DNA from: an uncultured Spirochaetaceae bacterium | Lineage (GTDB): Bacteria; Spirochaetota; Spirochaetia; Sphaerochaetales; Sphaerochaetaceae | DNA length: 64,000 nucleotides | Reading direction: 5' to 3' | Assembly (NCBI GenBank): GCA_944388955.1 | Contig: CALXKJ010000002.1 | Span: 62,001 to 126,000, forward strand | Shown: positions 1 through 64,000 of the stretch, in pieces | How the letters are laid out: every line of letters starts with the position of its first letter | Position numbering within the stretch: the stretch's first letter is position 1 | Position numbers and translations under genes: made by a program | Notes under the pieces: model-generated | Seen by the model: only the letters and a program-made list of their open reading frames with translations | Told to the model about the DNA's origin: nothing | Database searches by the model: none

Positions 1-41
1 ATCTTTCCCATACGGCCATAGCCTGAAATAGCGATTCTCAT
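1..41 (-). CDS. dapB: 4-hydroxy-tetrahydrodipicolinate reductase, N-terminal fragment
   Basis: Only the first 13 codons lie in the window; the gene runs off the left edge. The minus strand reads MRIAISGYGRMGK, the start of a Rossmann NAD(P)-binding fold as found at the N-terminus of DapB. DapB reduces the dihydrodipicolinate precursor in lysine and diaminopimelate synthesis. A clear ribosome site (AAGGAGC) lies just upstream at about 45-51. The gene diverges from the lacI-type regulator across an AT-rich 180-bp gap. Other short Rossmann proteins could begin similarly, so the name rests on 13 residues. Confidence 0.7.
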   Translation of the reverse strand, partial: MRIAISGYGRMGK

Positions 42-72
42 GTTTGCTCCTTGCGAGAGTTATAGCAATTAA

Positions 73-107
73 ATAACATTAATGTCAATATTATAACATA
101 ATGTTAT
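73..107. promoter_or_regulatory. paired AT-rich palindromes between dapB and lacI
   Basis: A perfect 15-bp palindrome ATAACATAATGTTAT lies at 93-107. A second, ACATTAATGT, lies at 76-85, about 19 bp upstream centre to centre. ATAACA is repeated at 73, 93 and 112, followed by TTAACA at 121. The spacing is near two helical turns, as expected for a dimeric regulator binding on one DNA face. No regulator can be assigned. The region is very AT-rich, so chance palindromes are possible. Confidence 0.4.
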
Positions 108-163
108 TTTAATAACAAAATTAACATTTTCCAAATATTTTACCTTCAGCAACATCTTTTTGC

Positions 164-208
164 TTGTTGAATCCGGAAGTACTGCTATAATGTGAGTAAA
201 CGTTTACT
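164..208 (+). promoter_or_regulatory. lacI-operon promoter with LacI-family operator over the start site
   Basis: TTGTTG (164-169), a 16-bp spacer and a consensus TATAAT (186-191) form a sigma70-like promoter. A perfect 14-bp palindrome AGTAAACGTTTACT at 195-208, with the AAACGTTT core typical of LacI/GalR operators, covers the predicted start site near 198. The regulator encoded immediately downstream probably binds here and represses its own operon. The regulator gene has a GGAG ribosome site at 214-217. Confidence 0.75.
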
Positions 209-223
209 TATCTTGGAGAGCTT

Positions 224-1234
224 GTGGGTAGGTTTATTACCATAAAAGATGTAGCGGAGAGGGCAGGAACTTCGTGCTGCACCGTTTCCTATGTGCTTTC
301 AGGCAAGGAAGGACGTTATATTTCTGCCGAGACAAGGGCAAGGGTCGAGAAAGCTGTCAAGGAGCTCAATTATGTGAAAAGCCGCAGCGCATCCGTCCTC
401 AAAGGCGAGAAAACCAATCTCATAGCGATAATCGTTCCGCAGTTCGATAACCTTTTCTTCACGCGTATTGTCAGCTTCGCGGAGAAGGTGCTTGTCAAGA
501 ATGGTTATGATATCGTGATTTTCAATACTTCAGATAATCATGAGCGCGAGATGGAGAACATACATCGCGCGATGCAGCTGAGGGTCGATGGTGTGATCAT
601 CACTCCGACACCTCAGGGAAGTGAAGCGCTGAAGATGCTCGATGATATATCAATTCCGTATATTGTAGCGGACAGGAAGATAAATCATACATCCACATAC
701 GCTTATGTAGTGAGCGACAATTATAGCGCGGGTCGTCTTGCTGCGAAGCGCCTTCTTGACGCGGGACATAGATGTATCGGGTATGTAGGATGGGAGAGCG
801 GGCTCTCGTGTCTGGGGGAGAGAAGACTGGCGATTCTTGATGTCTATGGCTCGTCCGGCACTGTGATAACCGAATACGCTCCGCTTTCATTCCACGATGG
901 ATATCTTGCAACTGAGAGACTTATTTCAGAGCACCCTGATGTGAGCGCTATCATATATGGTTTCAACCTTCAGGCGGGCGGTGGCATAAAGTATCTCTAC
1001 GAAAAGGGTATTTCCATACCATCGGATTTATCTGCTGTTATAATAGGTACACCGCAATGGACATATGTCGGCGGAGAGTTCGACAGAATATATATGGGAG
1101 AGCGGGAACTTGGCAACGAAGCAGCCCAGTCTCTTCTCGCTCTTATCGCCGGAGTAAAACCCAAGGATGAGATTCATTATCTGCAGGAATGCCATATAAC
1201 AGAAGGATTCACTGTGGAGAGGAGGTCTGTATGA
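224..1234 (+). CDS. LacI-family transcriptional regulator
   Basis: A 336-residue LacI/GalR repressor with a GTG start, preceded by GGAG at 214-217. The N-terminal helix-turn-helix is at about residues 6-26 (TIKDVAERAGTS then a recognition helix with TVSYVLSG). The hinge is near 45-60 and a periplasmic-binding-like sugar sensor fills the rest, of normal family length. It is the first gene of a sugar import and catabolism operon, and its stop overlaps the next start as ATGA. A LacI-type palindrome sits over its own promoter, so autoregulation with release by a sugar or sugar derivative is the natural model. The effector is unknown. Confidence 0.9.
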   Translation: MGRFITIKDVAERAGTSCCTVSYVLSGKEGRYISAETRARVEKAVKELNYVKSRSASVLKGEKTNLIAIIVPQFDNLFFTRIVSFAEKVLVKNGYDIVIFNTSDNHEREMENIHRAMQLRVDGVIITPTPQGSEALKMLDDISIPYIVADRKINHTSTYAYVVSDNYSAGRLAAKRLLDAGHRCIGYVGWESGLSCLGERRLAILDVYGSSGTVITEYAPLSFHDGYLATERLISEHPDVSAIIYGFNLQAGGGIKYLYEKGISIPSDLSAVIIGTPQWTYVGGEFDRIYMGERELGNEAAQSLLALIAGVKPKDEIHYLQECHITEGFTVERRSV

Positions 1235-2508
1235 GAAAGACAGCTATTGTGTTTTTCGCATTAGTGCTTTCAGCGGCAATGCTTTTTGCTGGTGGCTCAA
1301 AGGACAGCAGCAGCGAAGAGGTTGTGATCAACTACTACGAATGGGATGTGCCTAATCAGCAGTTCGTAGAGGATTTCATGAAGGAGAATCCTGGCATCCG
1401 CGTCGAGGTACATACGATACCAGCAAACGGCGACAAGGCTACCAAGCTTGATATCATGGCAATGAGCGGCAGTGATATCGACGTGATGCCTATTGCAGAT
1501 GGCGACCAGTTCATCCGCTTCGAGCAGGGCATGCTCGCTCCTCTTGATGAGTTTATTGAGCGCGACGGCTTCGATATGTCGAACTTCGGCTCATACGCAG
1601 AGTGGGGCAAGGGCTCGGATGGCCACTACTATGGCATTCCTTACAGAGCAACACAGACTATGGTTTACTACAACAAGGACATGTTCGATGCAGCTGGTGT
1701 TCCATATCCTGAAGATGACTGGACATGGGATGAGTATATCGATACTGCAAGAAAGATGGCTGCGTGGGGCAAGGATCAGAGAATCTATGGAACATATACC
1801 CATACATACGCCAACGAATGGGCAACGATAGCTGGTCAGGTCGGCAAGTGGTATACAGAAGACGGACTCTGCAATATCAAGGATCCGGCATGGGTACGCG
1901 CTCTTGAGACAAGGAAGATGCTCGATGATGAAGGCACTCAGATGTCATATGGTCAGATCAAGGCAGTCAACGCTGTAATCAACAGCTCATTCCTCGGTGG
2001 AAAGGAAGCTATGGTAACAGCTGGCAGCTGGCTTGTCAGGGATATGAAGAACAAGGAGAAATTCCCATTCGATTTCGAAGTTGGTGTTGCATATATGCCA
2101 CGCTATGATGAGTCTGTAGAAGGACTGAGAAGCAACTACTCCGCATCTGTACTGTGCATTCCTCAGAATTCACAGCACAAGGAAGAGGCATGGAAGTTCA
2201 TCAAGTACTATGTAGAGAGAGCATCCGATGCGATTGCTGCTTCTGGCAACCTTCCTACTTATATGCCTGCATATAATGAAGATATCGTGACGACATTCTG
2301 CAGTGGCAGCGGTCTTGACGAAGCATATGGAGAGAAGTTCTTCAATAATGATGTCCAGCTTTCCACAAATAAGATCATGGGCCCTGATGGCGCTAAGTAC
2401 ATGCAGATAATCAACGATGAAGTTCCTCTGTACTTCACAGGAGAGAAATCCCTTGATGACGCTCTCAATACAATCGAGAAGCGCGTCAACGAGGAGATTG
2501 TTGGCTGA
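1231..2508 (+). CDS. sugar ABC transporter substrate-binding protein
   Basis: A 425-residue family 1 extracellular solute-binding protein that would deliver a sugar or oligosaccharide to the two permeases encoded next. The ATG at 1231 is preferred over an upstream in-frame start: it follows AGGAGG, overlaps the lacI stop as ATGA and opens directly with the signal peptide (hydrophobic residues 5-21, then FAGGSKDSS). The usual lipobox cysteine is absent, so cleavage by signal peptidase I and a periplasmic product are inferred. The mature part is rich in aromatic residues suited to carbohydrate stacking. The substrate cannot be read from sequence. Confidence 0.9.
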   Translation: MRKTAIVFFALVLSAAMLFAGGSKDSSSEEVVINYYEWDVPNQQFVEDFMKENPGIRVEVHTIPANGDKATKLDIMAMSGSDIDVMPIADGDQFIRFEQGMLAPLDEFIERDGFDMSNFGSYAEWGKGSDGHYYGIPYRATQTMVYYNKDMFDAAGVPYPEDDWTWDEYIDTARKMAAWGKDQRIYGTYTHTYANEWATIAGQVGKWYTEDGLCNIKDPAWVRALETRKMLDDEGTQMSYGQIKAVNAVINSSFLGGKEAMVTAGSWLVRDMKNKEKFPFDFEVGVAYMPRYDESVEGLRSNYSASVLCIPQNSQHKEEAWKFIKYYVERASDAIAASGNLPTYMPAYNEDIVTTFCSGSGLDEAYGEKFFNNDVQLSTNKIMGPDGAKYMQIINDEVPLYFTGEKSLDDALNTIEKRVNEEIVG

Positions 2509-2554
2509 TAGAATGGCTGCCATATGGTAGCCATATATGATTTAGGAGATTGCT

Positions 2555-3460
2555 ATGGCCCATCAGAAGATGTCCATGATGCTCAGAAAGGAGGAAAGGG
2601 CAGGATACTGCTTCCTTCTTCCGAGCCTTCTGGGAACACTTGTTTTCATTATCATACCCATCGCGATGTCGCTCATTCTCGGGTTCACTGACTGGAATCC
2701 GATGAGAGGACTCAGCGGAATGGAATTCGTCGGTCTGGATAATTTCAAGGACATGCTCAACGATGACAGAGTGCATGCGGCTGTAAGGAATAATCTTGTA
2801 TACACAATAACATACGTTCCCTTCACGATATGCATAGCGCTCTTCATAGCGACTCTCCTGAATCGCTTCACATATTTCAAAGTGCCTCTGAGAATGATGG
2901 TCTTCATGCCTTATGTATCATCGCTTGTCTCAGTCGCTACAGTATGGATGGTTCTCCTTTACCCTGATATGGGACCGGTGAATGCTATCCTTCACAATGT
3001 CTTCGGAGTAGAAAACCCTCCGACCTGGTTCATAAGCTCAAAGTGGGCGCTTCCAGGTATCATCATCATGGCTGTATGGCATGATGTCGGGTATTACATG
3101 ATTATCCTGCTTGCAAATATGCAGGCACTTCCGCGCGATGTCTATGAATCAGCAGAGATAGACGGGGCGAATGCAGTGCAGAGCTTCTTCCGCATTACGG
3201 TTCCGATGCTCAGCCCTTCGATTTTCTTCTGCATAACACTCGCGACTATCAATTCATTCAAGGTATTCGATCAGATAAATATCATAACCAAGGGCGGTCC
3301 AGGCTTCAGCACGACTGTTCTTGTGCAGTCGATCTATTACTATGCTTTCCAGGAATTCAGGATCAGCTACGCATCTGCGATAGCGCTTCTCCTGTTTGTC
3401 ATCATCTTCGTCTTCTCTTTCGTGCTGCAGAAGCTTGAGAAGCGCTTCACGGCTTTCTGA
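2555..3460 (+). CDS. sugar ABC transporter permease, MalF/UgpA type
   Basis: A 301-residue inner-membrane permease of the binding-protein-dependent (MalF/UgpA) family with about six membrane helices. The coupling loop that contacts the ATPase is visible as EIDGANAVQSFFRITVPML near residues 200-220, with the conserved G and P positions. It lies 46 bp after the binding protein and is followed by its partner permease 10 bp later, with AGGAGG between. No ATPase is encoded in the operon, so the importer probably shares a housekeeping MsmK/UgpC-type ATPase from elsewhere. Confidence 0.92.
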   Translation: MAHQKMSMMLRKEERAGYCFLLPSLLGTLVFIIIPIAMSLILGFTDWNPMRGLSGMEFVGLDNFKDMLNDDRVHAAVRNNLVYTITYVPFTICIALFIATLLNRFTYFKVPLRMMVFMPYVSSLVSVATVWMVLLYPDMGPVNAILHNVFGVENPPTWFISSKWALPGIIIMAVWHDVGYYMIILLANMQALPRDVYESAEIDGANAVQSFFRITVPMLSPSIFFCITLATINSFKVFDQINIITKGGPGFSTTVLVQSIYYYAFQEFRISYASAIALLLFVIIFVFSFVLQKLEKRFTAF

Positions 3461-3470
3461 GGAGGACGGT

Positions 3471-4325
3471 ATGAAACAGAATAGCTTTACAGGGCTGGAA
3501 ACAAGAAAAGTGAAGATTCTCCGCATTCTCGCGACTGTCGCAGTCGGTGTCTTCGCAATTCTCTGTATCTTCCCGTTTGTATGGATGCTCAGCACATCAT
3601 TCAAGTATGAAATCGATGTCATGGAGTTCCCGATCCATATAATCCCAAGAAGAGTGAACACTGGTAACTATTCATATGTGTGGAATAACAGTGATTTCCC
3701 TCTTTATTACCTCAATACAATCAAAGTGGCTGTCATAACGGTCATCGGTGAGATAACGGTCTCTACATGTGCCGCCTATGCATACGCCCGTCTCAGATTC
3801 AGAGGCAAGAACTTCCTTTTCATGGTGTACCTGGCGACGATGATGATTCCTTCGCAGGTCATGCTGCTTCCGAAATATATCTATTTCTCGCAGCTGCATA
3901 TCGTGAATACGCATTTTGCCCTGATTCTACCCGGTCTTTTCAGCGTATTCAGCGTGCTCTTGATGCGTAACTACTTCACTACAATCCCGTTCGAGCTTTC
4001 AGAAGCGGCGTATATCGATGGAGCAAGCCATGGCCGCATATTCAGCCAGCTTATACTCCCGCTTGCGATGCCAGGTTTGATGACACTGCTTCTTCTCGAT
4101 TTCACATGGGTCTGGAATGATTACATGAATCCGCTGATCTTCATCTCGAATGAGAAGCTCTTCACGCTCACTGTCGGACTTCAGCGCTTCCAGGAAGATG
4201 CTTCCACAAGCTATGCGCTCATAATGGCGGGTGCGACAATCTCGCTTATACCTATAATCGCGATATTCATGTTCACGCAGCGCTTCTTCATCGAGAGCTT
4301 TGCGTCATCAGGTATCAAAGGATAA
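3471..4325 (+). CDS. sugar ABC transporter permease, MalG/UgpE type
   Basis: A 284-residue MalG-type permease with about six membrane helices, pairing with the preceding permease. The EAA loop reads EAAYIDGASHGRIFSQLILP at about residues 190-210. The start at 3471 is chosen because it follows AGGAGG and gives a normal short cytoplasmic N-terminus; an earlier in-frame ATG lies inside the previous gene and would add a serine-rich tail not seen in the family. Confidence 0.92.
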   Translation: MKQNSFTGLETRKVKILRILATVAVGVFAILCIFPFVWMLSTSFKYEIDVMEFPIHIIPRRVNTGNYSYVWNNSDFPLYYLNTIKVAVITVIGEITVSTCAAYAYARLRFRGKNFLFMVYLATMMIPSQVMLLPKYIYFSQLHIVNTHFALILPGLFSVFSVLLMRNYFTTIPFELSEAAYIDGASHGRIFSQLILPLAMPGLMTLLLLDFTWVWNDYMNPLIFISNEKLFTLTVGLQRFQEDASTSYALIMAGATISLIPIIAIFMFTQRFFIESFASSGIKG

Positions 4326-4340
4326 TCCAGGAGGAATATT

Positions 4341-5495
4341 ATGGATAAAGTCAGATGCGGTGTTATCGGATACGGAAACATGGGAACAAGCCACTCAAAG
4401 TGGATTAACAATGGAATTATCCCGGGAATGACTCTCTCTGCCGTTTGCGATATCAACCCTGAGAGAATAGAAGTTGCTAAAGGTAATCTCGATAAAAGCG
4501 TCGAGTATTTCGATGACTACAGAAAAATGATAGACAGCGGCAAAGTGGATGCGGTCATCATCGCTGTTCCTCATTACCACCATCCTGAGATGGCTATCTA
4601 CGCGCTGGAGCATGGCGTTCATGCGATGGTCGAGAAGCCGGCTGGTGTCTACACGAAGCAAGTCAAGGAGATGAATGCTGTTGCATCTAAGCATCCTGAG
4701 CTTGTTTTCGGAATGATGTTCAACCAGAGAATGAATCCTCTTTATATAAAGCTCAAGGAAATCATGGAGAGCGGAAAGCTTGGAAATATCAGACGCGTTA
4801 CGTGGATGATTACAAGCTGGTGGAGGACACAGAAGTACTATGATTCATCCTCATGGCGCGCAACCTGGGGTGGAGAAGGCGGTGGAGTGCTTATGAATCA
4901 GGCTCCGCATCAGCTTGATCTCCTGCAATGGCTCACAGGCATGCCTTCAATGATCAGAGCTTATCTCAAATACGGCTCTCATAGGAAAATCGATGTTGAG
5001 GATGATGTCACTGCATATTTCGAGTATCCGAATGGTGCTACAGGATGCCTTATAACATGCACACACGATGCCATGGGCACTGACAGATTCGAGATTCTCG
5101 GCGATAATGGCAAGATCATTGTCGAGGATAGCTCTAAGGTGACTGTTAAGATGCTCAACAAGAGCGAGCATGAGCTGAGCGAGACGCTGGATTTCCGTCA
5201 GATGCTTGCGCTCATCCATGGACAGACAGGAGAGAAGCTTTACACCGAGGAGACATTCAGCATACCTGAGAACTGGGATCAGCAGCATATCGATGTACTT
5301 AAGAATTTCACTGATGCTATACTGACCGGGAAAGCTCTTGTAGCACCGGGTGCGGAAGGTATCAAAGCTGTGGAAATCGCGGATGCGATGTATCTATCAT
5401 CCTGGCTTGGGAAGGAGATTGAGCTTCCTATCGATGATGATCTCTTCCTATCAGAGCTTGAGAAAAAGGTAGAAGAGGAAAGAAAACGTGGCTAG
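4341..5495 (+). CDS. Gfo/Idh/MocA-family NAD(P)-dependent sugar oxidoreductase
   Basis: A 384-residue oxidoreductase. The N-terminal Rossmann fold begins with GVIGYGNMGTSHS, and the family signature EKPAGVYT is near residues 98-105. The C-terminal Gfo/Idh/MocA alpha/beta domain contains GGGVLMNQAPHQLDLLQW, carrying the catalytic-region histidine of the family. Members oxidise or reduce hydroxyls of sugars or inositols with NAD(P). It is followed by a second family member that overlaps it by 8 bp and by an isomerase/epimerase, suggesting a shared intracellular pathway for the imported sugar. The exact reaction is unknown. Confidence 0.88.
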   Translation: MDKVRCGVIGYGNMGTSHSKWINNGIIPGMTLSAVCDINPERIEVAKGNLDKSVEYFDDYRKMIDSGKVDAVIIAVPHYHHPEMAIYALEHGVHAMVEKPAGVYTKQVKEMNAVASKHPELVFGMMFNQRMNPLYIKLKEIMESGKLGNIRRVTWMITSWWRTQKYYDSSSWRATWGGEGGGVLMNQAPHQLDLLQWLTGMPSMIRAYLKYGSHRKIDVEDDVTAYFEYPNGATGCLITCTHDAMGTDRFEILGDNGKIIVEDSSKVTVKMLNKSEHELSETLDFRQMLALIHGQTGEKLYTEETFSIPENWDQQHIDVLKNFTDAILTGKALVAPGAEGIKAVEIADAMYLSSWLGKEIELPIDDDLFLSELEKKVEEERKRG

Positions 5496-6501
5496 ATTCC
5501 GTGTTGGCATAATAGGTATGGGCACCGTTGCCCATACCCATGTGAAAGCCCTTAAGAAGATTGATGATGTATCAATAGCCGCAATTGCGGATATAAAGGA
5601 TAAGTCCGAGCTCGATATCCCCGAAGGGGCTGAGTATTGCTCGGATTACAGGACGATGATTGATGAGGTTAAGCCAGATGCAGTACATATCTGTCTTCCT
5701 CATTATCTTCATGCAGAGGCTGCTGAATATGCCGCTTCACATGGCGTCAGCATTCTTTGCGAGAAGCCTGTGGCGATGAATGCCGAGCAAGCTGAGATCA
5801 TGAGCACTTTCCAGGATAAGTATGGAGTCACTGTGGCTGTCTGTATGCAGAACAGGTGGAATAGGACTTTCAGACATCTTATGGAAGCTGTGGAAAGTGG
5901 CAGTGATGGCAGGCTCCTGGGACTCAAGGCTGTAGCGCTCTGGGCTAGGGATAAAGGCTATTACGAGAAAGCCCCATGGCGCGGACGAATGGAGACCGCA
6001 GGAGGCGGATGCCTTATCAACCAGGCTGTTCACACACTCGATCAGGTTATCCAGCTGGGTGGGAATGTGAAGACGGTGAAGGGCATTGTCACAAATGTGC
6101 TTGACCTCGGTATAACAGTTGAGGACTCATCAGTTTCGGAGATCGTCTTCGAGAATGGCGCGAGAGCCCTTATAATGGCGAGCAACGCAAATATCGTGAA
6201 TTCTACTATCGAGATTGAAGCTGTCTTTGAGAAGAGCATCTACACGATAAAAGATTATAAGCTCTACAAGGCGCCAGCTGCAGATCCGCTTGATAAAAGC
6301 CTTGTTGTTTCAGATGACCTGATGGAAGGTGAGAAGTCATACTACGGGGCTGGGCATGTGATGCTTATCCGGGAATTCTACTCTCATCTCAGAGGGGATG
6401 GCGGGAAAGTCATTTCCGTCCGCGACGCCAGCCGCGTCATAAAACTGATTGATCTGATACGTCTCTCTTCCAATGAAGGAAGATGCGTAGAATGGAGGTA
6501 A
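5488..6501 (+). CDS. second Gfo/Idh/MocA-family oxidoreductase
   Basis: A 337-residue paralogue of the preceding gene, starting with GTG inside its 3' end. The Rossmann motif is GIIGMGTVAHTHV, the signature is CEKPVAMN, and the catalytic-region motif GGGCLINQAVHTLDQV retains the histidine. It is about 50 residues shorter than its neighbour at the C-terminus. Two dehydrogenases in tandem suggest an oxidation followed by a reduction on the same sugar, perhaps through a keto intermediate. This is inference from context. Confidence 0.87.
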   Translation: MARFRVGIIGMGTVAHTHVKALKKIDDVSIAAIADIKDKSELDIPEGAEYCSDYRTMIDEVKPDAVHICLPHYLHAEAAEYAASHGVSILCEKPVAMNAEQAEIMSTFQDKYGVTVAVCMQNRWNRTFRHLMEAVESGSDGRLLGLKAVALWARDKGYYEKAPWRGRMETAGGGCLINQAVHTLDQVIQLGGNVKTVKGIVTNVLDLGITVEDSSVSEIVFENGARALIMASNANIVNSTIEIEAVFEKSIYTIKDYKLYKAPAADPLDKSLVVSDDLMEGEKSYYGAGHVMLIREFYSHLRGDGGKVISVRDASRVIKLIDLIRLSSNEGRCVEWR

Positions 6502-6502
6502 T

Positions 6503-7357
6503 ATGAGTAAGGCGAAGATAGCGCTCAATATGTCCATGGTGAAATTCATCATGTGGGAGAAGGGACCTGATTACACATTCGATCTCGTGAAGAAATCAGG
6601 AGTGTCATACTTTGAGCTTTCTCAGGTCGATATGACTGATGATTTCATCAAGGCGACAATCGATGCATCCGAGAAGCATGGCGTGAAGGTTATAGCCTCA
6701 AGTGTCAATTATGATCCTCTTTTCGGGCAGAAAGGCAAGGGATTCGATCTTGTTGATGATCTCGATAAGCTTATTGAAGTCAATCATAAGCTGGGTGTGA
6801 AGTATGTCAGGGATTCCCTGATGCCGCGCTCTTGCGTACACTCCGAGGAAGGATTCCACAAAGCTGCTGAAGCGCTTAATCACTATGGTAAGATCCTCAA
6901 GAGTGAGGGCATAAATCTTTACTATCATAATCATCACTTTGAGTTCGAGCGCTTTAACGGGAAGACCGGATTCGAGATTCTTGTAGAAGAGACAGATCCT
7001 GAGCTTGTAGGTTTCGAGCCTGATGTGCATTGGATCCAGAGAGCTGGTGAGGATCCTATCAAGTGGATAAAGAGGCTCAAGGACAGGGAGGACCTTGTCC
7101 ATCTCAAAGATTACAGGATATACCTTCCCGATGTGAATGAGCTCAGCCCTGATCTCTTCCATCATGAGGCCTGTATACAGTTCGCTGAAATAGGTGAGGG
7201 TAATCTCGATATGAAGAGCATCATCGAGACATCTATTGAATGCGGCGCGAAATATCTTCCAGTCGAGCAGGACTCATGCTACGGCAAGGATCCGTTTGAC
7301 TGCCTGAAGGTGAGTGTGAACAACATAAAGAAGATGGGATTTGAGGATCTCTTCTGA
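6503..7357 (+). CDS. sugar phosphate isomerase/epimerase (xylose-isomerase-like TIM barrel)
   Basis: A 284-residue AP-endonuclease-2/xylose-isomerase-like TIM barrel. Metal-ligand-type motifs of the family are visible: YYHNHHFEFE near residue 150, EPDVHWI near 172, HLKDY near 198, and a late VEQD near 260. Such proteins isomerise, epimerise or dehydrate keto-sugars and inosose. It has a strong ribosome site (GGAGGTAAT) and is the last gene of the LacI-controlled operon, followed by a terminator hairpin. Confidence 0.85.
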   Translation: MSKAKIALNMSMVKFIMWEKGPDYTFDLVKKSGVSYFELSQVDMTDDFIKATIDASEKHGVKVIASSVNYDPLFGQKGKGFDLVDDLDKLIEVNHKLGVKYVRDSLMPRSCVHSEEGFHKAAEALNHYGKILKSEGINLYYHNHHFEFERFNGKTGFEILVEETDPELVGFEPDVHWIQRAGEDPIKWIKRLKDREDLVHLKDYRIYLPDVNELSPDLFHHEACIQFAEIGEGNLDMKSIIETSIECGAKYLPVEQDSCYGKDPFDCLKVSVNNIKKMGFEDLF

Positions 7358-7380
7358 TTCACATCACTGAAACAGATCAG

Positions 7381-7424
7381 AACAGAGCGCACGAGATAGT
7401 ATCAGATGTGCTCTGTTTTCCTTG
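7381..7424 (+). terminator. terminator of the LacI-controlled sugar operon
   Basis: AACAGAGC (7381-7388) pairs perfectly with GCTCTGTT (7410-7417), and the stem runs into TTTTCCTT. It lies 24 bp after the last stop codon. The 21-nt loop is long, which lowers confidence slightly. Confidence 0.65.
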
Positions 7425-7500
7425 ATGTGTTTAGTGCTTTTGGAAGTGTTGTTGGTTAATCAATATATATCATTGAATCGCAATTATTAGTTGCAAAATT

Positions 7501-7553
7501 GTTACAAACAAATTTGTTACAAACATTTTTGTTACAAACATTTTTGTTTGTAA
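7501..7553. repeat. three 15-bp direct repeats closing in a perfect hairpin
   Basis: GTTACAAACA recurs at 7501, 7516 and 7531 with an exact 15-bp period and T-rich fill. The third copy is followed by TTTT and its own inverted complement, TTACAAACA (7532-7540) and TGTTTGTAA (7545-7553), forming a 9-bp stem with a 4-nt loop. It could be a remnant of a mobile-element end, a protein-binding array or a slippage product. Confidence 0.75.
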
Positions 7554-7676
7554 TATTCTTGATATGTTACTATGCTTATTACAGGTTCAATTTTTGATAA
7601 TTTAGTAGCCTGAATAGTTTGAAGATTCATATCACTTAACACAGTATCTTCTTTGTCTTTTTTGGAGGATTTTAAG

Positions 7677-7868
7677 CTTAGTCACAAATCTTGTGGGATA
7701 GAATGTTCTAAACATAAGGCTTCCTACTGGCATCGAATATCATCAGGGTATCCGTATCCATCTCTTCTTACAGTCTTGATTTTGTTGCTATCTTAAATCT
7801 TCCTTGAGAAGCTCATATATGTGCAGCGTAGGCGATAATGTCTCTGAAATGGTTCTCGAGGAGATTTG
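7677..7868 (-). pseudogene. decayed C-terminal fragment of an ISL3-like transposase
   Basis: The minus strand encodes the pieces HFRDIIAYAAH, then a stop, then SNKIKTVRRDGYGYPDD, then after a frameshift IFDASRKPYV, a stop, and SHKICD with a final stop. This matches my recollection of the C-terminal pattern of ISL3-type DDE transposases (EGxNNKIKTxRRxGYGYxDxEYF, and an ending of the type NPKSHKxCD). Stops, a frameshift and a short deletion show that it is dead. No terminal inverted repeats could be assigned. The family name comes from motif memory, not from a search. Confidence 0.6.
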
Positions 7869-8088
7869 GAAACCATATGAAATGACTGTTCGTTGTTGAG
7901 TTTGCATTCATTGGTGGTTTCTCCGAGTACATTCGAGGGGTATCATATCACAGATGAAAAGATGCGAAATCTACAGTCTGCATTGGGTATTTTAGTATAA
8001 TCCGGTCAATATCTGATGGGATTGCATATGACCGGTGTATTTCTATTTCGCATTCTCCTGCTTTTCTGGCTGCTATTACCGATGTCTT

Positions 8089-9453
8089 TTAGTGCAGTCT
8101 TGGCTTTCGTGTGCCGTAGATATCTCCCTTGAGGTAATAGACAATGAAGAGCGCTGATGTAACAACCCATGAGAATGGATAGGATGTCAGTACGCCTAGT
8201 ATCGTTGGGCTGACAGATGGCACGATGATTATCCAGATTATTCTCAGTACGCATATGCCGAACACTGAGATCAAGGTTGGTACAAGAGATTTGCCAGCAC
8301 CTCTTATCGCACCGGATAGAAGCTCAATTGCGATGTATGTTATGTACCATGGAACGATGAAGCGGAGTATTGATACACCGATTTCAAGAACAGCTGCGTC
8401 TGTCGTGAAGAGCATGAGACCATAGTTGCCTATGAGGAGATAACCTGCCTCGATAGCGAATGTTGAGACAGCTCCCATGATCATTACTGTCCTGACGCCT
8501 TTCCTGGCTCTGTCAATCTTTCCCGCACCATAGTTCTGGCCTACGAATGTCGTTATAGCGATGCCGAATGCATTTATGAACATCCAGAATATCTGGTCAA
8601 GTTTTGACCACGCAGCCCATGCGGCGGCTGTATCTGTACCGAAGCCGTTGATGGAAGCCTGTATGATGAGGTTTGAGATTGTGTACATGATAGACTGTAT
8701 ACCAGCAGGGAAGCCTATCATGAGCATGTGTCTGAGCATTTTCCTCTCGAATGCAATCTTCCTTATGCTGAGCTTCGCCGCGTCTTTCCGCTTCATCAGC
8801 GTTACGAAGATGAGCACTACAGATACTATCTGCGAAATGACTGTCGCTATGGCAGCGCCTTCGACATTCATTCCGAATCCGCCAACGAAAAGGATATCGA
8901 GGACGATATTCGTCAGACAGCTGATGAGAAGGAAGTAGAATGGCGTGCGGCTATCACCCATGGCGCGGAATATAGCAGCTCCCATGTTATATATGACAAT
9001 CGGAATACCGCCAAGGAAGTAGATGTGCATGTATGTGATAGCCAATGGGAGAACATCGTCAGGCGTTCCAATAAGACGTAGGAGCGGGGCTGTGAACACA
9101 TAGCCAACGACTGTGATGATAATCCCTGCCGCGATAGCCAGTGCCATAGCTGTATGTATCGATTCAGATACACTCTTCTCATTCTTCGCCCCGAAGTGCT
9201 GTGATATGACAACAGTCGCTCCTGAAGCCAGTCCTGTGAAGAAACCAATGAGAAGGTTTATCGCGGTACCGGTACCACCACCGACTGCGGCAAGCGCTTC
9301 TTTTCCGAGAAACTGTCCTACAATAATTGCGTCAGCTGTGTTATACAGCTGCTGGAAGAATGTCCCCAGCAGAATAGGGAAGAAGAATGCGAGAAGCTGT
9401 TTCCAGATTGTACCTTCAGTAATACTGTTTTTTTCCAGTGTATCCGTGCTCAC
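8089..9453 (-). CDS. MATE-family multidrug efflux transporter
   Basis: A 454-residue MATE exporter with about 12 membrane helices in two pseudo-repeats. The N-terminal half carries the typical PILLGTFFQQLYNTADAIIV and GKEALAAVGG motifs. Such pumps expel cationic drugs or metabolites using Na+ or H+ gradients. The start is GTG at 9453; there is no ribosome site, but a -10-like TATTCT lies 6 nt upstream, implying a leaderless mRNA. It is the first of three MATE genes in the window, and no regulator adjoins it. Confidence 0.93.
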   Translation of the reverse strand: MSTDTLEKNSITEGTIWKQLLAFFFPILLGTFFQQLYNTADAIIVGQFLGKEALAAVGGGTGTAINLLIGFFTGLASGATVVISQHFGAKNEKSVSESIHTAMALAIAAGIIITVVGYVFTAPLLRLIGTPDDVLPLAITYMHIYFLGGIPIVIYNMGAAIFRAMGDSRTPFYFLLISCLTNIVLDILFVGGFGMNVEGAAIATVISQIVSVVLIFVTLMKRKDAAKLSIRKIAFERKMLRHMLMIGFPAGIQSIMYTISNLIIQASINGFGTDTAAAWAAWSKLDQIFWMFINAFGIAITTFVGQNYGAGKIDRARKGVRTVMIMGAVSTFAIEAGYLLIGNYGLMLFTTDAAVLEIGVSILRFIVPWYITYIAIELLSGAIRGAGKSLVPTLISVFGICVLRIIWIIIVPSVSPTILGVLTSYPFSWVVTSALFIVYYLKGDIYGTRKPRLH

Positions 9454-9488
9454 ATGGCGAGAATAACACGCTATTCTGCTTATGAGAA
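9451..9488 (-). promoter_or_regulatory. leaderless promoter of the first MATE gene
   Basis: On the minus strand TATTCT (plus coordinates 9460-9465) ends 6 nt before the GTG start codon, and TTCTCA lies 17 bp further upstream as a -35. No Shine-Dalgarno sequence is present. The predicted start site falls on or next to the start codon. Confidence 0.5.
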
Positions 9489-9497
9489 GTCTCTATC

Positions 9498-9538
9498 TGA
9501 AAGAAAAAGAGGGAGCATTTCAAGCTCCCGTCTTTCAG
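9498..9538 (-). terminator. intrinsic terminator of the trmL-proC-serS-pncB operon
   Basis: GGGAGC (9511-9516) and GCTCCC (9524-9529) form the inner stem. On the minus strand it is followed by TCTTTTTCTT. An outer CTGAAAG/CTTTCAG pairing (9498-9504, 9532-9538) could extend the structure. It lies just after the pncB stop at 9535. Confidence 0.8.
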
Positions 9539-10992
9539 CTGTTCTCTATCTCGCTTTCCTTCGTTCTCGTCTTCACAAGAAGCTCTGTTTTCAGGTTCCT
9601 CAGCTTCTCAGAAAGTGAAATCTTGTAGATGTGAGGATTGATGAGTCTTTTGTAGGATTTATCGAAAGCAAGGAGCATTTCAGCTGAATCGTGCTGAGTC
9701 TGCTGCAGCGTCCTCTTTTCTGTGATGCGATGGCCATTCTCCATCATCTTTTTCAGCATCGGGCAGAATGACGCGTATCTGTCTTTCTTCATCACGAAGA
9801 AATCCGCAGTGGAGAATGGGTGGTAGAATGTGATGTTCTTTCCTTTCTCTATCACCTCGTCGTTGAGCGTGATGAGATCTGCAAGAGCATTGCCATCCTT
9901 ATCGAAGAATCTGTAAACCTGCTTGATTCCAGGGTTTGTTGTCTTCTCATAGCTGTTGGAGACTTTGAGGCATGGAATCATCGTGCCGCTCTCTTCTTTC
10001 GCTGAAAGCTTATATACGCCATTGAGCGAAGACTGGCTGCCGCCTGTAACGAGGTGAGTCCCGATTCCCCAGCTGTCTATAGGGGCTCCATCGGAGACAA
10101 GGCTTCTTATAATCTCCTCTGTCAGATCATTCGATACGCATATTGTAGCATCTTCGAGTCCCGCTTCATCGAGCTTAGCCCTGATTGCTTTCGTGAGATA
10201 GGAAAGGTCGCCAGAATCGATTCTCACGCCGATTCTCTTTCCTTTCGCTTTCTGCTCCAGTCCGATTTTTATCGCAGCCTCGATTCCTGAGCCGAGCGTG
10301 TCATATGTGTCAATCAGGAGGATGCCGTTGTCTGGATAGATTTCAACGAATTTCCTGAATGCTTCCTCTTCTGTCGGATAACTCATTATCCAGGAGTGCG
10401 CCATTGTGCCTGCAACCGGAATGCCGTATTTCTTTCCGGCGAATGTGTTGCTTGTCGATTTCGTTCCACCGATGAATGAAGCTCTGGATGCGGAGTGCGC
10501 GCCATCTTCTCCCTGAGCTCTTCTGAGACCGAATTCCATGATGTTCCCATGGCCTTTCGTCGCCAGTGTCATCCTTGATGCCTTCGTGGCGATCAATGTC
10601 TGGAAATTGACAGTATTGAGAATCATTGTCTCGACAAGCTGTGCATCCATCAAATCGCTTTCGATTCTGATAAGAGGCTCTCCTGGGAAAGCAGGAGTGC
10701 CTTCCTCAAATGCATATACGTCACCATGAAAGCGATAGCTTCTGAGGTATTCCAGAAAACCATTGTCGAAGATGCCGAGCGATGAGAGGTAATCAATATC
10801 TTCAGATGAGAATGAGAGACCTTCGAGCTTATCTATCAGCTCCTCGATTCCAGTGAAGATAGTATAACCGCCCTGAAATGGATTCGTGCGATAGAACATA
10901 TCAAAGACGGCCTTTGAGTCGTGGTTCTCAAGGTAATAACCTTGCATCATCGTAAGTTCGTAGAAGTCAGTCAGAAGCGCGCTTTTTGGCAT
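9535..10992 (-). CDS. pncB: nicotinate phosphoribosyltransferase
   Basis: A 485-residue type II nicotinate phosphoribosyltransferase. It makes nicotinate mononucleotide from nicotinate and PRPP in NAD salvage. Visible landmarks are the N-terminal LLTDFYELTMMQGYY, EFGLRRAQGEDGA near residues 152-164, GGTKSTSN and the PRPP-region RIDSGDL near residue 259. It is the last gene of a minus-strand operon, 1 bp after serS, and is followed by a strong terminator. Length and motifs are normal. Confidence 0.95.
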   Translation of the reverse strand: MPKSALLTDFYELTMMQGYYLENHDSKAVFDMFYRTNPFQGGYTIFTGIEELIDKLEGLSFSSEDIDYLSSLGIFDNGFLEYLRSYRFHGDVYAFEEGTPAFPGEPLIRIESDLMDAQLVETMILNTVNFQTLIATKASRMTLATKGHGNIMEFGLRRAQGEDGAHSASRASFIGGTKSTSNTFAGKKYGIPVAGTMAHSWIMSYPTEEEAFRKFVEIYPDNGILLIDTYDTLGSGIEAAIKIGLEQKAKGKRIGVRIDSGDLSYLTKAIRAKLDEAGLEDATICVSNDLTEEIIRSLVSDGAPIDSWGIGTHLVTGGSQSSLNGVYKLSAKEESGTMIPCLKVSNSYEKTTNPGIKQVYRFFDKDGNALADLITLNDEVIEKGKNITFYHPFSTADFFVMKKDRYASFCPMLKKMMENGHRITEKRTLQQTQHDSAEMLLAFDKSYKRLINPHIYKISLSEKLRNLKTELLVKTRTKESEIENS

Positions 10993-10993
10993 A

Positions 10994-12271
10994 TTACACC
11001 TTCTCTATTTTATCGAAACCGCAATACGGGACGAGTGCTGGCGGGATGGAAACAGAGCCATCTTCATTCTGATAGTTCTCAAGGATTGCGACAATCGCGC
11101 GGGAAAGCGCCACTGCTGTACCATTGAGCATATGCACGAACTTCGGCTTTCCATCATCGTCGCGATAGCGGATATTAAGCGATCTTGCCTGATAATCAGT
11201 GCAGTTGGATGTTGAGGTCACTTCGCCATATTCGCCATTCTCACCGCGCCCTGGCATCCATGCCTCGATATCGAATTTGCGATAAGCTGGAGCTCCGAGA
11301 TCTCCTGTCGCTGTATCAACAACGCGGTATGGAAGTCCCAGACCCTGGAAAATCTCCTCCTCAATCGAGAGTATTTCCTGATGATAGCTATCGCTTTCCT
11401 CTGGAAGACAGTAGATGAACATCTCAAGCTTCGAGAACTGATGCACCCTGTAAAGACCTTTTGAGTACTGTCCAGCGCCACCGGCTTCGCGGCGGAAGCA
11501 GTGGGAGAGTCCTGTCATCTTTATAGGAAGCTTCTCTTTGGGGATGATCTCTCCTGAGTAATATCCTCCAAGCGTGATCTCAGCAGTTCCTACGAGACAT
11601 GTGCCTGTGCCTTCGATAGTATAGATATTCGATTCAGCTCCTCTTGGATTGAATCCGATTCCATTGAGAATCTCTTCCTTCGCGATATCAGGAGTGATGA
11701 ATGGCGTGAAGCCATGCTTGAGGACGATATCCATCGCATAGCGCTCAAGAGCCATCTGGAGTATGACGCCCTTGTTCTTGATGTAATAGAATTTCTGTCC
11801 TGCCACTTTCGCTCCGTTGTCGAAGTCGAGGATGTCGAGGGATTCTCCAAGCTGGACATGATCTTTTGGCTGGAATGAGAACTTCGTTGGCTCTCCCCAG
11901 AATTTTACAGCAAGGCTGTCCTTGTCTTCTTTTCCGATAGGTGCATCAGGGTGCGCGTAGTTCGGGATAGTCCTTGCTTCCTCCATGAATTTCCTGTCGA
12001 TTTCAGCATATTCAGATTCACATGTGGCAAGCTCTTCCTTGATAGCCTTGCCTTCCTGGATGAGAGCCTGTCTCTCTTCCGGCGTGAGCTTTGCCTTCAT
12101 CTTCTGTGCGTTCTCGTTTCTCTTAGCGCGGAGAGCTTCTGTCTTCTGCATTATCTCAGCTCTCTTTTCCTGATCGGCAGCGATAGCAGCCAGATCGACA
12201 TTCATGTATCTGTTCTGGATGTTTGCCTTTATCTCATCGTAACGTGTCTTCAAATCTTTAAGATCTATCAT
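10994..12271 (-). CDS. serS: seryl-tRNA synthetase
   Basis: A 425-residue class II synthetase that charges tRNA-Ser. An N-terminal coiled-coil arm occupies about residues 25-100. The catalytic core has motif 2 around FRREAGGAGQYSKGLYRVHQ, the TSTSNCTDYQARSLNIRYR segment, and motif 3 near the C-terminus (NGTAVALSRAIVAILENYQ). It starts directly after the proC stop, so it is translated as part of the trmL-proC-serS-pncB operon. Confidence 0.97.
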   Translation of the reverse strand: MIDLKDLKTRYDEIKANIQNRYMNVDLAAIAADQEKRAEIMQKTEALRAKRNENAQKMKAKLTPEERQALIQEGKAIKEELATCESEYAEIDRKFMEEARTIPNYAHPDAPIGKEDKDSLAVKFWGEPTKFSFQPKDHVQLGESLDILDFDNGAKVAGQKFYYIKNKGVILQMALERYAMDIVLKHGFTPFITPDIAKEEILNGIGFNPRGAESNIYTIEGTGTCLVGTAEITLGGYYSGEIIPKEKLPIKMTGLSHCFRREAGGAGQYSKGLYRVHQFSKLEMFIYCLPEESDSYHQEILSIEEEIFQGLGLPYRVVDTATGDLGAPAYRKFDIEAWMPGRGENGEYGEVTSTSNCTDYQARSLNIRYRDDDGKPKFVHMLNGTAVALSRAIVAILENYQNEDGSVSIPPALVPYCGFDKIEKV

Positions 12272-13072
12272 TTATCTCTCTCCATAGCGGGCTTTCTCTT
12301 CAAGTTCTACGCTTTTTCTGGCCGCGCTTTCAACAGCATTTATCACCGCAGAGGCAAAGCCCCTGTCCTGAAGGGCTTTCACGCCCTCGATTGTCGTTCC
12401 CGCAGCTGAGCAGACTTTCGTCTCCAGCTCGATAGCATTCATCCCTGTCTCCTTCTGCAGAGCAGCAGCGCTCTCTGCTGTATCTGATGCTATCCTCAGA
12501 GCTTCAGGGTAGGGGATGCCCTCCTTCACTCCCGCCATAGCCATCTGATGCATCATCTCAAAATAGAAGGCGATTCCAGAGCCGGAGATACCGATGAATG
12601 CAGGAAAAAGCGATTCGGGAAGGAAGTATGCCGAGCCAAAGGATGATGCAATGGAAAACGCGAGATCCCTGGACTCTGTCGATACATTCTCACCAGCTGC
12701 AATCGCTGTAACGGATTTCCCTGACTTGGCTGCTATGTTCGGCATGAATCTGACGACATTGCCAGAGCCGAGATGATCCTCGAGCACCGAGAGCGGTACA
12801 CCTGCCGCAATCGATATCCAGAGCTTCGTCTCCACTTCTCTCAGCATGCTGTAAAGAGATGGCAGAACCTGAGGCTTCACTGCGATGATTATCGCATCGC
12901 TTGAGGATGCCATCTCAACGGAAGAAAGGGCTTTGATTCTTTCATCCTTCTGGCATAGGGTTGTCATCTTCTCTTCCACGCTGTCATATACTTCCGTCTC
13001 ATAACCGGCATTGGAAACTGCGGTTGCGATTGCGGCTCCCATATTTCCCGCACCTATTATGGATATCCTCAT
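12272..13072 (-). CDS. proC: pyrroline-5-carboxylate reductase
   Basis: A 266-residue enzyme for the last step of proline synthesis. The Rossmann motif ISIIGAGNMGAAIA begins at residue 3, and the conserved C-terminal segment KVCSAAGTTIEGVKALQDRGF is present. The start at 13072 is chosen over an upstream in-frame start because it follows AAGGAG, sits one base after the trmL stop and gives the normal N-terminus. Confidence 0.95.
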   Translation of the reverse strand: MRISIIGAGNMGAAIATAVSNAGYETEVYDSVEEKMTTLCQKDERIKALSSVEMASSSDAIIIAVKPQVLPSLYSMLREVETKLWISIAAGVPLSVLEDHLGSGNVVRFMPNIAAKSGKSVTAIAAGENVSTESRDLAFSIASSFGSAYFLPESLFPAFIGISGSGIAFYFEMMHQMAMAGVKEGIPYPEALRIASDTAESAAALQKETGMNAIELETKVCSAAGTTIEGVKALQDRGFASAVINAVESAARKSVELEEKARYGER

Positions 13073-13073
13073 A

Positions 13074-13559
13074 TCATTCTCCTTCCCAGCTTTTCTCGAA
13101 TCCTGGGTATTCTGTCTGTTTATAATACTCATACGCCGCAACTGCAACGCTATTTGAGAGATTGAGGCACCTTACTCCCGATTTCATCGGGATGCGCACA
13201 ATCTGCTCTTTATATGCTGATAGAATTTCATCATCAAAGCCAGTGCTTTCAGGACCGAAGATGAAATAAGTATTCTTCTCTATGCTGTAGTTTATGTCTG
13301 AAAAGACACGGCTTCCTTTCTTCGAGAAGAAGTATACAGGATTTCCATCAGCCTCTTTGAGGAGCTCATCAAGTGTGTCATGGATTCTTATCTCAAGCTT
13401 GTCCCAGTAATCGAGGCCTGCATGTCTTACGGCCTTCTCTGAGATATCAAAGCCCAAGGGACGTATAAGATGGAGAATCGCACCTGTCACGGCACATGTT
13501 CTCGCTATATTCCCCGTGTTCTGCGGAATTTCAGGATGAAAAAGGCAGAGATTGAGCAT
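13074..13559 (-). CDS. trmL: tRNA (cytidine/uridine-2'-O)-methyltransferase, TrmL type
   Basis: A 161-residue SPOUT methyltransferase that 2'-O-methylates the wobble base of certain leucine tRNAs. The fold begins with LCLFHPEIPQNTGNIARTCA. The SAM-knot motifs FIFGPESTGFDDEIL, IPMKSGVRCLNLSNSVAV and YEYYKQ are present. It is the first gene of the operon that continues into proC, serS and pncB. It has no Shine-Dalgarno; a -10-like GATAAC lies 8 nt upstream of the ATG. Confidence 0.93.
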   Translation of the reverse strand: MLNLCLFHPEIPQNTGNIARTCAVTGAILHLIRPLGFDISEKAVRHAGLDYWDKLEIRIHDTLDELLKEADGNPVYFFSKKGSRVFSDINYSIEKNTYFIFGPESTGFDDEILSAYKEQIVRIPMKSGVRCLNLSNSVAVAAYEYYKQTEYPGFEKSWEGE

Positions 13560-13597
13560 GCTGAAAGGTTATCACCATAGAAAAACGGTTGCAACAA
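13557..13597 (-). promoter_or_regulatory. promoter of trmL-proC-serS-pncB, short or absent leader
   Basis: On the minus strand TTGTTG (plus 13592-13597), an 18-bp spacer and GATAAC (13568-13573) precede the ATG by 8 nt. An alternative -35, TTGCAA, overlaps at 13589-13594. No ribosome site is visible. Confidence 0.5.
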
Positions 13598-13598
13598 G

Positions 13599-14762
13599 CT
13601 AGCTCTCCTCGCGCTCCAGATTTCTTGCCCTTACCATCTTTGAGCCCTTGAGAGACATCGCCGCAATCGTCTTCTCGAGTTTTCTTTCCTTCTCTTCCTT
13701 CTCAGAGAAGAAGTCAGGCTGTTCGACATCGCTTCCATCGTAAATCCCCTGAAGCGCTATTCCGATAAGCCTGACGCCGTTGCCGCTGTATTTTGAGCGG
13801 AGCAGGCTTCTTGCTATCTCATAGACATCCGATGATGAATATATAGGCTTTGATGGTGTTGTCTGCACGGAGAGGGTTGTGAAGTCGTTATATCGGAGTT
13901 TGAGTGATACTGAGCGTGGAATCTTTTTCTCCCTGAATGCGCGGAACATCACATCCTGTGCCATTTCCAATAGGTATGTGTCGAGTGCCTCATAGCCATA
14001 GACATCAGGATAGAATGTCCTTTCAGTTGATATTGAGTGCGACTTGGCTGCTCCTTGGTATATTCCTGGATCGATTCCTCTTGATGTGAGATATAGATAA
14101 TTGCCCGTAGACGAGCCGAAAAGCCTTTCAAGCTCCTCCAGGCTGTATTTCCTTAATGTCTCGACGCTGTCGATTCCTCTTTTCCTCAGGCTCTGATATG
14201 TCGAATCCCCGATGCCCCAGAGCTTCCTGAGGCCAAGGCGTGACACGAATTCCTCCTCTCGTCCTGGGGGAACGATTGTGAGCCCGTCAGGCTTCCTGTA
14301 ATCAGAGGCCAGCTTGGCAATGAATCTCGATGACGCGACACCGATAGAGACTGTGAGTCCTGTCTCTTTCCTTATATCCTCCTTGAGTTTCCGCGCCGCT
14401 TTTCCCGGAAGCGGATAGATTCTTTCCATTCCGGTAAGATCCAGAAACGCCTCATCGATGGAGACTTGCAGAAAGCCGGGAGCGAATGATGAGATGATAT
14501 CCATCACACGTCGGCTCATTTCTGAATAGCGATGCATCCGGCCGGGGAGGCATATGGCAGTGGGGCATAGTCGCAGCGCTTCTGTCATCGGCATGGCGCT
14601 GTGAACGCCGTATTTCCGGGCTTCATAGGAGCATGTTGATGCCACATGTCTTGGCCCCGGAGTGCCGATTATTATCGGTTTGCCTTTGTATGAGGGGTTG
14701 TCAAGGATTTCCACTGAAGCGAAGAAAGCATCTAAATCAATATGAAAGAAAACCTGCCCCAT
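13599..14762 (-). CDS. dinB: DNA polymerase IV (Y family)
   Basis: A 387-residue Y-family translesion polymerase. Catalytic acidic residues are seen in FFHIDLDAFFASVE at the N-terminus and in VSIDEAFLDLTG near residue 102. The helix-hairpin-helix region (LWGIGDSTYQSLRKRGI) and a little-finger domain follow. The C-terminus after about 350 is charged, perhaps leading to a clamp-binding tail. It stands alone, divergent from an envelope gene. The ATG has no Shine-Dalgarno but TATACT 7 nt upstream. Confidence 0.95.
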   Translation of the reverse strand: MGQVFFHIDLDAFFASVEILDNPSYKGKPIIIGTPGPRHVASTCSYEARKYGVHSAMPMTEALRLCPTAICLPGRMHRYSEMSRRVMDIISSFAPGFLQVSIDEAFLDLTGMERIYPLPGKAARKLKEDIRKETGLTVSIGVASSRFIAKLASDYRKPDGLTIVPPGREEEFVSRLGLRKLWGIGDSTYQSLRKRGIDSVETLRKYSLEELERLFGSSTGNYLYLTSRGIDPGIYQGAAKSHSISTERTFYPDVYGYEALDTYLLEMAQDVMFRAFREKKIPRSVSLKLRYNDFTTLSVQTTPSKPIYSSSDVYEIARSLLRSKYSGNGVRLIGIALQGIYDGSDVEQPDFFSEKEEKERKLEKTIAAMSLKGSKMVRARNLEREES

Positions 14763-14800
14763 ATAGGGAAGTATAACACAAGCGCTGATTCTGGTATAAT
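14760..14800. promoter_or_regulatory. back-to-back leaderless -10 boxes of dinB and the 14807 gene
   Basis: For dinB (minus), TATACT (plus 14770-14775) ends 7 nt before its ATG. For the divergent gene (plus), a consensus TATAAT (14795-14800) ends 6 nt before its GTG at 14807. Neither start has a ribosome site. Both -35 regions are weak. No SOS box was recognised. Confidence 0.5.
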
Positions 14801-14806
14801 CGTAGT

Positions 14807-15826
14807 GTGAAGCGTGTCATTTCCGTATTAGCGATTCTATCTCTTCTCATTCCTCTTTCAGCGAGGGCTGTCAGCATCAGCAATTCTCTCGATAGTCCTC
14901 TCTATTCGGTCTCGTATTATGGTCGCTTTGCTGATGTCTTTGCCAATCCTGCGGCGCTTCCTCTGATAGAGACGGAGACTGGCCCCTTCGCTGTCTCGAC
15001 AGTATTCTCCGATGACTACGATGCATCGCTTTTCCACTCTCAGCCGCTGTCGATGCTGAATAAGCAGAAGTGGGATCTCTCAGCATCGTTTATCGCAGAC
15101 TATATTGCACTTACCGCATTCTACGGAACTGCATTCGATAAATACTCCGATGATCCTTCGCTCTATGACATCCGCTCATCGCTCCGTATCGAGCTTGATA
15201 TGGCTTATGCCATTCCTCATTTCTCATTCGGTGCGAGGATATCTGGAGGAAACAGCATGATCCGCCAGTCGAAGCGGATTACAGGCTTTTTTGATATCTT
15301 CGCAAATGCCTGGTTCTCGCCTTTCGAAAGGGAATCCGGAAGCGAATCTTTTGATGTCGGAGTCGGCTTTCTTTTCTATATCGGGCCATTCTCTCTGGGC
15401 GCATACACTGGCAAAGTGATTACTCTCGAGGATAATGACATATACCTTGGCTGGGATGCCATAGGTGAGTCCACGACAATATCCGCCTCTTTATCTCGTG
15501 GCCGGTTCACATCAGAAGGTGATCTGGCTCTATTCCGCCCACGGCTGTCATACTCTATAACAGGTTTCACGTCCGATGATGCGTTACGCACTATTGAAGC
15601 CTCAGCAGAGCTGACATTCCAGTTCCTGCCGTCATCATCCGCAACCATAGCTGTGTCATATCTCGAAACAGAGCATTCATTCTTCCTTTATAATGCAGAG
15701 AATGGATACGTCGGTGTTTTCCTGAGAGGGGAGTGGGAAGGGATCTCCGCAACGCTGGGAGTGACATTCTCAGCCGTTGAGCCTTCACATTTCGCGCCAT
15801 ATGTCGGCCTCTCGTTCGTCAGCTGA
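14807..15826 (+). CDS. predicted outer-membrane or periplasmic protein, unknown function
   Basis: A 339-residue exported protein. A signal peptide covers residues 1-22, ending LSARA before VSISNSL. The mature part alternates hydrophobic and polar residues in short stretches rich in aromatics and serine (for example the C-terminal APYVGLSFVS), as in transmembrane beta-barrels. NPAALPL near residue 45 resembles the start of FadL/UPF0164-type spirochaetal outer-membrane proteins, but I cannot assign a family firmly. The 3' end overlaps the histidine-kinase gene tail to tail by 8 bp. The start is a GTG with TATAAT 6 nt upstream. Confidence 0.75.
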   Translation: MKRVISVLAILSLLIPLSARAVSISNSLDSPLYSVSYYGRFADVFANPAALPLIETETGPFAVSTVFSDDYDASLFHSQPLSMLNKQKWDLSASFIADYIALTAFYGTAFDKYSDDPSLYDIRSSLRIELDMAYAIPHFSFGARISGGNSMIRQSKRITGFFDIFANAWFSPFERESGSESFDVGVGFLFYIGPFSLGAYTGKVITLEDNDIYLGWDAIGESTTISASLSRGRFTSEGDLALFRPRLSYSITGFTSDDALRTIEASAELTFQFLPSSSATIAVSYLETEHSFFLYNAENGYVGVFLRGEWEGISATLGVTFSAVEPSHFAPYVGLSFVS

Positions 15827-16874
15827 GCGGTATCGATAGTGTGAACACCGATCCTTCCCCAAGCTTGCTTTCCGCCTTTATCGTTCCGTGATGGATTATC
15901 GCGATATGCCGCACTATCGAGAGGCCTAAGCCGGTTCCGCCTGATTCGCGGCTACGGGCTTTATCAGCGCGGTAAAAGCGCTCGAATATGCGAGGCATGT
16001 CCTCTTCTGATATACCAAAGCCATGGTCGAGGACAATGAATTCAAGCATGTTGTTCTTCACTCTGCTTTTTACAGAGACAGTGCTTCCTTCCGGGGAGTA
16101 GGATATGGCATTGACTACAAGGTTCATCACAGCCTGAACGATAAGCGATTCACTGCATATCGCATTTACGCCCTGAGGCTCGTATGTGACGCTGACGGAG
16201 CGTGACTGGGCTTTGTATTGTGTGTACGCTCTGACTTCCATGAGAATCCTTTCGTCTGATGTAAGCTCCATCGCTTCTGCAATCTCATTCCTGTCGAGGG
16301 ATGTCAGAAGAAGCAGATCCTCGATGATGCGCTGCATATGGCTGCTGTTCTTGAGGATTATCCTGCTGAATGCCCTGACTTCCTCCATTGAAAGCTCCTC
16401 TGACGAGAGCGTCTCCGCAAAACCTGTGATTGCTGTCAGCGGCGTCTTCAGCTCATGGGAGACATTCGATACCAGATCCTGCCTGATTTTATCCAGCCTC
16501 TCGATCTTCGTGATGTCGATGATGGAAATAACAGCATATTTCTCATCGAGCATCTGGATGTTCATACGATACTGCTTCTCCCTGCCTTTTCCTCTGAGGA
16601 CAGCATCATTTCCAGTTGCTTCATGATAGCTCACAAGCCGTATCTGGCGAGACTTGCCATCGAGGAAGACACTGTCAAGAGAGTCTATCAGCTCCCCTGA
16701 TGAGAATACCTCCTCGATACGTTTATTCGAAAGGGGCAAGGCCCATCCAAGAATGTCATCAGCGCTTTTGTTTGAGAGTACAATCCTATGTTTTCTCGTT
16801 ATAACGAGAATGCCTTCTCCAAGCGATTCCAGTATCCTGCGATACCTGTCTCCCCATCCTTTATTCTTCGGCAT
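15819..16874 (-). CDS. phoR: PhoR-type sensor histidine kinase without membrane segments
   Basis: A 351-residue histidine kinase. A PAS domain covers about residues 12-115 (EGILVITRKHRIVLSN). The phospho-acceptor is His140 in SNVSHELKTPLTAITGF. The ATPase domain has the N box MNLVVNAISYSPEG and G boxes DHGFGISEEDMPRIFERFYR and GGTGLGLSIVRHI. There is no membrane helix, so it probably senses inside the cell or through the Pst/PhoU complex. It overlaps the regulator gene by 14 bp. The Pho assignment rests on architecture and on Pho-box-like sites elsewhere in the window. Confidence 0.8.
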   Translation of the reverse strand: MPKNKGWGDRYRRILESLGEGILVITRKHRIVLSNKSADDILGWALPLSNKRIEEVFSSGELIDSLDSVFLDGKSRQIRLVSYHEATGNDAVLRGKGREKQYRMNIQMLDEKYAVISIIDITKIERLDKIRQDLVSNVSHELKTPLTAITGFAETLSSEELSMEEVRAFSRIILKNSSHMQRIIEDLLLLTSLDRNEIAEAMELTSDERILMEVRAYTQYKAQSRSVSVTYEPQGVNAICSESLIVQAVMNLVVNAISYSPEGSTVSVKSRVKNNMLEFIVLDHGFGISEEDMPRIFERFYRADKARSRESGGTGLGLSIVRHIAIIHHGTIKAESKLGEGSVFTLSIPLS

Positions 16875-17538
16875 ATCTGTATCCTATCCCCCAGACTGTC
16901 TTTATATACTGTCCTTTATCGCCGAGCTTCTTGCGTATTGAGGCAATCTGCACATCGACAGAGCGCTCAGTGACAGGGTAGTCTTCGCCCTTTATCGTCT
17001 CGATGATCTCGCTTCTTGATATGACGCGGCCTGTCGCGCGTATGAGGGATGAGAGTGTATCGAATTCCGTCGCTGTGAGGTTTATCTCCTTCCCATCAGA
17101 GAATGCTTTCCTTGTTGATTTCTCGAGTATGAGTCCGCCTTCAGTAGACACCCTGTCATCCTGAGCCATGCCTTCTGAGCGTCTGATTGCCGATTTGACA
17201 CGCGCTATGAGAATCCTTGGTGAGAATGGTTTTGTTATATAGTCATCCGCACCGAGCTCAAGCGCTTTGATGATATCCATCTCATCTGTCATGGCTGATG
17301 TGACGATTACAGGGATGTTTTTCTCAGTTGATTCCGTCCTTATGTGCCTCAGCACTTCGATTCCGGATAGTCCTGGAAGCAGGATATCGAGAAGAACAAG
17401 AGCATAATCCCCGCTATCAACCATTTTTATGGCATCCAGACCGTTATAGGCACAATCTGGAGTGAATCCATGGCTTTTCAGATGGAATGAAATCAATGTG
17501 CTGATATCAGCATCATCTTCCACAACAAGTATTCTCAT
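16861..17538 (-). CDS. phoB: PhoB/OmpR-family response regulator
   Basis: A 225-residue two-domain regulator. The receiver domain has acidic residues EDD at 7-9, phospho-acceptor Asp51 in LVLLDILLPG and the conserved KPF near 103. The C-terminal winged helix ends with the DNA-binding SVDVQIASIRKKLG and VWGIGYRY. It is transcribed with the kinase and probably controls phosphate-starvation genes. Candidate targets in the window are pstS and the 5'-nucleotidase. PhoP, ResD and PhoB relatives look alike, so the name is provisional. Confidence 0.82.
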   Translation of the reverse strand: MRILVVEDDADISTLISFHLKSHGFTPDCAYNGLDAIKMVDSGDYALVLLDILLPGLSGIEVLRHIRTESTEKNIPVIVTSAMTDEMDIIKALELGADDYITKPFSPRILIARVKSAIRRSEGMAQDDRVSTEGGLILEKSTRKAFSDGKEINLTATEFDTLSSLIRATGRVISRSEIIETIKGEDYPVTERSVDVQIASIRKKLGDKGQYIKTVWGIGYRYAEE

Positions 17539-17583
17539 ACAGCGATGCTACTATAATGGAAGCCTTTATGCTATCGTTTCCGT

Positions 17584-18684
17584 ATGTTCTTCATAACAGC
17601 GCTGGATTTCACGCAATCTGCCCATCTTTTCGAGCACCTGCAGAACAGGGGAGATGATATCCTTTTCAATGCGGGACGGCGTATTATGAAGAGCGTCAGA
17701 GAGCCTTTCTCGCTTATTGTCACGTGCGATAGGACTGAGCTGATAGCTGAGACAAGGGTATCGCCTGAGGTTCTGGAGCGCTCTCTTTCCGTTTCACCGA
17801 TCAACGCTTCAGGCTGCAGGTATTCATATGAAGGTGAGGCCGCTATAGAGCATATATTCCTGCTCTCTTCAGGAATTCTCTCACCGCTTTTCGGTGAGGA
17901 CACAATACAGGGGCAGATCAGGGCAGCAGCGGATGTCAGCCGGCTTCTCGGTACATCATCACCTTCGCTGGACAGGCTTCTCAGACAATCTGTCTCTTTT
18001 TCCAGAAAGATACATAGCAGCATGCGCGTAAGAGTCATCGACAGCACTATAATCGATGAAGTCTCAAGGCTAACCGCTTCATGCGGGAAAGTCCTGATTA
18101 TCGGCTCTGGTGAAATGGCAAGGATGGTTGCGGAAAAGCTGAAGGACAGCCATCAGGTGACAATGACGCTCCGCGATGAGGATAAGACGTATCTCGTCCC
18201 AGATGGAGCAAGGCCTTTGAGCTACGAGAAGCGTCTTGAGGAGGCTGAGGTATCAGATGCCATTATAAGTGCCTCATCAGGTCTTTATCATACGCTCACA
18301 GAAGGAGATCTGAATCTATTGAGAGGCAAGCTCCTCATAGACCTTGCAGAGCCTCATGATTTTCCAGATTATCCCTCCGTGATGCGCCTTAAGGATCTTG
18401 ACGTAGAGATGCCAGAGCGTGATGAGGTCGTGCAGAAGATATTCAAAGAGGCAGAAGAAGAAATAAAAGAGTATCACGCGTATCTGGAAAGAGCGGATGC
18501 TTTTCCTTCCATTGATAAGGAGGCTACAGCTGTCAGCTATGAGGCAATGCGGCGACTTTCGTCTGTTATCTCATCACTGTCCCTTCCTCCGGAGAAAGAG
18601 AGGGCTTTCCGCGAATCCATTCTTGATTCTGTTCATAAGGCGTATATTTCAGATGCAATGAGCAGAATAAATGGAAAACGATGA
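17584..18684 (+). CDS. hemA: glutamyl-tRNA reductase, short form
   Basis: A 366-residue glutamyl-tRNA reductase, the entry enzyme for tetrapyrrole synthesis. The nucleophile is kept as Cys48 in TCDRTEL (usually SCNRTE, so Asn is replaced by Asp). GEDTIQGQIR near 110 and the NADPH domain VLIIGSGEMARMVAEKL near 165 are present. It is about 50 residues shorter than typical enzymes, mostly through a reduced C-terminal dimerisation region. No other tetrapyrrole gene is nearby; the next gene is an acetyltransferase overlapping by ATGA. The product could serve cobamide, sirohaem or haem synthesis. Confidence 0.85.
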   Translation: MFFITALDFTQSAHLFEHLQNRGDDILFNAGRRIMKSVREPFSLIVTCDRTELIAETRVSPEVLERSLSVSPINASGCRYSYEGEAAIEHIFLLSSGILSPLFGEDTIQGQIRAAADVSRLLGTSSPSLDRLLRQSVSFSRKIHSSMRVRVIDSTIIDEVSRLTASCGKVLIIGSGEMARMVAEKLKDSHQVTMTLRDEDKTYLVPDGARPLSYEKRLEEAEVSDAIISASSGLYHTLTEGDLNLLRGKLLIDLAEPHDFPDYPSVMRLKDLDVEMPERDEVVQKIFKEAEEEIKEYHAYLERADAFPSIDKEATAVSYEAMRRLSSVISSLSLPPEKERAFRESILDSVHKAYISDAMSRINGKR

Positions 18685-19211
18685 AATCAGATGGTAGAAT
18701 CTATTCCATGGATATTGATTACAGGCTGATCAGAAAAGACGATGCGGGGATGTTCCTCGATTACATGAAAACAATTGCAGGAGAGACAGATAATCTTGTC
18801 TATTCTGTTTCCGATATTGAGAATCTTGACGAAGTGGACGAGAAGATATTCATCTCAGAGCTTCGCAATTCCCGCTCATTCACTGTCGTGGCAGTTGCTG
18901 ATGGCATGATTGCAGGAAGCTGTGACATCCGTGTAGGCCGCCGCCTCCGTATCAGGCATAGAGGTGAATTCGCGGTATCCGTACGAAAGGCTTTCTGGGG
19001 AAGGGGAATAGGAAAGCACCTGGCCGAGTTCGCTATAGCAGAGGCAAAAGAGCGCGGTATCTCAATCCTGAGCACATCTGTCAGGAATGATAATGAGAGG
19101 GCAATTGACTTCCTTCTGAGAAATGGATTCGAGGATGCCGGTCCAGATCCGATGCTCTATTCCATTGATGGTGAGTTCATTGATGGAAAACGGTATTTCA
19201 GGAAAATATGA
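18681..19211 (+). CDS. GNAT-family N-acetyltransferase
   Basis: A 176-residue acetyltransferase. The acetyl-CoA loop is VRKAFWGRGIGKHLAEFAI near residues 95-113, followed by the beta-bulge strand ISILSTSVRNDNERAI and LLRNGFEDAG, all typical of GNAT enzymes acting on amines such as spermidine or protein N-termini. The ATGA overlap with hemA supports translation coupling from 18681. A second in-frame ATG at 18708 (MDIDYRLI) would also give a full domain. The substrate is unknown. Confidence 0.88.
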   Translation: MKSDGRIYSMDIDYRLIRKDDAGMFLDYMKTIAGETDNLVYSVSDIENLDEVDEKIFISELRNSRSFTVVAVADGMIAGSCDIRVGRRLRIRHRGEFAVSVRKAFWGRGIGKHLAEFAIAEAKERGISILSTSVRNDNERAIDFLLRNGFEDAGPDPMLYSIDGEFIDGKRYFRKI

Positions 19212-19220
19212 GGAAAAGAA

Positions 19221-19244
19221 AAAGGCTGCCATAAGACAGCCTTT
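19221..19244 (-). terminator. terminator downstream of tRNA-Arg
   Basis: AAAGGCTG (19221-19228) pairs with CAGCCTTT (19237-19244). On the minus strand the stem is followed by TTCTTTTCC. The A-rich sequence before it and CTTTAT after it mean it may also stop the plus-strand acetyltransferase transcript. Confidence 0.7.
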
Positions 19245-19245
19245 A

Positions 19246-19319
19246 TACGCCCTACAAGATTCGAACTTGTCACCTACTGCTTAGAAGGCAGTTGCTCTAT
19301 CCAGGTGAGCTAAGGGCGC
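19246..19319 (-). tRNA. tRNA-Arg (anticodon UCU)
   Basis: The minus strand folds as a full 74-nt cloverleaf. The acceptor is GCGCCCT with AGGGCGT, the anticodon stem ACTGC/GCAGT encloses loop CTTCTAA (anticodon TCT), and the T loop is TTCGAAT. The discriminator is A and CCA is not encoded. It reads AGA codons. Confidence 0.96.
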
Positions 19320-19344
19320 ATATTCATGAACAGATGGTAAAATA

Positions 19345-20709
19345 TCAGCTTTCCGGAACAATATCAAGGGGGTTGTGTACAGTTTGTGCAAGCTGTCTTC
19401 TCCGTGAGGCTAGAGTGTATGGGATTGCCAGCATAGCTGTAATGATTTCAGCACCTGTCATGGCCCATAGAATCCCATCCATTCCGATGATAAGCGGAAG
19501 AATGACAAGAAGCAGTCCGCTTGCGATAAGTCCTCTCATAAGGGAGAAAATCATCGCCGGGAAAGGCAGGAGAACGCTTTGCAGGAAGAATACGATATTT
19601 ATATTCAGCGCCATTAAGAGAAATGAAAGCGAGTAGATACGTACGATGTGCGGCCCGATGGAGAGAACGTTCTCCGTCGTGTCCATGAATACGGAGAGAA
19701 TCTGTGACGGGAAGAGTATGCATACTGCGGCTGAAATCACGGAAAAGAGAATTGATGTCCACCATAGATATGTAAATGATTCCCAGGTCCTTTTCCTCAG
19801 ACCGGCTCCGAAGTTTGTCGATGCGATGGGCTGTACAGCCTGACCGATACCTGCAAAGAAATGCTGCAGCAGGAATGAGATAGTCATAATCACACCTAAT
19901 ACTGCAAGCTCGTCGCGCCCTCCATATTTCATCGTCTGCTTGTTTATCATGATAGTCAGTACTGCGATTGCAACATCCAGAATCCCGCCTCCAAAACCTG
20001 TTGAGAGTATTTTCATGGATGTTCTGGCGGTTTCCTTGGGCTTCACGAGATGCAGTGATGTCTGGCCCTTTCTGAAAGCGGTGAGCAGGATGATTGTCTG
20101 TATCAGCGCTCCTATCGCAGTTGCAAGCCCTGCACCGAACATTCCCATTCCCATTGGAAATACCAGGAACCAGTCTCCGAAGATATTGAAGCAGCCGCCG
20201 ATAAGCACAGCTTTCAGCACAAGCTTTGGCTTCTCGTCATAGCGGACAATCGGAGGCAGGAATGTGTTTATCGCAAACAACGGGAACGTGGCAACTATAG
20301 GCATGATATAAGCTTTCGCGTAAGGCAGGAGTTCTTCATCAGCTCCGCTGAAGAAGAGAATCTCATCTATGAAGAGGGCGGAGAGAATCCAGCTGAACAA
20401 TGTGAAAATAGCTAGAAGAAGAATCGTAAGGGAGAAAACTCTGTCAGCTTCCCGTATGTTTCCTTCGCCTTTTCTGTGACTCATCAGCACAGAGCCGCCT
20501 ATACCGAATAATAGACCTATGAAGCACATGAGCGCAAAATAAGGATTGATGACGGCAATTGCCGCAGCTCCATCCGGGCCGCATGCCTGTCCAACGGCAA
20601 TTGTGTCGACGAAGCTGTAGACAGATGTTGCAAGCGCCCCACCAAGAGATGGTATGAGATATTTTACGTAGAGCTTTCCTATGCTCTCCTTTATGAGTTC
20701 AGAATCCAT
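19345..20709 (-). CDS. MATE-family efflux transporter (second copy)
   Basis: A 454-residue MATE transporter with about 12 helices, starting with ESIGKLYVKYLIPSLGGALA. The motif region DTIAVGQACGPDGAAAIAVINPYF is of the DinF/YeeO-like kind. It differs clearly from the other two MATE proteins in the window and is not a recent duplicate. The ATG at 20709 has no ribosome site (the preceding bases are even CCTCCC) but lies 8 nt after GATAAT. Confidence 0.92.
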   Translation of the reverse strand: MDSELIKESIGKLYVKYLIPSLGGALATSVYSFVDTIAVGQACGPDGAAAIAVINPYFALMCFIGLLFGIGGSVLMSHRKGEGNIREADRVFSLTILLLAIFTLFSWILSALFIDEILFFSGADEELLPYAKAYIMPIVATFPLFAINTFLPPIVRYDEKPKLVLKAVLIGGCFNIFGDWFLVFPMGMGMFGAGLATAIGALIQTIILLTAFRKGQTSLHLVKPKETARTSMKILSTGFGGGILDVAIAVLTIMINKQTMKYGGRDELAVLGVIMTISFLLQHFFAGIGQAVQPIASTNFGAGLRKRTWESFTYLWWTSILFSVISAAVCILFPSQILSVFMDTTENVLSIGPHIVRIYSLSFLLMALNINIVFFLQSVLLPFPAMIFSLMRGLIASGLLLVILPLIIGMDGILWAMTGAEIITAMLAIPYTLASRRRQLAQTVHNPLDIVPES

Positions 20710-20746
20710 AAGGGAGGATTATCCAGATAGGATTATTCTCTGTCAA
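20707..20746 (-). promoter_or_regulatory. strong promoter of the second MATE gene, leaderless or nearly so
   Basis: On the minus strand a perfect TTGACA (plus 20741-20746), a 17-bp spacer and GATAAT (20718-20723) end 8 nt before the ATG. The 8-nt gap CCTCCCTT contains no Shine-Dalgarno sequence. This is one of the clearest leaderless candidates here. Confidence 0.7.
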
Positions 20747-20748
20747 AT

Positions 20749-20776
20749 GAGAGGGCTTCATAGAAGAAACCCTCTC
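20749..20776 (-). terminator. possible terminator after the 5'-nucleotidase
   Basis: GAGAGGG (20749-20755) pairs with CCCTCTC (20770-20776), and an inner CTTC/GAAG pair lengthens the stem. The minus-strand continuation ATTTGACAG is only weakly U-rich and contains the -35 of the next gene. Confidence 0.4.
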
Positions 20777-20784
20777 TCAGATAA

Positions 20785-22578
20785 TCACATATTGAATTTT
20801 GCCTCTGCGACAAGTGCATCATAATCTGTTAGGTTGTAGCTTTCTGCATATGGTGTATCGAGATAGCCTTCGTTGATAAGCTTTATGAGCTCTACTCTTC
20901 TCGGATCATCTTCTGAAAGGTCAACACCAACGATTCTCCAGTTGTCAGTCACAAATGGCGATACAGGAGAATTCTTTGAGAAGTAATCGACTATCATGTC
21001 GCGGATTGATCTCGAGCTCTCCCAATTTCTCTTGCCGCTTATAAGTCCCTGCGCCTTGAGCGCTGAAGAATATCTGTAGTTGTTTACAGCAAGCGAGAGA
21101 ATGTCGTCATCCTGAAGCGGCTTCCCATTGAACATCACATTCTTTATCCTAGAGCCCTTCGGCTCGGAGAGGTCGATTTCATAATCAACTCCCTCGAACA
21201 TGTCATATAGATAATCAGGATACTCAGGATCGAATGAGATGTTTATATCGCCTGGCTTCCACTGGTTGTAGCACTCTGCGCTCCATTCCATGTATGCCTT
21301 GAGTTCAGCGCCTGTGACATCAACGCGGTAGAGCGTGTTGTCGAATTTGTAGATATCGAAGATATTGCCGTAGTTTATGTTACCTTCAGGAAGGTCGCTT
21401 GTATCCTTGAAAAGCGCAGCTGCAGATACATCAGCTCCCGATTCCCTAAGCTGGATCATGTTGATCAGATCCATTACAGCCGTATCGCGGATTCTGCCTT
21501 CCGGTATTCCACTGATTTCATTCTCCGGCTGGAATCTGGCTGTTGTTGAGCCAAGGGCCACTCCGCCTTCGCCATCTTCGCCACTCCCACCGCCGTTGAC
21601 ATAGCTGATGGTTTTCTCGTGAGCTTCCTTCACGAGAGGAATCGCTCTGATTTCCTCGGATGGAATCACTCCGGTCATGTCGACTATCTCGACAGTGCAG
21701 TCAACGACATTATTCGTATCATCGAGATATAGATCGAAACGAGCGGCATCGCGGCCTCCGTTGCGGCAGCCTCCGATGACTGTATTGCCCTGCTTTTCAT
21801 TTACGACTACATGATTGTGCGCTACCTGAAGGATATCGATTTCTGGGTTGTCATCAAGGATCTTCTGCGCTGAATCCGAACCATTGTCCTCATCAAACTC
21901 TGCATACATCCCCATATGGGCTGAGACGATTATCACATCCGCCTTATTCCCGATTTCCTCGATTGCATTCTTTACAGCAATGTTCGCCGGGAGGAATGTG
22001 AGAGCTGCGATACCTTCCTTCTCGCTGTCCCAGATAGGCACATCAGGTGTGACTGTACCGATTATTGCGATATTGACTCCATTGACATTCCTGATGATAT
22101 ACCCAAGCCCAGTGGCATAATTTCCGCTGCTGTCCACTACATTTGCGGCAAGGATAGGGAAGTCTGCCTGTGAGAGTATCTTTCTTGCGGTATCTACGCC
22201 CCAGTTGAATTCATGGTTGCCGAGCGTCATTGCATCATAGCCCATGTAGTTCATGGCTGTAATCACAGGATTCGGGGCATCCGGGGTTTTGTTGTAGAGA
22301 TCATCTGTCATGATTGTACCTTGGATATCATCACCGGCATCAATCAGGAGGGTATCTGGATTCTCTTTCCTGACGCTTTCAATATAAGTATAAAGACGCG
22401 CCATTCCGTTGTTTGCTGTCTCGGAATTATCCTCATATGAGTATCCCCATATGTTTCCATGCATATCCGAAGTCCCGATAACAGTAATGTGTTTTGTCCA
22501 CTCCGCTGCGAAGATTGAGGAAACTGCTACCAAGACCACGATAAAAATGGCTAGTACTTTTCTGGATGAATTATTCAT
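20785..22578 (-). CDS. exported 5'-nucleotidase / 2',3'-cyclic phosphodiesterase family protein
   Basis: A 597-residue metallophosphoesterase with a signal peptide (residues 1-24, ending SIFAAEW). The N-terminal calcineurin-like domain has metal motifs GTSDMHGN, DAGDDIQG, TLGNHEFNWG, SAHMG and VAHNHVV. The C-terminal 5'-nucleotidase domain (about 345-560) binds the nucleoside. It would release phosphate and nucleoside from extracellular nucleotides. A ribosome site (TGGAGGC) precedes the ATG, and a Pho-box-like repeat lies upstream. The nucleoside importer at 31955-36580 could take up its products. Confidence 0.9.
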   Translation of the reverse strand: MNNSSRKVLAIFIVVLVAVSSIFAAEWTKHITVIGTSDMHGNIWGYSYEDNSETANNGMARLYTYIESVRKENPDTLLIDAGDDIQGTIMTDDLYNKTPDAPNPVITAMNYMGYDAMTLGNHEFNWGVDTARKILSQADFPILAANVVDSSGNYATGLGYIIRNVNGVNIAIIGTVTPDVPIWDSEKEGIAALTFLPANIAVKNAIEEIGNKADVIIVSAHMGMYAEFDEDNGSDSAQKILDDNPEIDILQVAHNHVVVNEKQGNTVIGGCRNGGRDAARFDLYLDDTNNVVDCTVEIVDMTGVIPSEEIRAIPLVKEAHEKTISYVNGGGSGEDGEGGVALGSTTARFQPENEISGIPEGRIRDTAVMDLINMIQLRESGADVSAAALFKDTSDLPEGNINYGNIFDIYKFDNTLYRVDVTGAELKAYMEWSAECYNQWKPGDINISFDPEYPDYLYDMFEGVDYEIDLSEPKGSRIKNVMFNGKPLQDDDILSLAVNNYRYSSALKAQGLISGKRNWESSRSIRDMIVDYFSKNSPVSPFVTDNWRIVGVDLSEDDPRRVELIKLINEGYLDTPYAESYNLTDYDALVAEAKFNM

Positions 22579-22594
22579 AAAAGCCTCCAGCCCT

Positions 22595-22639
22595 CACTAT
22601 ACAGCAGTAATTTGAAGCTGTAGTTTATTTTGTGTTAAA
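22595..22639 (-). promoter_or_regulatory. Pho-box-like repeat upstream of the 5'-nucleotidase
   Basis: On the minus strand TTAACA (plus 22633-22638) is followed after 5 bp by TAAACT (22622-22627), an 11-bp-period direct repeat with one good and one degraded half, as in Pho boxes. A -10-like TATAGT follows about 20 bp further (near 22596-22601). The first half shares ATTTAACACA with the pstS site at 63744. The match to the second half is only partial. Confidence 0.45.
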
Positions 22640-22643
22640 TTCT

Positions 22644-24500
22644 TCAGCTATCGGCTTTCTCTTCTAGCTCAAGCCATCTGTCGCTTTTTGCCTCGAGCTC
22701 AGCTTTCGCCGCCTCGTAACGTTTCGAGCGCTCCTCAAGCGTTCCGAGCGGGGTAGTACCAGGTATGGAGAATGACTCCTCAAGCTCCTTTATCTCCATC
22801 TCGAGTGCGGTTATTTCAGTCTCGATGGTCTCTTTCTCTTTCTTCTCTCTGTAAGTAAGTCCTTTCTTTTCCCTCGGTGTTCTCGTGTCCTTCTGCACTT
22901 TCTCCTCTGGTTTATCATCAGCTTGTTCTTCCTTGCTTTCCTTCCATTCCGTGAATGTGCCAGGGAATAGCGATATCATGCCGTTCTCGATGACAAGTGT
23001 CATATCTGTTGTCATATCGAGAAATGTCCTGTCGTGTGATGATATGATTGCGCAGCCTGGGAAGGATGCGATGTATTCCTCAAGCTTCTCCATCGTACTG
23101 ATATCCAGATCATTTGTCGGCTCATCGAATAGCAGGAAGTTTGGATTCGAGGCGAGTCTTGTGATCAGATAGAGCCGTCTTCTCTCTCCTCCCGAAAGCC
23201 TTTCAACGGGAGTTCGCTGCATAGAGACAGGGAAACCGAAAAGCTCAAGAAAGCGGGATGCGGAGACTATTGTGCCGTTTCCCAGGCTTATTCTGTCCCC
23301 GATATCCTCTGTATATTCAAGAATTGTTTTCGATGAGGAGAGATTCCGTCCCAGCTGGTCATAATATCCGAAATGTGTGTTGACACCTCTGTCGATAGAA
23401 CCTGAATCGGGCTCTATGCGACCGCTTATGATATCCAGAAGCGTTGATTTCCCGCTGCCGTTATCTCCAATAAGGCCGAGCTTCATGCCCTTCGTGAATG
23501 AAATCGAGAAATCAGAGAACAGCTTTTTCCCATCATATTCCTTCGAAATCTTCTCAACTTCCAGGATTTTCTTCCCGAGACGGCGCTCTGCTGTCGAGAA
23601 ATCCCTTGGCGCATCCTCCCTGACCTTATGCTCTTTGCCGAGCATCTCCTGTATTCTGTCTTTCCTGTTCTTATCTTTCCCGGTTCTCGCTTTCGGCCCT
23701 CGCTTGAGCCATTCAAGTTCACGTCTGAGTATTGTCTTCAGTCTCTCCTGTTCTTTCTCGTCCATTCTCAACCGTTCTTCTTTCCTCTCGAGATATGCGG
23801 AGAATGAGCCAGGATGACGGTAGAAATGCTTTCTATCGAGTTCCCAGATTGATGAGCAGCAATCATTGAGTATGTGCCTGTCGTGAGTCACGATAATGAC
23901 ACCGCTGGAGGTGGATTTTATCCAGTTCTCAAGATATTCAATCGTCCTTATATCAAGGTGGTTCGTGGGTTCATCAAGAAGGAGAAGCCCTGGCTTCATG
24001 GCAAGCGCCCTTGCGATGGCAGCTTTCTTCTGCTCCCCGCCTGAAAGGCTTTCCATCAAGATGTCATCATCAAATGAGCCTCCAAGATCTGTAAGTACGG
24101 CTTTATAGCTTCTCTCGATATCCCAGAGATCGTTTTTCTCGATAATCTCAGAAAGTCTCATGTATTCCTTCTCGTTGCCGCTCTCGATAGCTCTCTGATA
24201 ATCCTCAAGCACCTTCAGCTTCTCTCCACCCGCGAGATAGAGAAAGGATGAGACTGTTGTCCCCGCAGGATAGGTAACCTGCTGTGAAAGCATGACGGGG
24301 TTGATGTCTTTCTTCATTGAGACAGTCCCCTCATCCGGCACAGTCTCTCCGATGATACATTGGAGGAATGTAGATTTCCCCGCGCCATTCCTGCCGACGA
24401 TTCCCGCTTTCTCTCCTTCTTCGAGACCGAGAGAGACGGCTTCGAAAAGAGGTTCATCATTGACTGTCTTAGATAGATTCTCGATAGATAGGATATTCAC
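22644..24500 (-). CDS. ABC-F family ATPase (Uup/EttA-like ribosome-associated factor)
   Basis: A 618-residue protein with two ABC ATPase domains and no membrane segments. Walker A motifs are GRNGAGKST (about 36-44) and GDNGSGKST (about 345). Signatures are LSGGEQKK and LSGGERRR, and Walker B motifs LLLDEPTNHLD and LLFDEPTNDLD. A linker with a charged helix separates them, and a coiled-coil tail covers about 540-618, as in Uup. Such proteins act on the translating ribosome or on DNA. The GTG start lacks a Shine-Dalgarno and lies 6 nt after TAAGAT. Confidence 0.93.
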   Translation of the reverse strand: MNILSIENLSKTVNDEPLFEAVSLGLEEGEKAGIVGRNGAGKSTFLQCIIGETVPDEGTVSMKKDINPVMLSQQVTYPAGTTVSSFLYLAGGEKLKVLEDYQRAIESGNEKEYMRLSEIIEKNDLWDIERSYKAVLTDLGGSFDDDILMESLSGGEQKKAAIARALAMKPGLLLLDEPTNHLDIRTIEYLENWIKSTSSGVIIVTHDRHILNDCCSSIWELDRKHFYRHPGSFSAYLERKEERLRMDEKEQERLKTILRRELEWLKRGPKARTGKDKNRKDRIQEMLGKEHKVREDAPRDFSTAERRLGKKILEVEKISKEYDGKKLFSDFSISFTKGMKLGLIGDNGSGKSTLLDIISGRIEPDSGSIDRGVNTHFGYYDQLGRNLSSSKTILEYTEDIGDRISLGNGTIVSASRFLELFGFPVSMQRTPVERLSGGERRRLYLITRLASNPNFLLFDEPTNDLDISTMEKLEEYIASFPGCAIISSHDRTFLDMTTDMTLVIENGMISLFPGTFTEWKESKEEQADDKPEEKVQKDTRTPREKKGLTYREKKEKETIETEITALEMEIKELEESFSIPGTTPLGTLEERSKRYEAAKAELEAKSDRWLELEEKADS

Positions 24501-24579
24501 GCTGACATCTTAGATTGTCTCATCATATTCCTCAATATGATTGTCTTTCGTCGTTTATATCTCTAAAATCCAGACCATG
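24498..24579. promoter_or_regulatory. divergent pair of leaderless promoters
   Basis: Minus strand: TTGAGG (plus 24530-24535), 17 bp, TAAGAT (24507-24512), then 6 nt to the GTG of the ABC-F gene. Plus strand: TTGTCT (24541-24546), 17 bp, TAAAAT (24564-24569), then 7 nt to the ATG at 24577. Both genes lack ribosome sites. The two -35 boxes are 5 bp apart, so the promoters may share regulation. Confidence 0.7.
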
Positions 24580-26115
24580 GTCCGCAATATTTCACTCTCT
24601 TTATCACCTGAGGATGGTTTTGATGATTCCCGTCTCCGCGTTTCCATATGCCGGAGTCTTCGTATCCAGTCATCTTCAGTGACAGGTATAAGAATAAGGA
24701 AAAGGAGCATTGATGCCCGCCATCGCAGCGTAAAAGTGCTGGTGGATGCGGATGTCTATATAGGTGAGACGCCTGAAAAGCTTTATAAGGAAACGGTTTT
24801 TCCATTCAGTGATGCCAAAAAGAGAGCTGTTGTCGTAGGGTTCGGGCCTGCAGGTATTTTCGCTTCTCTTACTCTCCTCGAGAATGGTGTCACGCCTATC
24901 GTGCTGGAGAGGGGGAAGGACGTGCACTCCAGATTGAAGGATACTGCAATCCTTTCCAGAGAAGGTAAGCTGGATACTGAATCAAATTATGCTTTCGGCG
25001 AAGGCGGAGCGGGAGCGTTTTCCGACGGCAAGCTCTATACACGGTCGACAAAGAGGGGAGACGCAAAGCGCATCCTGTCCCTCTTTGTACAGCATGGGGC
25101 AGATGAGTCGATACTCTATGATGCGAGACCTCATATAGGAAGTGACAGGCTTCCATATATCATCGAGAATATACGCAAGACTATTGAAGCCCATGGTGGA
25201 GAAATCCATTTCGGAAAGAAGGTGACCGGGCTTATCCAGAAAAATGATGAGGTAATCGGGGCTGAATGCCATGATGGCAGTACATACATGGGGCCTGTGA
25301 TTCTCGCAACAGGACACAGTGCCAAGGATGTATATTATTTCCTTTCAGAAGCAGGATTCATTCTTGAAGCGAAAAGCACTGCCGCAGGAGTAAGGCTTGA
25401 GCACCCACAGAGTCTTGTGGATTCCATCCAGTATCATTGCGAGGGCGTGCGTCCACAGTATCTGCCTCCCGCATCATACTCATTCAGAACGCAGGTGAAT
25501 GGAAGGGGTGTCTATTCCTTCTGCATGTGCCCGGGTGGAGTTGTCGTTCCCGCTTCTTCCGAGGAAGGCTCACTCGTGCTTAACGGTATGTCGCCAGCTT
25601 CACGCGGTGGCAGGAAAGCCAACAGCGGTATGATTGTGGAGCTTAGGAAAGAGGAGCTTGATGAATCTGATCCATTTGCGATGATGAGGTTTATCGAAGG
25701 TATTGAGAGAAGGTGCTTTTCCGATGGTTTTGCAGCTCCAGCTGAGCGCATGACTGATTTCATCAATGACCGACTCTCTCCATCACTTCCAGCGACAACA
25801 TATCCTCGTCCTGTTCTGCCGGTAAGGATGGATGATGTGCTTCCTCATGTAATCGCATCTTCACTGAGGGAGGGATTCCTGGCTTTTGATAGAGCGACTA
25901 GAGGCCGTTTCATATCATCTGAAGCTCTTCTGCTTGCTCCTGAGACACGTACCTCGTCACCTGTGAGAATCCTTCGGGATGAGTCAATGAAGCAGAGATG
26001 CGGCTTTTATCCAGCGGGGGAAGGTGCAGGCTATGCAGGAGGAATTGTCTCTGCGGCTATCGATGGCAGTGAGGCAGCTCTGCGTCTTGGAGGGGATTAT
26101 GGCTATCTCTTGTAA
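24577..26115 (+). CDS. FAD-dependent oxidoreductase (YhiN-unlike, COG2509-type dehydrogenase)
   Basis: A 512-residue flavoprotein. After an N-terminal domain of about 90 residues that begins VRNISLSLSPEDGFDDSR, the FAD-binding motif is VVVGFGPAGIFASLTLLE. NYAFGEGGAGAFSDGKLYTR follows, characteristic of this family of predicted dehydrogenases, and the C-terminal GEGAGYAGGI completes the FAD site. The start at 24577 removes 12 extra residues from an upstream TTG and places the ATG 7 nt after a -10 box. The substrate is unknown. The 3' end overlaps azlC by 17 bp. Confidence 0.85.
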   Translation: MVRNISLSLSPEDGFDDSRLRVSICRSLRIQSSSVTGIRIRKRSIDARHRSVKVLVDADVYIGETPEKLYKETVFPFSDAKKRAVVVGFGPAGIFASLTLLENGVTPIVLERGKDVHSRLKDTAILSREGKLDTESNYAFGEGGAGAFSDGKLYTRSTKRGDAKRILSLFVQHGADESILYDARPHIGSDRLPYIIENIRKTIEAHGGEIHFGKKVTGLIQKNDEVIGAECHDGSTYMGPVILATGHSAKDVYYFLSEAGFILEAKSTAAGVRLEHPQSLVDSIQYHCEGVRPQYLPPASYSFRTQVNGRGVYSFCMCPGGVVVPASSEEGSLVLNGMSPASRGGRKANSGMIVELRKEELDESDPFAMMRFIEGIERRCFSDGFAAPAERMTDFINDRLSPSLPATTYPRPVLPVRMDDVLPHVIASSLREGFLAFDRATRGRFISSEALLLAPETRTSSPVRILRDESMKQRCGFYPAGEGAGYAGGIVSAAIDGSEAALRLGGDYGYLL

Positions 26116-26803
26116 AGAGCTTAGGGAAGGGGTGAAAGATGGATTTCCTATCTTCCTTGGTTATTTCACGACAGCACTGGCTTTCGGCCTTCTCACCAGA
26201 ACAAGCGGATTTTCCTTTGTGGAAGGAGTCCTCACGAGTGCCGTGACGTTTGCAGGCTCCGGACAGTTCCTGATGATGAATCTCTATAATGCAGGCTCTC
26301 TCTTTCTCAGTATCGTTGTATCCGTGTTCTTCATAAACAGCCGCTATATATTCATGGCATCATCGCTTTCGCAGAGGCTTTTGGATCCATCATCCATTTC
26401 CGGTCGTCTGATGTGCGGTTTCGGGACAGTCGATGAGGTTTTCACTGTCGCATCATTCAAAGGCAGGAAGCTCTCATACAGCTATATGGCAGGACTGATA
26501 TTCATTTCATATATTGGCTGGGTCTCCGGTACGGCTCTGGGCTTTGCCGCAGGCACCATCCTTCCGGAGGTCGTGCAGAAAGCCGCTGTGATAACAGTCT
26601 ACGCGATGTTCGCATCTCTTCTGGGCTCAGAAGCTGGACGTAATGCAAAAGCGCTGCTTGTGGCAGCTCTTTCAGCACTTCTGAATTCGCTTTTCATACT
26701 CGTCCTGCATCTGTCTACAGGCCTGTCATTCCTGATATCAATGATTGCTGCAACTATCTTTGGTGCACTGATTTATACTGACAAGGAGGCTGGTCTTGAA
26801 TAA
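26099..26803 (+). CDS. azlC: AzlC-family branched-chain amino acid exporter, large subunit
   Basis: A 234-residue membrane protein with about seven helices, which with AzlD exports branched-chain amino acids or analogues. The family core FPIFLGYFTTALAFGLLTRT and GSGQFLMMNL is present. The ATG at 26099 follows GGAGGGG and lies inside the end of the FAD gene; starts further upstream would only add read-through of that gene. AzlD follows with an 8-bp overlap. Confidence 0.9.
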   Translation: MAISCKELREGVKDGFPIFLGYFTTALAFGLLTRTSGFSFVEGVLTSAVTFAGSGQFLMMNLYNAGSLFLSIVVSVFFINSRYIFMASSLSQRLLDPSSISGRLMCGFGTVDEVFTVASFKGRKLSYSYMAGLIFISYIGWVSGTALGFAAGTILPEVVQKAAVITVYAMFASLLGSEAGRNAKALLVAALSALLNSLFILVLHLSTGLSFLISMIAATIFGALIYTDKEAGLE

Positions 26804-27107
26804 GCTTCTCCTGATATTCTCCTGCTCGCTCGCGACTCTTCTCCCGAGGATAATCCCGTATTTCGCTTCAAGATATCTTTCGCGTCTTCCTCGTTTCATA
26901 AGAAAGTGCATGCTTCTTCTTCCCGTTGCGGCGCTGGGTGCGCTTATCTTTCCGCTTGCGCTCACGGATTTCGGAGCTATGTGGTACGCAGGTCTTGCCG
27001 GAGTCTTTGCAGCATTTCTTGTCTCGCTCTTCCGTGGTCCCATGATACTTTCAATTGTCGTTGCACTTGTGTCCACAACGGGAATGCTTCTGGCGTTTTC
27101 CGCTTAG
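26796..27107 (+). CDS. azlD: AzlD-family transporter small subunit
   Basis: A 103-residue membrane protein with about four helices and the family signature LPRIIPYFASRYL at about residues 18-30. It starts with TTG, supported by AAGGAGG at 26783-26789. It is the partner of AzlC and of normal length. Confidence 0.88.
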   Translation: MNKLLLIFSCSLATLLPRIIPYFASRYLSRLPRFIRKCMLLLPVAALGALIFPLALTDFGAMWYAGLAGVFAAFLVSLFRGPMILSIVVALVSTTGMLLAFSA

Positions 27108-27115
27108 GAGTGGAG

Positions 27116-27655
27116 ATGAAAGGATGCATTGTCATCATCACAGGTTCCCCAGGGACAGGCAAGACGACAGTTTCTGGTATTCTTGCAGATATTTCAGATT
27201 ATCCCAGAACGATTCATCTTCATACCGATGACTTCTATCATTATTTAAGGAAAGGCTTCATACCTCCTCATCTCCCGGGATCAAACGAGCAGAACAGGGT
27301 AGTAGTTGAAGCGATTCTCCGTGCCTGTCAATGTTTCGCGGAAAACGGCTATTGTGTCATCGTGGACGGTATAATCGGACCATGGTTCATAGAGCCATGG
27401 GTAGAAGCAGCCAGAAAAGGCTATGAAATCCATTACATAATACTACGCGCTGGCAAAGACGAGACGCTAAGACGTGCAATCAGCCGTGATAAGCTTGGGC
27501 AAGATGCCAATACAGAGCTGGTGGAGAGCATGTGGCATCAGTTCGATAATCTCGGGGAATTCGAGAAATATGTCGTTGATGCTTCAGTTTCCTCTCCGGA
27601 TGTGACAGCGCTTCATGTCGATGAAGGAATCATTTCAGGGCGTTTCAGACTCTGA
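27116..27655 (+). CDS. P-loop kinase of the AAA_33/gluconate-kinase-like class
   Basis: A 179-residue small-molecule kinase. Walker A is TGSPGTGKTTVS at about residues 9-20, then HLHTDDFYHYL, a substrate-side acidic motif, and VIVDGIIGPWF. The C-terminal part has the LID-like RRAISRDKLG. It could phosphorylate a sugar, an antibiotic or a nucleoside; relatives include gluconate and chloramphenicol phosphotransferases. The start follows AGGAGTGGAG; a much longer upstream frame over azlD is not coding. The 3' end overlaps the convergent MFS gene by 21 bp. Confidence 0.8.
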   Translation: MKGCIVIITGSPGTGKTTVSGILADISDYPRTIHLHTDDFYHYLRKGFIPPHLPGSNEQNRVVVEAILRACQCFAENGYCVIVDGIIGPWFIEPWVEAARKGYEIHYIILRAGKDETLRRAISRDKLGQDANTELVESMWHQFDNLGEFEKYVVDASVSSPDVTALHVDEGIISGRFRL

Positions 27656-28810
27656 ATGATAATCAGTATGTTTTCCTCTGCTGTCTTTGAGCATGACCGC
27701 CGCCGGAACCACAGAGCAAAGGGCTGCAAAGCCGCATGCGAAGAATATAGCCTGTACACCAAGATAATCTGCAAGAAAACCGAAAAAGAGCGGTGCGATT
27801 GTATTTGCGATGCTTGTCGAGAGTGAATTGATACTGAATGCTGTTTCAAAATCATCCTTGCAGACTGACTCAGCAACCATTGTGCTTGTAATGGGGACAG
27901 TGCCTTTTGTAAGAAGTCCAAGAAGGAAGGCTAGTGTGGATATCGCTGTCAGAGATGGTGTAAGCGCGAGAGATACAAGCGATACGAAGATGCATATTTC
28001 AGAGCCTATGAAGAGATATTCCTTCCTGATTCTGTCTGTCAGTCTCCCCATTATTACTTTTCCCAGCAGATTGCCAATGAAGAATATGGAAGAGAATATA
28101 CCGATATAAGAGGCATCGATTCCCCTGAATGTCAGAAGAAATGGGATGAAGATGAAAAGGGAAGCATTTGCAAATGAGTCCATGAAGCTTGACGCGTTTG
28201 CGAGCGCGAATGGCTTTTTCTTCAGGATTCTGTAATCTGGTTTCCGCTTCACTTCAGTCTTTTTCTCATTCACTTTCCAATCCTTCCGGTGTGAAATGAT
28301 GAAGTACAGAAGAAAGAGCAGTATTGCAGCGCATCCATAAATTTCTGAGGCGGTTCTCCAGGATGAGAATCCGATTATGAAAGTCAGAAGCCCCGCCAGA
28401 GCGATTTTCCCTATATCACCAGTTGCGGCGAATATACCCATGTCCTTTCCGAGGCTTGATTTGGAAGAAACCTTTGCCACTGCCGAGAATGCGATTGGAT
28501 GGAAGATCCCGAAAGATACGCTGCCAAGAAGAAAGGCAAGTGTAACAGTGATGATTCCGCTGGAAAATCCCAGAAGAATAAATCCTGCCGCATAGCCAAG
28601 TACCGCAGCGCTGAGGATTCTCAAGGCTCCGAAACGGGAAGCCGCTATCCCTGCAGGAAGCGCAAGAACGATTCCCGAAAAGCTCAGAAGCGATCCAAGG
28701 AGTCCCACGAGAGTGAGCGAGATATTCAATTCATCTGCCGCAAAGGGCAGTATGAGTGGCATAGCCGCAAGATATCCGTCATTGAAAAGATGCAGGACAG
28801 GAAGAAACAT
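27635..28810 (-). CDS. MFS transporter
   Basis: A 391-residue major facilitator protein with about 12 helices. The N-half loop motif reads GIAASRFGALRIL and the mid-protein loop GRLTDRIRKEYLF. The general fold resembles the fosmidomycin-resistance/YfkF-type sub-family of drug or sugar exporters. The ATG at 28810 follows AAGGAG; an upstream in-frame start would add 24 non-membrane residues without a ribosome site. The substrate is unknown. Confidence 0.88.
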   Translation of the reverse strand: MFLPVLHLFNDGYLAAMPLILPFAADELNISLTLVGLLGSLLSFSGIVLALPAGIAASRFGALRILSAAVLGYAAGFILLGFSSGIITVTLAFLLGSVSFGIFHPIAFSAVAKVSSKSSLGKDMGIFAATGDIGKIALAGLLTFIIGFSSWRTASEIYGCAAILLFLLYFIISHRKDWKVNEKKTEVKRKPDYRILKKKPFALANASSFMDSFANASLFIFIPFLLTFRGIDASYIGIFSSIFFIGNLLGKVIMGRLTDRIRKEYLFIGSEICIFVSLVSLALTPSLTAISTLAFLLGLLTKGTVPITSTMVAESVCKDDFETAFSINSLSTSIANTIAPLFFGFLADYLGVQAIFFACGFAALCSVVPAAVMLKDSRGKHTDYHSESETP

Positions 28811-28897
28811 CGGAAACTCCTTCTTTCTGATAATACATGAAACAGATGGATGTGAAACACTGCCATTGATTCTGCAATACATTAAAGGAATGAAAAA

Positions 28898-28923
28898 GGA
28901 GCGGCTTCTTGGATTACCGCTCC
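28898..28923 (-). terminator. terminator downstream of tRNA-Val
   Basis: GGAGCGG (28898-28904) pairs with CCGCTCC (28917-28923) around a 12-nt loop. On the minus strand it is followed by TTTTTCATT. Confidence 0.75.
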
Positions 28924-28968
28924 TCGCTTCATGAGAAAAGGCTTTGTATCACCTTTTGTGTCTTTAGA

Positions 28969-29040
28969 TGGGCGCGATTGGGATTGAACCAACGACCCCT
29001 ACCGTGTGAAGGTAATGCTCTCCCGCTGAGCTACGCGCCC
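28969..29040 (-). tRNA. tRNA-Val (anticodon CAC)
   Basis: A complete cloverleaf lies on the minus strand. The acceptor is GGGCGCG/CGCGCCC, the D arm contains AGCTCAGCGGGAGAGC, the anticodon loop TTCACAC gives CAC, and the T loop is TTCAATC. The discriminator is A, with no encoded CCA. It reads GUG codons. Confidence 0.96.
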
Positions 29041-29128
29041 GAATGTGAACATGCTGATTATGCCCGCATTGAGGATTATTGTAAAGCTGGTTGGCTGAAA
29101 TTCCTGAAACTTCAGGGGATTTTCATGC

Positions 29129-29143
29129 TAACATTGCGCTATG
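29129..29143 (+). promoter_or_regulatory. leaderless -10 box of the flavodoxin gene
   Basis: TAACAT (29129-29134) ends 6 nt before the ATG at 29141. There is no Shine-Dalgarno sequence in the upstream bases, and the -35 region is weak. Confidence 0.45.
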
Positions 29144-29641
29144 AGAATTTCGATAGTCTATTGGAGCCTTACAGGACATACTGCTGAGATGGCTGAGGAA
29201 ATTGCATCCGGAATACGGAAAGAGGGTGTAGAGGCAAAAGCCTTCAACATTCATGAGACTGTTTCAGATAACGAATATATTGAGTCTTCATCTGGGCTTA
29301 TAATAGGCACCCCTGTGTATCTTGCATCGAGTGTGTGGCAGATACATAAATGGCTGGAGGAAGATTCGAAAGGAAGCAATCTTTCTGGTAAGCTTGGAGG
29401 TGCGTTCGCTACTGCTCATTTCGCGCAGGGTGGTGCGGATACGGCTATTATGGATCTGCTTGGTCTGATGCTTGTGAAAGGCATGGTTGTCTACTCAGGC
29501 GGCGGGAGCTTCGGGCTTCCGATAATTCACCATGGGCCTGTTGCGCTTGATAAAGTTGGAGACCATTTCGATGAAAGCCGTGAGATGTTCCGGATTTACG
29601 GCTCACGCTTCGCATCAAAAGCAAAGGATTTATTCAGTTAA
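29141..29641 (+). CDS. flavodoxin-family protein
   Basis: A 166-residue flavodoxin fold. The FMN phosphate loop is SLTGHTAEMAE at about residues 9-19, followed by IIGTPVYLASSVW and a third loop AHFAQGGADTAIMD. It resembles WrbA-like or short NAD(P)H-quinone oxidoreductase flavodoxins more than electron-carrier flavodoxins. The stop overlaps the convergent riboflavin kinase gene by 12 bp, placing an FMN-binding protein next to an FMN-making enzyme. Confidence 0.85.
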   Translation: MRISIVYWSLTGHTAEMAEEIASGIRKEGVEAKAFNIHETVSDNEYIESSSGLIIGTPVYLASSVWQIHKWLEEDSKGSNLSGKLGGAFATAHFAQGGADTAIMDLLGLMLVKGMVVYSGGGSFGLPIIHHGPVALDKVGDHFDESREMFRIYGSRFASKAKDLFS

Positions 29642-30034
29642 GAGCTCTATCGCTCTCTCCATATCTTTTCTTACCTGGTCCCTGACTTCCTCCAGGTTCC
29701 TCATCCTCTGTATCGAGCGGAGAAAGTACATCACTTCCAGTGTCATTCTCTCTCCATAGATATCTTTGTCAAAAGCATGGATATTGGTTTCGATAGTGAA
29801 GCGCCTGTCATTATCAACAGTCGGGCGTTCACCTATATTGGTGACTCCGATGAACACACCTTCCGGAAGATAGACTTTCGAGGCGTATACTCCTTCTGCC
29901 GGAATTTCCATGCTTCTGTCAGGGAGAAGGTTTGCTGTGGGCATTCCGACTGTGTGCCCCAGTCCCTTGCCGTGAACGACAGTCCCTGAAATCTCGACGA
30001 TGTGAATATCAGAAGGAGTATGATTCAGGCTCAT
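29630..30034 (-). CDS. stand-alone riboflavin kinase domain
   Basis: A 134-residue flavokinase domain that makes FMN from riboflavin. It shows GKGLGHTVGMPTANL, GVYASKV, GVTNIGERPTV and the catalytic-glutamate region IETNIHAFDKDIYGERM. Bacterial RibF normally carries an N-terminal FMN adenylyltransferase domain, which is absent here. The ATG at 30034 lies inside the end of the upstream gene (26-bp overlap) without a clear ribosome site. A second RibF that makes FAD is expected elsewhere in the genome. Confidence 0.85.
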   Translation of the reverse strand: MSLNHTPSDIHIVEISGTVVHGKGLGHTVGMPTANLLPDRSMEIPAEGVYASKVYLPEGVFIGVTNIGERPTVDNDRRFTIETNIHAFDKDIYGERMTLEVMYFLRSIQRMRNLEEVRDQVRKDMERAIELLTE

Positions 30035-30413
30035 GGGTGAAAGAAGCAATCACAGATCTACAATCAGAGAGAGCGAATACTTCCGTATTGCCGTCATCCG
30101 GGTCATACATCGCTTTTAACTCCGGGTATGCATCAAGCATGGATACCAGTGCTTCGCGTCTGTCATCTTCTACGGCGATTGCAGTAAGCCTTATCCAGTC
30201 ACCGCCAAGCATCGCAGATATCTCAATCTTCGGATTCCTGTGGATTTCAGCGCTGACATTCTTTTTCTTTCCTGTCTGTATGTAAAGCTTTCCATCGAAC
30301 TCATGAATCGTCCCGAAGGGCCTTACTCTGGGTTGTCCGTTGTCATCTGTCGCGAGGAAATATGTTCCTGCAGCCTTGAGAAATTCCAATGTCCTTTTCT
30401 TTCCGTCTTCCAT
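30009..30413 (-). CDS. pyridoxamine 5'-phosphate oxidase-like flavin-binding protein
   Basis: A 134-residue split-barrel protein starting with the family pattern LEFLKAAGTYFLATDDNGQP and RVRPFGTIHEFDGKLYIQTG. Relatives bind FMN or F420, though the physiological substrate is usually unknown. It is transcribed just upstream of the riboflavin kinase with overlapping ends, so cofactor and apoprotein may be made together. The ATG has no Shine-Dalgarno; a poor -10 (TAACCT) lies 6 nt upstream. Confidence 0.82.
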   Translation of the reverse strand: MEDGKKRTLEFLKAAGTYFLATDDNGQPRVRPFGTIHEFDGKLYIQTGKKKNVSAEIHRNPKIEISAMLGGDWIRLTAIAVEDDRREALVSMLDAYPELKAMYDPDDGNTEVFALSDCRSVIASFTHEPESYSF

Positions 30414-30497
30414 ATAGACAGGTTACCGCTTTTCCGGGCTGTCAGCTATAGATTATCTTCCGCTATGGGATTAATATGCGGCTGGTTGTGAGGCGAT

Positions 30498-31820
30498 ATG
30501 GCTGCAGATCTTACCCAAGGACGTCCTTTACCTGTTCTCTTCCGTTTTTCCCTTCCTGTGATAGGAGGGAATCTATTCCAGCTTTTCTATACGCTTGCTG
30601 ACACATTGATTGTCGGTCAGACAATAGGTGAGGACGCACTGGCTGCAGTCGGAGCGACGTCAGTATTCGTCTATTTCATCCTCTGCTTCATCACCGGTAT
30701 GACTGGTGGATTCTCTATAATCCTTGCTCACGACATAGGAAGCAGAAGGGAAGAGGATGCGAAACGCAATATCGTGGCATCGATTTATATCTCGATTGCT
30801 GTGACAATCGTGATTACCGCAGTGACATGCATTTTCTCAAAAGGCATCATCCGTCTGATGAGGATTCCTGACACTATTGCAGCGGATGCATATACATATA
30901 TGGTGATAGTGCTGGCAGGAACGGGTGCGACAGTTCTTTATAACCTCATATCCAACATACTCAGGGCATTGGGGGATAGCCGTCTTCCGCTTATATACCT
31001 TATCATCTCGTCACTTCTGAATGTCGTTCTCGATATTGTCTTCATCGTTCCGTGCGGAATGGGAGTGGGCGGAGCTGCCGCAGCGACAGTCCTTTCCCAG
31101 CTTCTTTCGGGAATCCTTTCGCTCATCTCTGCGAAAAAGCGCTATGGTGTGATGAGTATAGAGAGAAAATACTGGAGACTTGAGGCTCAGTCTTTGAAGC
31201 GCAATCTCAATCTTGGTTTCATAATGGGATTCCAGATGTCGGTAATGTGCATAGGACAGGTCGTGATGCAGTCCTCTGTTAATAGATTCGGGACTTCAGC
31301 GATTGCTGGCTACACAGCCGCGACGAAGATGGATCAGCTCTCTGTGCTGATCAATGGCTCATATGTCTCTATCGTCTCCGCATTCGTTTCGCAGAATCAG
31401 GGAGCAGGGGAGACTGAAAGGATACGTGATGGGGTGAAGGCCTCTCTTCTTCTTGCCTTGATTACCGATGCTCTTATCATGGGCATAATCGTTCTCGTTG
31501 AGCCATTTGTAGTTCCTCTTTTTGTTTCCAGTCCTTCTCCTGACACGTATGTGTATTGCCGTGATTTCTTCCTCATTACGGTGCCATTCTATCCTCTTCT
31601 TGGAATACTTTGCGTATACCGCACTGCTGTGCAATCACTTGGCAATTCAAAGGCTCCGTTCGCGGCTTGCATCGCGGAACTTGCTGCCAGATGCTCTGCG
31701 TCCATTCTTCTTGCTGTCTATGCGGGCTATCGTGGTGTTGTCTTCTCAACACCATTTGCATGGCTTCTCGCGGATATAATCGTTGTCACTGCATACGCTA
31801 TGATGATGCGGCGGCATTGA
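30498..31820 (+). CDS. MATE-family efflux transporter (third copy)
   Basis: A 440-residue MATE transporter with about 12 helices; the N-terminus has PVIGGNLFQLFYTLADTLIV and GEDALAAVGA. It is closer to the MATE at 8089 than to that at 19345. A short GAGG ribosome site at 30490-30493 precedes the ATG. The substrate is unknown. It precedes the nucleoside importer but is separated by a 134-bp control region, so it is probably a separate unit. Confidence 0.92.
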   Translation: MAADLTQGRPLPVLFRFSLPVIGGNLFQLFYTLADTLIVGQTIGEDALAAVGATSVFVYFILCFITGMTGGFSIILAHDIGSRREEDAKRNIVASIYISIAVTIVITAVTCIFSKGIIRLMRIPDTIAADAYTYMVIVLAGTGATVLYNLISNILRALGDSRLPLIYLIISSLLNVVLDIVFIVPCGMGVGGAAAATVLSQLLSGILSLISAKKRYGVMSIERKYWRLEAQSLKRNLNLGFIMGFQMSVMCIGQVVMQSSVNRFGTSAIAGYTAATKMDQLSVLINGSYVSIVSAFVSQNQGAGETERIRDGVKASLLLALITDALIMGIIVLVEPFVVPLFVSSPSPDTYVYCRDFFLITVPFYPLLGILCVYRTAVQSLGNSKAPFAACIAELAARCSASILLAVYAGYRGVVFSTPFAWLLADIIVVTAYAMMMRRH

Positions 31821-31872
31821 AGTATAAATTCGCTGCGAGAAATCCAAATTTCTGCGAGTGCAGTCGGTGTGT

Positions 31873-31933
31873 TGCATTTTGGTGCATTTTTTCCAAGTTT
31901 TATTCACACAGATTTAATACATCTGTTACTATC
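31873..31933 (+). promoter_or_regulatory. candidate control region of the nucleoside importer
   Basis: TGCATTTT occurs twice 10 bp apart (31873, 31883). An inverted repeat ACAGAT-N7-ATCTGT lies at 31908-31926, next to a possible -10 TACTAT (31928-31933). The ribosome site AAAGGAG precedes the ATG at 31955. No purine-riboswitch fold was recognised. Confidence 0.35.
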
Positions 31934-31954
31934 GTAGGTGAAAGGAGAACCACT

Positions 31955-32986
31955 ATGAAGAAGATTCTAGTTTTAGCTCTCGTGCTTGTTGCTTCCCTGT
32001 CTGTGTTTGCAGGTGGCAGCAAGGATTCATCTACTGCGGACGATGGGACAATCAAGATAGCTCTTATCATAGAGAACACAATCGATGACAAGGGCTGGTG
32101 CCAGTCTATGCATGATGGTATCACACAGGCTATTGCCGCTATGCCTGACAAGAAGATCGAATACAGCTATGCTGAGAAGATGCTTCCTGTTGATGCCGGC
32201 TCAATCGCACGCCAGTATGTTGCCCAGGGTTATGATCTTATCATCGCTCATGGTGCCCAGTACAAGAATCTCGTGCTTGAGATCGCTGAAGAGTATCCAG
32301 ATGTATCATTCGCATTCGGTACTTCTTCTGAAATCGGACCTGCAAATGTATTCACATACATGCCTGAATCAGAAGAGACTGGATTCCTCAACGGTATGAT
32401 AGCTGGATCCATTACAGAGGATAACATCGTAGGTGTTGTCGGTCCTGTAGATTCTGGCGATTCTGCACGTTATAACCGCGGTTTCGTTCTTGGTGTACAG
32501 TCTGTGAATCCAGAGGCAAAGATTCTTGTCGCTCATTCCGGCTCGTTCTCCGATTACGTGAAGGCTGCTGAAGTCGCTCAGTCACAGCTCGCATCGGGAG
32601 CAGATGTTCTCACAGGTTCATCCCAGCAGGCTATTGGAGCTCTTCGCGCGACAGCTGAGAGCCCGATAGCAATGTGGCTTGGACAGGATACAGCTCAGCT
32701 TACAACTGAGGAAGGCAAGGCAAAGTGCGTTGCAGCATGTGCATATAACTATGCAGCTGTAGTCATTAACCTCGTAAATAAGATTGAAAGCGGAGTGAAG
32801 GGCGGCGAGTGCATCCCGATGAACTTTGCTAATGGCGGTTTCGTATTCGCTTATAACCCGGATCTTGAGGCTGAATGGGTAACACCAGAGCTCAAGGCCG
32901 CTGTACAGGAAGCTATGGACAGCTTCATTGCAGACCCAGATGGCACACTTGCTGACTGGGCAGATGTTGATTACTCAACTCTTTGA
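31955..32986 (+). CDS. BMP/PnrA-family nucleoside-binding protein
   Basis: A 343-residue basic-membrane-protein-family binding protein that would deliver purine nucleosides to the ABC importer encoded next. The signal peptide (residues 1-20) ends SVFAGGSKDSS without a lipobox cysteine. The family start IALIIENTIDDKGWCQSMHDG and the mid-region VGPVDSGDSARYNRGFVLGV are present. The start at 31955 follows AAAGGAG; a longer upstream frame overlaps the MATE gene and is not coding. The neighbours are the classical nucleoside ABC set. Confidence 0.93.
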   Translation: MKKILVLALVLVASLSVFAGGSKDSSTADDGTIKIALIIENTIDDKGWCQSMHDGITQAIAAMPDKKIEYSYAEKMLPVDAGSIARQYVAQGYDLIIAHGAQYKNLVLEIAEEYPDVSFAFGTSSEIGPANVFTYMPESEETGFLNGMIAGSITEDNIVGVVGPVDSGDSARYNRGFVLGVQSVNPEAKILVAHSGSFSDYVKAAEVAQSQLASGADVLTGSSQQAIGALRATAESPIAMWLGQDTAQLTTEEGKAKCVAACAYNYAAVVINLVNKIESGVKGGECIPMNFANGGFVFAYNPDLEAEWVTPELKAAVQEAMDSFIADPDGTLADWADVDYSTL

Positions 32987-32996
32987 TTCCACACAG

Positions 32997-33018
32997 GGCA
33001 GAGCATTATCGCTCTGCC
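32997..33018 (+). terminator. hairpin between the binding protein and ATPase genes
   Basis: GGCAGAGC (32997-33004) pairs with GCTCTGCC (33011-33018) around a 6-nt loop, followed by TTTCTC. As a leaky terminator or mRNA-stabilising stem it would raise binding-protein levels over the membrane components, as is common in ABC operons. Confidence 0.6.
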
Positions 33019-33031
33019 TTTCTCAGATGCT

Positions 33032-34549
33032 ATGGAAAATAAAATAAGAAGTCTCCGTATGGAGCATATTTCAAAACGCTTCCCTGGAGTTCTTGCATCC
33101 GATGATATCTCTATCAGTGTCGGAGAAGGGGAAGTGCTAGCGCTTGTCGGCGAGAATGGTGCTGGCAAGACTACACTCATGAATATTCTCATGGGACTTT
33201 ATCAGCAGGATGAGGGAAGAATCCTCATAAATGATGAGGAAGTCCATTTCAAGGGACCTGAAGACGCCTTCAAGGCAGGGCTCGGGATGGTTCATCAGAC
33301 ATATATGCTGGTGCATAATATGACTGTTACTGAGAATATCGCATTGGGATATAAGAAAGCCTGGAAAGGCATTCATCTCGATATGAAGAAAGTCCGTGAT
33401 AAAGTTGTGGAGGTTTCCGAGCATTATGGACTTGCGGTAAATCCTGATGCATATATCTGGCAGCTGTCTGTCGGTGAACAGCAGAAAGTAGAGCTTGTGA
33501 AGACACTCTGTCTGGGCGCAAGATTCCTTATTCTCGACGAGCCTACTTCCGCATTGACGCCTCAGGAGGTTGATGAGCTGATTGTCCTTCTGCATCGCAT
33601 GACATCAGAGCTTTCCATCATCTTCATTTCCCATAAACTGCAGGAAGTCAAAGCCCTTTCCAATAAAGTCACGATACTAAGGCATGGAAAAGTCGTGTTC
33701 AGCGGCAATACTGATGATTATTCATCGGAGGAAATCGCCGCGAAGATGACTGGGCATGAAATCATCCTTCCCAAGAATAATGAGAAGAATGAGAATGGTG
33801 AGACAGTCCTTTCAATAAAGGATATCGTCGTGAAGTCCGATATGGACACAGCGGCTCTAGATCATCTCTCTCTTGATATCAAGGCGGGCGAGATTGTCGG
33901 TCTTGCTGGTGTTTCCGGCAATGGGCAGCGTGAGCTTGCCGAAGTCATAAATGGCCTCAGGAAGTGTGAAAGCGGTAGTATCTCTTTCTTTGGAAATGAA
34001 ATACAGAACAAGAACGCGGAAGATATCATACGTCATGGCATGGGTTATATTCCTGAAGAGAGAAACACCGAAGGAATAGTCCCCGGTTTCTCAATAAAAG
34101 AGAATTTCATCCTGAAGGATTCCACATCCGCGCCTTTTGCCCATTCATCAATAATGAATGGCAAAGCAATTGATGAGAATGCTGAGAGCCTTATCAGGAA
34201 ATTCGATGTCAGATGCCCTGGGATAAACACAGCTGCAGGCTCCCTTTCCGGAGGTAATATCCAGAAAGTCATCCTTGCCCGCGAAATCGAGCGCAAGCCG
34301 AAGTTCCTAGTTGCTGTCTATCCGACACGTGGCCTCGATATGGGTGCTGTCGAATTCATTCATCAGAAGCTTCTGGAGATAAGGAAGAGCGGAGTAGGTA
34401 TCCTTCTCATTTCCGAAGAACTCGATGAGATAATGGATCTCTCTGACAGAATCGCCGTCATTTACAAAGGCTCTATACAGCGTGTGCTGGATAAAGCGGA
34501 GGCGACAAGGGAGAATCTTGGAATACTGATGGCAGGAGTCAAGCTATGA
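33032..34549 (+). CDS. nucleoside ABC transporter ATPase, double-domain
   Basis: A 505-residue tandem ATPase of the type serving BMP-family nucleoside importers (YufO/NupO). The first domain has GENGAGKTT, LSVGEQQKVEL and LILDEPTSALT. The second has the degenerate Walker A GVSGNGQREL, signature LSGGNIQKVILARE and a C-terminal switch region. In this family the second site is normally degenerate. It shares an ATGA overlap with the permease. Confidence 0.93.
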   Translation: MENKIRSLRMEHISKRFPGVLASDDISISVGEGEVLALVGENGAGKTTLMNILMGLYQQDEGRILINDEEVHFKGPEDAFKAGLGMVHQTYMLVHNMTVTENIALGYKKAWKGIHLDMKKVRDKVVEVSEHYGLAVNPDAYIWQLSVGEQQKVELVKTLCLGARFLILDEPTSALTPQEVDELIVLLHRMTSELSIIFISHKLQEVKALSNKVTILRHGKVVFSGNTDDYSSEEIAAKMTGHEIILPKNNEKNENGETVLSIKDIVVKSDMDTAALDHLSLDIKAGEIVGLAGVSGNGQRELAEVINGLRKCESGSISFFGNEIQNKNAEDIIRHGMGYIPEERNTEGIVPGFSIKENFILKDSTSAPFAHSSIMNGKAIDENAESLIRKFDVRCPGINTAAGSLSGGNIQKVILAREIERKPKFLVAVYPTRGLDMGAVEFIHQKLLEIRKSGVGILLISEELDEIMDLSDRIAVIYKGSIQRVLDKAEATRENLGILMAGVKL

Positions 34550-35631
34550 CAAAAGGATTCAAAATTGCTTTCAAGGCTGTAATCATACTCCTTGCTGTGG
34601 TGATAGCCTTTCTGATGGCTTCTGTTATCCTGTGGATTATCGGGGCTGATGTAAGCGCGACATTCTACACGATATGCCTGGAGCCTCTTACCAATATGCT
34701 TCATCTCTCTGAAGTGCTTATCAGAGCTATCCCGCTCTGTATAATCGCACTCGGAATATCTGTGGCATACAGGTCTGGAATCATAAATATCGGTGCGGAA
34801 GGTCAGATGTCAATCGGCCTTCTCGCGTTCACAGGAGTTGCGCTGGCATTCCCAGATGTACCGCGTCCGCTGCTTCTGCCGCTTGCTCTTCTTGCATCTG
34901 TCATCGGTGGCGGTGTCTGGGGATTCATTCCCGGTATTCTGAAGGCCAAGCTCAATGTGTCCGAGCTCCTGTCGACTGTAATGCTCAATTACATAGCCGC
35001 ACAGTTCTATTCGCTCTGTCTTCGCACTATCTATCTTGATCCCGCGGAGCAGGTCTATGGCACTGGCACGCCTCAGTCGATGAGACTTACCGACAATGTC
35101 TGGCTTGGACGTATCACGGGGAGACTGCATTACGGTATCATCATCGCGATTGTGCTTGCCGTCCTTGTTTTCCTCCTTATGTGGAAGACATCGATGGGAT
35201 TCAAGATGAGAGCATCAGGCTCCGGTGCAAGAGCTGCTCGGTATGCTGGTATAAGTGTTGGATTCTATGTAACTGTATCGATGGTCATCTCCGGTGCTTT
35301 TGCAGGTCTTGCAGGTGGTGTGGAGCTTGCGGGTGTCCATAGACGTGCTATCGAAGGCATTACCAACAACTATGGATTCTCAGGCGTTGTAGTAGCTCTT
35401 TTCGGCGGACTCCATCCATTTGGCATCATTCCCGCTTCATTCTTCTTCGGCCTCATGATCTATGGTGCGACACTGGCACCGACAAAGGTCGGCGTTCCCG
35501 CCAATATCGTGCAGGTTATGCAAGGCATAATAATCATCGTTATCGTTACAGCCCAGATGGTGCTTTCAAATGATTATTTCCGCGACAGAGTCTGGAGAAG
35601 AATCCAGTCTCTCAGGAAGAAGGAGGCCTGA
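34546..35631 (+). CDS. nucleoside ABC transporter permease 1
   Basis: A 361-residue BPD_transp_2-type permease with about ten helices. Family motifs YRSGIINIGAEGQMSIG and SGSGARAARYAGISV are visible. It forms the membrane channel with the next gene. Its start overlaps the ATPase stop by 4 bp, and AAGGAGG at its 3' end serves the partner permease. Confidence 0.92.
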   Translation: MTKGFKIAFKAVIILLAVVIAFLMASVILWIIGADVSATFYTICLEPLTNMLHLSEVLIRAIPLCIIALGISVAYRSGIINIGAEGQMSIGLLAFTGVALAFPDVPRPLLLPLALLASVIGGGVWGFIPGILKAKLNVSELLSTVMLNYIAAQFYSLCLRTIYLDPAEQVYGTGTPQSMRLTDNVWLGRITGRLHYGIIIAIVLAVLVFLLMWKTSMGFKMRASGSGARAARYAGISVGFYVTVSMVISGAFAGLAGGVELAGVHRRAIEGITNNYGFSGVVVALFGGLHPFGIIPASFFFGLMIYGATLAPTKVGVPANIVQVMQGIIIIVIVTAQMVLSNDYFRDRVWRRIQSLRKKEA

Positions 35632-35632
35632 A

Positions 35633-36580
35633 ATGATCGATATAATCACTAATATGCTGTCGATGTGCATACCATTTTCTGTCGCTCTTCTTCTGGCTTC
35701 AACTGGAGAGATGTTCAATCAGCGAGCTGGTGTATTCAATCTCGGATGCGAAGGCGTGATGGCGATGGGTGCGTTTGTCGGTATGCTCATACCATTCCTT
35801 GCTGGTGGCGGTATGCGTGTTTCCCAGTGGTATAATGTTCTGGGCTTCGCTGCAGCTGCGGTTCTTGGCGCGCTCTTCGGTCTTTTCTTCGGCGTCATCA
35901 CAGTCACATTCAGAGCCCCGCAGGGCATTGCTGGCATAGGACTTCAGATGTTCGGAGTAGGGTGTGCAGGTACGCTCTTCAGGCATTTTGTCGGAGGCAC
36001 CCAGTCAATTCCGGGAATCCCTGATGTGGATATACCGCTTCTTTCGAAGATACCTGTTATCGGGGAGATATTCTTCTCCCACAATGCTGCAAGCTATCTC
36101 GCATACATCTTCATTCCGGTAGCATGGTACATTCTTTTCCGTACCCCATGGGGACTGAAGGTAAGGGCCGCGGGTACGAATCCACGAGCCGCTGATTCAA
36201 TGGGTGTCAATGTCAGCCGTACACGCTATGAATCTCTTATGGTCGGAGGTGCCCTTGCAGGTCTTGCCGGAGCCTACCTCTCGATAGCCCAGGCGAAGAT
36301 GTTCTCTGACACGCTTATATCAGGGCGCGGATTCATTGCAGTTGCACTTGTGTATTTCGGGCATTGGAATCCTGTGAAGATCATGGGTGGAGCGCTTCTC
36401 TTTACATTCGCGCAGACTTTCCAGACAGTTGTCCAGAGCTTCGGAATATCCTTCCCGTATGAGCTTGCTGTCATGCTGCCATATGTCCTTGTCATTGTTG
36501 TTCTCGCGTTCACGTCAAGAAACGACATGTCGGCACCAACATCGCTTGGAAAGCCATTCAACAGGGAAATAAGAACCTGA
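35633..36580 (+). CDS. nucleoside ABC transporter permease 2
   Basis: A 315-residue partner permease with the matching motifs QRAGVFNLGCEGVMAMGA and AAGTNPRAADSMGVNV. The ATG at 35633 is one base after the previous stop and follows AAGGAGG. A longer in-frame start lies within the previous gene and is rejected. It is the last gene of the importer operon, followed by a strong terminator. Confidence 0.92.
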   Translation: MIDIITNMLSMCIPFSVALLLASTGEMFNQRAGVFNLGCEGVMAMGAFVGMLIPFLAGGGMRVSQWYNVLGFAAAAVLGALFGLFFGVITVTFRAPQGIAGIGLQMFGVGCAGTLFRHFVGGTQSIPGIPDVDIPLLSKIPVIGEIFFSHNAASYLAYIFIPVAWYILFRTPWGLKVRAAGTNPRAADSMGVNVSRTRYESLMVGGALAGLAGAYLSIAQAKMFSDTLISGRGFIAVALVYFGHWNPVKIMGGALLFTFAQTFQTVVQSFGISFPYELAVMLPYVLVIVVLAFTSRNDMSAPTSLGKPFNREIRT

Positions 36581-36599
36581 CAGATTCTAACGCAGAATG

Positions 36600-36629
36600 C
36601 ATCTCCTCCGTCCGGGGGAGATGTTTTTT
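36600..36629 (+). terminator. intrinsic terminator of the nucleoside importer operon
   Basis: CATCTCC (36600-36606) pairs with GGAGATG (36617-36623), with a further CCG/CGG pairing inside, followed by six T. It is 20 bp after the last stop. Confidence 0.9.
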
Positions 36630-36675
36630 GCCTCGGGGCTTGTACTTCCCGCTGGAAAGAATGAAGAATATAAGC

Positions 36676-37830
36676 ATGGCAAAGAGATATTGTCCGCTTT
36701 TCAATAAATGCGGTGGTTGTGATTCTGTAAACAGCTCTTATGAGGATGAGCTTCTTGAGAAATACATCAGAGAGGAGAAGTTCCTCTCGCGTTTCGCTCC
36801 TGTGTCTCCGATACTCCCTTCTCCTTCTGTAACCGGTTACAGATGCAAAGTGCAGGCTGTGTGCGGAGAGAAAGATGGAAAGCTCATTACAGGGATATAC
36901 CGCAAAGGCAGTCATCGTCTCATATCCGTGAAATCCTGTCCTCTTGAAGATGAGAGAGCTGGTGAGATACTCAGCACGATAAGAGTATTATCGAATCGAT
37001 ATGGCATAAAAGCATATGATGAAGACAGGATGACTGGGGATCTAAGGCATGTGCTTATACGCACATCCGACTACTATGATGAAGCGCTTGTCGTCCTTGT
37101 CGCCTCGTCACTTGAGCTTAAGAGCGCGTCAGATCTCGCAGCGGCTATTCATCAGCGCCATCCTTACGTCAAGTCAGTCTCAGTCATCGAGAATAGAGAA
37201 AAGACATCGATGGTCATCCCGGAAGGCGCAAAGGAGAGGATTGTCTACGGTAAAGGCTATATCACAGAGCGTGTTTCCGGACTCGATTTCCGTATCTCTG
37301 CACGCTCATTCTTCCAGGTTAATCCAAGACAGGCTGAAAGACTATATACCATAGCAATGAACATGGCCGAACTCCGCCCTGATGACAAGGTGATTGATGC
37401 ATATTGCGGAACGGGTACTATAGCGCTCATTGCCGCGCATCTTTCAGGATGCGAGGCTATCGGAATAGAGGCCAACGGGCAGGCTGTGCATGATGCGGAG
37501 GTGAATGCTTCTATCAACAGGCTTGATAACGTTTCCTTCATAAACGCGGATGCGTCGAAATATATGAAGGAAATGGCGAAGAAAGGGGAGACGTGCTCTG
37601 TGCTGTTTCTGGATCCTCCACGCTCTGGTGCCACAGAGGAATTTCTTGCCGCTATGGGGCGCATGGCTCCTGAGCGGGTTGTGTATGTATCATGCAATCC
37701 TGAGACACTTGGTCGTGACTTAAGGTATATCCATCGCTTTCTTCCATATAAAATCCAGGGAATACAGCCAGTTGACCTATTCCCTGGTTCCTCTCACATA
37801 GAGACAGTCGTTTATATGGACAGATACTGA
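36676..37830 (+). CDS. 23S rRNA (uracil-5-)-methyltransferase family protein (RlmD/RlmC/TrmA-like)
   Basis: A 384-residue SAM-dependent RNA m5U methyltransferase. The N-terminal iron-sulphur cysteines are in CPLFNKCGGCDS with a later Cys in SVKSCPL; the TRAM domain is missing. Catalytic motifs are FFQVNPRQAERLY, VIDAYCGTGTIALIAA, LDPPRSGATEEFL and VYVSCNPETLGRDL, the last holding the nucleophilic cysteine. The start at 36676 (MAKRYCPLF) is chosen because AAGAAT lies 6 nt upstream and TTGTAC 18 bp before that; 36661 is an alternative. Confidence 0.88.
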   Translation: MAKRYCPLFNKCGGCDSVNSSYEDELLEKYIREEKFLSRFAPVSPILPSPSVTGYRCKVQAVCGEKDGKLITGIYRKGSHRLISVKSCPLEDERAGEILSTIRVLSNRYGIKAYDEDRMTGDLRHVLIRTSDYYDEALVVLVASSLELKSASDLAAAIHQRHPYVKSVSVIENREKTSMVIPEGAKERIVYGKGYITERVSGLDFRISARSFFQVNPRQAERLYTIAMNMAELRPDDKVIDAYCGTGTIALIAAHLSGCEAIGIEANGQAVHDAEVNASINRLDNVSFINADASKYMKEMAKKGETCSVLFLDPPRSGATEEFLAAMGRMAPERVVYVSCNPETLGRDLRYIHRFLPYKIQGIQPVDLFPGSSHIETVVYMDRY

Positions 37831-38502
37831 TCAGGATACGATATCCTGGAACTTCCTCAAGGCGCTGTTTGAGCCGGAAAGCACCATCTGCTCTTCTTTG
37901 TGAAGAACGGTATCAGGGCCAACGCTTCCGTTTGCCTTGCCATCTTTGATGACGGCTATGAGGGATATACCATATTTCTCTCTGAGTCTGATGTCCTTAA
38001 TGGACATCGAATCGAGGGATTCAGGAGTCCTGATCTGTATGATTGAAAATTCATCTGAAAGCGGGAGAATGTCCTCTGCAAGCCTTTCACAGAGCTTTAT
38101 GGCGGTGCGCTTACCGATTTCGATTTCAGGGAAAATCACTTCAGCTCCGATTTTCTTGAGTATTTTGGCGTGGTCATCGCTTATTACCTTGCAGATAACT
38201 CTCTTCACGCCAAGCTCAAGCGTATTCAGTGCTGCGAGTATTGAATTCTCTACGTCTTTTCCGATTCCAACGATGACAGTATCTGCATCCTGAAGCCCAG
38301 TCTCTGCAAGAGATTCCATTGACATGTCATTGACGACAAAGACATCAGCATCTGTTTCCTGCAGCGCTCTGAGCCTCTGCGGATCCTTGTCTATCGCTAT
38401 TACGCTTTTGCCTCTTTCAATCAGCTCCTCTGCAACTGCAAGCCCGAAGCGTCCGATTCCTATTATTCCGAAGATTTTGTCTCCATCTTTCCTGTTTTTC
38501 AT
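37831..38502 (-). CDS. ktrA: K+ uptake regulatory subunit (TrkA/KtrA)
   Basis: A 223-residue cytosolic RCK protein that gates the K+ channel encoded upstream. The nucleotide-binding Rossmann motif is GIIGIGRFGLAVAEEL with AIDKDPQRL after it. A C-terminal TrkA-C domain covers about 145-220. The single-RCK length indicates the Ktr rather than the double Trk form. It is 4 bp after the membrane subunit gene. Confidence 0.92.
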   Translation of the reverse strand: MKNRKDGDKIFGIIGIGRFGLAVAEELIERGKSVIAIDKDPQRLRALQETDADVFVVNDMSMESLAETGLQDADTVIVGIGKDVENSILAALNTLELGVKRVICKVISDDHAKILKKIGAEVIFPEIEIGKRTAIKLCERLAEDILPLSDEFSIIQIRTPESLDSMSIKDIRLREKYGISLIAVIKDGKANGSVGPDTVLHKEEQMVLSGSNSALRKFQDIVS

Positions 38503-38506
38503 GTTT

Positions 38507-39820
38507 TTATCCTATTATTATTTTTTCTTCTATCAGAGTGACCTGTGATGGTCTTCTTACCGCGAACGCGCTTATGATTGTCATGAACCCGACTCTTCCA
38601 AGGAACATGAGAGCTATAAGCACAATCTTGCCAGCAAATGATATATATGGTGTTATGCCCATCGTAAGGCCGACGGTAGCATATGCCGAGACTGTTTCAT
38701 ACAGCAGTTTGTCCATCGTGAATTCTGGATCCGTGATAGATAGAATAAGCGTTCCGCCTAATACAAGCAGAATCGAGATTATAATCACGAAGAAAGCCTT
38801 CATGACCGATTCCTGGCTTATCTCCCTCTTGAACGCAGTCGTCTTCTTTCCAAGCAGGAGAGAGAACGTCGCCTTGATAGCCGTGAACATGGAAGTGGTT
38901 TTGACACCGCCACCTGTTGACCCCGGGGAGGCACCGACGAACATCAGTATGATTGTAAGTGCAACTCCTGCAGGAGGAAGGGTTGTCTGGTCATAAGAGA
39001 AGTAGCCTGCCGTTCTTGTCGTGACAGACTGGAAAAAAGCATTCTTCCAGTCGATGCCCGGGAGGATGAACCTGAAAAGAATCATACCGGAAATGACAAG
39101 GAAAAGCGTTGATGTGAGCACTATCTTCGTATGAAGCGATATCTTCTTTTTCTTCAGCAGGAATGAGAATAGATTGGAATAGAGCAGGAATCCCAATCCA
39201 CCCGCTATGATCAGAAGTGCTATGGTGATAAGCACCAGCGGGCTGTCATTCCAGCCAAGAAGGCTTGTAGAGAAGAGATCGAATCCCGCGTTGTTGAATG
39301 CTGACACGGAATGGAAGAGCGCAAGATAGATTGTCCTTCCAATGGAGTATCCATGGTCGCTGAAGCCGATGAAAAGGAAAACAGCCCCGATAAGCTCAGC
39401 GGCAGCTGTGACCGCCACAGCTGTGAACAATAGCTTCCAGACCTGCACCCTATGATCTGCCCCGAATGAATCACGAAGCAGATTACGGCTCGATAAATCA
39501 AGCTTTCCGCTTGTCAGCCTGATGATTATCACCGCAATGACAGCATATCCAAGCCCACCAATCTGGATAAGCAGCATCATCACAGTTGTGCCGAATGGAG
39601 ATAGCACAGCGCTGATATCAACGGGCGTGAGCCCTGTCACGCAGACAGCTGACGTCGATATGAAAAGCGCATCGATAGCTTTAAGATTCTCTCCCTCATT
39701 CTGCGATACAGGCAACAGCAGAAGAAGCGCTCCGATTGTTATGACACTCAGAAATCCGAGTGCTAGCTGCAGCCCTGGCTGCAGTTTCCTCTTTGCACGC
39801 ATGTCCCAGATTATAGCCAT
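38507..39820 (-). CDS. ktrB: K+ transporter membrane subunit (TrkH/KtrB)
   Basis: A 437-residue K+ translocating subunit with four M1-P-M2 repeats. Pore signatures appear as STSAVCVTGLTPVD, HSVSAFNNAGFDLFS, VTTRTAGYF and TVSAYATVGLTMGI. The ATG at 39820 has no Shine-Dalgarno, but GATAAT lies 6 nt upstream. It diverges from rhaM across 72 bp. Confidence 0.93.
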   Translation of the reverse strand: MAIIWDMRAKRKLQPGLQLALGFLSVITIGALLLLLPVSQNEGENLKAIDALFISTSAVCVTGLTPVDISAVLSPFGTTVMMLLIQIGGLGYAVIAVIIIRLTSGKLDLSSRNLLRDSFGADHRVQVWKLLFTAVAVTAAAELIGAVFLFIGFSDHGYSIGRTIYLALFHSVSAFNNAGFDLFSTSLLGWNDSPLVLITIALLIIAGGLGFLLYSNLFSFLLKKKKISLHTKIVLTSTLFLVISGMILFRFILPGIDWKNAFFQSVTTRTAGYFSYDQTTLPPAGVALTIILMFVGASPGSTGGGVKTTSMFTAIKATFSLLLGKKTTAFKREISQESVMKAFFVIIISILLVLGGTLILSITDPEFTMDKLLYETVSAYATVGLTMGITPYISFAGKIVLIALMFLGRVGFMTIISAFAVRRPSQVTLIEEKIIIG

Positions 39821-39895
39821 TCATTGATTATCTTTGAAGACTTGCGGCTCTTGTTTCTTGACAATTCCCGTAAGAGTGCGGATATAGAGAATATG
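39818..39895. promoter_or_regulatory. divergent leaderless promoters of ktrB and rhaM
   Basis: Plus strand: a perfect TTGACA (39858-39863), a 17-bp spacer and GATATA (39881-39886) end 6 nt before the ATG at 39893. Minus strand: GATAAT (plus 39827-39832) ends 6 nt before the ktrB ATG. Neither start has a ribosome site. The strong plus promoter decides the rhaM start. Confidence 0.7.
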
Positions 39896-40216
39896 ATTGA
39901 AGAAAAGAGAGAAGCATTCAGAATGCATGTCAAGCCTGGATGCGAAGAAGAGTATGAGAGAAGGCACAGGGCCATATGGCCTGAAGTGAAGAAGATGATT
40001 TCCGAAAGCGGGGTTTATGATTATTCAATCTATCTCGATAAGGAAACAGGCTATCTTTTCGCTTTCCAGAAGACGAAGGGCGATAAGGGCTCCCAGGATC
40101 TGGGCTCTGAGGAGATTATCCAGAAATGGTGGGCTTACATGAAGGATCTTATGGATACAAATGAGGATAATTCACCTGTATCCATCTCGCTGAGGGAAGT
40201 CTTCCATATGGACTGA
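39893..40216 (+). CDS. rhaM: L-rhamnose mutarotase
   Basis: A 107-residue protein of the L-rhamnose mutarotase family, which interconverts the anomers of rhamnose. Conserved residues are in FRMHVKPGCEEEYERRH, IWPEV, YSIYLD and the C-terminal WWAYMKDLMDTN. The start at 39893 is preferred to one 69 bp upstream because it matches the family N-terminus and the leaderless promoter. It heads a rhamnose region that continues with rhaB and rhaD, and a terminator follows. Confidence 0.92.
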   Translation: MIEEKREAFRMHVKPGCEEEYERRHRAIWPEVKKMISESGVYDYSIYLDKETGYLFAFQKTKGDKGSQDLGSEEIIQKWWAYMKDLMDTNEDNSPVSISLREVFHMD

Positions 40217-40222
40217 AATGAT

Positions 40223-40257
40223 TGCATCCTCATTCTAGGGGATGCATATTTTTATTT
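40223..40257 (+). terminator. terminator after rhaM
   Basis: TGCATCC (40223-40229) pairs with GGATGCA (40240-40246), followed by a T-rich run TATTTTTATTT. Confidence 0.8.
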
Positions 40258-40347
40258 ACGAAAAATTGCTCCAAACGCTTATTTTCTTGCTTGACGGCTG
40301 TTTATATGCCATTTAGCCTAAGAAAAAGGAAAGGCAGGCTGGGGTAC

Positions 40348-40353
40348 TATAAT
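40348..40353 (+). promoter_or_regulatory. -10 box of the rhamnose-region outer-membrane gene
   Basis: A consensus TATAAT lies 54 bp before the ATG; the -35 region is poor, which suggests activator dependence. The leader contains CCTGTCAGG and ends with a strong GGAGGA ribosome site. This gene is therefore not leaderless. Confidence 0.45.
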
Positions 40354-40407
40354 TTCATTTTTCATCATCCTGTCAGGCAGTGGATACTGCATTCCTAGGG
40401 AGGAAGA

Positions 40408-41013
40408 ATGAAGAGATTGATTCTTATTGCTATAGTGCTTATAGCGCTTTCATCGGCGCTGGTGGCTTCGCCTCTTGATAACCCGCTCGGTGTATTTGCC
40501 GGAACTCAGAGTTTTTCAATTTATGGTAGTTATCTTGGGGTAACGGGAGAAGAGATGATAAACAGTGTAGGTGCGGGCCTGCAGTATAAAGCGCATCTTT
40601 TCTCTAGTCCTGTGTTTTATTATGGCGATACCTATGTCGGCTATCCTGTGACACGTCCATCATTAGGAGTAAGCGGTAATTCTTTCGCTATCGACTGGTC
40701 TGTCTCAATGGGACTCGGATGGAAATTCCTGCTACCAAACAACAGAATAGCACTTGCATTCGGTGCCGGCGTGTCGATGTATATGCTTTTCGATATGAAG
40801 ACCGGTGGCGTTCAGAGTGATATGAGCTTCGGCCCGGAGCTCCTTGCGGAGTTTGATTATCTCTTTTCCGATAGTGCTTTCCTTTCGGTGAATGCCATGC
40901 CAGCTTTCGATATCCTGCAGCTCAGGCTTTCAACAGAGAAAAACGTGTCGGAATTCCGTGTCAGGATTCCTGTTAAAATCGGCATAGGACTGCAGTGGGG
41001 TAAAAACATCTGA
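40408..41013 (+). CDS. predicted outer-membrane beta-barrel protein
   Basis: A 201-residue exported protein with a signal peptide (residues 1-20, ending LVASP). The mature part consists of alternating strands with glycine and aromatic residues, such as QSFSIYGSYLGVTG, GAGLQYKAHLF and the last strand VRIPVKIGIGLQW, typical of an 8-10-strand barrel. No family was recognised. It sits between rhaM and rhaB with a strong ribosome site, so a role in rhamnoside passage is conceivable but unproven. Confidence 0.72.
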   Translation: MKRLILIAIVLIALSSALVASPLDNPLGVFAGTQSFSIYGSYLGVTGEEMINSVGAGLQYKAHLFSSPVFYYGDTYVGYPVTRPSLGVSGNSFAIDWSVSMGLGWKFLLPNNRIALAFGAGVSMYMLFDMKTGGVQSDMSFGPELLAEFDYLFSDSAFLSVNAMPAFDILQLRLSTEKNVSEFRVRIPVKIGIGLQWGKNI

Positions 41014-41031
41014 CAAAGACAGTCAAACTGA

Positions 41032-41069
41032 TTGCTGTTATCTGAGAATAAGCTAAAATATAAAGCATG
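41032..41069 (+). promoter_or_regulatory. leaderless promoter of rhaB
   Basis: TTGCTG (41032-41037), a 16-bp spacer and TAAAAT (41054-41059) end 7 nt before the ATG at 41067. No Shine-Dalgarno is present. Confidence 0.6.
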
Positions 41070-42425
41070 GTTTATCTTGCAGTTGATATCGGAGCTTCAA
41101 GCGGTAAGCTCGTGAAAGGACATCTCACATCTGACGGAAGAGTCGAGATGGAGACAATTCATCGTTTTCCAAATGGACCGAGAAAGAAAGATGACGGAAC
41201 ATTGGTCTGGGATCTGGAAGGTCTTTATCAGGGGATAGTCGAAGGACTCAGAAAAGCTGGTAAGGCGGATTATATCGCCATAGATACATGGGGCGTTGAT
41301 TTCGTTCTGCTCGATGAGAATGGTGAAATGATAGGTGATCCGGTTTCCTACCGTGATGGCCGCACCGACAGGCTTGATACCTGGCCAGACCAGAACATGC
41401 TCTATGAGAGAACAGGAATTCAGTTCCAGCGATTCAATACGATCTATCAGCTCCTGTCACTTAAGCAGGAACATCCAGAGTATCTTGAGAAGAGCGCATA
41501 TATGCTCTTCATCCCTGATTATCTCGCTTACCGTCTGACAGGTGTCATGAAGCATGAGTATACGTTCGCTTCAACGACTAATCTCCTCGATCCTGAGAAG
41601 AGAACATGGGATTATGGTCTTATAAGAGATCTGGGGCTTCCACAGCATCTTTTCGTGGAGCTTTCCGATCCAGGAACGGAAGTCGGACGTCTTAAACCCG
41701 ATCTTGCAGAGAGAATCGGATATGACCCGATGGTGATTCTCTCTCCATCTCATGACTCTGCCTCAGCTGTTGTCGGGGCTCCGGTAGGGGATAAGTCCAT
41801 TTATCTCTCATCTGGTACCTGGTCGATTCTTGGCTGTGTTGAGGAGCATCCGCATAAGGGAGAGGAGGCAAAGAAGGCTAATCTTTCAAATGAAGGCGGT
41901 GTAGATGGCACCATAAGGCTTCTGAAGAACATCATGGGAACATGGATGCTGCAGTGCCTTTCAAAGGAGACGGGTGCTGGTTTTGATGAGCTTGAGAGTG
42001 AAGCAAGAAGCGCAGAGCTCCCGGGTATTATCGATGCGTCTGACAGCCGCTTCCTCGCGCCGGAATCGATGTCTGACGAGATATGCTCCGCGCTTGGCCG
42101 TACGGATCTCTCGAGAGGCGAGATAGCTTCCGCTGTCTACAATTCACTTGCAATAGCGTATCGCGACGCGATTGATGAGATGGAGAGAATCACTGGCCGT
42201 ACTTTTGAGCATATAGCAATTGTCGGAGGTGGCTCCAAGGATGGATATCTCAATGCGCTTACAGCCATGTATACCCATCGTACTGTAACAGCGGGGCCGG
42301 GAGAGGGAACCGCAATCGGAAATCTTCTTTATCAGATGATTTCGACAGGTGAACTCAGAAGAGAGAATAAGAATGATGTTCTGAGAAAGTCTGTGAAGAT
42401 CGATCAGTACAGAAGACTGGACTGA
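41067..42425 (+). CDS. rhaB: rhamnulokinase
   Basis: A 452-residue FGGY-family kinase that phosphorylates L-rhamnulose. The N-terminal phosphate loop reads DIGASSGKLVKGHL, followed by DTWGVDFVLLD and SYRDGRTD, typical of rhamnulokinases. The C-terminal domain has the adenosine motif IVGGGSKDGYLN and an N-to-C hinge SSGTWSILG. It is followed after 70 bp by rhaD, which has its own promoter-like elements. Confidence 0.9.
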   Translation: MVYLAVDIGASSGKLVKGHLTSDGRVEMETIHRFPNGPRKKDDGTLVWDLEGLYQGIVEGLRKAGKADYIAIDTWGVDFVLLDENGEMIGDPVSYRDGRTDRLDTWPDQNMLYERTGIQFQRFNTIYQLLSLKQEHPEYLEKSAYMLFIPDYLAYRLTGVMKHEYTFASTTNLLDPEKRTWDYGLIRDLGLPQHLFVELSDPGTEVGRLKPDLAERIGYDPMVILSPSHDSASAVVGAPVGDKSIYLSSGTWSILGCVEEHPHKGEEAKKANLSNEGGVDGTIRLLKNIMGTWMLQCLSKETGAGFDELESEARSAELPGIIDASDSRFLAPESMSDEICSALGRTDLSRGEIASAVYNSLAIAYRDAIDEMERITGRTFEHIAIVGGGSKDGYLNALTAMYTHRTVTAGPGEGTAIGNLLYQMISTGELRRENKNDVLRKSVKIDQYRRLD

Positions 42426-42433
42426 TGCTTTGC

Positions 42434-42462
42434 TTTCCATTGTCGCTCGTTGATGCTATAAG
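42434..42462 (+). promoter_or_regulatory. possible promoter of rhaD
   Basis: TTTCCA (42434-42439), a 17-bp spacer and TATAAG (42457-42462) precede a small hairpin GAGAG-TTTG-CTCTC and the AAGGAG ribosome site. Confidence 0.4.
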
Positions 42463-42495
42463 TAATTCGAGAGTTTGCTCTCAAGGAGATATGAT

Positions 42496-43293
42496 ATGTT
42501 TCTTGATGATTTCATAAGGATGTGTTTTGACGGATTCCAGCAGGGCTGGCATGAGAGAAATGGCGGAAATCTTTCATATAGAATGAAGGATGAGGATGTT
42601 GAGGCTGTAAAGGACAGGCTCCATGACACAGGCCGTCATTATGATATGAATTTCAGCGCTCCAGAGCTTAAGGGTGCATATTTCACAATCACGGGCTCCG
42701 GAAAATATATGCGCAATGTTCCTCTCCAGCCTGAGAAGAATATCGGAATCATCCGTATCGATGACAAAGGCACTGGCTATGACATCATGTGGGGTCTTGA
42801 GGATGGTGCTAAGCCGACAAGCGAGCTTCCTACACATCTTATGAATCATATTGCCAGAATGAAGGCTACAGACGGTGCATGCCGCGTTATCTATCATGCG
42901 CATCCGGCGAATATAACTGCGCTTACATATACTCTTCCTCCAGAGGCAAAGGCTTACACAAGAGTTCTCTGGCAGAGTGAGACAGAATGCGCTGTCGTCT
43001 TCCCTGAAGGTGTTGGGGTCGTAGACTGGATGGTTCCAGGCTCTATCGATATCGGTATCGAGACTGCAAAGCTCATTACCAAGTACCGCGCTGTTGTCTG
43101 GACATTCCATGGCATCTTCGGAAGCGGTGCTGATTTCGATGAGACATTCGGACTTGTTCATACAATCGAGAAAGCCGCAGAGATTTACCTCAAGGCAAAG
43201 AGCGCAGGAATCATCAGAACGATTACAGACGATGAATTCAAGGCCCTTGCTGACGCATTCGGCGTAACGCTCAATCCTGAGTTCCTCGGCTGA
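42496..43293 (+). CDS. rhaD: rhamnulose-1-phosphate aldolase
   Basis: A 265-residue class II aldolase that splits L-rhamnulose-1-phosphate into dihydroxyacetone phosphate and L-lactaldehyde. Visible are HERNGGNLSYRM, the catalytic-region SELPTHLMNH and the metal ligands YHAHPANITAL, with the later histidine in WTFHGIFGSG. The ATG at 42496 follows AAGGAGA at the right spacing; an upstream TTG is rejected. Rhamnose isomerase and a rhamnose transporter are not in the window. Confidence 0.93.
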   Translation: MFLDDFIRMCFDGFQQGWHERNGGNLSYRMKDEDVEAVKDRLHDTGRHYDMNFSAPELKGAYFTITGSGKYMRNVPLQPEKNIGIIRIDDKGTGYDIMWGLEDGAKPTSELPTHLMNHIARMKATDGACRVIYHAHPANITALTYTLPPEAKAYTRVLWQSETECAVVFPEGVGVVDWMVPGSIDIGIETAKLITKYRAVVWTFHGIFGSGADFDETFGLVHTIEKAAEIYLKAKSAGIIRTITDDEFKALADAFGVTLNPEFLG

Positions 43294-43315
43294 TTTCCTT
43301 CCTTTCTGGAGAATG

Positions 43316-43344
43316 TGCATCCCGAAAGGGATGCATTTTCTTCT
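43316..43344 (+). terminator. intrinsic terminator after rhaD
   Basis: TGCATCCC (43316-43323) and GGGATGCA (43328-43335) form a perfect 8-bp stem with a GAAA tetraloop, followed by TTTTCTTCT. Confidence 0.9.
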
Positions 43345-43364
43345 GCGAAAATCCAACAGAATGC

Positions 43365-43392
43365 TTGCAATGAGATTCTGAAGCGTTAAAAT
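43365..43392 (+). promoter_or_regulatory. promoter of the first cytidylate-kinase-like gene
   Basis: TTGCAA (43365-43370), a 16-bp spacer and TAAAAT (43387-43392), followed by an AGGAGG ribosome site before the ATG at 43413. Confidence 0.6.
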
Positions 43393-43412
43393 TATGTAAA
43401 CAGGAGGTGGAA

Positions 43413-44012
43413 ATGGCAAATAAGATAATTACAATCGGAAGGCAGTTCGGATCGGGCGGAAGAGAGCTTGGAAGAAGGCTTGCGGAAGCGCTGCAGATTG
43501 CTTATTACGATAAGGAAATCCTTACTGAGATTTCAAAGAGGACGCAGCTTACAGAGGAATATGTCCACAATGTCGTAGAGCATCATCCGTATCCTCTTCT
43601 TCCTATAACAGTCGGTCATAGCCTCTATCCTGATATGGCATTCCAGCTCCAGCAATCCGTATATACCGAGCAGAGCAATATTATAAAGGAGATGGCCGCC
43701 GCTTCGGACTGCGTTATCGTTGGCCGCTGTGCTGACTATATCCTTCATGATATCCATCCATTCAGGATCTTCGTCTATGCTGATATGGAGTCCCGCATCG
43801 CAAGATGCCATGCCCGCGCACCTGAGGGTGAGCACCTGAGCGACAAGGAGCTGAAGCAGATGATCCAGAAAGTCGACAAGGGCAGGGCTAAATACTATGA
43901 GTTCTACACAGGCGAGAAGTGGGGAGACAAATCCTCATACGATCTCTGTATCAACACTTCGAATGTGGTCATAAAAGAGCTTGTCCCGCATCTTGCCGCA
44001 TTCCTTTCATAG
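43413..44012 (+). CDS. cytidylate-kinase-like family protein, copy A
   Basis: A 199-residue P-loop protein of the cytidylate-kinase-2 type. The N-terminus ITIGRQFGSGGRELGRRLAE carries a modified nucleotide loop. YYDKEIL, CVIVGRCADYIL and VDKGRAKYYEFYTGEKWG follow. It is a close paralogue of the protein at 45967. Such proteins are probably nucleotide or small-molecule kinases; the substrate is unproven. It starts after AGGAGG and stands just before the flavodiiron gene. Confidence 0.82.
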   Translation: MANKIITIGRQFGSGGRELGRRLAEALQIAYYDKEILTEISKRTQLTEEYVHNVVEHHPYPLLPITVGHSLYPDMAFQLQQSVYTEQSNIIKEMAAASDCVIVGRCADYILHDIHPFRIFVYADMESRIARCHARAPEGEHLSDKELKQMIQKVDKGRAKYYEFYTGEKWGDKSSYDLCINTSNVVIKELVPHLAAFLS

Positions 44013-44025
44013 CATGATGTCTGTC

Positions 44026-44046
44026 TCCTGCCTTTCTGGCAGGAGG
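44026..44046 (+). terminator. stem-loop after cytidylate-kinase-like copy A
   Basis: CTCCTGCC (44026-44033) pairs with GGCAGGAG (44039-44046) around TTTCT. The sequence after it, GCTTCCGCTCTTG, is not a proper U tract, so termination may be weak. Confidence 0.45.
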
Positions 44047-44103
44047 CTTCCGCTCTTGTCCTAAAGCTATGCATTGTTTATATTCTCAAGTGGAGATTTT
44101 GCA

Positions 44104-45309
44104 ATGCATAACATCAGAAAAATCACAGAAGACGTTATCTACGTTGGTGCAAGCGATCGTCGTCTTGCTCTTTTTGAGAATGTTTATCCGATTGAGAGGG
44201 GTGTGAGCTATAACTCCTATCTCGTCATCGATGAGAAGACTGTTCTTCTTGATACAGTAGATCATTCAGTTTCCCGCGAATTCTTAGATAATATCGAGTA
44301 TGCCCTTGACGGCAGGAAGCTTGACTATCTTATCGTGAATCATATGGAGCCTGATCATTGCTCTGTCATCGCAGAGCTTGTGCTCCGCTATCCTGAGCTT
44401 ACGATTGTAGGGAATGCGAAGACTGCACAGATGATCAAGCAGTTCTATACCTTCGATGTAGATAAGCACATGCATCTTGTAAAGGATGGGGATAGCCTTA
44501 CTACAGGTAAGCATACATTCGCATTTGTCTTTGCTCCGATGGTGCACTGGCCGGAGGTCATGGTTTCATTCGACACATCCAACGGATTCCTTTTCTCGGC
44601 GGATGCCTTTGGTACATTCGGTGCTCTTTCAGGCAACCTTTATGCAGATGAGCTTGAGTTCGACCGTGAGTGGCTTGATGACGCACGCCGTTATTATATA
44701 AATATCGTCGGCAAGTATGGTGTTCAGGTTATGAACACACTCAAGAAGGCTGCAGCTCTTCCTATAAAGATGATACTTCCTCTCCATGGACCGATCTGGA
44801 GAGAGAACATCTCATATTTCCTCGATAAATACACAACATGGGCATCTTATGTGCCAGAGGAAAAGGGACTTCTCTTCATCTATTCGACAATCTATGGCGA
44901 TACAGCGAATGCTGTTGATGCAATTGCTGCGATGGCTGCGGAGAAAGGAGTAAGGAATATCCACGTCTACGATGCCTCGAAGACCGACGTGTCCGTGCTT
45001 GTCTCTGAATGCTTCAGATACAGCACAATCGTATTCGCTTCTCCGACATATAATGCTGAGATATTCCCGAAGATGGAGATGCTTCTTACAGAGCTGAAGG
45101 CTCATGCATTCCAGAACAGGGATGTGGCAGTCATAGAGAATGGGACATGGGCAATCTCAGCTGGCAAGAAGATTTCCGAGATGCTTTCGTCAATGAAGGA
45201 TATAAGGATTATCGCACCGGTTCTGACGATTAAGTCCTCAATGAAGGATGAGCAGATTCCTGAAGCGGAAGCAATGGCTGAAGCTCTCTCTGAAAGCGTA
45301 AGAAGATAA
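44104..45309 (+). CDS. fprA: flavodiiron protein (A-type flavoprotein)
   Basis: A 401-residue flavodiiron protein that reduces oxygen (and possibly NO) to protect an anaerobe. The metallo-beta-lactamase-like domain has the diiron ligands NHMEPDH near residue 80, with a further His in VHWPE near 150 and ADAFG at 169. The C-terminal flavodoxin domain (about 255-400) starts LLFIYSTIYGDTANAVDAI. The ATG at 44104 follows GGAG; an upstream in-frame ATG adds 10 residues. No rubredoxin is encoded beside it. Confidence 0.93.
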   Translation: MHNIRKITEDVIYVGASDRRLALFENVYPIERGVSYNSYLVIDEKTVLLDTVDHSVSREFLDNIEYALDGRKLDYLIVNHMEPDHCSVIAELVLRYPELTIVGNAKTAQMIKQFYTFDVDKHMHLVKDGDSLTTGKHTFAFVFAPMVHWPEVMVSFDTSNGFLFSADAFGTFGALSGNLYADELEFDREWLDDARRYYINIVGKYGVQVMNTLKKAAALPIKMILPLHGPIWRENISYFLDKYTTWASYVPEEKGLLFIYSTIYGDTANAVDAIAAMAAEKGVRNIHVYDASKTDVSVLVSECFRYSTIVFASPTYNAEIFPKMEMLLTELKAHAFQNRDVAVIENGTWAISAGKKISEMLSSMKDIRIIAPVLTIKSSMKDEQIPEAEAMAEALSESVRR

Positions 45310-45315
45310 ATGACA

Positions 45316-45345
45316 GGCGAGGCTCAGGCCCCGCCTTATTTAATT
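45316..45345 (+). terminator. terminator between fprA and mntP
   Basis: GGCG-A-GGC pairs with GCC-C-CGCC (45316-45335), followed by TTATTTAATT. mntP starts only 20 bp later, so it may have its own promoter or depend on read-through. Confidence 0.6.
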
Positions 45346-45354
45346 AGGTTGGTT

Positions 45355-45915
45355 ATGGGTATAAGCAGTCTATTCGTGCTAGCCGTCGGGCTTAGCATGG
45401 ATGCTTTTGCAGTCGCGATATGCAAAGGCCTCGCGATAGGTCATCCCTCTCCGAAGGCCTCTATCGCTGCTGGTCTCTGGTTTGGAGTCTTTCAGGCTCT
45501 GATGCCTCTTATCGGGTATTTCATCGGAATACAGTTCACATCGCTCGTTAGCGCTTTCGACCATTGGATTGCCTTTGTGCTTCTTCTTGTCATCGGCGCT
45601 TCGATGATAAAGGAAGCATTCGGCAAGGATGAAGAGGAGACAGCTTCAATCGGTATCAGGACGATGTTCCCTCTTGCTGTCGCCACAAGCATCGATGCGC
45701 TTGCTTCTGGCATAGCCTTGGCAGCTGTTGATGGCAATATATTCATCGCTGTCTCATTCATTGGTCTTATAACATTTGCGCTTTCCGCATTCGGGGTGAG
45801 GCTAGGCGCCATCGCCGGAGCAAAATACAGCTCCAAGGCGGAGCTCTGCGGGGGAATCATACTGATTGCTATCGGTCTGAAGATACTGATTGAGCACATG
45901 ACAGAAGGCATCTGA
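45355..45915 (+). CDS. mntP: manganese efflux pump MntP
   Basis: A 186-residue membrane protein with about six helices that exports Mn2+. The two inverted halves carry the acidic motifs GLSMDAFAVAICKGL and ATSIDALASGIAL. The start at 45355 gives the standard N-terminus and length; an upstream in-frame ATG would add 15 residues encoded by the terminator stem. No manganese riboswitch fits the short upstream gap. It lies beside the flavodiiron gene, consistent with oxidative and metal stress. Confidence 0.9.
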   Translation: MGISSLFVLAVGLSMDAFAVAICKGLAIGHPSPKASIAAGLWFGVFQALMPLIGYFIGIQFTSLVSAFDHWIAFVLLLVIGASMIKEAFGKDEEETASIGIRTMFPLAVATSIDALASGIALAAVDGNIFIAVSFIGLITFALSAFGVRLGAIAGAKYSSKAELCGGIILIAIGLKILIEHMTEGI

Positions 45916-45966
45916 TTTTCCTAACATCTGGCTGAAAACATATTATAATCAGAGTAGGAGGAAGTA

Positions 45967-46608
45967 ATGGGCGAAAAGACAATCTATACTATTGGCAGAC
46001 AGTTCGGTTCGGGTGGAAGACAGGTTGGTAAGGCCCTTTCGGAGAAACTAGGTATTCCTTATTATGACAAGGAGCTTCTTGCTATGGCTGCGAAAGACAG
46101 CGGATTCTCGGAGGAGCTCTTTCATAATGCCGATGAGAAACCTGCTTCATCGCTTCTTTATTCGCTTGTCATGGGCAGTTATCCAATGTCGTCAGGCACT
46201 CTTGGCTTCAACGAAATGCCTCTCAATGACCAGCTTTTCCTGATTCAGTCGAATACTATCAGGAAAGTCGCGAAGAAAGGCTCCTGCATAATAATCGGAA
46301 GATGTGCGGATTACATTCTCAGAGGCAATCCAGATCTTATTTCCGTTTTTGTCCATGCGCCGCTTGAGGCAAGAGTAAGGCGGGCCATTGAATGCTATGA
46401 GATTCCTGCAGATAGGGCTGAGGATGTCTGTCTTAAGAATGATAAGAGCAGGGCTAACTTCTATAACTACTATTCAGACCAGAAGTGGGGTATGTGCCGT
46501 ACATACTCGCTCTCTCTCGATTCATCTCTTCTGGGTATCGACGGATGCGTTGATGAGATTATCCGCTTCATGGAGCTCGCTGAGAAGAACAGAGATCACA
46601 GAATATGA
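45967..46608 (+). CDS. cytidylate-kinase-like family protein, copy B
   Basis: A 213-residue paralogue of the protein at 43413, sharing IGRQFGSGGRQVGKAL, YYDKELL, CIIIGRCADYIL and KSRANFYNYYSDQKWG. It has a slightly longer C-terminus. It follows mntP by 51 bp and overlaps the YhcH gene by ATGA. The substrate is unknown. The spread of two copies around fprA-mntP suggests local duplication. Confidence 0.82.
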   Translation: MGEKTIYTIGRQFGSGGRQVGKALSEKLGIPYYDKELLAMAAKDSGFSEELFHNADEKPASSLLYSLVMGSYPMSSGTLGFNEMPLNDQLFLIQSNTIRKVAKKGSCIIIGRCADYILRGNPDLISVFVHAPLEARVRRAIECYEIPADRAEDVCLKNDKSRANFYNYYSDQKWGMCRTYSLSLDSSLLGIDGCVDEIIRFMELAEKNRDHRI

Positions 46609-46982
46609 TAATCTTCGATACGCTTGACGAGCTTGAGAGTTATCAGGGGGCGGTTCCGTCTATTTCCACGGTTATCGGGATAATGGACCGCTCTCTTCCC
46701 TATGAGCAGGGGCCGGGGCTCTATGACACGCCTGAGAAAAGCGATGTCAGATATATCGTTGATGAGAATCTCTCATCGGATAAAGGCTTTGAGGCTGAGC
46801 ATCATATAGGAAAGATGGTGATGGAAATCGTACTGGAAGGCGATGAGATTATCTCAGTCTCCGGCTCTGTCTTCAGAATGGAGACTGGACGTTTTCTTAT
46901 CTATAGCGGTGATGAAACAGTGAAGCGTGGATTATGCTATACGCTTCCTCAGCATTTCAAAGCTGTGAGGTTCATATTCTAG
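46605..46982 (+). CDS. YhcH/YjgK/YiaL-family protein
   Basis: A 125-residue cupin-like protein of the family that includes the EbgC beta-galactosidase subunit and sialic-acid anomerase. Conserved parts are RYIVDE, the metal-region EAEHHIGKMVMEIVLEGDE and the C-terminal YTLPQHFKAVRF. A role as a sugar anomerase is inferred. It starts inside the stop of the previous gene (ATGA) and is followed by a strong terminator. Confidence 0.75.
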   Translation: MIIFDTLDELESYQGAVPSISTVIGIMDRSLPYEQGPGLYDTPEKSDVRYIVDENLSSDKGFEAEHHIGKMVMEIVLEGDEIISVSGSVFRMETGRFLIYSGDETVKRGLCYTLPQHFKAVRFIF

Positions 46983-46989
46983 CAAATAG

Positions 46990-47012
46990 AAAACCGCCCG
47001 GAGGCGGTTTTC
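46990..47012. terminator. bidirectional intrinsic terminator
   Basis: AAAACCGCC (46990-46998) and GGCGGTTTT (47003-47011) form a symmetrical stem with loop CGGA and A/T runs on both sides. It serves the YhcH gene (plus) and the convergent FKBP gene (minus). Confidence 0.92.
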
Positions 47013-47020
47013 CATTGCAA

Positions 47021-48319
47021 TCATTCTGCTTCTTCCTGAACGATTGAATTCAATGTTATATCGAAAACAAGAAGGGAATTCGGCTCGATTGTCTGCGTTC
47101 CGCCTTCTCCGTAGCCAAGCTCTGGCGGGATGTATGCCCTTACTGAGTCTCCGACAGTCATATGCGTCACAGCTTCAGTGAATCCCGGGATAAGCGTCTG
47201 CAGGTTGAAGTCAACGCCGCTTCCCTGATCCATCACAGTACCATCCATGAGCGTGAGAGTGTAGTCGACATTCACAGTATCATCGGAAGCCGGTGACGCG
47301 CTTTCCGTGGTGTCATCGAGGATGAATTCAAGCTGTACGCCGCTATCGAGTACAACGATGCCTTCGCGCTGGGCATTATCATTGAGGAAATTCTCAGCTT
47401 CCTGCTTATTTGTCTCTGAAAGCTCTCTTATGTACTCATCATACTTCTGCTGCATCTCGAGAATATACGCATCGATTGCAGCATTCATCTCCTCTGTTGT
47501 GAGTATAGGATCTGCGTCAAAAATCGCAGTGAGAAGACCTGCCGCGAAATCCTCACCGATGACTTCTATTCCGCCATACATGAGGTTGAGGACAGTGAAG
47601 TATCCATATGAATAAGCGAATCTGTCTTCAAGCGATTCCGGAGCTGGAAGTGCCATTATCGAATCGGTATCAGTTATGATCTCACCATAATCTGTAGGCA
47701 GATTCTTGCTGAAAACCTCTGTCATGAATTCATCAAGCGATGCTGACATGATGTCGATAGCGATAAGAGGAGCTGTTTCCTGAAGATTCGCAGCATCGAT
47801 TACACCGCGTGCGAAATAACCAGCTCTAGGATAGAGATTCTGCAGCATCAGGGATTTCATCGTCAGATAGCCATATGAATAGTTGAAAGCGGATGCAGTG
47901 TCAGATGTGTCTACATTTCCTATCTGGATGACTATTCCGGGCATCTTCGCGGGAGTCCCTGTCTCTGGAGCAATCAGGCCAGCTTCAACTGCTGGAGTTG
48001 CGTTGCGTATAGCAGTTGCCGGAATCTGCGGCGGAAGTGACATCGTCATTATGCCGCTATCCTTGACGAGGATGTAATCACCATCACTGATATCAGAAAG
48101 CGCATATCCTTCCTCAGTTGCGGTTGTCCCCTCGGAGGCAAGATAGATAGCGGTCTCTCCGTTTCTCACCGTCTCAATCCTGTATGTACCGTCTTCAGAT
48201 ACTGTGACAGCTGTCACTTTGCAGAGCATTTCATCTGCAGCAGGCTCCTTCACGCCCTGGGCCGCAAGCAGCACGCTGGAAACAAGGAGTACAGCTGCAA
48301 GAGAGAAAAATCTTCTCAT
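47021..48319 (-). CDS. exported FKBP-type peptidyl-prolyl isomerase with duplicated N-terminal domain
   Basis: A 432-residue exported isomerase. The signal peptide ends LLAAQGVKEP without a lipoprotein cysteine. An N-terminal beta-rich domain (about 30-100) is followed by two copies of the FKBP dimerisation domain, seen as FNYSYGYLTMKSLM near 150 and FAYSYGYFTVLNLM near 240. The catalytic FKBP domain covers about 345-425 (DGTVMDQGSGVDF, LIPGFTEAV, YIPPELGYGEGG). It should assist folding of envelope proteins. A good ribosome site precedes the ATG. Confidence 0.88.
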   Translation of the reverse strand: MRRFFSLAAVLLVSSVLLAAQGVKEPAADEMLCKVTAVTVSEDGTYRIETVRNGETAIYLASEGTTATEEGYALSDISDGDYILVKDSGIMTMSLPPQIPATAIRNATPAVEAGLIAPETGTPAKMPGIVIQIGNVDTSDTASAFNYSYGYLTMKSLMLQNLYPRAGYFARGVIDAANLQETAPLIAIDIMSASLDEFMTEVFSKNLPTDYGEIITDTDSIMALPAPESLEDRFAYSYGYFTVLNLMYGGIEVIGEDFAAGLLTAIFDADPILTTEEMNAAIDAYILEMQQKYDEYIRELSETNKQEAENFLNDNAQREGIVVLDSGVQLEFILDDTTESASPASDDTVNVDYTLTLMDGTVMDQGSGVDFNLQTLIPGFTEAVTHMTVGDSVRAYIPPELGYGEGGTQTIEPNSLLVFDITLNSIVQEEAE

Positions 48320-48403
48320 ATTATCCTTCCTTTGTATTTAAAATGTAGCTTTTAGCCAGAAGGCGGTCAATCTTGGCTGATGGAGTTTCTGTGGATATGA
48401 TGC

Positions 48404-48418
48404 TACACTCGTTTCATG
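48404..48418 (+). promoter_or_regulatory. leaderless -10 box of the deaminase gene
   Basis: TACACT (48404-48409) ends 6 nt before the ATG at 48416. No ribosome site is present, and the -35 is weak. Confidence 0.45.
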
Positions 48419-48898
48419 AACGAGACAGATTATAGACTTCTGAGACGGTGCGTGGAGATTGCACATGAATCGATGGAGAAGGGCAATCATCCATTCGGAG
48501 CTCTCCTTGCTGACGAGAATGGGAATATACTTCTTGAGCAAGGCAATGAATTCACTGAAGGCGGCAGCGCATACCACGCAGAGACGCTTCTTCTCTTGAA
48601 AGCCGCGAAGCTTTACACTCCTGAGTTTCTCTCAAAGTGCACACTGTATTCCAACTTCGAGCCTTGCTGTATGTGCACAGGCGCTCTTTACTGGACGAAT
48701 ACAGGCCGTCTCGTTTTCGGCGCGACTGAGAAGGATCTCCTGCGCTTCACGGGGGATAATGAGGAAAATCCCACATTCTCCCTTTCCTCCAGAGAAGTAG
48801 TTTCACATGGTCAGAAGAATATAATCATAGAGGGACCTGTCGATGATGAAGCGCTTCTTGAGGAAATCTGCCGCGACCATATAGATTTCTGGTCATAA
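48416..48898 (+). CDS. CMP/dCMP-deaminase-fold nucleobase or nucleoside deaminase
   Basis: A 160-residue zinc deaminase. The active site is complete: YHAETLLL holds the zinc His and catalytic Glu, and EPCCMCTGA holds the two zinc cysteines. HPFGALLAD near the N-terminus matches guanine/tRNA-adenosine deaminase relatives. It is followed after 3 bp by mtnA and then mtnP, so a role in methylthioadenosine or purine salvage is suggested. The substrate (guanine, adenine derivative or cytosine) cannot be fixed. Confidence 0.85.
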   Translation: MNETDYRLLRRCVEIAHESMEKGNHPFGALLADENGNILLEQGNEFTEGGSAYHAETLLLLKAAKLYTPEFLSKCTLYSNFEPCCMCTGALYWTNTGRLVFGATEKDLLRFTGDNEENPTFSLSSREVVSHGQKNIIIEGPVDDEALLEEICRDHIDFWS

Positions 48899-48901
48899 TC
48901 G

Positions 48902-49867
48902 ATGGAAAATCTTCTTCCCTCGATTCTCAGGCATGAGAATATTTCGCGTATCGCAGATGGCGGGGTATACATAACTGACAGAAGAGCTCTTCCCTTTGAG
49001 AAGAAAGAAGTCTTCTGTCCATCCTGGCGCGAGTGCGTGTCTGCTATCAAGGAAATGGTGACTCAGGGCGGTGGCCCGCTTGAAGTCGCGCTGAATGCAG
49101 TTCTTATCACGTCGGAAACCCATCCGGATGAGCTTGAGCATGCGGTGAGGGCGCTTTCTGAGGCAAGGCCAACGAACACGACAATGAAGAGGGAAATCAC
49201 GGGGATTCTCAAGCGCTATAGAGCCGGAGAGGACATGAAGACGCTTGTCGGGGAGGTCTTTCTCCGCTATGACAGGGCTTATGACGCAATGAGTGATATC
49301 GGGGAGAGCCTTATCCGTGACGGGGATGGTATTCTCACACGCTGTTTTCCTGAGCACTCATTCATGTTATCCGTGGCGAAAGCAATGAAAAATGGCAAGC
49401 GTATACGTGTTTACGTGCCTGAGACTAGGCCGTACCTTCAAGGCGCTCATCTTACGGAGCCATGCCTGAGGGAAATCGGGGCGGAATGCTATCTCATAAC
49501 CGATGCGATGAATGCCCATTTCATGCAAAGCGGTGACATATCGCTATACCTGACGGCCTCCGACCTTGCCTTCAGCAATGCTCTTGTCGTGAATAAGACA
49601 GGAACGCTCTCGGATGCGATACTATCCCGGCATTTTGGTATCCCATATTATGCGTTTTCGGTAAATCCCTCGCCAGATGATGAGATTCCCGTGATAGAAT
49701 ACAGGGAAGGAGAGGATCTTAAGCATGTGGGAGGCTGTGCGATAGCAGCTTCCGAAGCTAAAGCGCTGTATCCGTGTTTTGACGTAATCAGTCCGGACTT
49801 CGTTTCCGGAGTAGTGCATCCGGAGGGTATTTATGAAGGCAATAATCGCTGGAACAGGCATAGATAA
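48902..49867 (+). CDS. mtnA: methylthioribose-1-phosphate isomerase-like protein
   Basis: A 321-residue member of the MtnA/eIF2B-alpha family, which isomerises methylthioribose-1-phosphate to the ribulose form. RPYLQGAHLTEPCLREIG and VVNKTGTLSDAI match the family. The catalytic cysteine region is ILTRCFPEH instead of the usual ILTHCN-type sequence, and the catalytic aspartate region is TASDLAFSNAL. Cys and Asp are kept, but the surroundings diverge, so a related ribose-1-phosphate isomerase activity is possible. mtnP overlaps its end by 35 bp. Confidence 0.72.
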   Translation: MENLLPSILRHENISRIADGGVYITDRRALPFEKKEVFCPSWRECVSAIKEMVTQGGGPLEVALNAVLITSETHPDELEHAVRALSEARPTNTTMKREITGILKRYRAGEDMKTLVGEVFLRYDRAYDAMSDIGESLIRDGDGILTRCFPEHSFMLSVAKAMKNGKRIRVYVPETRPYLQGAHLTEPCLREIGAECYLITDAMNAHFMQSGDISLYLTASDLAFSNALVVNKTGTLSDAILSRHFGIPYYAFSVNPSPDDEIPVIEYREGEDLKHVGGCAIAASEAKALYPCFDVISPDFVSGVVHPEGIYEGNNRWNRHR

Positions 49868-50546
49868 GGATAAGAGATTCTACAGCAGCATGAAGGCAAT
49901 CGAAACGCCGTTCGGCTCAGTGGAATACGCCCAGATTGATGGGATTATCTATCTTCCACGGCACTGTCCGGGACACACGCTTCTTCCCCATATGATCAAT
50001 TACAGGGCTAATGTCAAAGCACTGGAGATGCTTGGGGTTGATGAAGTCATAACAGTCTATGCTGTCGGCTCGATCACGAGGCGCCTTTCCCCTGGCCGTA
50101 TCGGGCTTGTCCGTGATTTCATAGACTTTACGTCAGGCAGGAAGAATACCTTTTCCGATACTGATTCATCGATACGCCATACACCTTTTGTCTCTCCTTT
50201 TGATTTCCCTCTGATGGAGAGAGTCGCGAGGGCGGCATCAGATCTATCCATTCCCATCTCGTATAATAAGATTGTCTATATCACGACGAACGGTCCACGG
50301 CTTGAGACACCTGCCGAGATTGAGGCGTTCAGGATTCTCGGAGCGGATGTCGTCGGCATGACACTTGCAACGGAGGCTGCGCTTATACACGAGCTTGGAA
50401 TAAAGAATGCGTCTCTCGCGTATTCAATAAACTGGGCTGCGGGGCTTGATGCTGAAGGCTTCTCATTCCTTGAAGATGAGTCAATAGAGCGTATCGCCAG
50501 AACTATTATGGATATTGCAATCAAAGCTCTGGAGTCGTCAATCTGA
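49833..50546 (+). CDS. mtnP: methylthioadenosine phosphorylase / purine nucleoside phosphorylase family
   Basis: A 237-residue nucleoside phosphorylase. LPRHCPGHTLLPHMINYRAN matches the phosphate-binding region of MTAPs, followed by NGPRLETPAEI and the base and ribose pocket GADVVGMTLATEAALI. It would cleave methylthioadenosine to adenine and methylthioribose-1-phosphate, the substrate of the enzyme encoded just upstream. The start follows GGAGG inside mtnA. It is slightly shorter than usual. Confidence 0.85.
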   Translation: MKAIIAGTGIDKDKRFYSSMKAIETPFGSVEYAQIDGIIYLPRHCPGHTLLPHMINYRANVKALEMLGVDEVITVYAVGSITRRLSPGRIGLVRDFIDFTSGRKNTFSDTDSSIRHTPFVSPFDFPLMERVARAASDLSIPISYNKIVYITTNGPRLETPAEIEAFRILGADVVGMTLATEAALIHELGIKNASLAYSINWAAGLDAEGFSFLEDESIERIARTIMDIAIKALESSI

Positions 50547-50575
50547 AACATTCTATTATTATGTGCTTCCTCAGT

Positions 50576-50616
50576 TGCCCCGCATAAAGGCAATAGATTA
50601 GAATCAGTACGTTATG
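50576..50616 (+). promoter_or_regulatory. promoter of the acyltransferase operon
   Basis: TTGCCC (50576-50581), a 17-bp spacer and TAGAAT (50599-50604) precede the ATG at 50614 by 9 nt. The leader would be only 2-3 nt. No ribosome site is present. Confidence 0.55.
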
Positions 50617-51813
50617 AGGAATGCTTTAACTCCAGCTTTCCGCTTCCTGAAGCTTACATATGGGACATATCTTCGTCATAAGTACCATATGCAAGGCATA
50701 GGATTCGAGAAAGTATTACCATATGATGGTCCTGCGATTGTCTTCGGCAATCACACGCACACCCTGGATCCTTTTTTCATATCTGCGTTTTATCCATATA
50801 CAATCAGATGGGTTGCTGGAAGCTATCTTTTCAAGATGAAGGGCGTCAGCTTCCTTCTGCGTCATCTCGTGCGTGCCATACCGAAAATCCAGGGCAGAAG
50901 CGATCTTGAGACGATAAGAAGCATCTCGGCCGCGCTGAAGGATAACGACATCGTGGGGCTTTTCCCTGAAGGCACAAGAAGCTGGGATGGGGAGATGATG
51001 GATATAACGAAAGCTACCGCGAAGCTTGTACGCATCTTCCGCGTTCCTGTTGTCTTCGTGCATATTGAAGGCGGATTCCTGAATAAACCGAGATGGAGCG
51101 ATAAAGAGCGTAAAGGCGGAAGCGTGACAGTCCGTGTTGTAGATATAATGACACCTGAGGAGATTGCTTCCATGTCGCTTCCCGAGATTACGGCGAAAGT
51201 TGAGAAGAATCTCTCTTTCAGTACCGACAGCTGGGAAGAGGCAGCGAAGATACCTTATCGCTCAGATAGGCTCGCGGAGAAAGCAGAGCGTCTTTTCTAT
51301 ATCTGTCCGTCCTGCCACAGTGTCTCTACAATAGAAAGCCATGGCTGCAATCTTTCGTGCCGCCGCTGCTCATTTACAGCACAGCTTGACGAGTATGGAC
51401 GTCTTCACACATCAGATGACAGATTCACGAAGCTTTCAGAATGGCACAGCTGGGAAACGGAAGAGCTGGAAGCAATGTATGACAGAAGCGGGAATGAGGC
51501 GCTCTTTTCAGATCATTGCATCCTTTTCCAGACTCCGGGTAAACGTAAGCTTGAGACTGTCTCGACTTCGTTCAGCGTGAGCGCGACGAGCACGGAGCTT
51601 GTGTTCTCTTTTCCGAAACGCGAGAACATAAGAGGAGTTTTCACAGATACACTGCGTTTCCCGATTTCATCGATTGAATCGATGGTTATAAACGCTAAGC
51701 AGACTATTGAGTTCTATGCAGATGGCAAGCAATACCGCTTCCGTGTGGATGAGAACAGATCACCTTTGAAATATCAGGAGCTCTGGCAGATTGTCAGGGA
51801 GAGGAGTATTTGA
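50614..51813 (+). CDS. PlsC-type acyltransferase with added zinc ribbon
   Basis: A 399-residue protein. Residues 1-205 form a 1-acylglycerol-3-phosphate acyltransferase domain with the catalytic NHTHTLD (46-52, the HX4D motif) and the phosphate-binding FPEGTRS near 118. A four-cysteine zinc ribbon (CPSC then CRRC, about 231-253) and a C-terminal domain of about 130 residues follow, which ordinary PlsC lacks. It probably acylates lysophosphatidate or a related lipid at the membrane; the extra domains may regulate it. The symporter gene overlaps by one base. Confidence 0.85.
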   Translation: MRNALTPAFRFLKLTYGTYLRHKYHMQGIGFEKVLPYDGPAIVFGNHTHTLDPFFISAFYPYTIRWVAGSYLFKMKGVSFLLRHLVRAIPKIQGRSDLETIRSISAALKDNDIVGLFPEGTRSWDGEMMDITKATAKLVRIFRVPVVFVHIEGGFLNKPRWSDKERKGGSVTVRVVDIMTPEEIASMSLPEITAKVEKNLSFSTDSWEEAAKIPYRSDRLAEKAERLFYICPSCHSVSTIESHGCNLSCRRCSFTAQLDEYGRLHTSDDRFTKLSEWHSWETEELEAMYDRSGNEALFSDHCILFQTPGKRKLETVSTSFSVSATSTELVFSFPKRENIRGVFTDTLRFPISSIESMVINAKQTIEFYADGKQYRFRVDENRSPLKYQELWQIVRERSI

Positions 51814-53240
51814 TGGATTTCGGCTATGTACTGAATCTGGGAGCTGTAAGTGTTGCGCTTCTTATCGGAGCGCTTCTTCGTGCGAAAGTACGTGTTCTGC
51901 AGCATTTTCTTATCCCGTCTTCGATAATAGGAGGATTCTTCCTTCTTTTCTTCTATAACTTCGCAGCGCCATCATTTGGCATGGATAGCACCGTTCTTGA
52001 CCAGCTTATGTATCATCTGCTGAATGTCTCCTTTATTGCTATGGCGCTCCGCAATCCTTCCGATGACAAACCAAAGGATGGAAGCGGCAGGAAGGCATTC
52101 TTCCAGAATGTCGCCGCTATATTCGGTCAGTATGGTCTTCAGTGCTTTTTCGGCCTTCTCGCAACTCTTGTGATGATTGTGACGGTTTTCCCGGATCTCT
52201 TCCCCGCAATCGGTCTGACACTGCCTCTTGGCTTCGAACTCGGACCAGGACAGGCTTATTCAATGACAGCACCATGGGAAGCTCTGGGCTTTGAAGGCGG
52301 TACGTCCGTTGGACTTGCGATGGCCGCGGCTGGATTCATTGTCGGCAGTGTCGGTGGTGTCATACTCATAAACATAGGCATCAGAAAAGGCTGGATAGAG
52401 AAGGAATATGCCAAGAAGCTGAGAAACAGAAGCCTTTTCTCCGGTTTCCTTCCGAAAGGAAAGTCCAGGGAAGGCTCAAGGATAACATCGGAAGGGGAGT
52501 CAATCGATACTCTTTCTTACCATGTCGCACTCATAATGGTGTCTTATCTTGTGAGCTGGGCAATGCTGACAGTTGTAGAGAAGCTCCTGCTTCTCATCGG
52601 CCCTGCTGGTGCTGAGATTGCATCAACACTCTGGGGTATCAACTTCATATTCAGTATGTTTGCGGCAGCTATCGTGCGTAAGGTCATGGTGAAAGCGGGC
52701 ATAAGCTACACTATCGATAATGGCACAATGAATAGAATCAATGGACTTTCCGTTGACCTCACAGTCGCATGCTGCCTTGGCGCGATATCATTGGCATCGC
52801 TTGCCTCGTACTTCGTGCCTGTTCTTGTTCTCATCATCGTGGGCATTGCAATCACATGCTTTATCCTTCCATGGTATTCATCACGTCTCTATTCCGATTA
52901 CTCATTCCTGAGGATGCTTGTTCTCTTCGGGACAGCCACGGGAACGCTTCCGACAGGTCTTTCGCTTCTGAGGGTCGTTGATCCTGATTTCGATACTCCT
53001 GTCGCCCGTGACTATGCGTATGCTTCCGGAATGGTCTTCGTCTTCGTTTTCCCGCTGATTCTCTTCGTCAACCTTCCCGCATACAGCTACTCGCAGAACA
53101 ATCCGGCGCTTTTCTATACGATGCTCGCCATTACAGGTGTTTACACGCTTATCTTCATCGCTGTCTATAGAATCCTTGCGGGCAAGAAAGCGTTCAGGAA
53201 CGTGGGGACATTCTTCTATACGGAGAAAAACAGGAAATGA
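51813..53240 (+). CDS. gltS: GltS-type sodium/glutamate symporter family protein
   Basis: A 475-residue membrane protein with about 11-12 helices. LIGALLRAKVRVLQHFLIPSS and the glycine-rich FELGPGQAYSMTAPWEALGFEG loop match the GltS re-entrant region. A long cytoplasmic loop near 195-225 separates the halves. It should import glutamate with Na+. The ATG at 51813 follows GAGAGGAG; a TTG one codon earlier is possible. It overlaps the next gene by ATGA. Confidence 0.82.
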   Translation: MDFGYVLNLGAVSVALLIGALLRAKVRVLQHFLIPSSIIGGFFLLFFYNFAAPSFGMDSTVLDQLMYHLLNVSFIAMALRNPSDDKPKDGSGRKAFFQNVAAIFGQYGLQCFFGLLATLVMIVTVFPDLFPAIGLTLPLGFELGPGQAYSMTAPWEALGFEGGTSVGLAMAAAGFIVGSVGGVILINIGIRKGWIEKEYAKKLRNRSLFSGFLPKGKSREGSRITSEGESIDTLSYHVALIMVSYLVSWAMLTVVEKLLLLIGPAGAEIASTLWGINFIFSMFAAAIVRKVMVKAGISYTIDNGTMNRINGLSVDLTVACCLGAISLASLASYFVPVLVLIIVGIAITCFILPWYSSRLYSDYSFLRMLVLFGTATGTLPTGLSLLRVVDPDFDTPVARDYAYASGMVFVFVFPLILFVNLPAYSYSQNNPALFYTMLAITGVYTLIFIAVYRILAGKKAFRNVGTFFYTEKNRK

Positions 53241-53809
53241 GTCTTCCTCTGAAAGAATGGATGGAGGATAACGCCTATCTCTTCCGCTATGCGGGGGAGA
53301 TGGGATGCATGAGGGATAATGCTGATGATATCCTTCTCGTAGGCGATGCGGCGGCCTTCCTCGCGCCTCTTTTCCATCAGATTTTTCCCAAGGCCTGTAT
53401 TCAGGCTTCTGCAGATGATTCTGTCATCGAGGAAGTCAGGGAGGAATATCCTTGCTTGGCTCATTCTTCCCAGGTATCTGAGGATAATCATTTCGATATC
53501 ATCGCAGCTCCGTTTGTCCCGAGCTTTCTCGAAAGCAGGGATTTTGTCTCTTTCCTGTTTTCTGTTCATTCAGCACTGAGGATTGGAGGTAATCTCTATC
53601 TTTCTTTTATTGAGAGTGATAAGCCTTATCAGCCGGCTTCTGACATGCCTTTATGGTGGGATGAGAGCCGCACAGCAGCTATAAAGAAATATAGAAGCGA
53701 GGATGTTCTCCAGGCTATGTCTCTTGTCGGTTTCGACATAAAAGCAATTGAGAAAGATACAGTGGACGGAAGCTGCGATGTCGTTTCCCTACACGCAGTC
53801 AGTCGCTGA
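53237..53809 (+). CDS. hypothetical protein with a weak methyltransferase-like fold
   Basis: A 190-residue cytosolic protein. DDILLVGDAAAFLAPLF near residue 30 resembles the nucleotide loop of class I SAM methyltransferases, followed by FDIIAAPFVPSF and the strand LRIGGNLYLSFIE. A full SAM motif is not convincing. It is translationally coupled to the symporter by ATGA. The function is unknown. Confidence 0.65.
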   Translation: MSLPLKEWMEDNAYLFRYAGEMGCMRDNADDILLVGDAAAFLAPLFHQIFPKACIQASADDSVIEEVREEYPCLAHSSQVSEDNHFDIIAAPFVPSFLESRDFVSFLFSVHSALRIGGNLYLSFIESDKPYQPASDMPLWWDESRTAAIKKYRSEDVLQAMSLVGFDIKAIEKDTVDGSCDVVSLHAVSR

Positions 53810-53890
53810 TAGGTAGTTGTGATGTTGTTTATGTGAAGAGCCACACATCTCATGCAATGTGTGTTATCTTCATCTCAGGAGAAAAAGGAA

Positions 53891-54268
53891 ATGAGAAAGA
53901 GTACAGTTGCTGTTCTTGTTATATCGATTATTCTTCTTGTCGCTGGTATAGGGTTGTCAGCATACGGTGTGTATCTCAACGCGCCGCACTACGCTTCATA
54001 TCATTATGGTGAAGGATTTTATAGCTATTCCGTGAGGTATCGTCTCGACATGCCTGGAAATGGTAATGGGTTCACAGCCTTTGGCCGTCTCTCATTCGAT
54101 GCAGGTCTTGTGCTTATGGCGATTTTCGTCTTCCTCCTTGTCTCGGATAAGAAGGATGAGAAGATTGCAGACAGAAAAGCAGGGAACTTCACGAAGGCAG
54201 AGCATGAAAAGGCAAAAAGCGAAGCTATAGATGTTTCTGCCCAAAGCGAAGAAGAAAAGAAGGAATAA
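53891..54268 (+). CDS. small two-helix membrane protein, unknown function
   Basis: A 125-residue protein with membrane helices at about residues 6-28 and 66-84, an exposed aromatic loop between them (YASYHYGEGFYSYSVRY) and a charged cytoplasmic tail of about 40 residues rich in K and E. The ATG at 53891 follows AGGAGAAAAAGGAA; a longer upstream start would add 13 polar residues. Upstream, CACACAT/ATGTGTG (53842-53863) could form a stem. No family was recognised. Confidence 0.68.
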   Translation: MRKSTVAVLVISIILLVAGIGLSAYGVYLNAPHYASYHYGEGFYSYSVRYRLDMPGNGNGFTAFGRLSFDAGLVLMAIFVFLLVSDKKDEKIADRKAGNFTKAEHEKAKSEAIDVSAQSEEEKKE

Positions 54269-54300
54269 TCCTTTTCCATCTATCCCCGATAAGCTATTAT

Positions 54301-54329
54301 CCTCCTGAGAAATCAGGAGGTTTTTTATG
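54301..54329 (+). promoter_or_regulatory. terminator-like hairpin that contains the ribosome site of the AEC gene
   Basis: CCTCCTGA (54301-54308) and TCAGGAGG (54313-54320) form a perfect 8-bp stem with a GAAA tetraloop. Six T (54321-54326) follow, then the ATG at 54327. The 3' arm is the Shine-Dalgarno sequence and the U tract is its spacer. Transcripts from upstream should terminate or hide the ribosome site. A possible promoter (TTTTCC 54272-54277, 17 bp, TATTAT 54295-54300) would start inside the 5' arm and leave the site free. Confidence 0.8.
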
Positions 54330-55235
54330 TCAGATATCCTCATCCGCGCATCATTTTTCCTTCTCATGGTTGTTATAGGCTATGTGCTGAAGAAAGCGAA
54401 AGTGCTTTCAAAGGATGATGGGGTATCAGTCGCGCGCGTGGTTCTGAATATAACGCTTCCATGCTCTATTCTCGTCAGTTTCCGCACATTTGTCTTTGAA
54501 TGGCAATACATGACAATACCTCTGATTTCCTTTGCCGCTAACTGGCTGATGCTCCTTGCCGGATATATGATTTCCCGAAGGAGAAGTGAAAACGAGAGGA
54601 TATTCTATATGCTTGAGCTTCCCGCATATAACATAGGGAATTTCACACTTCCATTTGTTTCCGGGATTCTTGGCTCAACTGGTGTCGTTGCCACATGCCT
54701 TTTCGATATGGGAAACGCCCCGATGTGCCTTGGCCTCAATTTCATGGTTACGGCCTGGGTCCTTGGCAGGAATCCGGGAAAGAGCGTGATCGGCTCTGTG
54801 CTGTCTGTGTTCAGGAAACCATCTTTTACCGTTTATGTCGTCATGACAATCCTCAGTATGCTCAAAATCGAAATTCCCGAGGTTGTTTATGATTTTGCCT
54901 CAATGATAAGTCCCGCAAATGGTCCTCTTGCAATGATCATGATAGGCCTCATGCTTGAGTTTAGCTCTGAGAAGTCGAAGCTTAAAGAAGTCATTTCGGT
55001 AAATGCCATCCGCCTTCTTCTAGCAGCAGCTATAGCTGTCCTCTTTTTCTGCTTCACGCCATTTCCGTATGAAGTCCGCAAGGCTGTGGCTATAACAGCA
55101 TTCGCTCCAATAAGCTCAGCAAGCCCGGCATTCGTCGCTGATCTGAAAGGTGATGTAGAGCTTGTGGGTTTCGCAAGTACTGTGTCGATAGTCATATCAC
55201 TTCTGCTGATGCCGCTTCTCTTTGCCCTCATCTGA
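54327..55235 (+). CDS. AEC-family (auxin efflux carrier-like) permease
   Basis: A 302-residue membrane transporter with ten predicted helices in two inverted halves. NITLPCSILVSFRTF and the NIGNFTLPFVSGILG region match the family, which exports or imports organic acids such as malate. The ribosome site AGGAGG lies in a hairpin stem directly before the ATG, so its translation is probably shut off in read-through transcripts. Confidence 0.88.
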   Translation: MSDILIRASFFLLMVVIGYVLKKAKVLSKDDGVSVARVVLNITLPCSILVSFRTFVFEWQYMTIPLISFAANWLMLLAGYMISRRRSENERIFYMLELPAYNIGNFTLPFVSGILGSTGVVATCLFDMGNAPMCLGLNFMVTAWVLGRNPGKSVIGSVLSVFRKPSFTVYVVMTILSMLKIEIPEVVYDFASMISPANGPLAMIMIGLMLEFSSEKSKLKEVISVNAIRLLLAAAIAVLFFCFTPFPYEVRKAVAITAFAPISSASPAFVADLKGDVELVGFASTVSIVISLLLMPLLFALI

Positions 55236-55240
55236 TGTTG

Positions 55241-55262
55241 ACCTCAACAAGGCCGTTGAGGT
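55241..55262 (+). terminator. stem-loop after the AEC permease
   Basis: ACCTCAAC (55241-55248) and GTTGAGGT (55255-55262) pair perfectly around AAGGCC, followed by ATATTCTTT. The U tract is interrupted. Confidence 0.5.
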
Positions 55263-55298
55263 ATATTCTTTGCCGATAATGATTCAAAGGAGAAGTGT

Positions 55299-55463
55299 AT
55301 GTCCAAAGCACATAGAGGAACGGGTATCCGCGATCAGGTAAACAATGGAAGAGCTACATGCCCGGTTTGCAAGAGAACTGCTATCAAGTGCCTTTACGAG
55401 AAGGAGATTGACGGAAACAAGGTCAAGATCTGCAAGGAATGCAACGCAAAGCTTTCTAAGTAA
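55299..55463 (+). CDS. 54-residue zinc-ribbon-like CxxC/CxxC protein
   Basis: This short gene encodes a 54-residue basic protein beginning MSKAHRGTGIRDQVNNG, with two cysteine pairs, CPVC (residues 21-24) and CKEC (46-49), suited to a structural zinc. A strong AAGGAGAAG ribosome site precedes the ATG. The size, charge and cysteines resemble small ribosome- or RNA-binding zinc proteins. I recall similar sequences in other spirochaetes, but the function is unknown. It stands one base before the next gene. Confidence 0.85.
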   Translation: MSKAHRGTGIRDQVNNGRATCPVCKRTAIKCLYEKEIDGNKVKICKECNAKLSK

Positions 55464-55464
55464 T

Positions 55465-55899
55465 ATGTTCTCATTCAGGAAGAAAGATGGAGAAGAACTG
55501 AGGATGCACTTTGCTGCACCCTCATTTTTCTCACCTATAGGATCTTGCATCGAAGTCTCCAGCCCGAAGGAGGCGAGAAGCGCGATTGAGAAGAAGAGCG
55601 GCAAGTGCATTGTGGTTTTCGTCCCGTCACGAGCTGTCTTCTCTTCCCCTCGTTCCTGGCTTAATGCGCTCTCATCTGCTTCTTCGCTTGTGGTGATAGG
55701 TGATGAGAGTATAAAAGCATTCCGTGATTTCATGAAGATTGCGGATGGTATTGTATTCTCACCGGTTCCACGGCATCTATCATCGGCATATATCGCGAAG
55801 GATAGAGAGAAAGCTATGGAGTATGTGAAGGCGGCGTCGGACGCGTTTCCTGATGTCCTGACCATCAAAGCAGCAGAGAGCGCGGCAGACGAAGATTGA
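55465..55899 (+). CDS. hypothetical protein, 144 residues
   Basis: It starts one base after the zinc-ribbon gene and is probably translated by coupling. There is no signal peptide or membrane helix. Predicted alternating strands and helices include GKCIVVFVPSRAVFSS and SLVVIGDESIKAFRDF, somewhat like a small Rossmann-type domain. No family was recognised. It precedes yicC by 14 bp, with a GGAGAG ribosome site between. Confidence 0.7.
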   Translation: MFSFRKKDGEELRMHFAAPSFFSPIGSCIEVSSPKEARSAIEKKSGKCIVVFVPSRAVFSSPRSWLNALSSASSLVVIGDESIKAFRDFMKIADGIVFSPVPRHLSSAYIAKDREKAMEYVKAASDAFPDVLTIKAAESAADED

Positions 55900-55913
55900 A
55901 TTAGGAGAGATTC

Positions 55914-56777
55914 ATGAAAAGCATGACAGGTTATGGGCACTCTGTTTACCGGAGTGAGGATTACAGCATTGAATGTGAAATCAAAGGCTATAACAGCAGA
56001 TACCTTGATATCGTTCATAATATATCGCCAGCATTATCCCCATTTGAGAAGCAGATTGACGATGAGGTGAAACGCGTTGCAGCCAGAGGAAGAGTAGAGC
56101 TTACCATGAAGCTCAAGGTACTCAGAAGCCGCGCAGTGCTTTCAGTGGATGAAGGCCTTGTCACAGCTTATAAAGAGGCCTATGAGAGAATCAGTAAGCT
56201 GGCATTGGCTGAGAAACCACAGCTTTCAGATTACACATCCATCGACGGCGTTATAACCGTGGATGTTTCCGGTAGCAGTGATATGTATGATGAAGGTGTT
56301 CATAACGCACTCTCTGAAGCTCTGAAATCATTTGCGGAGACAAAAGCAAACGATGGACGTGGCACTCTCCAGGATCTTGAAAGGCTTGGAAACAGATTCG
56401 ATTCATCGCTTCAGGAGATAAAGGGGAATGCTGATAGGCTTGAGAGCCATTTCAGGACTCTCCTTGAGGATAAATATAAGGAGCTTACAGGACAGGCGGC
56501 GGATAACAGCGCATTCATGACAGAGCTTGGAGCAATCCTCGTCCGCTATTCGATAAACGAGGAAGTCTCAAGGCTTGGTGTTCATATTGCGGAGTACAGA
56601 CGTCTTCTATCGCTTGATGAGCCTGTTGGCAAGAAGCTCGATTTCCTCTGTCAGGAAATGCAGCGCGAATGCAATACAATCGCTTCAAAAAGCCAGCTAG
56701 TAGATATAAATCTTCTTGTTGTCAGCATGAAGGATGATATAGAGAATATAAGAGAGCAGATAAGGAATATAGAATGA
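55914..56777 (+). CDS. yicC: YicC-family endoribonuclease
   Basis: A 287-residue YicC protein. The start MKSMTGYGHSVYRSEDYSIECEIKGYNSRYLDI and the C-terminal FLCQEMQRECNTIASKSQ are family hallmarks. YicC relatives cleave RNA and affect small-RNA turnover. It lies upstream of a small nucleotide-kinase gene and rpoZ, matching the common yicC-gmk-rpoZ order, and overlaps the kinase by ATGA. Confidence 0.95.
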   Translation: MKSMTGYGHSVYRSEDYSIECEIKGYNSRYLDIVHNISPALSPFEKQIDDEVKRVAARGRVELTMKLKVLRSRAVLSVDEGLVTAYKEAYERISKLALAEKPQLSDYTSIDGVITVDVSGSSDMYDEGVHNALSEALKSFAETKANDGRGTLQDLERLGNRFDSSLQEIKGNADRLESHFRTLLEDKYKELTGQAADNSAFMTELGAILVRYSINEEVSRLGVHIAEYRRLLSLDEPVGKKLDFLCQEMQRECNTIASKSQLVDINLLVVSMKDDIENIREQIRNIE

Positions 56778-57298
56778 GAATCGCTATTTCTTCTATGAGT
56801 GGATGCGGTAATACAACTGTTACCAGACTTGTTTCCGAGAAGCTTGGCTATCCGATGATAAATTTCACGTTCCGCCAGATGGCAGAGGAGCGTGGTGTGG
56901 ATTTCTGGACATTCTGCCACATGGCTGAGGATGATTATGATATCGACAGGGAGCTGGATAGAAGACAGGTTGAGATGGCAATGGCGATTCCTGACTGTGT
57001 TCTTGGCTCAAGGCTCGCTATCTGGATGCTTGAAAAAGCTGACCTCAAAGTCTACCTTACCGCTACAGCCGAGACGAGAGCGAATAGAATCCTGAAAAGG
57101 GAAGGCGGTACATTCGAGGAGCGCTATAACCAGACAGTGAACCGAGATCATCATGACACAGAGCGTTATAAGAAAATCTATGGCATAGATAACACGAAAG
57201 GCCCTGAGAAGGCAGATCTTGTAATCTCAACTGATGACAAGACTCCTGAGGAGATAAGCACAATCATCATTGAAAAGGCAAAGGAAATCCTCAAGTGA
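56774..57298 (+). CDS. cytidylate-kinase-like P-loop protein in the gmk position
   Basis: A 174-residue nucleotide kinase resembling archaeal-type cytidylate kinases. The P-loop region is SSMSGCGNTTVTRLV, where Asn replaces the usual Lys of GKT/GNT motifs. RQMAEERG and the CMP-binding-like SRLAIWML follow, and a LID NRILKREG. Many bacteria have guanylate kinase at this place. It probably phosphorylates a nucleoside monophosphate. It is distinct from copies A and B at 43413 and 45967. Confidence 0.82.
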   Translation: MRIAISSMSGCGNTTVTRLVSEKLGYPMINFTFRQMAEERGVDFWTFCHMAEDDYDIDRELDRRQVEMAMAIPDCVLGSRLAIWMLEKADLKVYLTATAETRANRILKREGGTFEERYNQTVNRDHHDTERYKKIYGIDNTKGPEKADLVISTDDKTPEEISTIIIEKAKEILK

Positions 57299-57392
57299 TG
57301 GCTATAATTCTTGCTTGATGTTTCTTTCTTCCTTTTAAGGTCTGAAAGATAATTATATCCAGTTCTAGGATATCTTACAGGTGAAATTCGTA

Positions 57393-57521
57393 TTGCTTTG
57401 TGTAGCGGAAAATCAAACATTATTGCTTTTCTGTGTATATAAAATAATATCAAAGTTGCTTTTTCGTGCATATTTTAATATATCCAGCTTGCTTTTTCGT
57501 GATTTGAGAATAGCAACTGGA
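57393..57521. repeat. four imperfect 30-33-bp direct repeats
   Basis: TTGCTTTGTGTAG (57393), TTGCTTTTCTGTG (57423), TTGCTTTTTCGTG (57456) and TTGCTTTTTCGTG (57489) start units of 30, 33 and 33 bp. The last two cores are identical over 13 bp. The spacing is close to three helical turns, as in an array of protein-binding sites. A weaker related copy, TTTGTTTTTCTGG, begins at 57531. Confidence 0.6.
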
Positions 57522-57640
57522 TTATAAAAGTTTGTTTTTCTGGAATAATTACAGAGATTGATAATTGCCTGAATGATCTCACTGATACTTCGTCTGAATC
57601 ATATGGGGATATAGCTGAGTGTGAAGTATTGGACAGCCAT

Positions 57641-57669
57641 TTGCAATCATTTTCATAAAGGTATATGCT
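57641..57669 (+). promoter_or_regulatory. promoter of rpoZ-miaA
   Basis: TTGCAA (57641-57646), a 17-bp spacer and TATGCT (57664-57669) precede the AAGGAGA ribosome site and GTG start of rpoZ. Confidence 0.6.
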
Positions 57670-57695
57670 GTTAAAGCTTTTATAAGGAGATTCAC

Positions 57696-57896
57696 GTGAT
57701 TCCTCTTAATGAACTTATCGATAAGGAAGGCAACGTCTACGAGATGACATGCGTTGCTATCAAGGAAGCAGCTATCTATTCGGCAACAGATAAGAAGAAG
57801 GAGATAGAAGACGAAGGCGAGAAGGTCGTCTCTGTTGTCCTTTCCCGTGCCCTTAATGATGAAATCCAGTACAGAGAGGACACAGACGAAGAATAA
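57696..57896 (+). CDS. rpoZ: RNA polymerase omega subunit
   Basis: A 66-residue protein with the omega pattern NVYEMTCVAIKEA followed by KVVSVVLSRALNDEI, which assists assembly of the beta' subunit. It starts with GTG after AAGGAG. The upstream yicC and nucleotide-kinase genes support the call. Its end overlaps miaA by 41 bp, so the two are coupled. Confidence 0.82.
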   Translation: MIPLNELIDKEGNVYEMTCVAIKEAAIYSATDKKKEIEDEGEKVVSVVLSRALNDEIQYREDTDEE

Positions 57897-58809
57897 GGCT
57901 GTTCTCTTATTCGGGCCGACAGCTAGCGGCAAGACTGCGCTGACTGAAGCTTTGTTCTCAGAAGGTGCAGAGATTGTCAATGCTGATTCCGTTCAGGTGT
58001 ATCGTTATCTCGATATCGGCTCAGCAAAACCTGATGATAAGCTGAGAAGGCTTATTCCTCATCATCTGGTCGACATAAGAAATCCCTGGGAGCAATATAC
58101 TGCCGGGGATTTCGTGCGTGATGCCGAGTTGTGCATTTCTGACATATGCTCAAGAGGGAATATCCCTGTCATTACAGGTGGAACTGCATATTACTTCCGA
58201 CAGCTGGCATATGGCCCGTCTTCCGCTCCTCCATCCGATCCTGTGATACGACAGGAAGTGGAGCGAGACATCAAACAGAATGGCGAGGATTGGGCGTACA
58301 AGGAGCTTGAAAGGGTAGATTCTGTTTCCGCATCACGTATTAACCCGAATGACATATACAGAGTGTCGAGAGCGCTTGAAGTATATCGTACATGCTCTCG
58401 CCCTCTTTCATCGTTTCCTCTCTCTGATACGCTCAGGGACGATATCGACTTTGTCATCATCGGTCTCAAACGCGACAAGAAAGAGCTTGATGAAAGGATA
58501 AGGCTGCGCGTTGATATGATGTTCGATGAAGGCCTTTATGACGAGATAAAGAAGCTTGTTCGCATGGGGGCTGATGAAAGCTGGCCTGGAATGCAGGGAA
58601 TAGGGTATAGGGAATTTCTGGATGCGATGGTATCAGGGGAAGTCTCTTTTGGCATCATCAAGGAAGATATCATCAGAGCGACAAGACAGTATGCAAAACG
58701 GCAGATGACTTTCTTCTCATCATTCGCCACCTGCCGCTTCTTCCATCCTGATGATATTGATTCAATACGGGAGTATCTGACTATCAGGGATGTACGTCTC
58801 AGGCATTAG
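57856..58809 (+). CDS. miaA: tRNA dimethylallyltransferase
   Basis: A 317-residue enzyme that adds the dimethylallyl group to A37 of tRNAs reading U-starting codons. The P-loop is LLFGPTASGKTAL, with NADSVQVYRYLDIGSAKP, DIRNPWEQYTAGDF, TGGTAYYFRQL and MQGIGYREFLD as family motifs, and a late RQYAKRQMTFF. The start lies inside rpoZ, at one of two adjacent ATG codons (57856 or 57859). The 3' end overlaps the convergent gene at 58762 by 48 bp. Confidence 0.95.
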   Translation: MMKSSTERTQTKNKAVLLFGPTASGKTALTEALFSEGAEIVNADSVQVYRYLDIGSAKPDDKLRRLIPHHLVDIRNPWEQYTAGDFVRDAELCISDICSRGNIPVITGGTAYYFRQLAYGPSSAPPSDPVIRQEVERDIKQNGEDWAYKELERVDSVSASRINPNDIYRVSRALEVYRTCSRPLSSFPLSDTLRDDIDFVIIGLKRDKKELDERIRLRVDMMFDEGLYDEIKKLVRMGADESWPGMQGIGYREFLDAMVSGEVSFGIIKEDIIRATRQYAKRQMTFFSSFATCRFFHPDDIDSIREYLTIRDVRLRH

Positions 58810-60246
58810 TACATCGATGAACTCATAACCTGTTATTTCAGAGCCCACGATATTCCACCAGCCACGTTTATTCCATTTCATCTCAAAGCTCTGGTGAACG
58901 CGGTAGCGATAGACGACAACCTCTCCCTGTTCTGTTATCACCTGTTCCTCTTCGTTCTCGGGGAATGGCAGATACCAGATTCCTGTAGCCATATAGCTGT
59001 TATCTCCGGTTTTCTCTATATCCTCAAGTATGACGCCGTATACTTCTGAGCCCATAGGCAGGGCAGGCATTCCTTCATTCACCCATTCCTCTGCATTTAC
59101 AAGCGGATCGAAGTACTCATACGCAAACCTTGTCTTCGATGTGACAAAGAGGTTTGTGACTTCCATTTCCTGAGGAGGTGAGAATCCCTTGACAGCTGTT
59201 GTCAGCTCTGTCGGATTGCATTCTGACTGTGCATCGTAGAAAGCCTCTATGACGCCATACTCGTCCATATCCCTCGTTGTAGGCGGCTCCAGGAGACCTT
59301 TGATGTAGCTGAAGAGAAAAGCGAATACGAAGATGCCTATAACAGCACCGACGCATATAGCTGTTCCTTTTGTCCTCCAGAATGTGTTTCTCTTGTATAT
59401 CCTTGTCCTTTCCTTGAAGAAATTGCTGTAAGATTCAGAAGATGTGTTCTTCTTTATCTCGGCATCTCTTTCTTCTTCTGTTCTTGCAGGAAGATTCCAC
59501 TCAAGGTCTTTGCTTCTGTCGAGGAACCATTTCAGGCACTGACCACCGTTTCCGTTTCCCATGATATCCCTCATCTCACGATTCTTCGCGTGGAATATGA
59601 AGGAAATGAAACCTTCTGTCCTTTCCGGAAGGGAAGCGAAAAGCGAAATCGGGGCTTCCCTGTAGCCAGAGCCTCTGACTTCATCGGAGGCGAATGGGAA
59701 TATGCCTGATGCGGCATAATACAGAAGCTCTGCCATCTCGGTTATAAGCAGGAATTGCTTCTCTGCCGTTCCCTGGATAATCCTGTTGACTTCATTTTCC
59801 TTGGTTTCCTCATCACGCATAATACCGATGAGATCTCCGAGGTCTGGAGGCATGACAAGGACTTTGGTATCGTCATATATCCATATCCTGTATAGCGGAA
59901 GAACTCCCGTTATGAGGTCAAGGAAAGACTCGTCTGCCGATACCAGGGCAAAAGCCAGATTCCTGACAATCTCGAGAGCTTTCGGGCGTGAATATGTGGA
60001 TATATCATAAATGGGCCTGATCCTGGCTGGGCTGAAATAGACATATCTCATTCCCTCAATGGTGCAGAGACCATCCCAGAACCATCTTTCCAGAGTCTTC
60101 CCATCTGATATTATTCCATCGTACTTCGCACCTTGCATGAGATGCTTTGGAAGCCCGAAATCATCCTGCCCGATACAGATAGCGGTTTTCTTTTCCCCGT
60201 CGCGTATTATATCAATTACTTCGTTCATCCATGAAAAAGGCCGCAT
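58762..60246 (-). CDS. large hypothetical protein with one membrane helix
   Basis: A 494-residue protein. Residues 1-290 look cytoplasmic; ALEIVRNLAFALVSADESFLDL, PLYRIWIYDDTKVLVMPPDLGDL and CLKWFLDRSKDLEWN loosely recall the C-lobe of kinase-like folds, but no catalytic motif is seen. One membrane helix lies at about 295-317, followed by an extracytoplasmic domain of about 175 residues. Such a layout suggests signalling across the membrane. The start could also be 60228. It overlaps the Memo-like gene by 35 bp. The function is unknown. Confidence 0.7.
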   Translation of the reverse strand: MRPFSWMNEVIDIIRDGEKKTAICIGQDDFGLPKHLMQGAKYDGIISDGKTLERWFWDGLCTIEGMRYVYFSPARIRPIYDISTYSRPKALEIVRNLAFALVSADESFLDLITGVLPLYRIWIYDDTKVLVMPPDLGDLIGIMRDEETKENEVNRIIQGTAEKQFLLITEMAELLYYAASGIFPFASDEVRGSGYREAPISLFASLPERTEGFISFIFHAKNREMRDIMGNGNGGQCLKWFLDRSKDLEWNLPARTEEERDAEIKKNTSSESYSNFFKERTRIYKRNTFWRTKGTAICVGAVIGIFVFAFLFSYIKGLLEPPTTRDMDEYGVIEAFYDAQSECNPTELTTAVKGFSPPQEMEVTNLFVTSKTRFAYEYFDPLVNAEEWVNEGMPALPMGSEVYGVILEDIEKTGDNSYMATGIWYLPFPENEEEQVITEQGEVVVYRYRVHQSFEMKWNKRGWWNIVGSEITGYEFIDVLMPETYIPDSQILPY

Positions 60247-60940
60247 GCCCTGCCTTTGTCTCCTTATCAGAAACTCCTATTAGCTGCCAGTGCCCTCCGA
60301 AGGCTCTTCTTGCAGCTTCGATAAGAGGCGCTCCGCATGCTCTGAAGCGTCCCTTCCTCCACGCGTCCATAAGATGATTCCCGGATAGCACCATGTTTAT
60401 GGCTTTTTCCCGCTCCTCTTCAACGCCTTTGTCTATACGATCAGTCATATTTGAAGATATGATGAATGCAGTATTCCCGTCATCATATTCCGTGAGCTTT
60501 TGTGCAAGCTTCTTCATATCTTCACTTTTCTTCACATTGCAGAAGAGAGGATAGAAAAGCGATGATGGATTATGATGCGCGATATACGGAAGGAGCAGCT
60601 CCATGCTGTATTCTTCCTCCTCGTATGCGGAAGCAGACGGAAAGCCCAGGCTTCGTATATGCACTGTACCTATAGCCATCTCCTCATCCCTCTCTTCTGA
60701 GGAGAAGAGTATCTCATTCTCGTCACAAAGAAGCGGCTCCCTGTGAAGAGGGAAAAGCCCTATGATCCTCATTCCATCAGGTATCGATGAGAAAACAGCC
60801 CTGTAGAGGTGCGCGATATATCCAAGCGCCATATGTGGCACTATGAAAGCTTTATGCTCATCATTTACCCCTATCGGCTCAAGAAGCCCGAGAAGCTCTT
60901 CCTTACTAGAAGGGTAGAATATATCCTCATGATATCTCAT
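60212..60940 (-). CDS. Memo-like (AmmeMemoRadiSam protein B) family protein
   Basis: A 242-residue protein with the Memo pattern: AFIVPHMALGYIAHLYRAVF, the central EEEYSMELLLPYI and FIISSNMTD near residue 160. In Memo these positions line a metal-binding pocket. It is shorter than typical 265-290-residue members, and several pocket histidines look altered. No radical-SAM or AMMECR1 gene is adjacent. It starts inside the NFACT gene and overlaps the next gene. Confidence 0.7.
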   Translation of the reverse strand: MRYHEDIFYPSSKEELLGLLEPIGVNDEHKAFIVPHMALGYIAHLYRAVFSSIPDGMRIIGLFPLHREPLLCDENEILFSSEERDEEMAIGTVHIRSLGFPSASAYEEEEYSMELLLPYIAHHNPSSLFYPLFCNVKKSEDMKKLAQKLTEYDDGNTAFIISSNMTDRIDKGVEEEREKAINMVLSGNHLMDAWRKGRFRACGAPLIEAARRAFGGHWQLIGVSDKETKAGHAAFFMDERSN

Positions 60941-62324
60941 TGAGAATCTCCTTCACTCTTTTCTCGTCGAGCGTGACTGAGAGATTCCTTTCCTGTGTCG
61001 GAAGTACCAGTCCTGTTTTCCCGTCCTTCGCTCTGCGGAGATATTTGACTTCAGTGTAATATAAATCGGCTTTGCCGTTCTTCTTCGCTTTTGAATAGTG
61101 TATCGCAAGCGAAGCCGCGTCAAGGAGTACAGGAAGCGGTACCGTCTTGCCTTTCTTCGCCTTGATTATCACATAACCGCCTGCGAAATCCCTTGTATGG
61201 AGCCATAGATCAGAGCCTCTTGCCCAGTGGCGGAGAATCTCATCGTTTTCCTTCGCATTTCTTCCTATCACTACGTCAAAACCCTGGATAGCCACCCACA
61301 CACCGGGTTTCCTGTCATCATCTTTTTTCCCTGTCTGTGGACGCTCTGCGGCTTTCCTGAGCTTTTCAAGGGACTCGGAAGAGAGAAGCGATGCATATTT
61401 CTCCTCTGTTGCCTTTATCTCAGCATTAAGGCGCTCGATTTCCTCACCAGTTGCCTCGGAAGTCCTTTTATCCTTCCTGTAACGCTGGTAGAGCTTTTCA
61501 AGATTCTCATTCGGTGAGAGCGCGGGATCTAGGGATATCGATATCTTTCCGCCCCTTTCCCAATCATCGAGCTCTATGCTTTCCATACCTTTTTTCAATG
61601 CATAAAGGGAGGCTGAGAGAATATCCGCGACACGCTTGGTCTCCTCGTAACCGGCAGTCTCTTCTCTTCTTTTCTCCTCTCTCCTGAGTCTTTCAGAGAG
61701 AAGAGAGAGCTCTTTGTCGCGTTTCTCCTCAAGACGCTCAGTAAGGTTGTCCCTGAGTTTCTCTGAGGAGCTTGCAGATTCGCTCCTGTCCAGGAATTCG
61801 CTGAATGTCTCCGTGTCATATGCTCTCACTTCAAAATGCTTCGGGCCTTCATCCATCCTGTTTTCGATTGTGAGGATACGCCCCGCTTCCTCTCCTCGAT
61901 GGGGTCTTCTGTAAAGAAGCTCGAGTATCCTGTTCTCTTCATCGGTTATGATGATATTCGCCCCAGGACCGGAGAAGAGACGTACATGCATCCTGATAGT
62001 ATTCTCTGCCGAGCTAAGGCTGAGATAGAATGCCCTGTCAAAAGGGTACTGCACAGCCTTTGTTATCTTCCTTCCTGTTATGTGGGCATTCATGTATTGT
62101 GTGAAGCGCTGCATCTTCTTCGCTTTCGCCCTCATGATTCCCGTTTTGCAGAAACGCGAGAAAGGGGATGATACTTCTATATAGAGGAGCCATGCCTTCT
62201 CGCTTTTCGAGAACATCGAGAATGTGTATGCATTGACACTGTGCTCCGTGATTTTCTGTATATAGCTTCCTTCGAGCGGCAGCTCCGAGAGAAGCAGCTC
62301 TGTTTCTTTCCAGTTAAGGCTCAT
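60927..62324 (-). CDS. NFACT-family protein (RqcH/FbpA-like)
   Basis: A 465-residue protein of the NFACT family, which in bacteria rescues stalled large ribosomal subunits by adding alanine tails, and was earlier known as fibronectin-binding protein. The N-terminal NFACT-N domain covers about 1-165. A long coiled coil runs from about 175 to 340. The C-terminal NFACT-R domain contains VIGRNAKENDEILR and DLWLHTRDFAGGYVIIK. It is a short version of the family. It overlaps both neighbours by a few bases. Confidence 0.88.
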   Translation of the reverse strand: MSLNWKETELLLSELPLEGSYIQKITEHSVNAYTFSMFSKSEKAWLLYIEVSSPFSRFCKTGIMRAKAKKMQRFTQYMNAHITGRKITKAVQYPFDRAFYLSLSSAENTIRMHVRLFSGPGANIIITDEENRILELLYRRPHRGEEAGRILTIENRMDEGPKHFEVRAYDTETFSEFLDRSESASSSEKLRDNLTERLEEKRDKELSLLSERLRREEKRREETAGYEETKRVADILSASLYALKKGMESIELDDWERGGKISISLDPALSPNENLEKLYQRYRKDKRTSEATGEEIERLNAEIKATEEKYASLLSSESLEKLRKAAERPQTGKKDDDRKPGVWVAIQGFDVVIGRNAKENDEILRHWARGSDLWLHTRDFAGGYVIIKAKKGKTVPLPVLLDAASLAIHYSKAKKNGKADLYYTEVKYLRRAKDGKTGLVLPTQERNLSVTLDEKRVKEILNEIS

Positions 62325-63619
62325 AATCCATCCCTGAGCCTTGCAATCTCGGCACCAAGATAGAAAGACCCTGTGATGAGTATATCAGAAGAGAGCTTAA
62401 GAGCGCTATCAAAAGCCTCCGATGGGGATTCTATATAAGAAATATCCTTCTTCGGAAAACGCTCTCGCGCCATGCTGAATATCTTTTCGGGACTGCTTTT
62501 CTTATAGCTTCCTGGCTTTGAGATTATGATTTTCTCGAATGGCTCTAGAAGCTCATCAATCATATGCTCTATATCCTTTCCGTCAACAGCCCCGAATATG
62601 AGTACAGGATGCCCTTCGGCGATAGAGAAGAATGCATCGCGTGTGGCTTTTACTGAAGCTGGAGTGTGCGCAGTGTCTAGGACAACAAGCGCGCCATTGA
62701 TGTTTCTTCTTTCGAAGCGGCCTGGAAGCTGTGTGCTCATGACACGGCATAGCCCTTCATCTGTGAGAAATCCGAGTCTTTCCGCTCCCAGAATAGCCAA
62801 TGCGGCATTCTCTGCCATGGCTTCAGTCGCCATCTGCAGCGTGAGAGTGAGCTTCTGACCGTCTATCGTGAATGAGACATGCTCTCCGTCTTTTTCAGTG
62901 GATGATGAGAAATCCATGATTTCATTCCTGAAAAGATGCACTGTGGCATGTCTTCTCCCGGCCTCTTCAAGGAATACATCCTCCGCTTCCTTTCTCTGTC
63001 TTGAGATGAATACAGGTGAAGATGTTATTATCTTCGATTTCTCTGTCGCTATACTTGATATCGTCTTTCCAAGGATATCTGTATGCTCAAGTTCGACAGG
63101 GGTGAGGAACACAGCCTCCGGATCTATCGTGTTTGTTGCATCGAGCCTGCCTCCGATACCTGTCTCGATCACGGCATCCGTGCATCCATATTCCATGAAG
63201 AGAAGATAGCCATATGCGGTATACATCTCAAAGACAGTAGGCTTCTCAGAGCCAAGTGAAGAGGGCAGTGAGAAGGTTTTCATCTTATCAAGCAGCATGT
63301 TGCATACATCGATATAGAGCTTGTCCGGAAACATTTCTCCTGAAAGCGTGAAGCGCTCCCTGATGGTAAAGAGATGCGGCGATGTGTAAAGCCCTGTAAT
63401 CCGGCCAGCGCCTGAAAGCAATGACGCCAGATAGGCAGAAGTCGAGCCTTTGCCTTTCGAGCCCGCAGTATGGTATGTCCTGTAACTCCTTTCCGGATTG
63501 CCAAGGTGCGCAAGCAGTCTTTCCATCCTCTCCAGACGCAATTCCTTTATTCTCGGGTCGGGGAGAGATGGGGCGAAGTTATCAAAAGCAGTCTCAAGTT
63601 CTTCGATTTTCCCGATCAT
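62321..63619 (-). CDS. folC: folylpolyglutamate synthase / dihydrofolate synthase
   Basis: A 432-residue Mur-ligase-type enzyme that adds glutamate to folates. The P-loop is HTAGSKGKGSTSAYLASLL near residues 45-63. FTLSGEMF, the metal and folate region VIETGIGGRLDATN, ELEHTDILG, LPGRFE and LDTAHTPAS are all typical. It heads the folC-NFACT-Memo operon. The ATG has no Shine-Dalgarno; TAGACT lies 7 nt upstream. Confidence 0.93.
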   Translation of the reverse strand: MIGKIEELETAFDNFAPSLPDPRIKELRLERMERLLAHLGNPERSYRTYHTAGSKGKGSTSAYLASLLSGAGRITGLYTSPHLFTIRERFTLSGEMFPDKLYIDVCNMLLDKMKTFSLPSSLGSEKPTVFEMYTAYGYLLFMEYGCTDAVIETGIGGRLDATNTIDPEAVFLTPVELEHTDILGKTISSIATEKSKIITSSPVFISRQRKEAEDVFLEEAGRRHATVHLFRNEIMDFSSSTEKDGEHVSFTIDGQKLTLTLQMATEAMAENAALAILGAERLGFLTDEGLCRVMSTQLPGRFERRNINGALVVLDTAHTPASVKATRDAFFSIAEGHPVLIFGAVDGKDIEHMIDELLEPFEKIIISKPGSYKKSSPEKIFSMARERFPKKDISYIESPSEAFDSALKLSSDILITGSFYLGAEIARLRDGL

Positions 63620-63655
63620 CTGTGGCAGTCTACATCTTTCACGCGCTCAAGGGAA
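63617..63655 (-). promoter_or_regulatory. leaderless promoter of the folC operon
   Basis: On the minus strand TAGACT (plus 63627-63632) ends 7 nt before the ATG. The -35 candidate, TTCCCT, 17 bp further, is weak. Confidence 0.4.
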
Positions 63656-63743
63656 CTGACAGGAGAAAGGAATAAATCAGTGAAAATATGGTAAGTTTAT
63701 TTGTAATTTAAATCCATTTACTTATATTATAAAAAATTATCAA

Positions 63744-63784
63744 ATTTAACACAGATTTAACACAATCTATGCTTATTATTTAAT
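63744..63784 (+). promoter_or_regulatory. Pho box and promoter of pstS
   Basis: ATTTAACACAG (63744-63754) and ATTTAACACAA (63755-63765) form an exact 11-bp-period direct repeat with the core TTAACA-N5-TTAACA, the classical PhoP/PhoB box form. A -10-like TTTAAT (63779-63784) follows 17 bp after TTTAAC (63756-63761), so the second repeat overlaps the -35 place, as in Pho-activated promoters. Confidence 0.8.
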
Positions 63785-63846
63785 ACTCCGTCATTAGCAT
63801 ACTGGCAGAACCTTAAGAATGGGCTAGTCCCAGTTAGGAGAAAAAA

Positions 63847-64000
63847 ATGAGAAAAATTATAGCATTCATGATGATTGCTCTCTTCGCAGCAGGTTTTGCA
63901 TTTGCTGGTGCCGCTAAGGAAAGCGCAACAGTTTCTACAGATGGCTCAACATCAATGGAGAAGGTTATCCTCTCTCTCGCAGAGCAGTATATGGCCGACA
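63847..64000 (+). CDS. pstS: phosphate ABC transporter substrate-binding protein, N-terminal fragment
   Basis: The first 51 residues lie in the window. A signal peptide (residues 1-19, ending FAFAGAAKES, no lipobox cysteine) is followed by VSTDGSTSMEKVILSLAEQY, the phosphate-binding TxxGSTSM start of PstS. The ATG has a GGAG ribosome site. The preceding control region contains a Pho box. It probably begins a pstSCAB-phoU operon to the right of the window. Confidence 0.88.
   Translation, partial: MRKIIAFMMIALFAAGFAFAGAAKESATVSTDGSTSMEKVILSLAEQYMAD

Follow-up and report, generated by a model that had tools for sequence, protein, structure and literature searches.

Hairpins that bury a ribosome site only in read-through RNA are known from transposons, from phage T4 and from the sigG gene of Bacillus subtilis. 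The leader stem-loops of IS10 and IS50 limit the translation of transposase and protect against outside transcription. A stem-loop that sequesters the ribosome-binding site (RBS) has also been described in the leader of the IS200 transposase (PMC12594629). In the T4 genes I-TevI, I-TevII, I-TevIII and segB and in mobE of phage Aeh1, transcripts of upstream promoters have their ribosome site buried in a stem, and in I-TevI and similar genes the promoter adjoining the gene starts RNA too late for the stem to form; RBS-sequestering structures are further described for T4 e, soc and others (PMC2988022). These phage cases serve timing control, and their stems are not described in that source as terminators with a U-tract spacer. 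The hairpin of sigG was proposed to stop RNA that reads through from the spoIIG operon from being translated, and it is unable to form in RNA from PsigG (PMC5942855); it is very large, with at least 20 pairs, and is likewise not described as a terminator.

We analysed a 64,000-nucleotide stretch of DNA (the window) from the 2.1-Mb draft genome (G000) of a gut spirochaete, in which the gene for an AEC-type permease is preceded by a hairpin at 54301-54320 of the form CCTCCTGA-GAAA-TCAGGAGG, followed by T6 and then by the ATG at 54327 (Table 1). The permease gene has its nearest named relatives in Candidatus Ornithospirochaeta and other uncultured Spirochaetales. The hairpin resembles the I-TevI type in that the Shine-Dalgarno (SD) sequence is predicted to be buried in read-through RNA but, unlike the T4 stems as described, it runs into U6 and is apparently where the upstream transcript ends. 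With sigG it shares a chromosomal, cellular gene whose own-promoter RNA lacks the hairpin, again as predicted for the AEC gene, although the AEC stem has 8 pairs and a U tract. The elements IS10, IS50 and IS200, unlike the AEC gene, are mobile and limit their own transposition, and we know of no intrinsic terminator fused to their leaders. Ordinary intrinsic terminators have the same GC-rich stem, tetraloop and U6, but in the AEC hairpin the 3' arm is the ribosome site of the next gene, and the 5' arm lies between the -10 element of that gene and its predicted start. Our search of the literature, which was incomplete and so gives weak evidence of novelty, yielded no RBS hairpin that also serves as an intrinsic terminator with a U-tract spacer. 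The translational half of the arrangement is a known device; its fusion with a terminator appears to be new.

Table 1. Features at the start of the AEC permease gene (positions in the window)
Feature	Coordinates	Strand	Basis or remark
Upstream gene, 125 aa from an SD-preceded ATG	53891..54268	+	Pfam, NCBIfam: no match
-10-like TATTAT, putative own promoter of the AEC gene	54295..54300	+	TATNAT recurs in orthologues
5' arm CCTCCTGA	54301..54308	+	between -10 and predicted start; 8/8 bases kept in G030
Predicted transcription start, 7-8 nt past the -10	54307..54308	+	inferred from the -10 position
Loop GAAA (G030: GTTT)	54309..54312	+	sequence
3' arm TCAGGAGG with Shine-Dalgarno AGGAGG at 54315-54320	54313..54320	+	sequence, folding
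T6, terminator U tract and SD-to-ATG spacer	54321..54326	+	sequence
AEC-type permease gene, 302 aa	54327..55235	+	PF03547 (Mem_trans / AEC), E 2.2e-13

The perfect 8-bp stem, the GAAA loop, the T6 run and the ATG directly after it match the sequence to the base, as an earlier note on this DNA had stated, and the reading of AGGAGG in the 3' arm as the ribosome site, with the U tract as its spacer, is likewise borne out. Five of the eight pairs of the GC-rich stem are G-C, U6 follows directly, and the isolated hairpin folds with a computed energy of -13.3 kcal/mol. The upstream gene is co-directional and its stop codon, at 54268, lies 32 nt before the stem in an intergenic gap of 58 nt, in which the hairpin is the only terminator-like site; the neighbourhood of the two genes is kept in many relatives. 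The expectation by chance was estimated from 60 simulated 64-kb sequences with the dinucleotide make-up of the window, in which both strands were searched for perfect stems of at least 8 Watson-Crick pairs with loops of 3-8 nt, followed by six positions of which 5 or more are T. The window contains 3 such hairpins on its two strands, compared with 0.13 in the simulations, and one of them is located 4-8 nt before an ATG or GTG, a placement seen in none of the 60 simulated windows. The whole 91-nt surroundings have no unusual stability (z -1.96); what is unusual is the local hairpin with T6 at the start codon rather than the wider region.

The upstream sequences of the permease orthologues have little in common except a -10-like TATNAT near the ATG. 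Of 44 distinct orthologues, 14 have this motif at -24..-19, against 0.47 expected from shuffled sequences; a further 10, among them the window (-32) and its sister species (-34), have it at -35..-25. In the window, a weak sigma-70-like match has TATTAT as its second hexamer. Given the conserved -10, RNA made from the gene's own promoter is expected to begin near 54307, without most of the 5' arm. The promoter that the earlier note had placed here is therefore well supported by the comparison of orthologues, which also puts the predicted start close to 54307, but its -35 is weak. In most other orthologues the predicted start falls directly before the ribosome site, so that very short leaders are to be expected. 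Several AEC orthologues (L017, L018 and L024, and also L014 and L047) have no visible Shine-Dalgarno sequence or TATNAT near the ATG, and several of those lacking an SD share CTGATAAAACG..GTAGCC directly before the start; these genes may be leaderless or use another mode of initiation.

The nearest relative (G030), whose permease is 80% identical at the protein level, has the start region CCTCCTGA GTTT TCAGGAGG TTTTTTTC ATG. All 16 stem bases and T7 are kept, and three of the four loop bases have changed. Fourfold-degenerate sites of the two permease genes are 36.5% identical, which is near saturation, and the probability that the 8 bases of the 5' arm stay unchanged at that rate is about 0.0003 (0.365 to the 8th power). 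The 5' arm thus appears to be under constraint, and the ribosome site itself does not need those bases. Conservation of the stem in related genomes, which the earlier note had named as a check, accordingly holds for every stem base in G030 but is confined to two species, the window's and G030, since the exact stem was found in no other AEC orthologue.

Relatives differ from this pair in where the upstream gene ends its transcript. In six orthologues (L005, L006, L034, L055, L013 and L019) a canonical terminator is located between the upstream gene and the -10, and a seventh (L020) was judged by eye to have one too; all seven have the same upstream neighbour. No separate terminator is present in the gap of the window or its sister; the hairpin thus follows a gene with no other terminator, and the relatives' terminator sits elsewhere. 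It follows most simply that the hairpin is that terminator, now located 3' of the -10, and it seems, from this comparison, to have replaced the separate terminator of the upstream gene. In L010, which also lacks a separate terminator, the ribosome site forms a 14-pair stem with sequence on the 5' side of the -10.

Folding predicts that opening the SD costs 9.4-13.1 kcal/mol when both arms are present and 3.0-6.6 kcal/mol without the 5' arm. For read-through RNA the predicted opening cost is 9.4-12.5 kcal/mol, and the predicted probability that the SD is unpaired is at most 0.036. A transcript that begins at the predicted start would retain some pairing between the SD and early codons, which accounts for the remaining cost. 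The earlier proposal that read-through RNA is untranslatable receives partial backing, in that by computation the incoming RNA needs several kcal/mol more to expose its SD. Pairing of the ribosome site with an upstream tract, with a -10-like element in the loop, is also predicted in L004, L005, L006, L010, L025 and L026, and most orthologues have no U tract after the ribosome site. When SD pairing with the gene's own upstream tract was compared with dinucleotide-shuffled copies in the 44 orthologues, it exceeded the shuffles with a combined Z of -4.5 (8 orthologues at p<0.05, 5 at p<0.01), against -2.3 for reversed and -0.6 for coding controls; swap tests gave z -4.3 and, with reversal as the control, -2.4. 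The pairing signal is real but partial: because the reversed control also scores, some of it is composition, and it is carried by about one-fifth of the orthologues. In three genomes sampled for ribosome-site pairing around near -10 elements there was no excess, which means that genes with a near -10 do not share the feature in general.

The same layout occurs at other genes of the genus. A scan of 48 genomes for CCTC..GAGG-TTTT..ATG returned 99 sites, compared with 24 for the reversed pattern, and among sites with a T run of at least 6, the stem extends by at least two further Watson-Crick pairs in 15 of 20 cases (1.35 expected). Some of these sites are plain terminators before chance ORFs and others are real gene starts, including those of an ABC ATPase (PF00005; 2 species), an Ldh_2 dehydrogenase (PF02615; 3 species), a glycogen-synthase-type gene (PF08323; 3 close species) and an Hsp33 gene (PF01430; 3 species). 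Ten matches were rejected, with only short ORFs following (L148, L152, L153, L155, L156, L158, L175-L177 and L180). The Ldh_2 gene, which is unrelated to the AEC gene, has a hairpin built in the same way, and its stem covaries. With starts located by tblastn, its terminator hairpin was recovered from five related species whose stems differ around an invariant TTATACT in the loop; in these five sequences, a small set trimmed by eye to the stem before alignment and with a relatedness that inflates such counts, 94.5% of cells are paired and 6 of 11 pairs have changed on both sides, and the register control is clear, all shifted registers being worse. Conservation of the glgA hairpin is confined to close species, and it is missing from the glgA of the window's own genome.

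Other loci resemble this layout to varying degrees. In several species, a gene beginning MDIRR[IL]PLWEGRNATYM, which has no Pfam match (L172, L212, L215, L217 and L226), has a stem that joins the ribosome site to CCTCTT across a repeated TATTATATTATA, and this may be a further case. The DUF3800-I RNA (Rfam RF02969) is found in three related genomes (L161:1143-1268, L162:1067-1191 and L173:1132-1257); in L161 and L173, and also in L163, a gene of 231-233 aa begins directly after the terminator of this RNA. The gene seems to use the 3' arm of that terminator, GGGAGG, as its ribosome site and the T run as its spacer, an overlap like that at the AEC gene. Within the window, a terminator-like hairpin, ATCTCCTCC-GTCC-GGGGGAGAT with T6, lies at 36598-36624 between an ABC-type permease ORF that ends at 36580 and a 400-aa ORF started by TTG; it was rejected as an SD case, as the gene behind it most likely starts further downstream. 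In a 459-kb sample of the window's genome (L088-L107 and the window), only the AEC case is convincing, and SDs that are not followed by a T run showed no excess of stems in G000 or G035. The same 459 kb contain only 21 strict terminator-like hairpins on both strands, and classical intrinsic terminators look scarce in this genome. We consider it possible, though somewhat less likely than not, that the genus repeatedly builds insulated starts in which the SD and a tract upstream of the transcription start form a hairpin, often a terminator, with the -10 in the loop or just before the stem. On this view the stem would change in sequence without losing the pairing, the -10 or the ribosome site, and only the gene's own RNA would be translated.

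At the AEC locus, the intrinsic terminator of the upstream gene probably doubles as the ribosome site and spacer of the permease gene, which would be expressed mainly from its own promoter. Polymerase arriving from upstream would transcribe the two arms; its RNA should mostly end in the U tract, and any that passed it would carry a buried ribosome site. Polymerase starting at the AEC promoter near 54307 would omit nearly all of the 5' arm, and its RNA, lacking that arm, would escape both termination and sequestration. The anatomy, the conserved -10, the constraint on the 5' arm and the missing separate terminator come from the sequence and its comparison with relatives; the start site, the efficiency of termination and the difference in translation are predicted. 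The insulation that the earlier note had read into the locus thus gains from the conserved -10, the 5'-arm constraint and the cost of opening the SD, but is weakened by a stem limited to two species and by the lack of a U tract in most orthologues.

It is conceivable, if rather unlikely, that the hairpin is nothing but the terminator of the upstream gene overlapping the next ribosome site in a compact gap, the silencing of read-through RNA being an unselected by-product. The hairpin is indeed the only terminator in the gap, where relatives have ordinary ones, a GGAGG ribosome site offers a ready-made GC-rich arm on which terminators could easily arise, and the stem occurs in two species only. 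Against such a by-product, other orthologues pair the ribosome site without a U tract, L005 and L006 do so besides having a separate terminator, and the layout is also seen at other genes, whose stems covary and hold the -10 in the loop. Chance alone, for which the ordinary stability of the wider 91-nt region might speak, is the least credible explanation in view of the simulation and of a stem kept at near-saturated divergence.

A terminator arm that holds the SD is a usual output platform of regulated leaders, and the hairpin could on that ground be such an element (an attenuator, a riboswitch platform or a thermosensor) in RNA that starts at a more distant upstream promoter, with a signal controlling termination or access of the ribosome. 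We regard this as improbable: Rfam gave no match at E up to 1, just 32 nt without any other conserved structure separate the upstream stop codon from the stem, and RNA made from the conserved -10 would begin within the hairpin. Still less probable is a DNA operator for a repressor in the dyad around the -10. Dyads do enclose the -10 in several orthologues, for instance L006 and L010, but those of the window and its sister lie beside it and end in a T tract, and orthologues with differing arm sequences preserve the pairing, as fits RNA better than the site of a single protein.

If the terminator does double as the ribosome site of the permease gene, genomes could be searched by a simple rule (an SD in the 3' arm, a -10 between or just before the arms and a U-tract spacer), a predicted terminator that overlaps a start codon would not necessarily be an annotation error, and the element would offer a compact insulator for gene design. 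A single 26-nt element would then end one gene and shield the next from leaking transcription, and hairpins that bury a ribosome site only in read-through RNA would also serve ordinary chromosomal genes.
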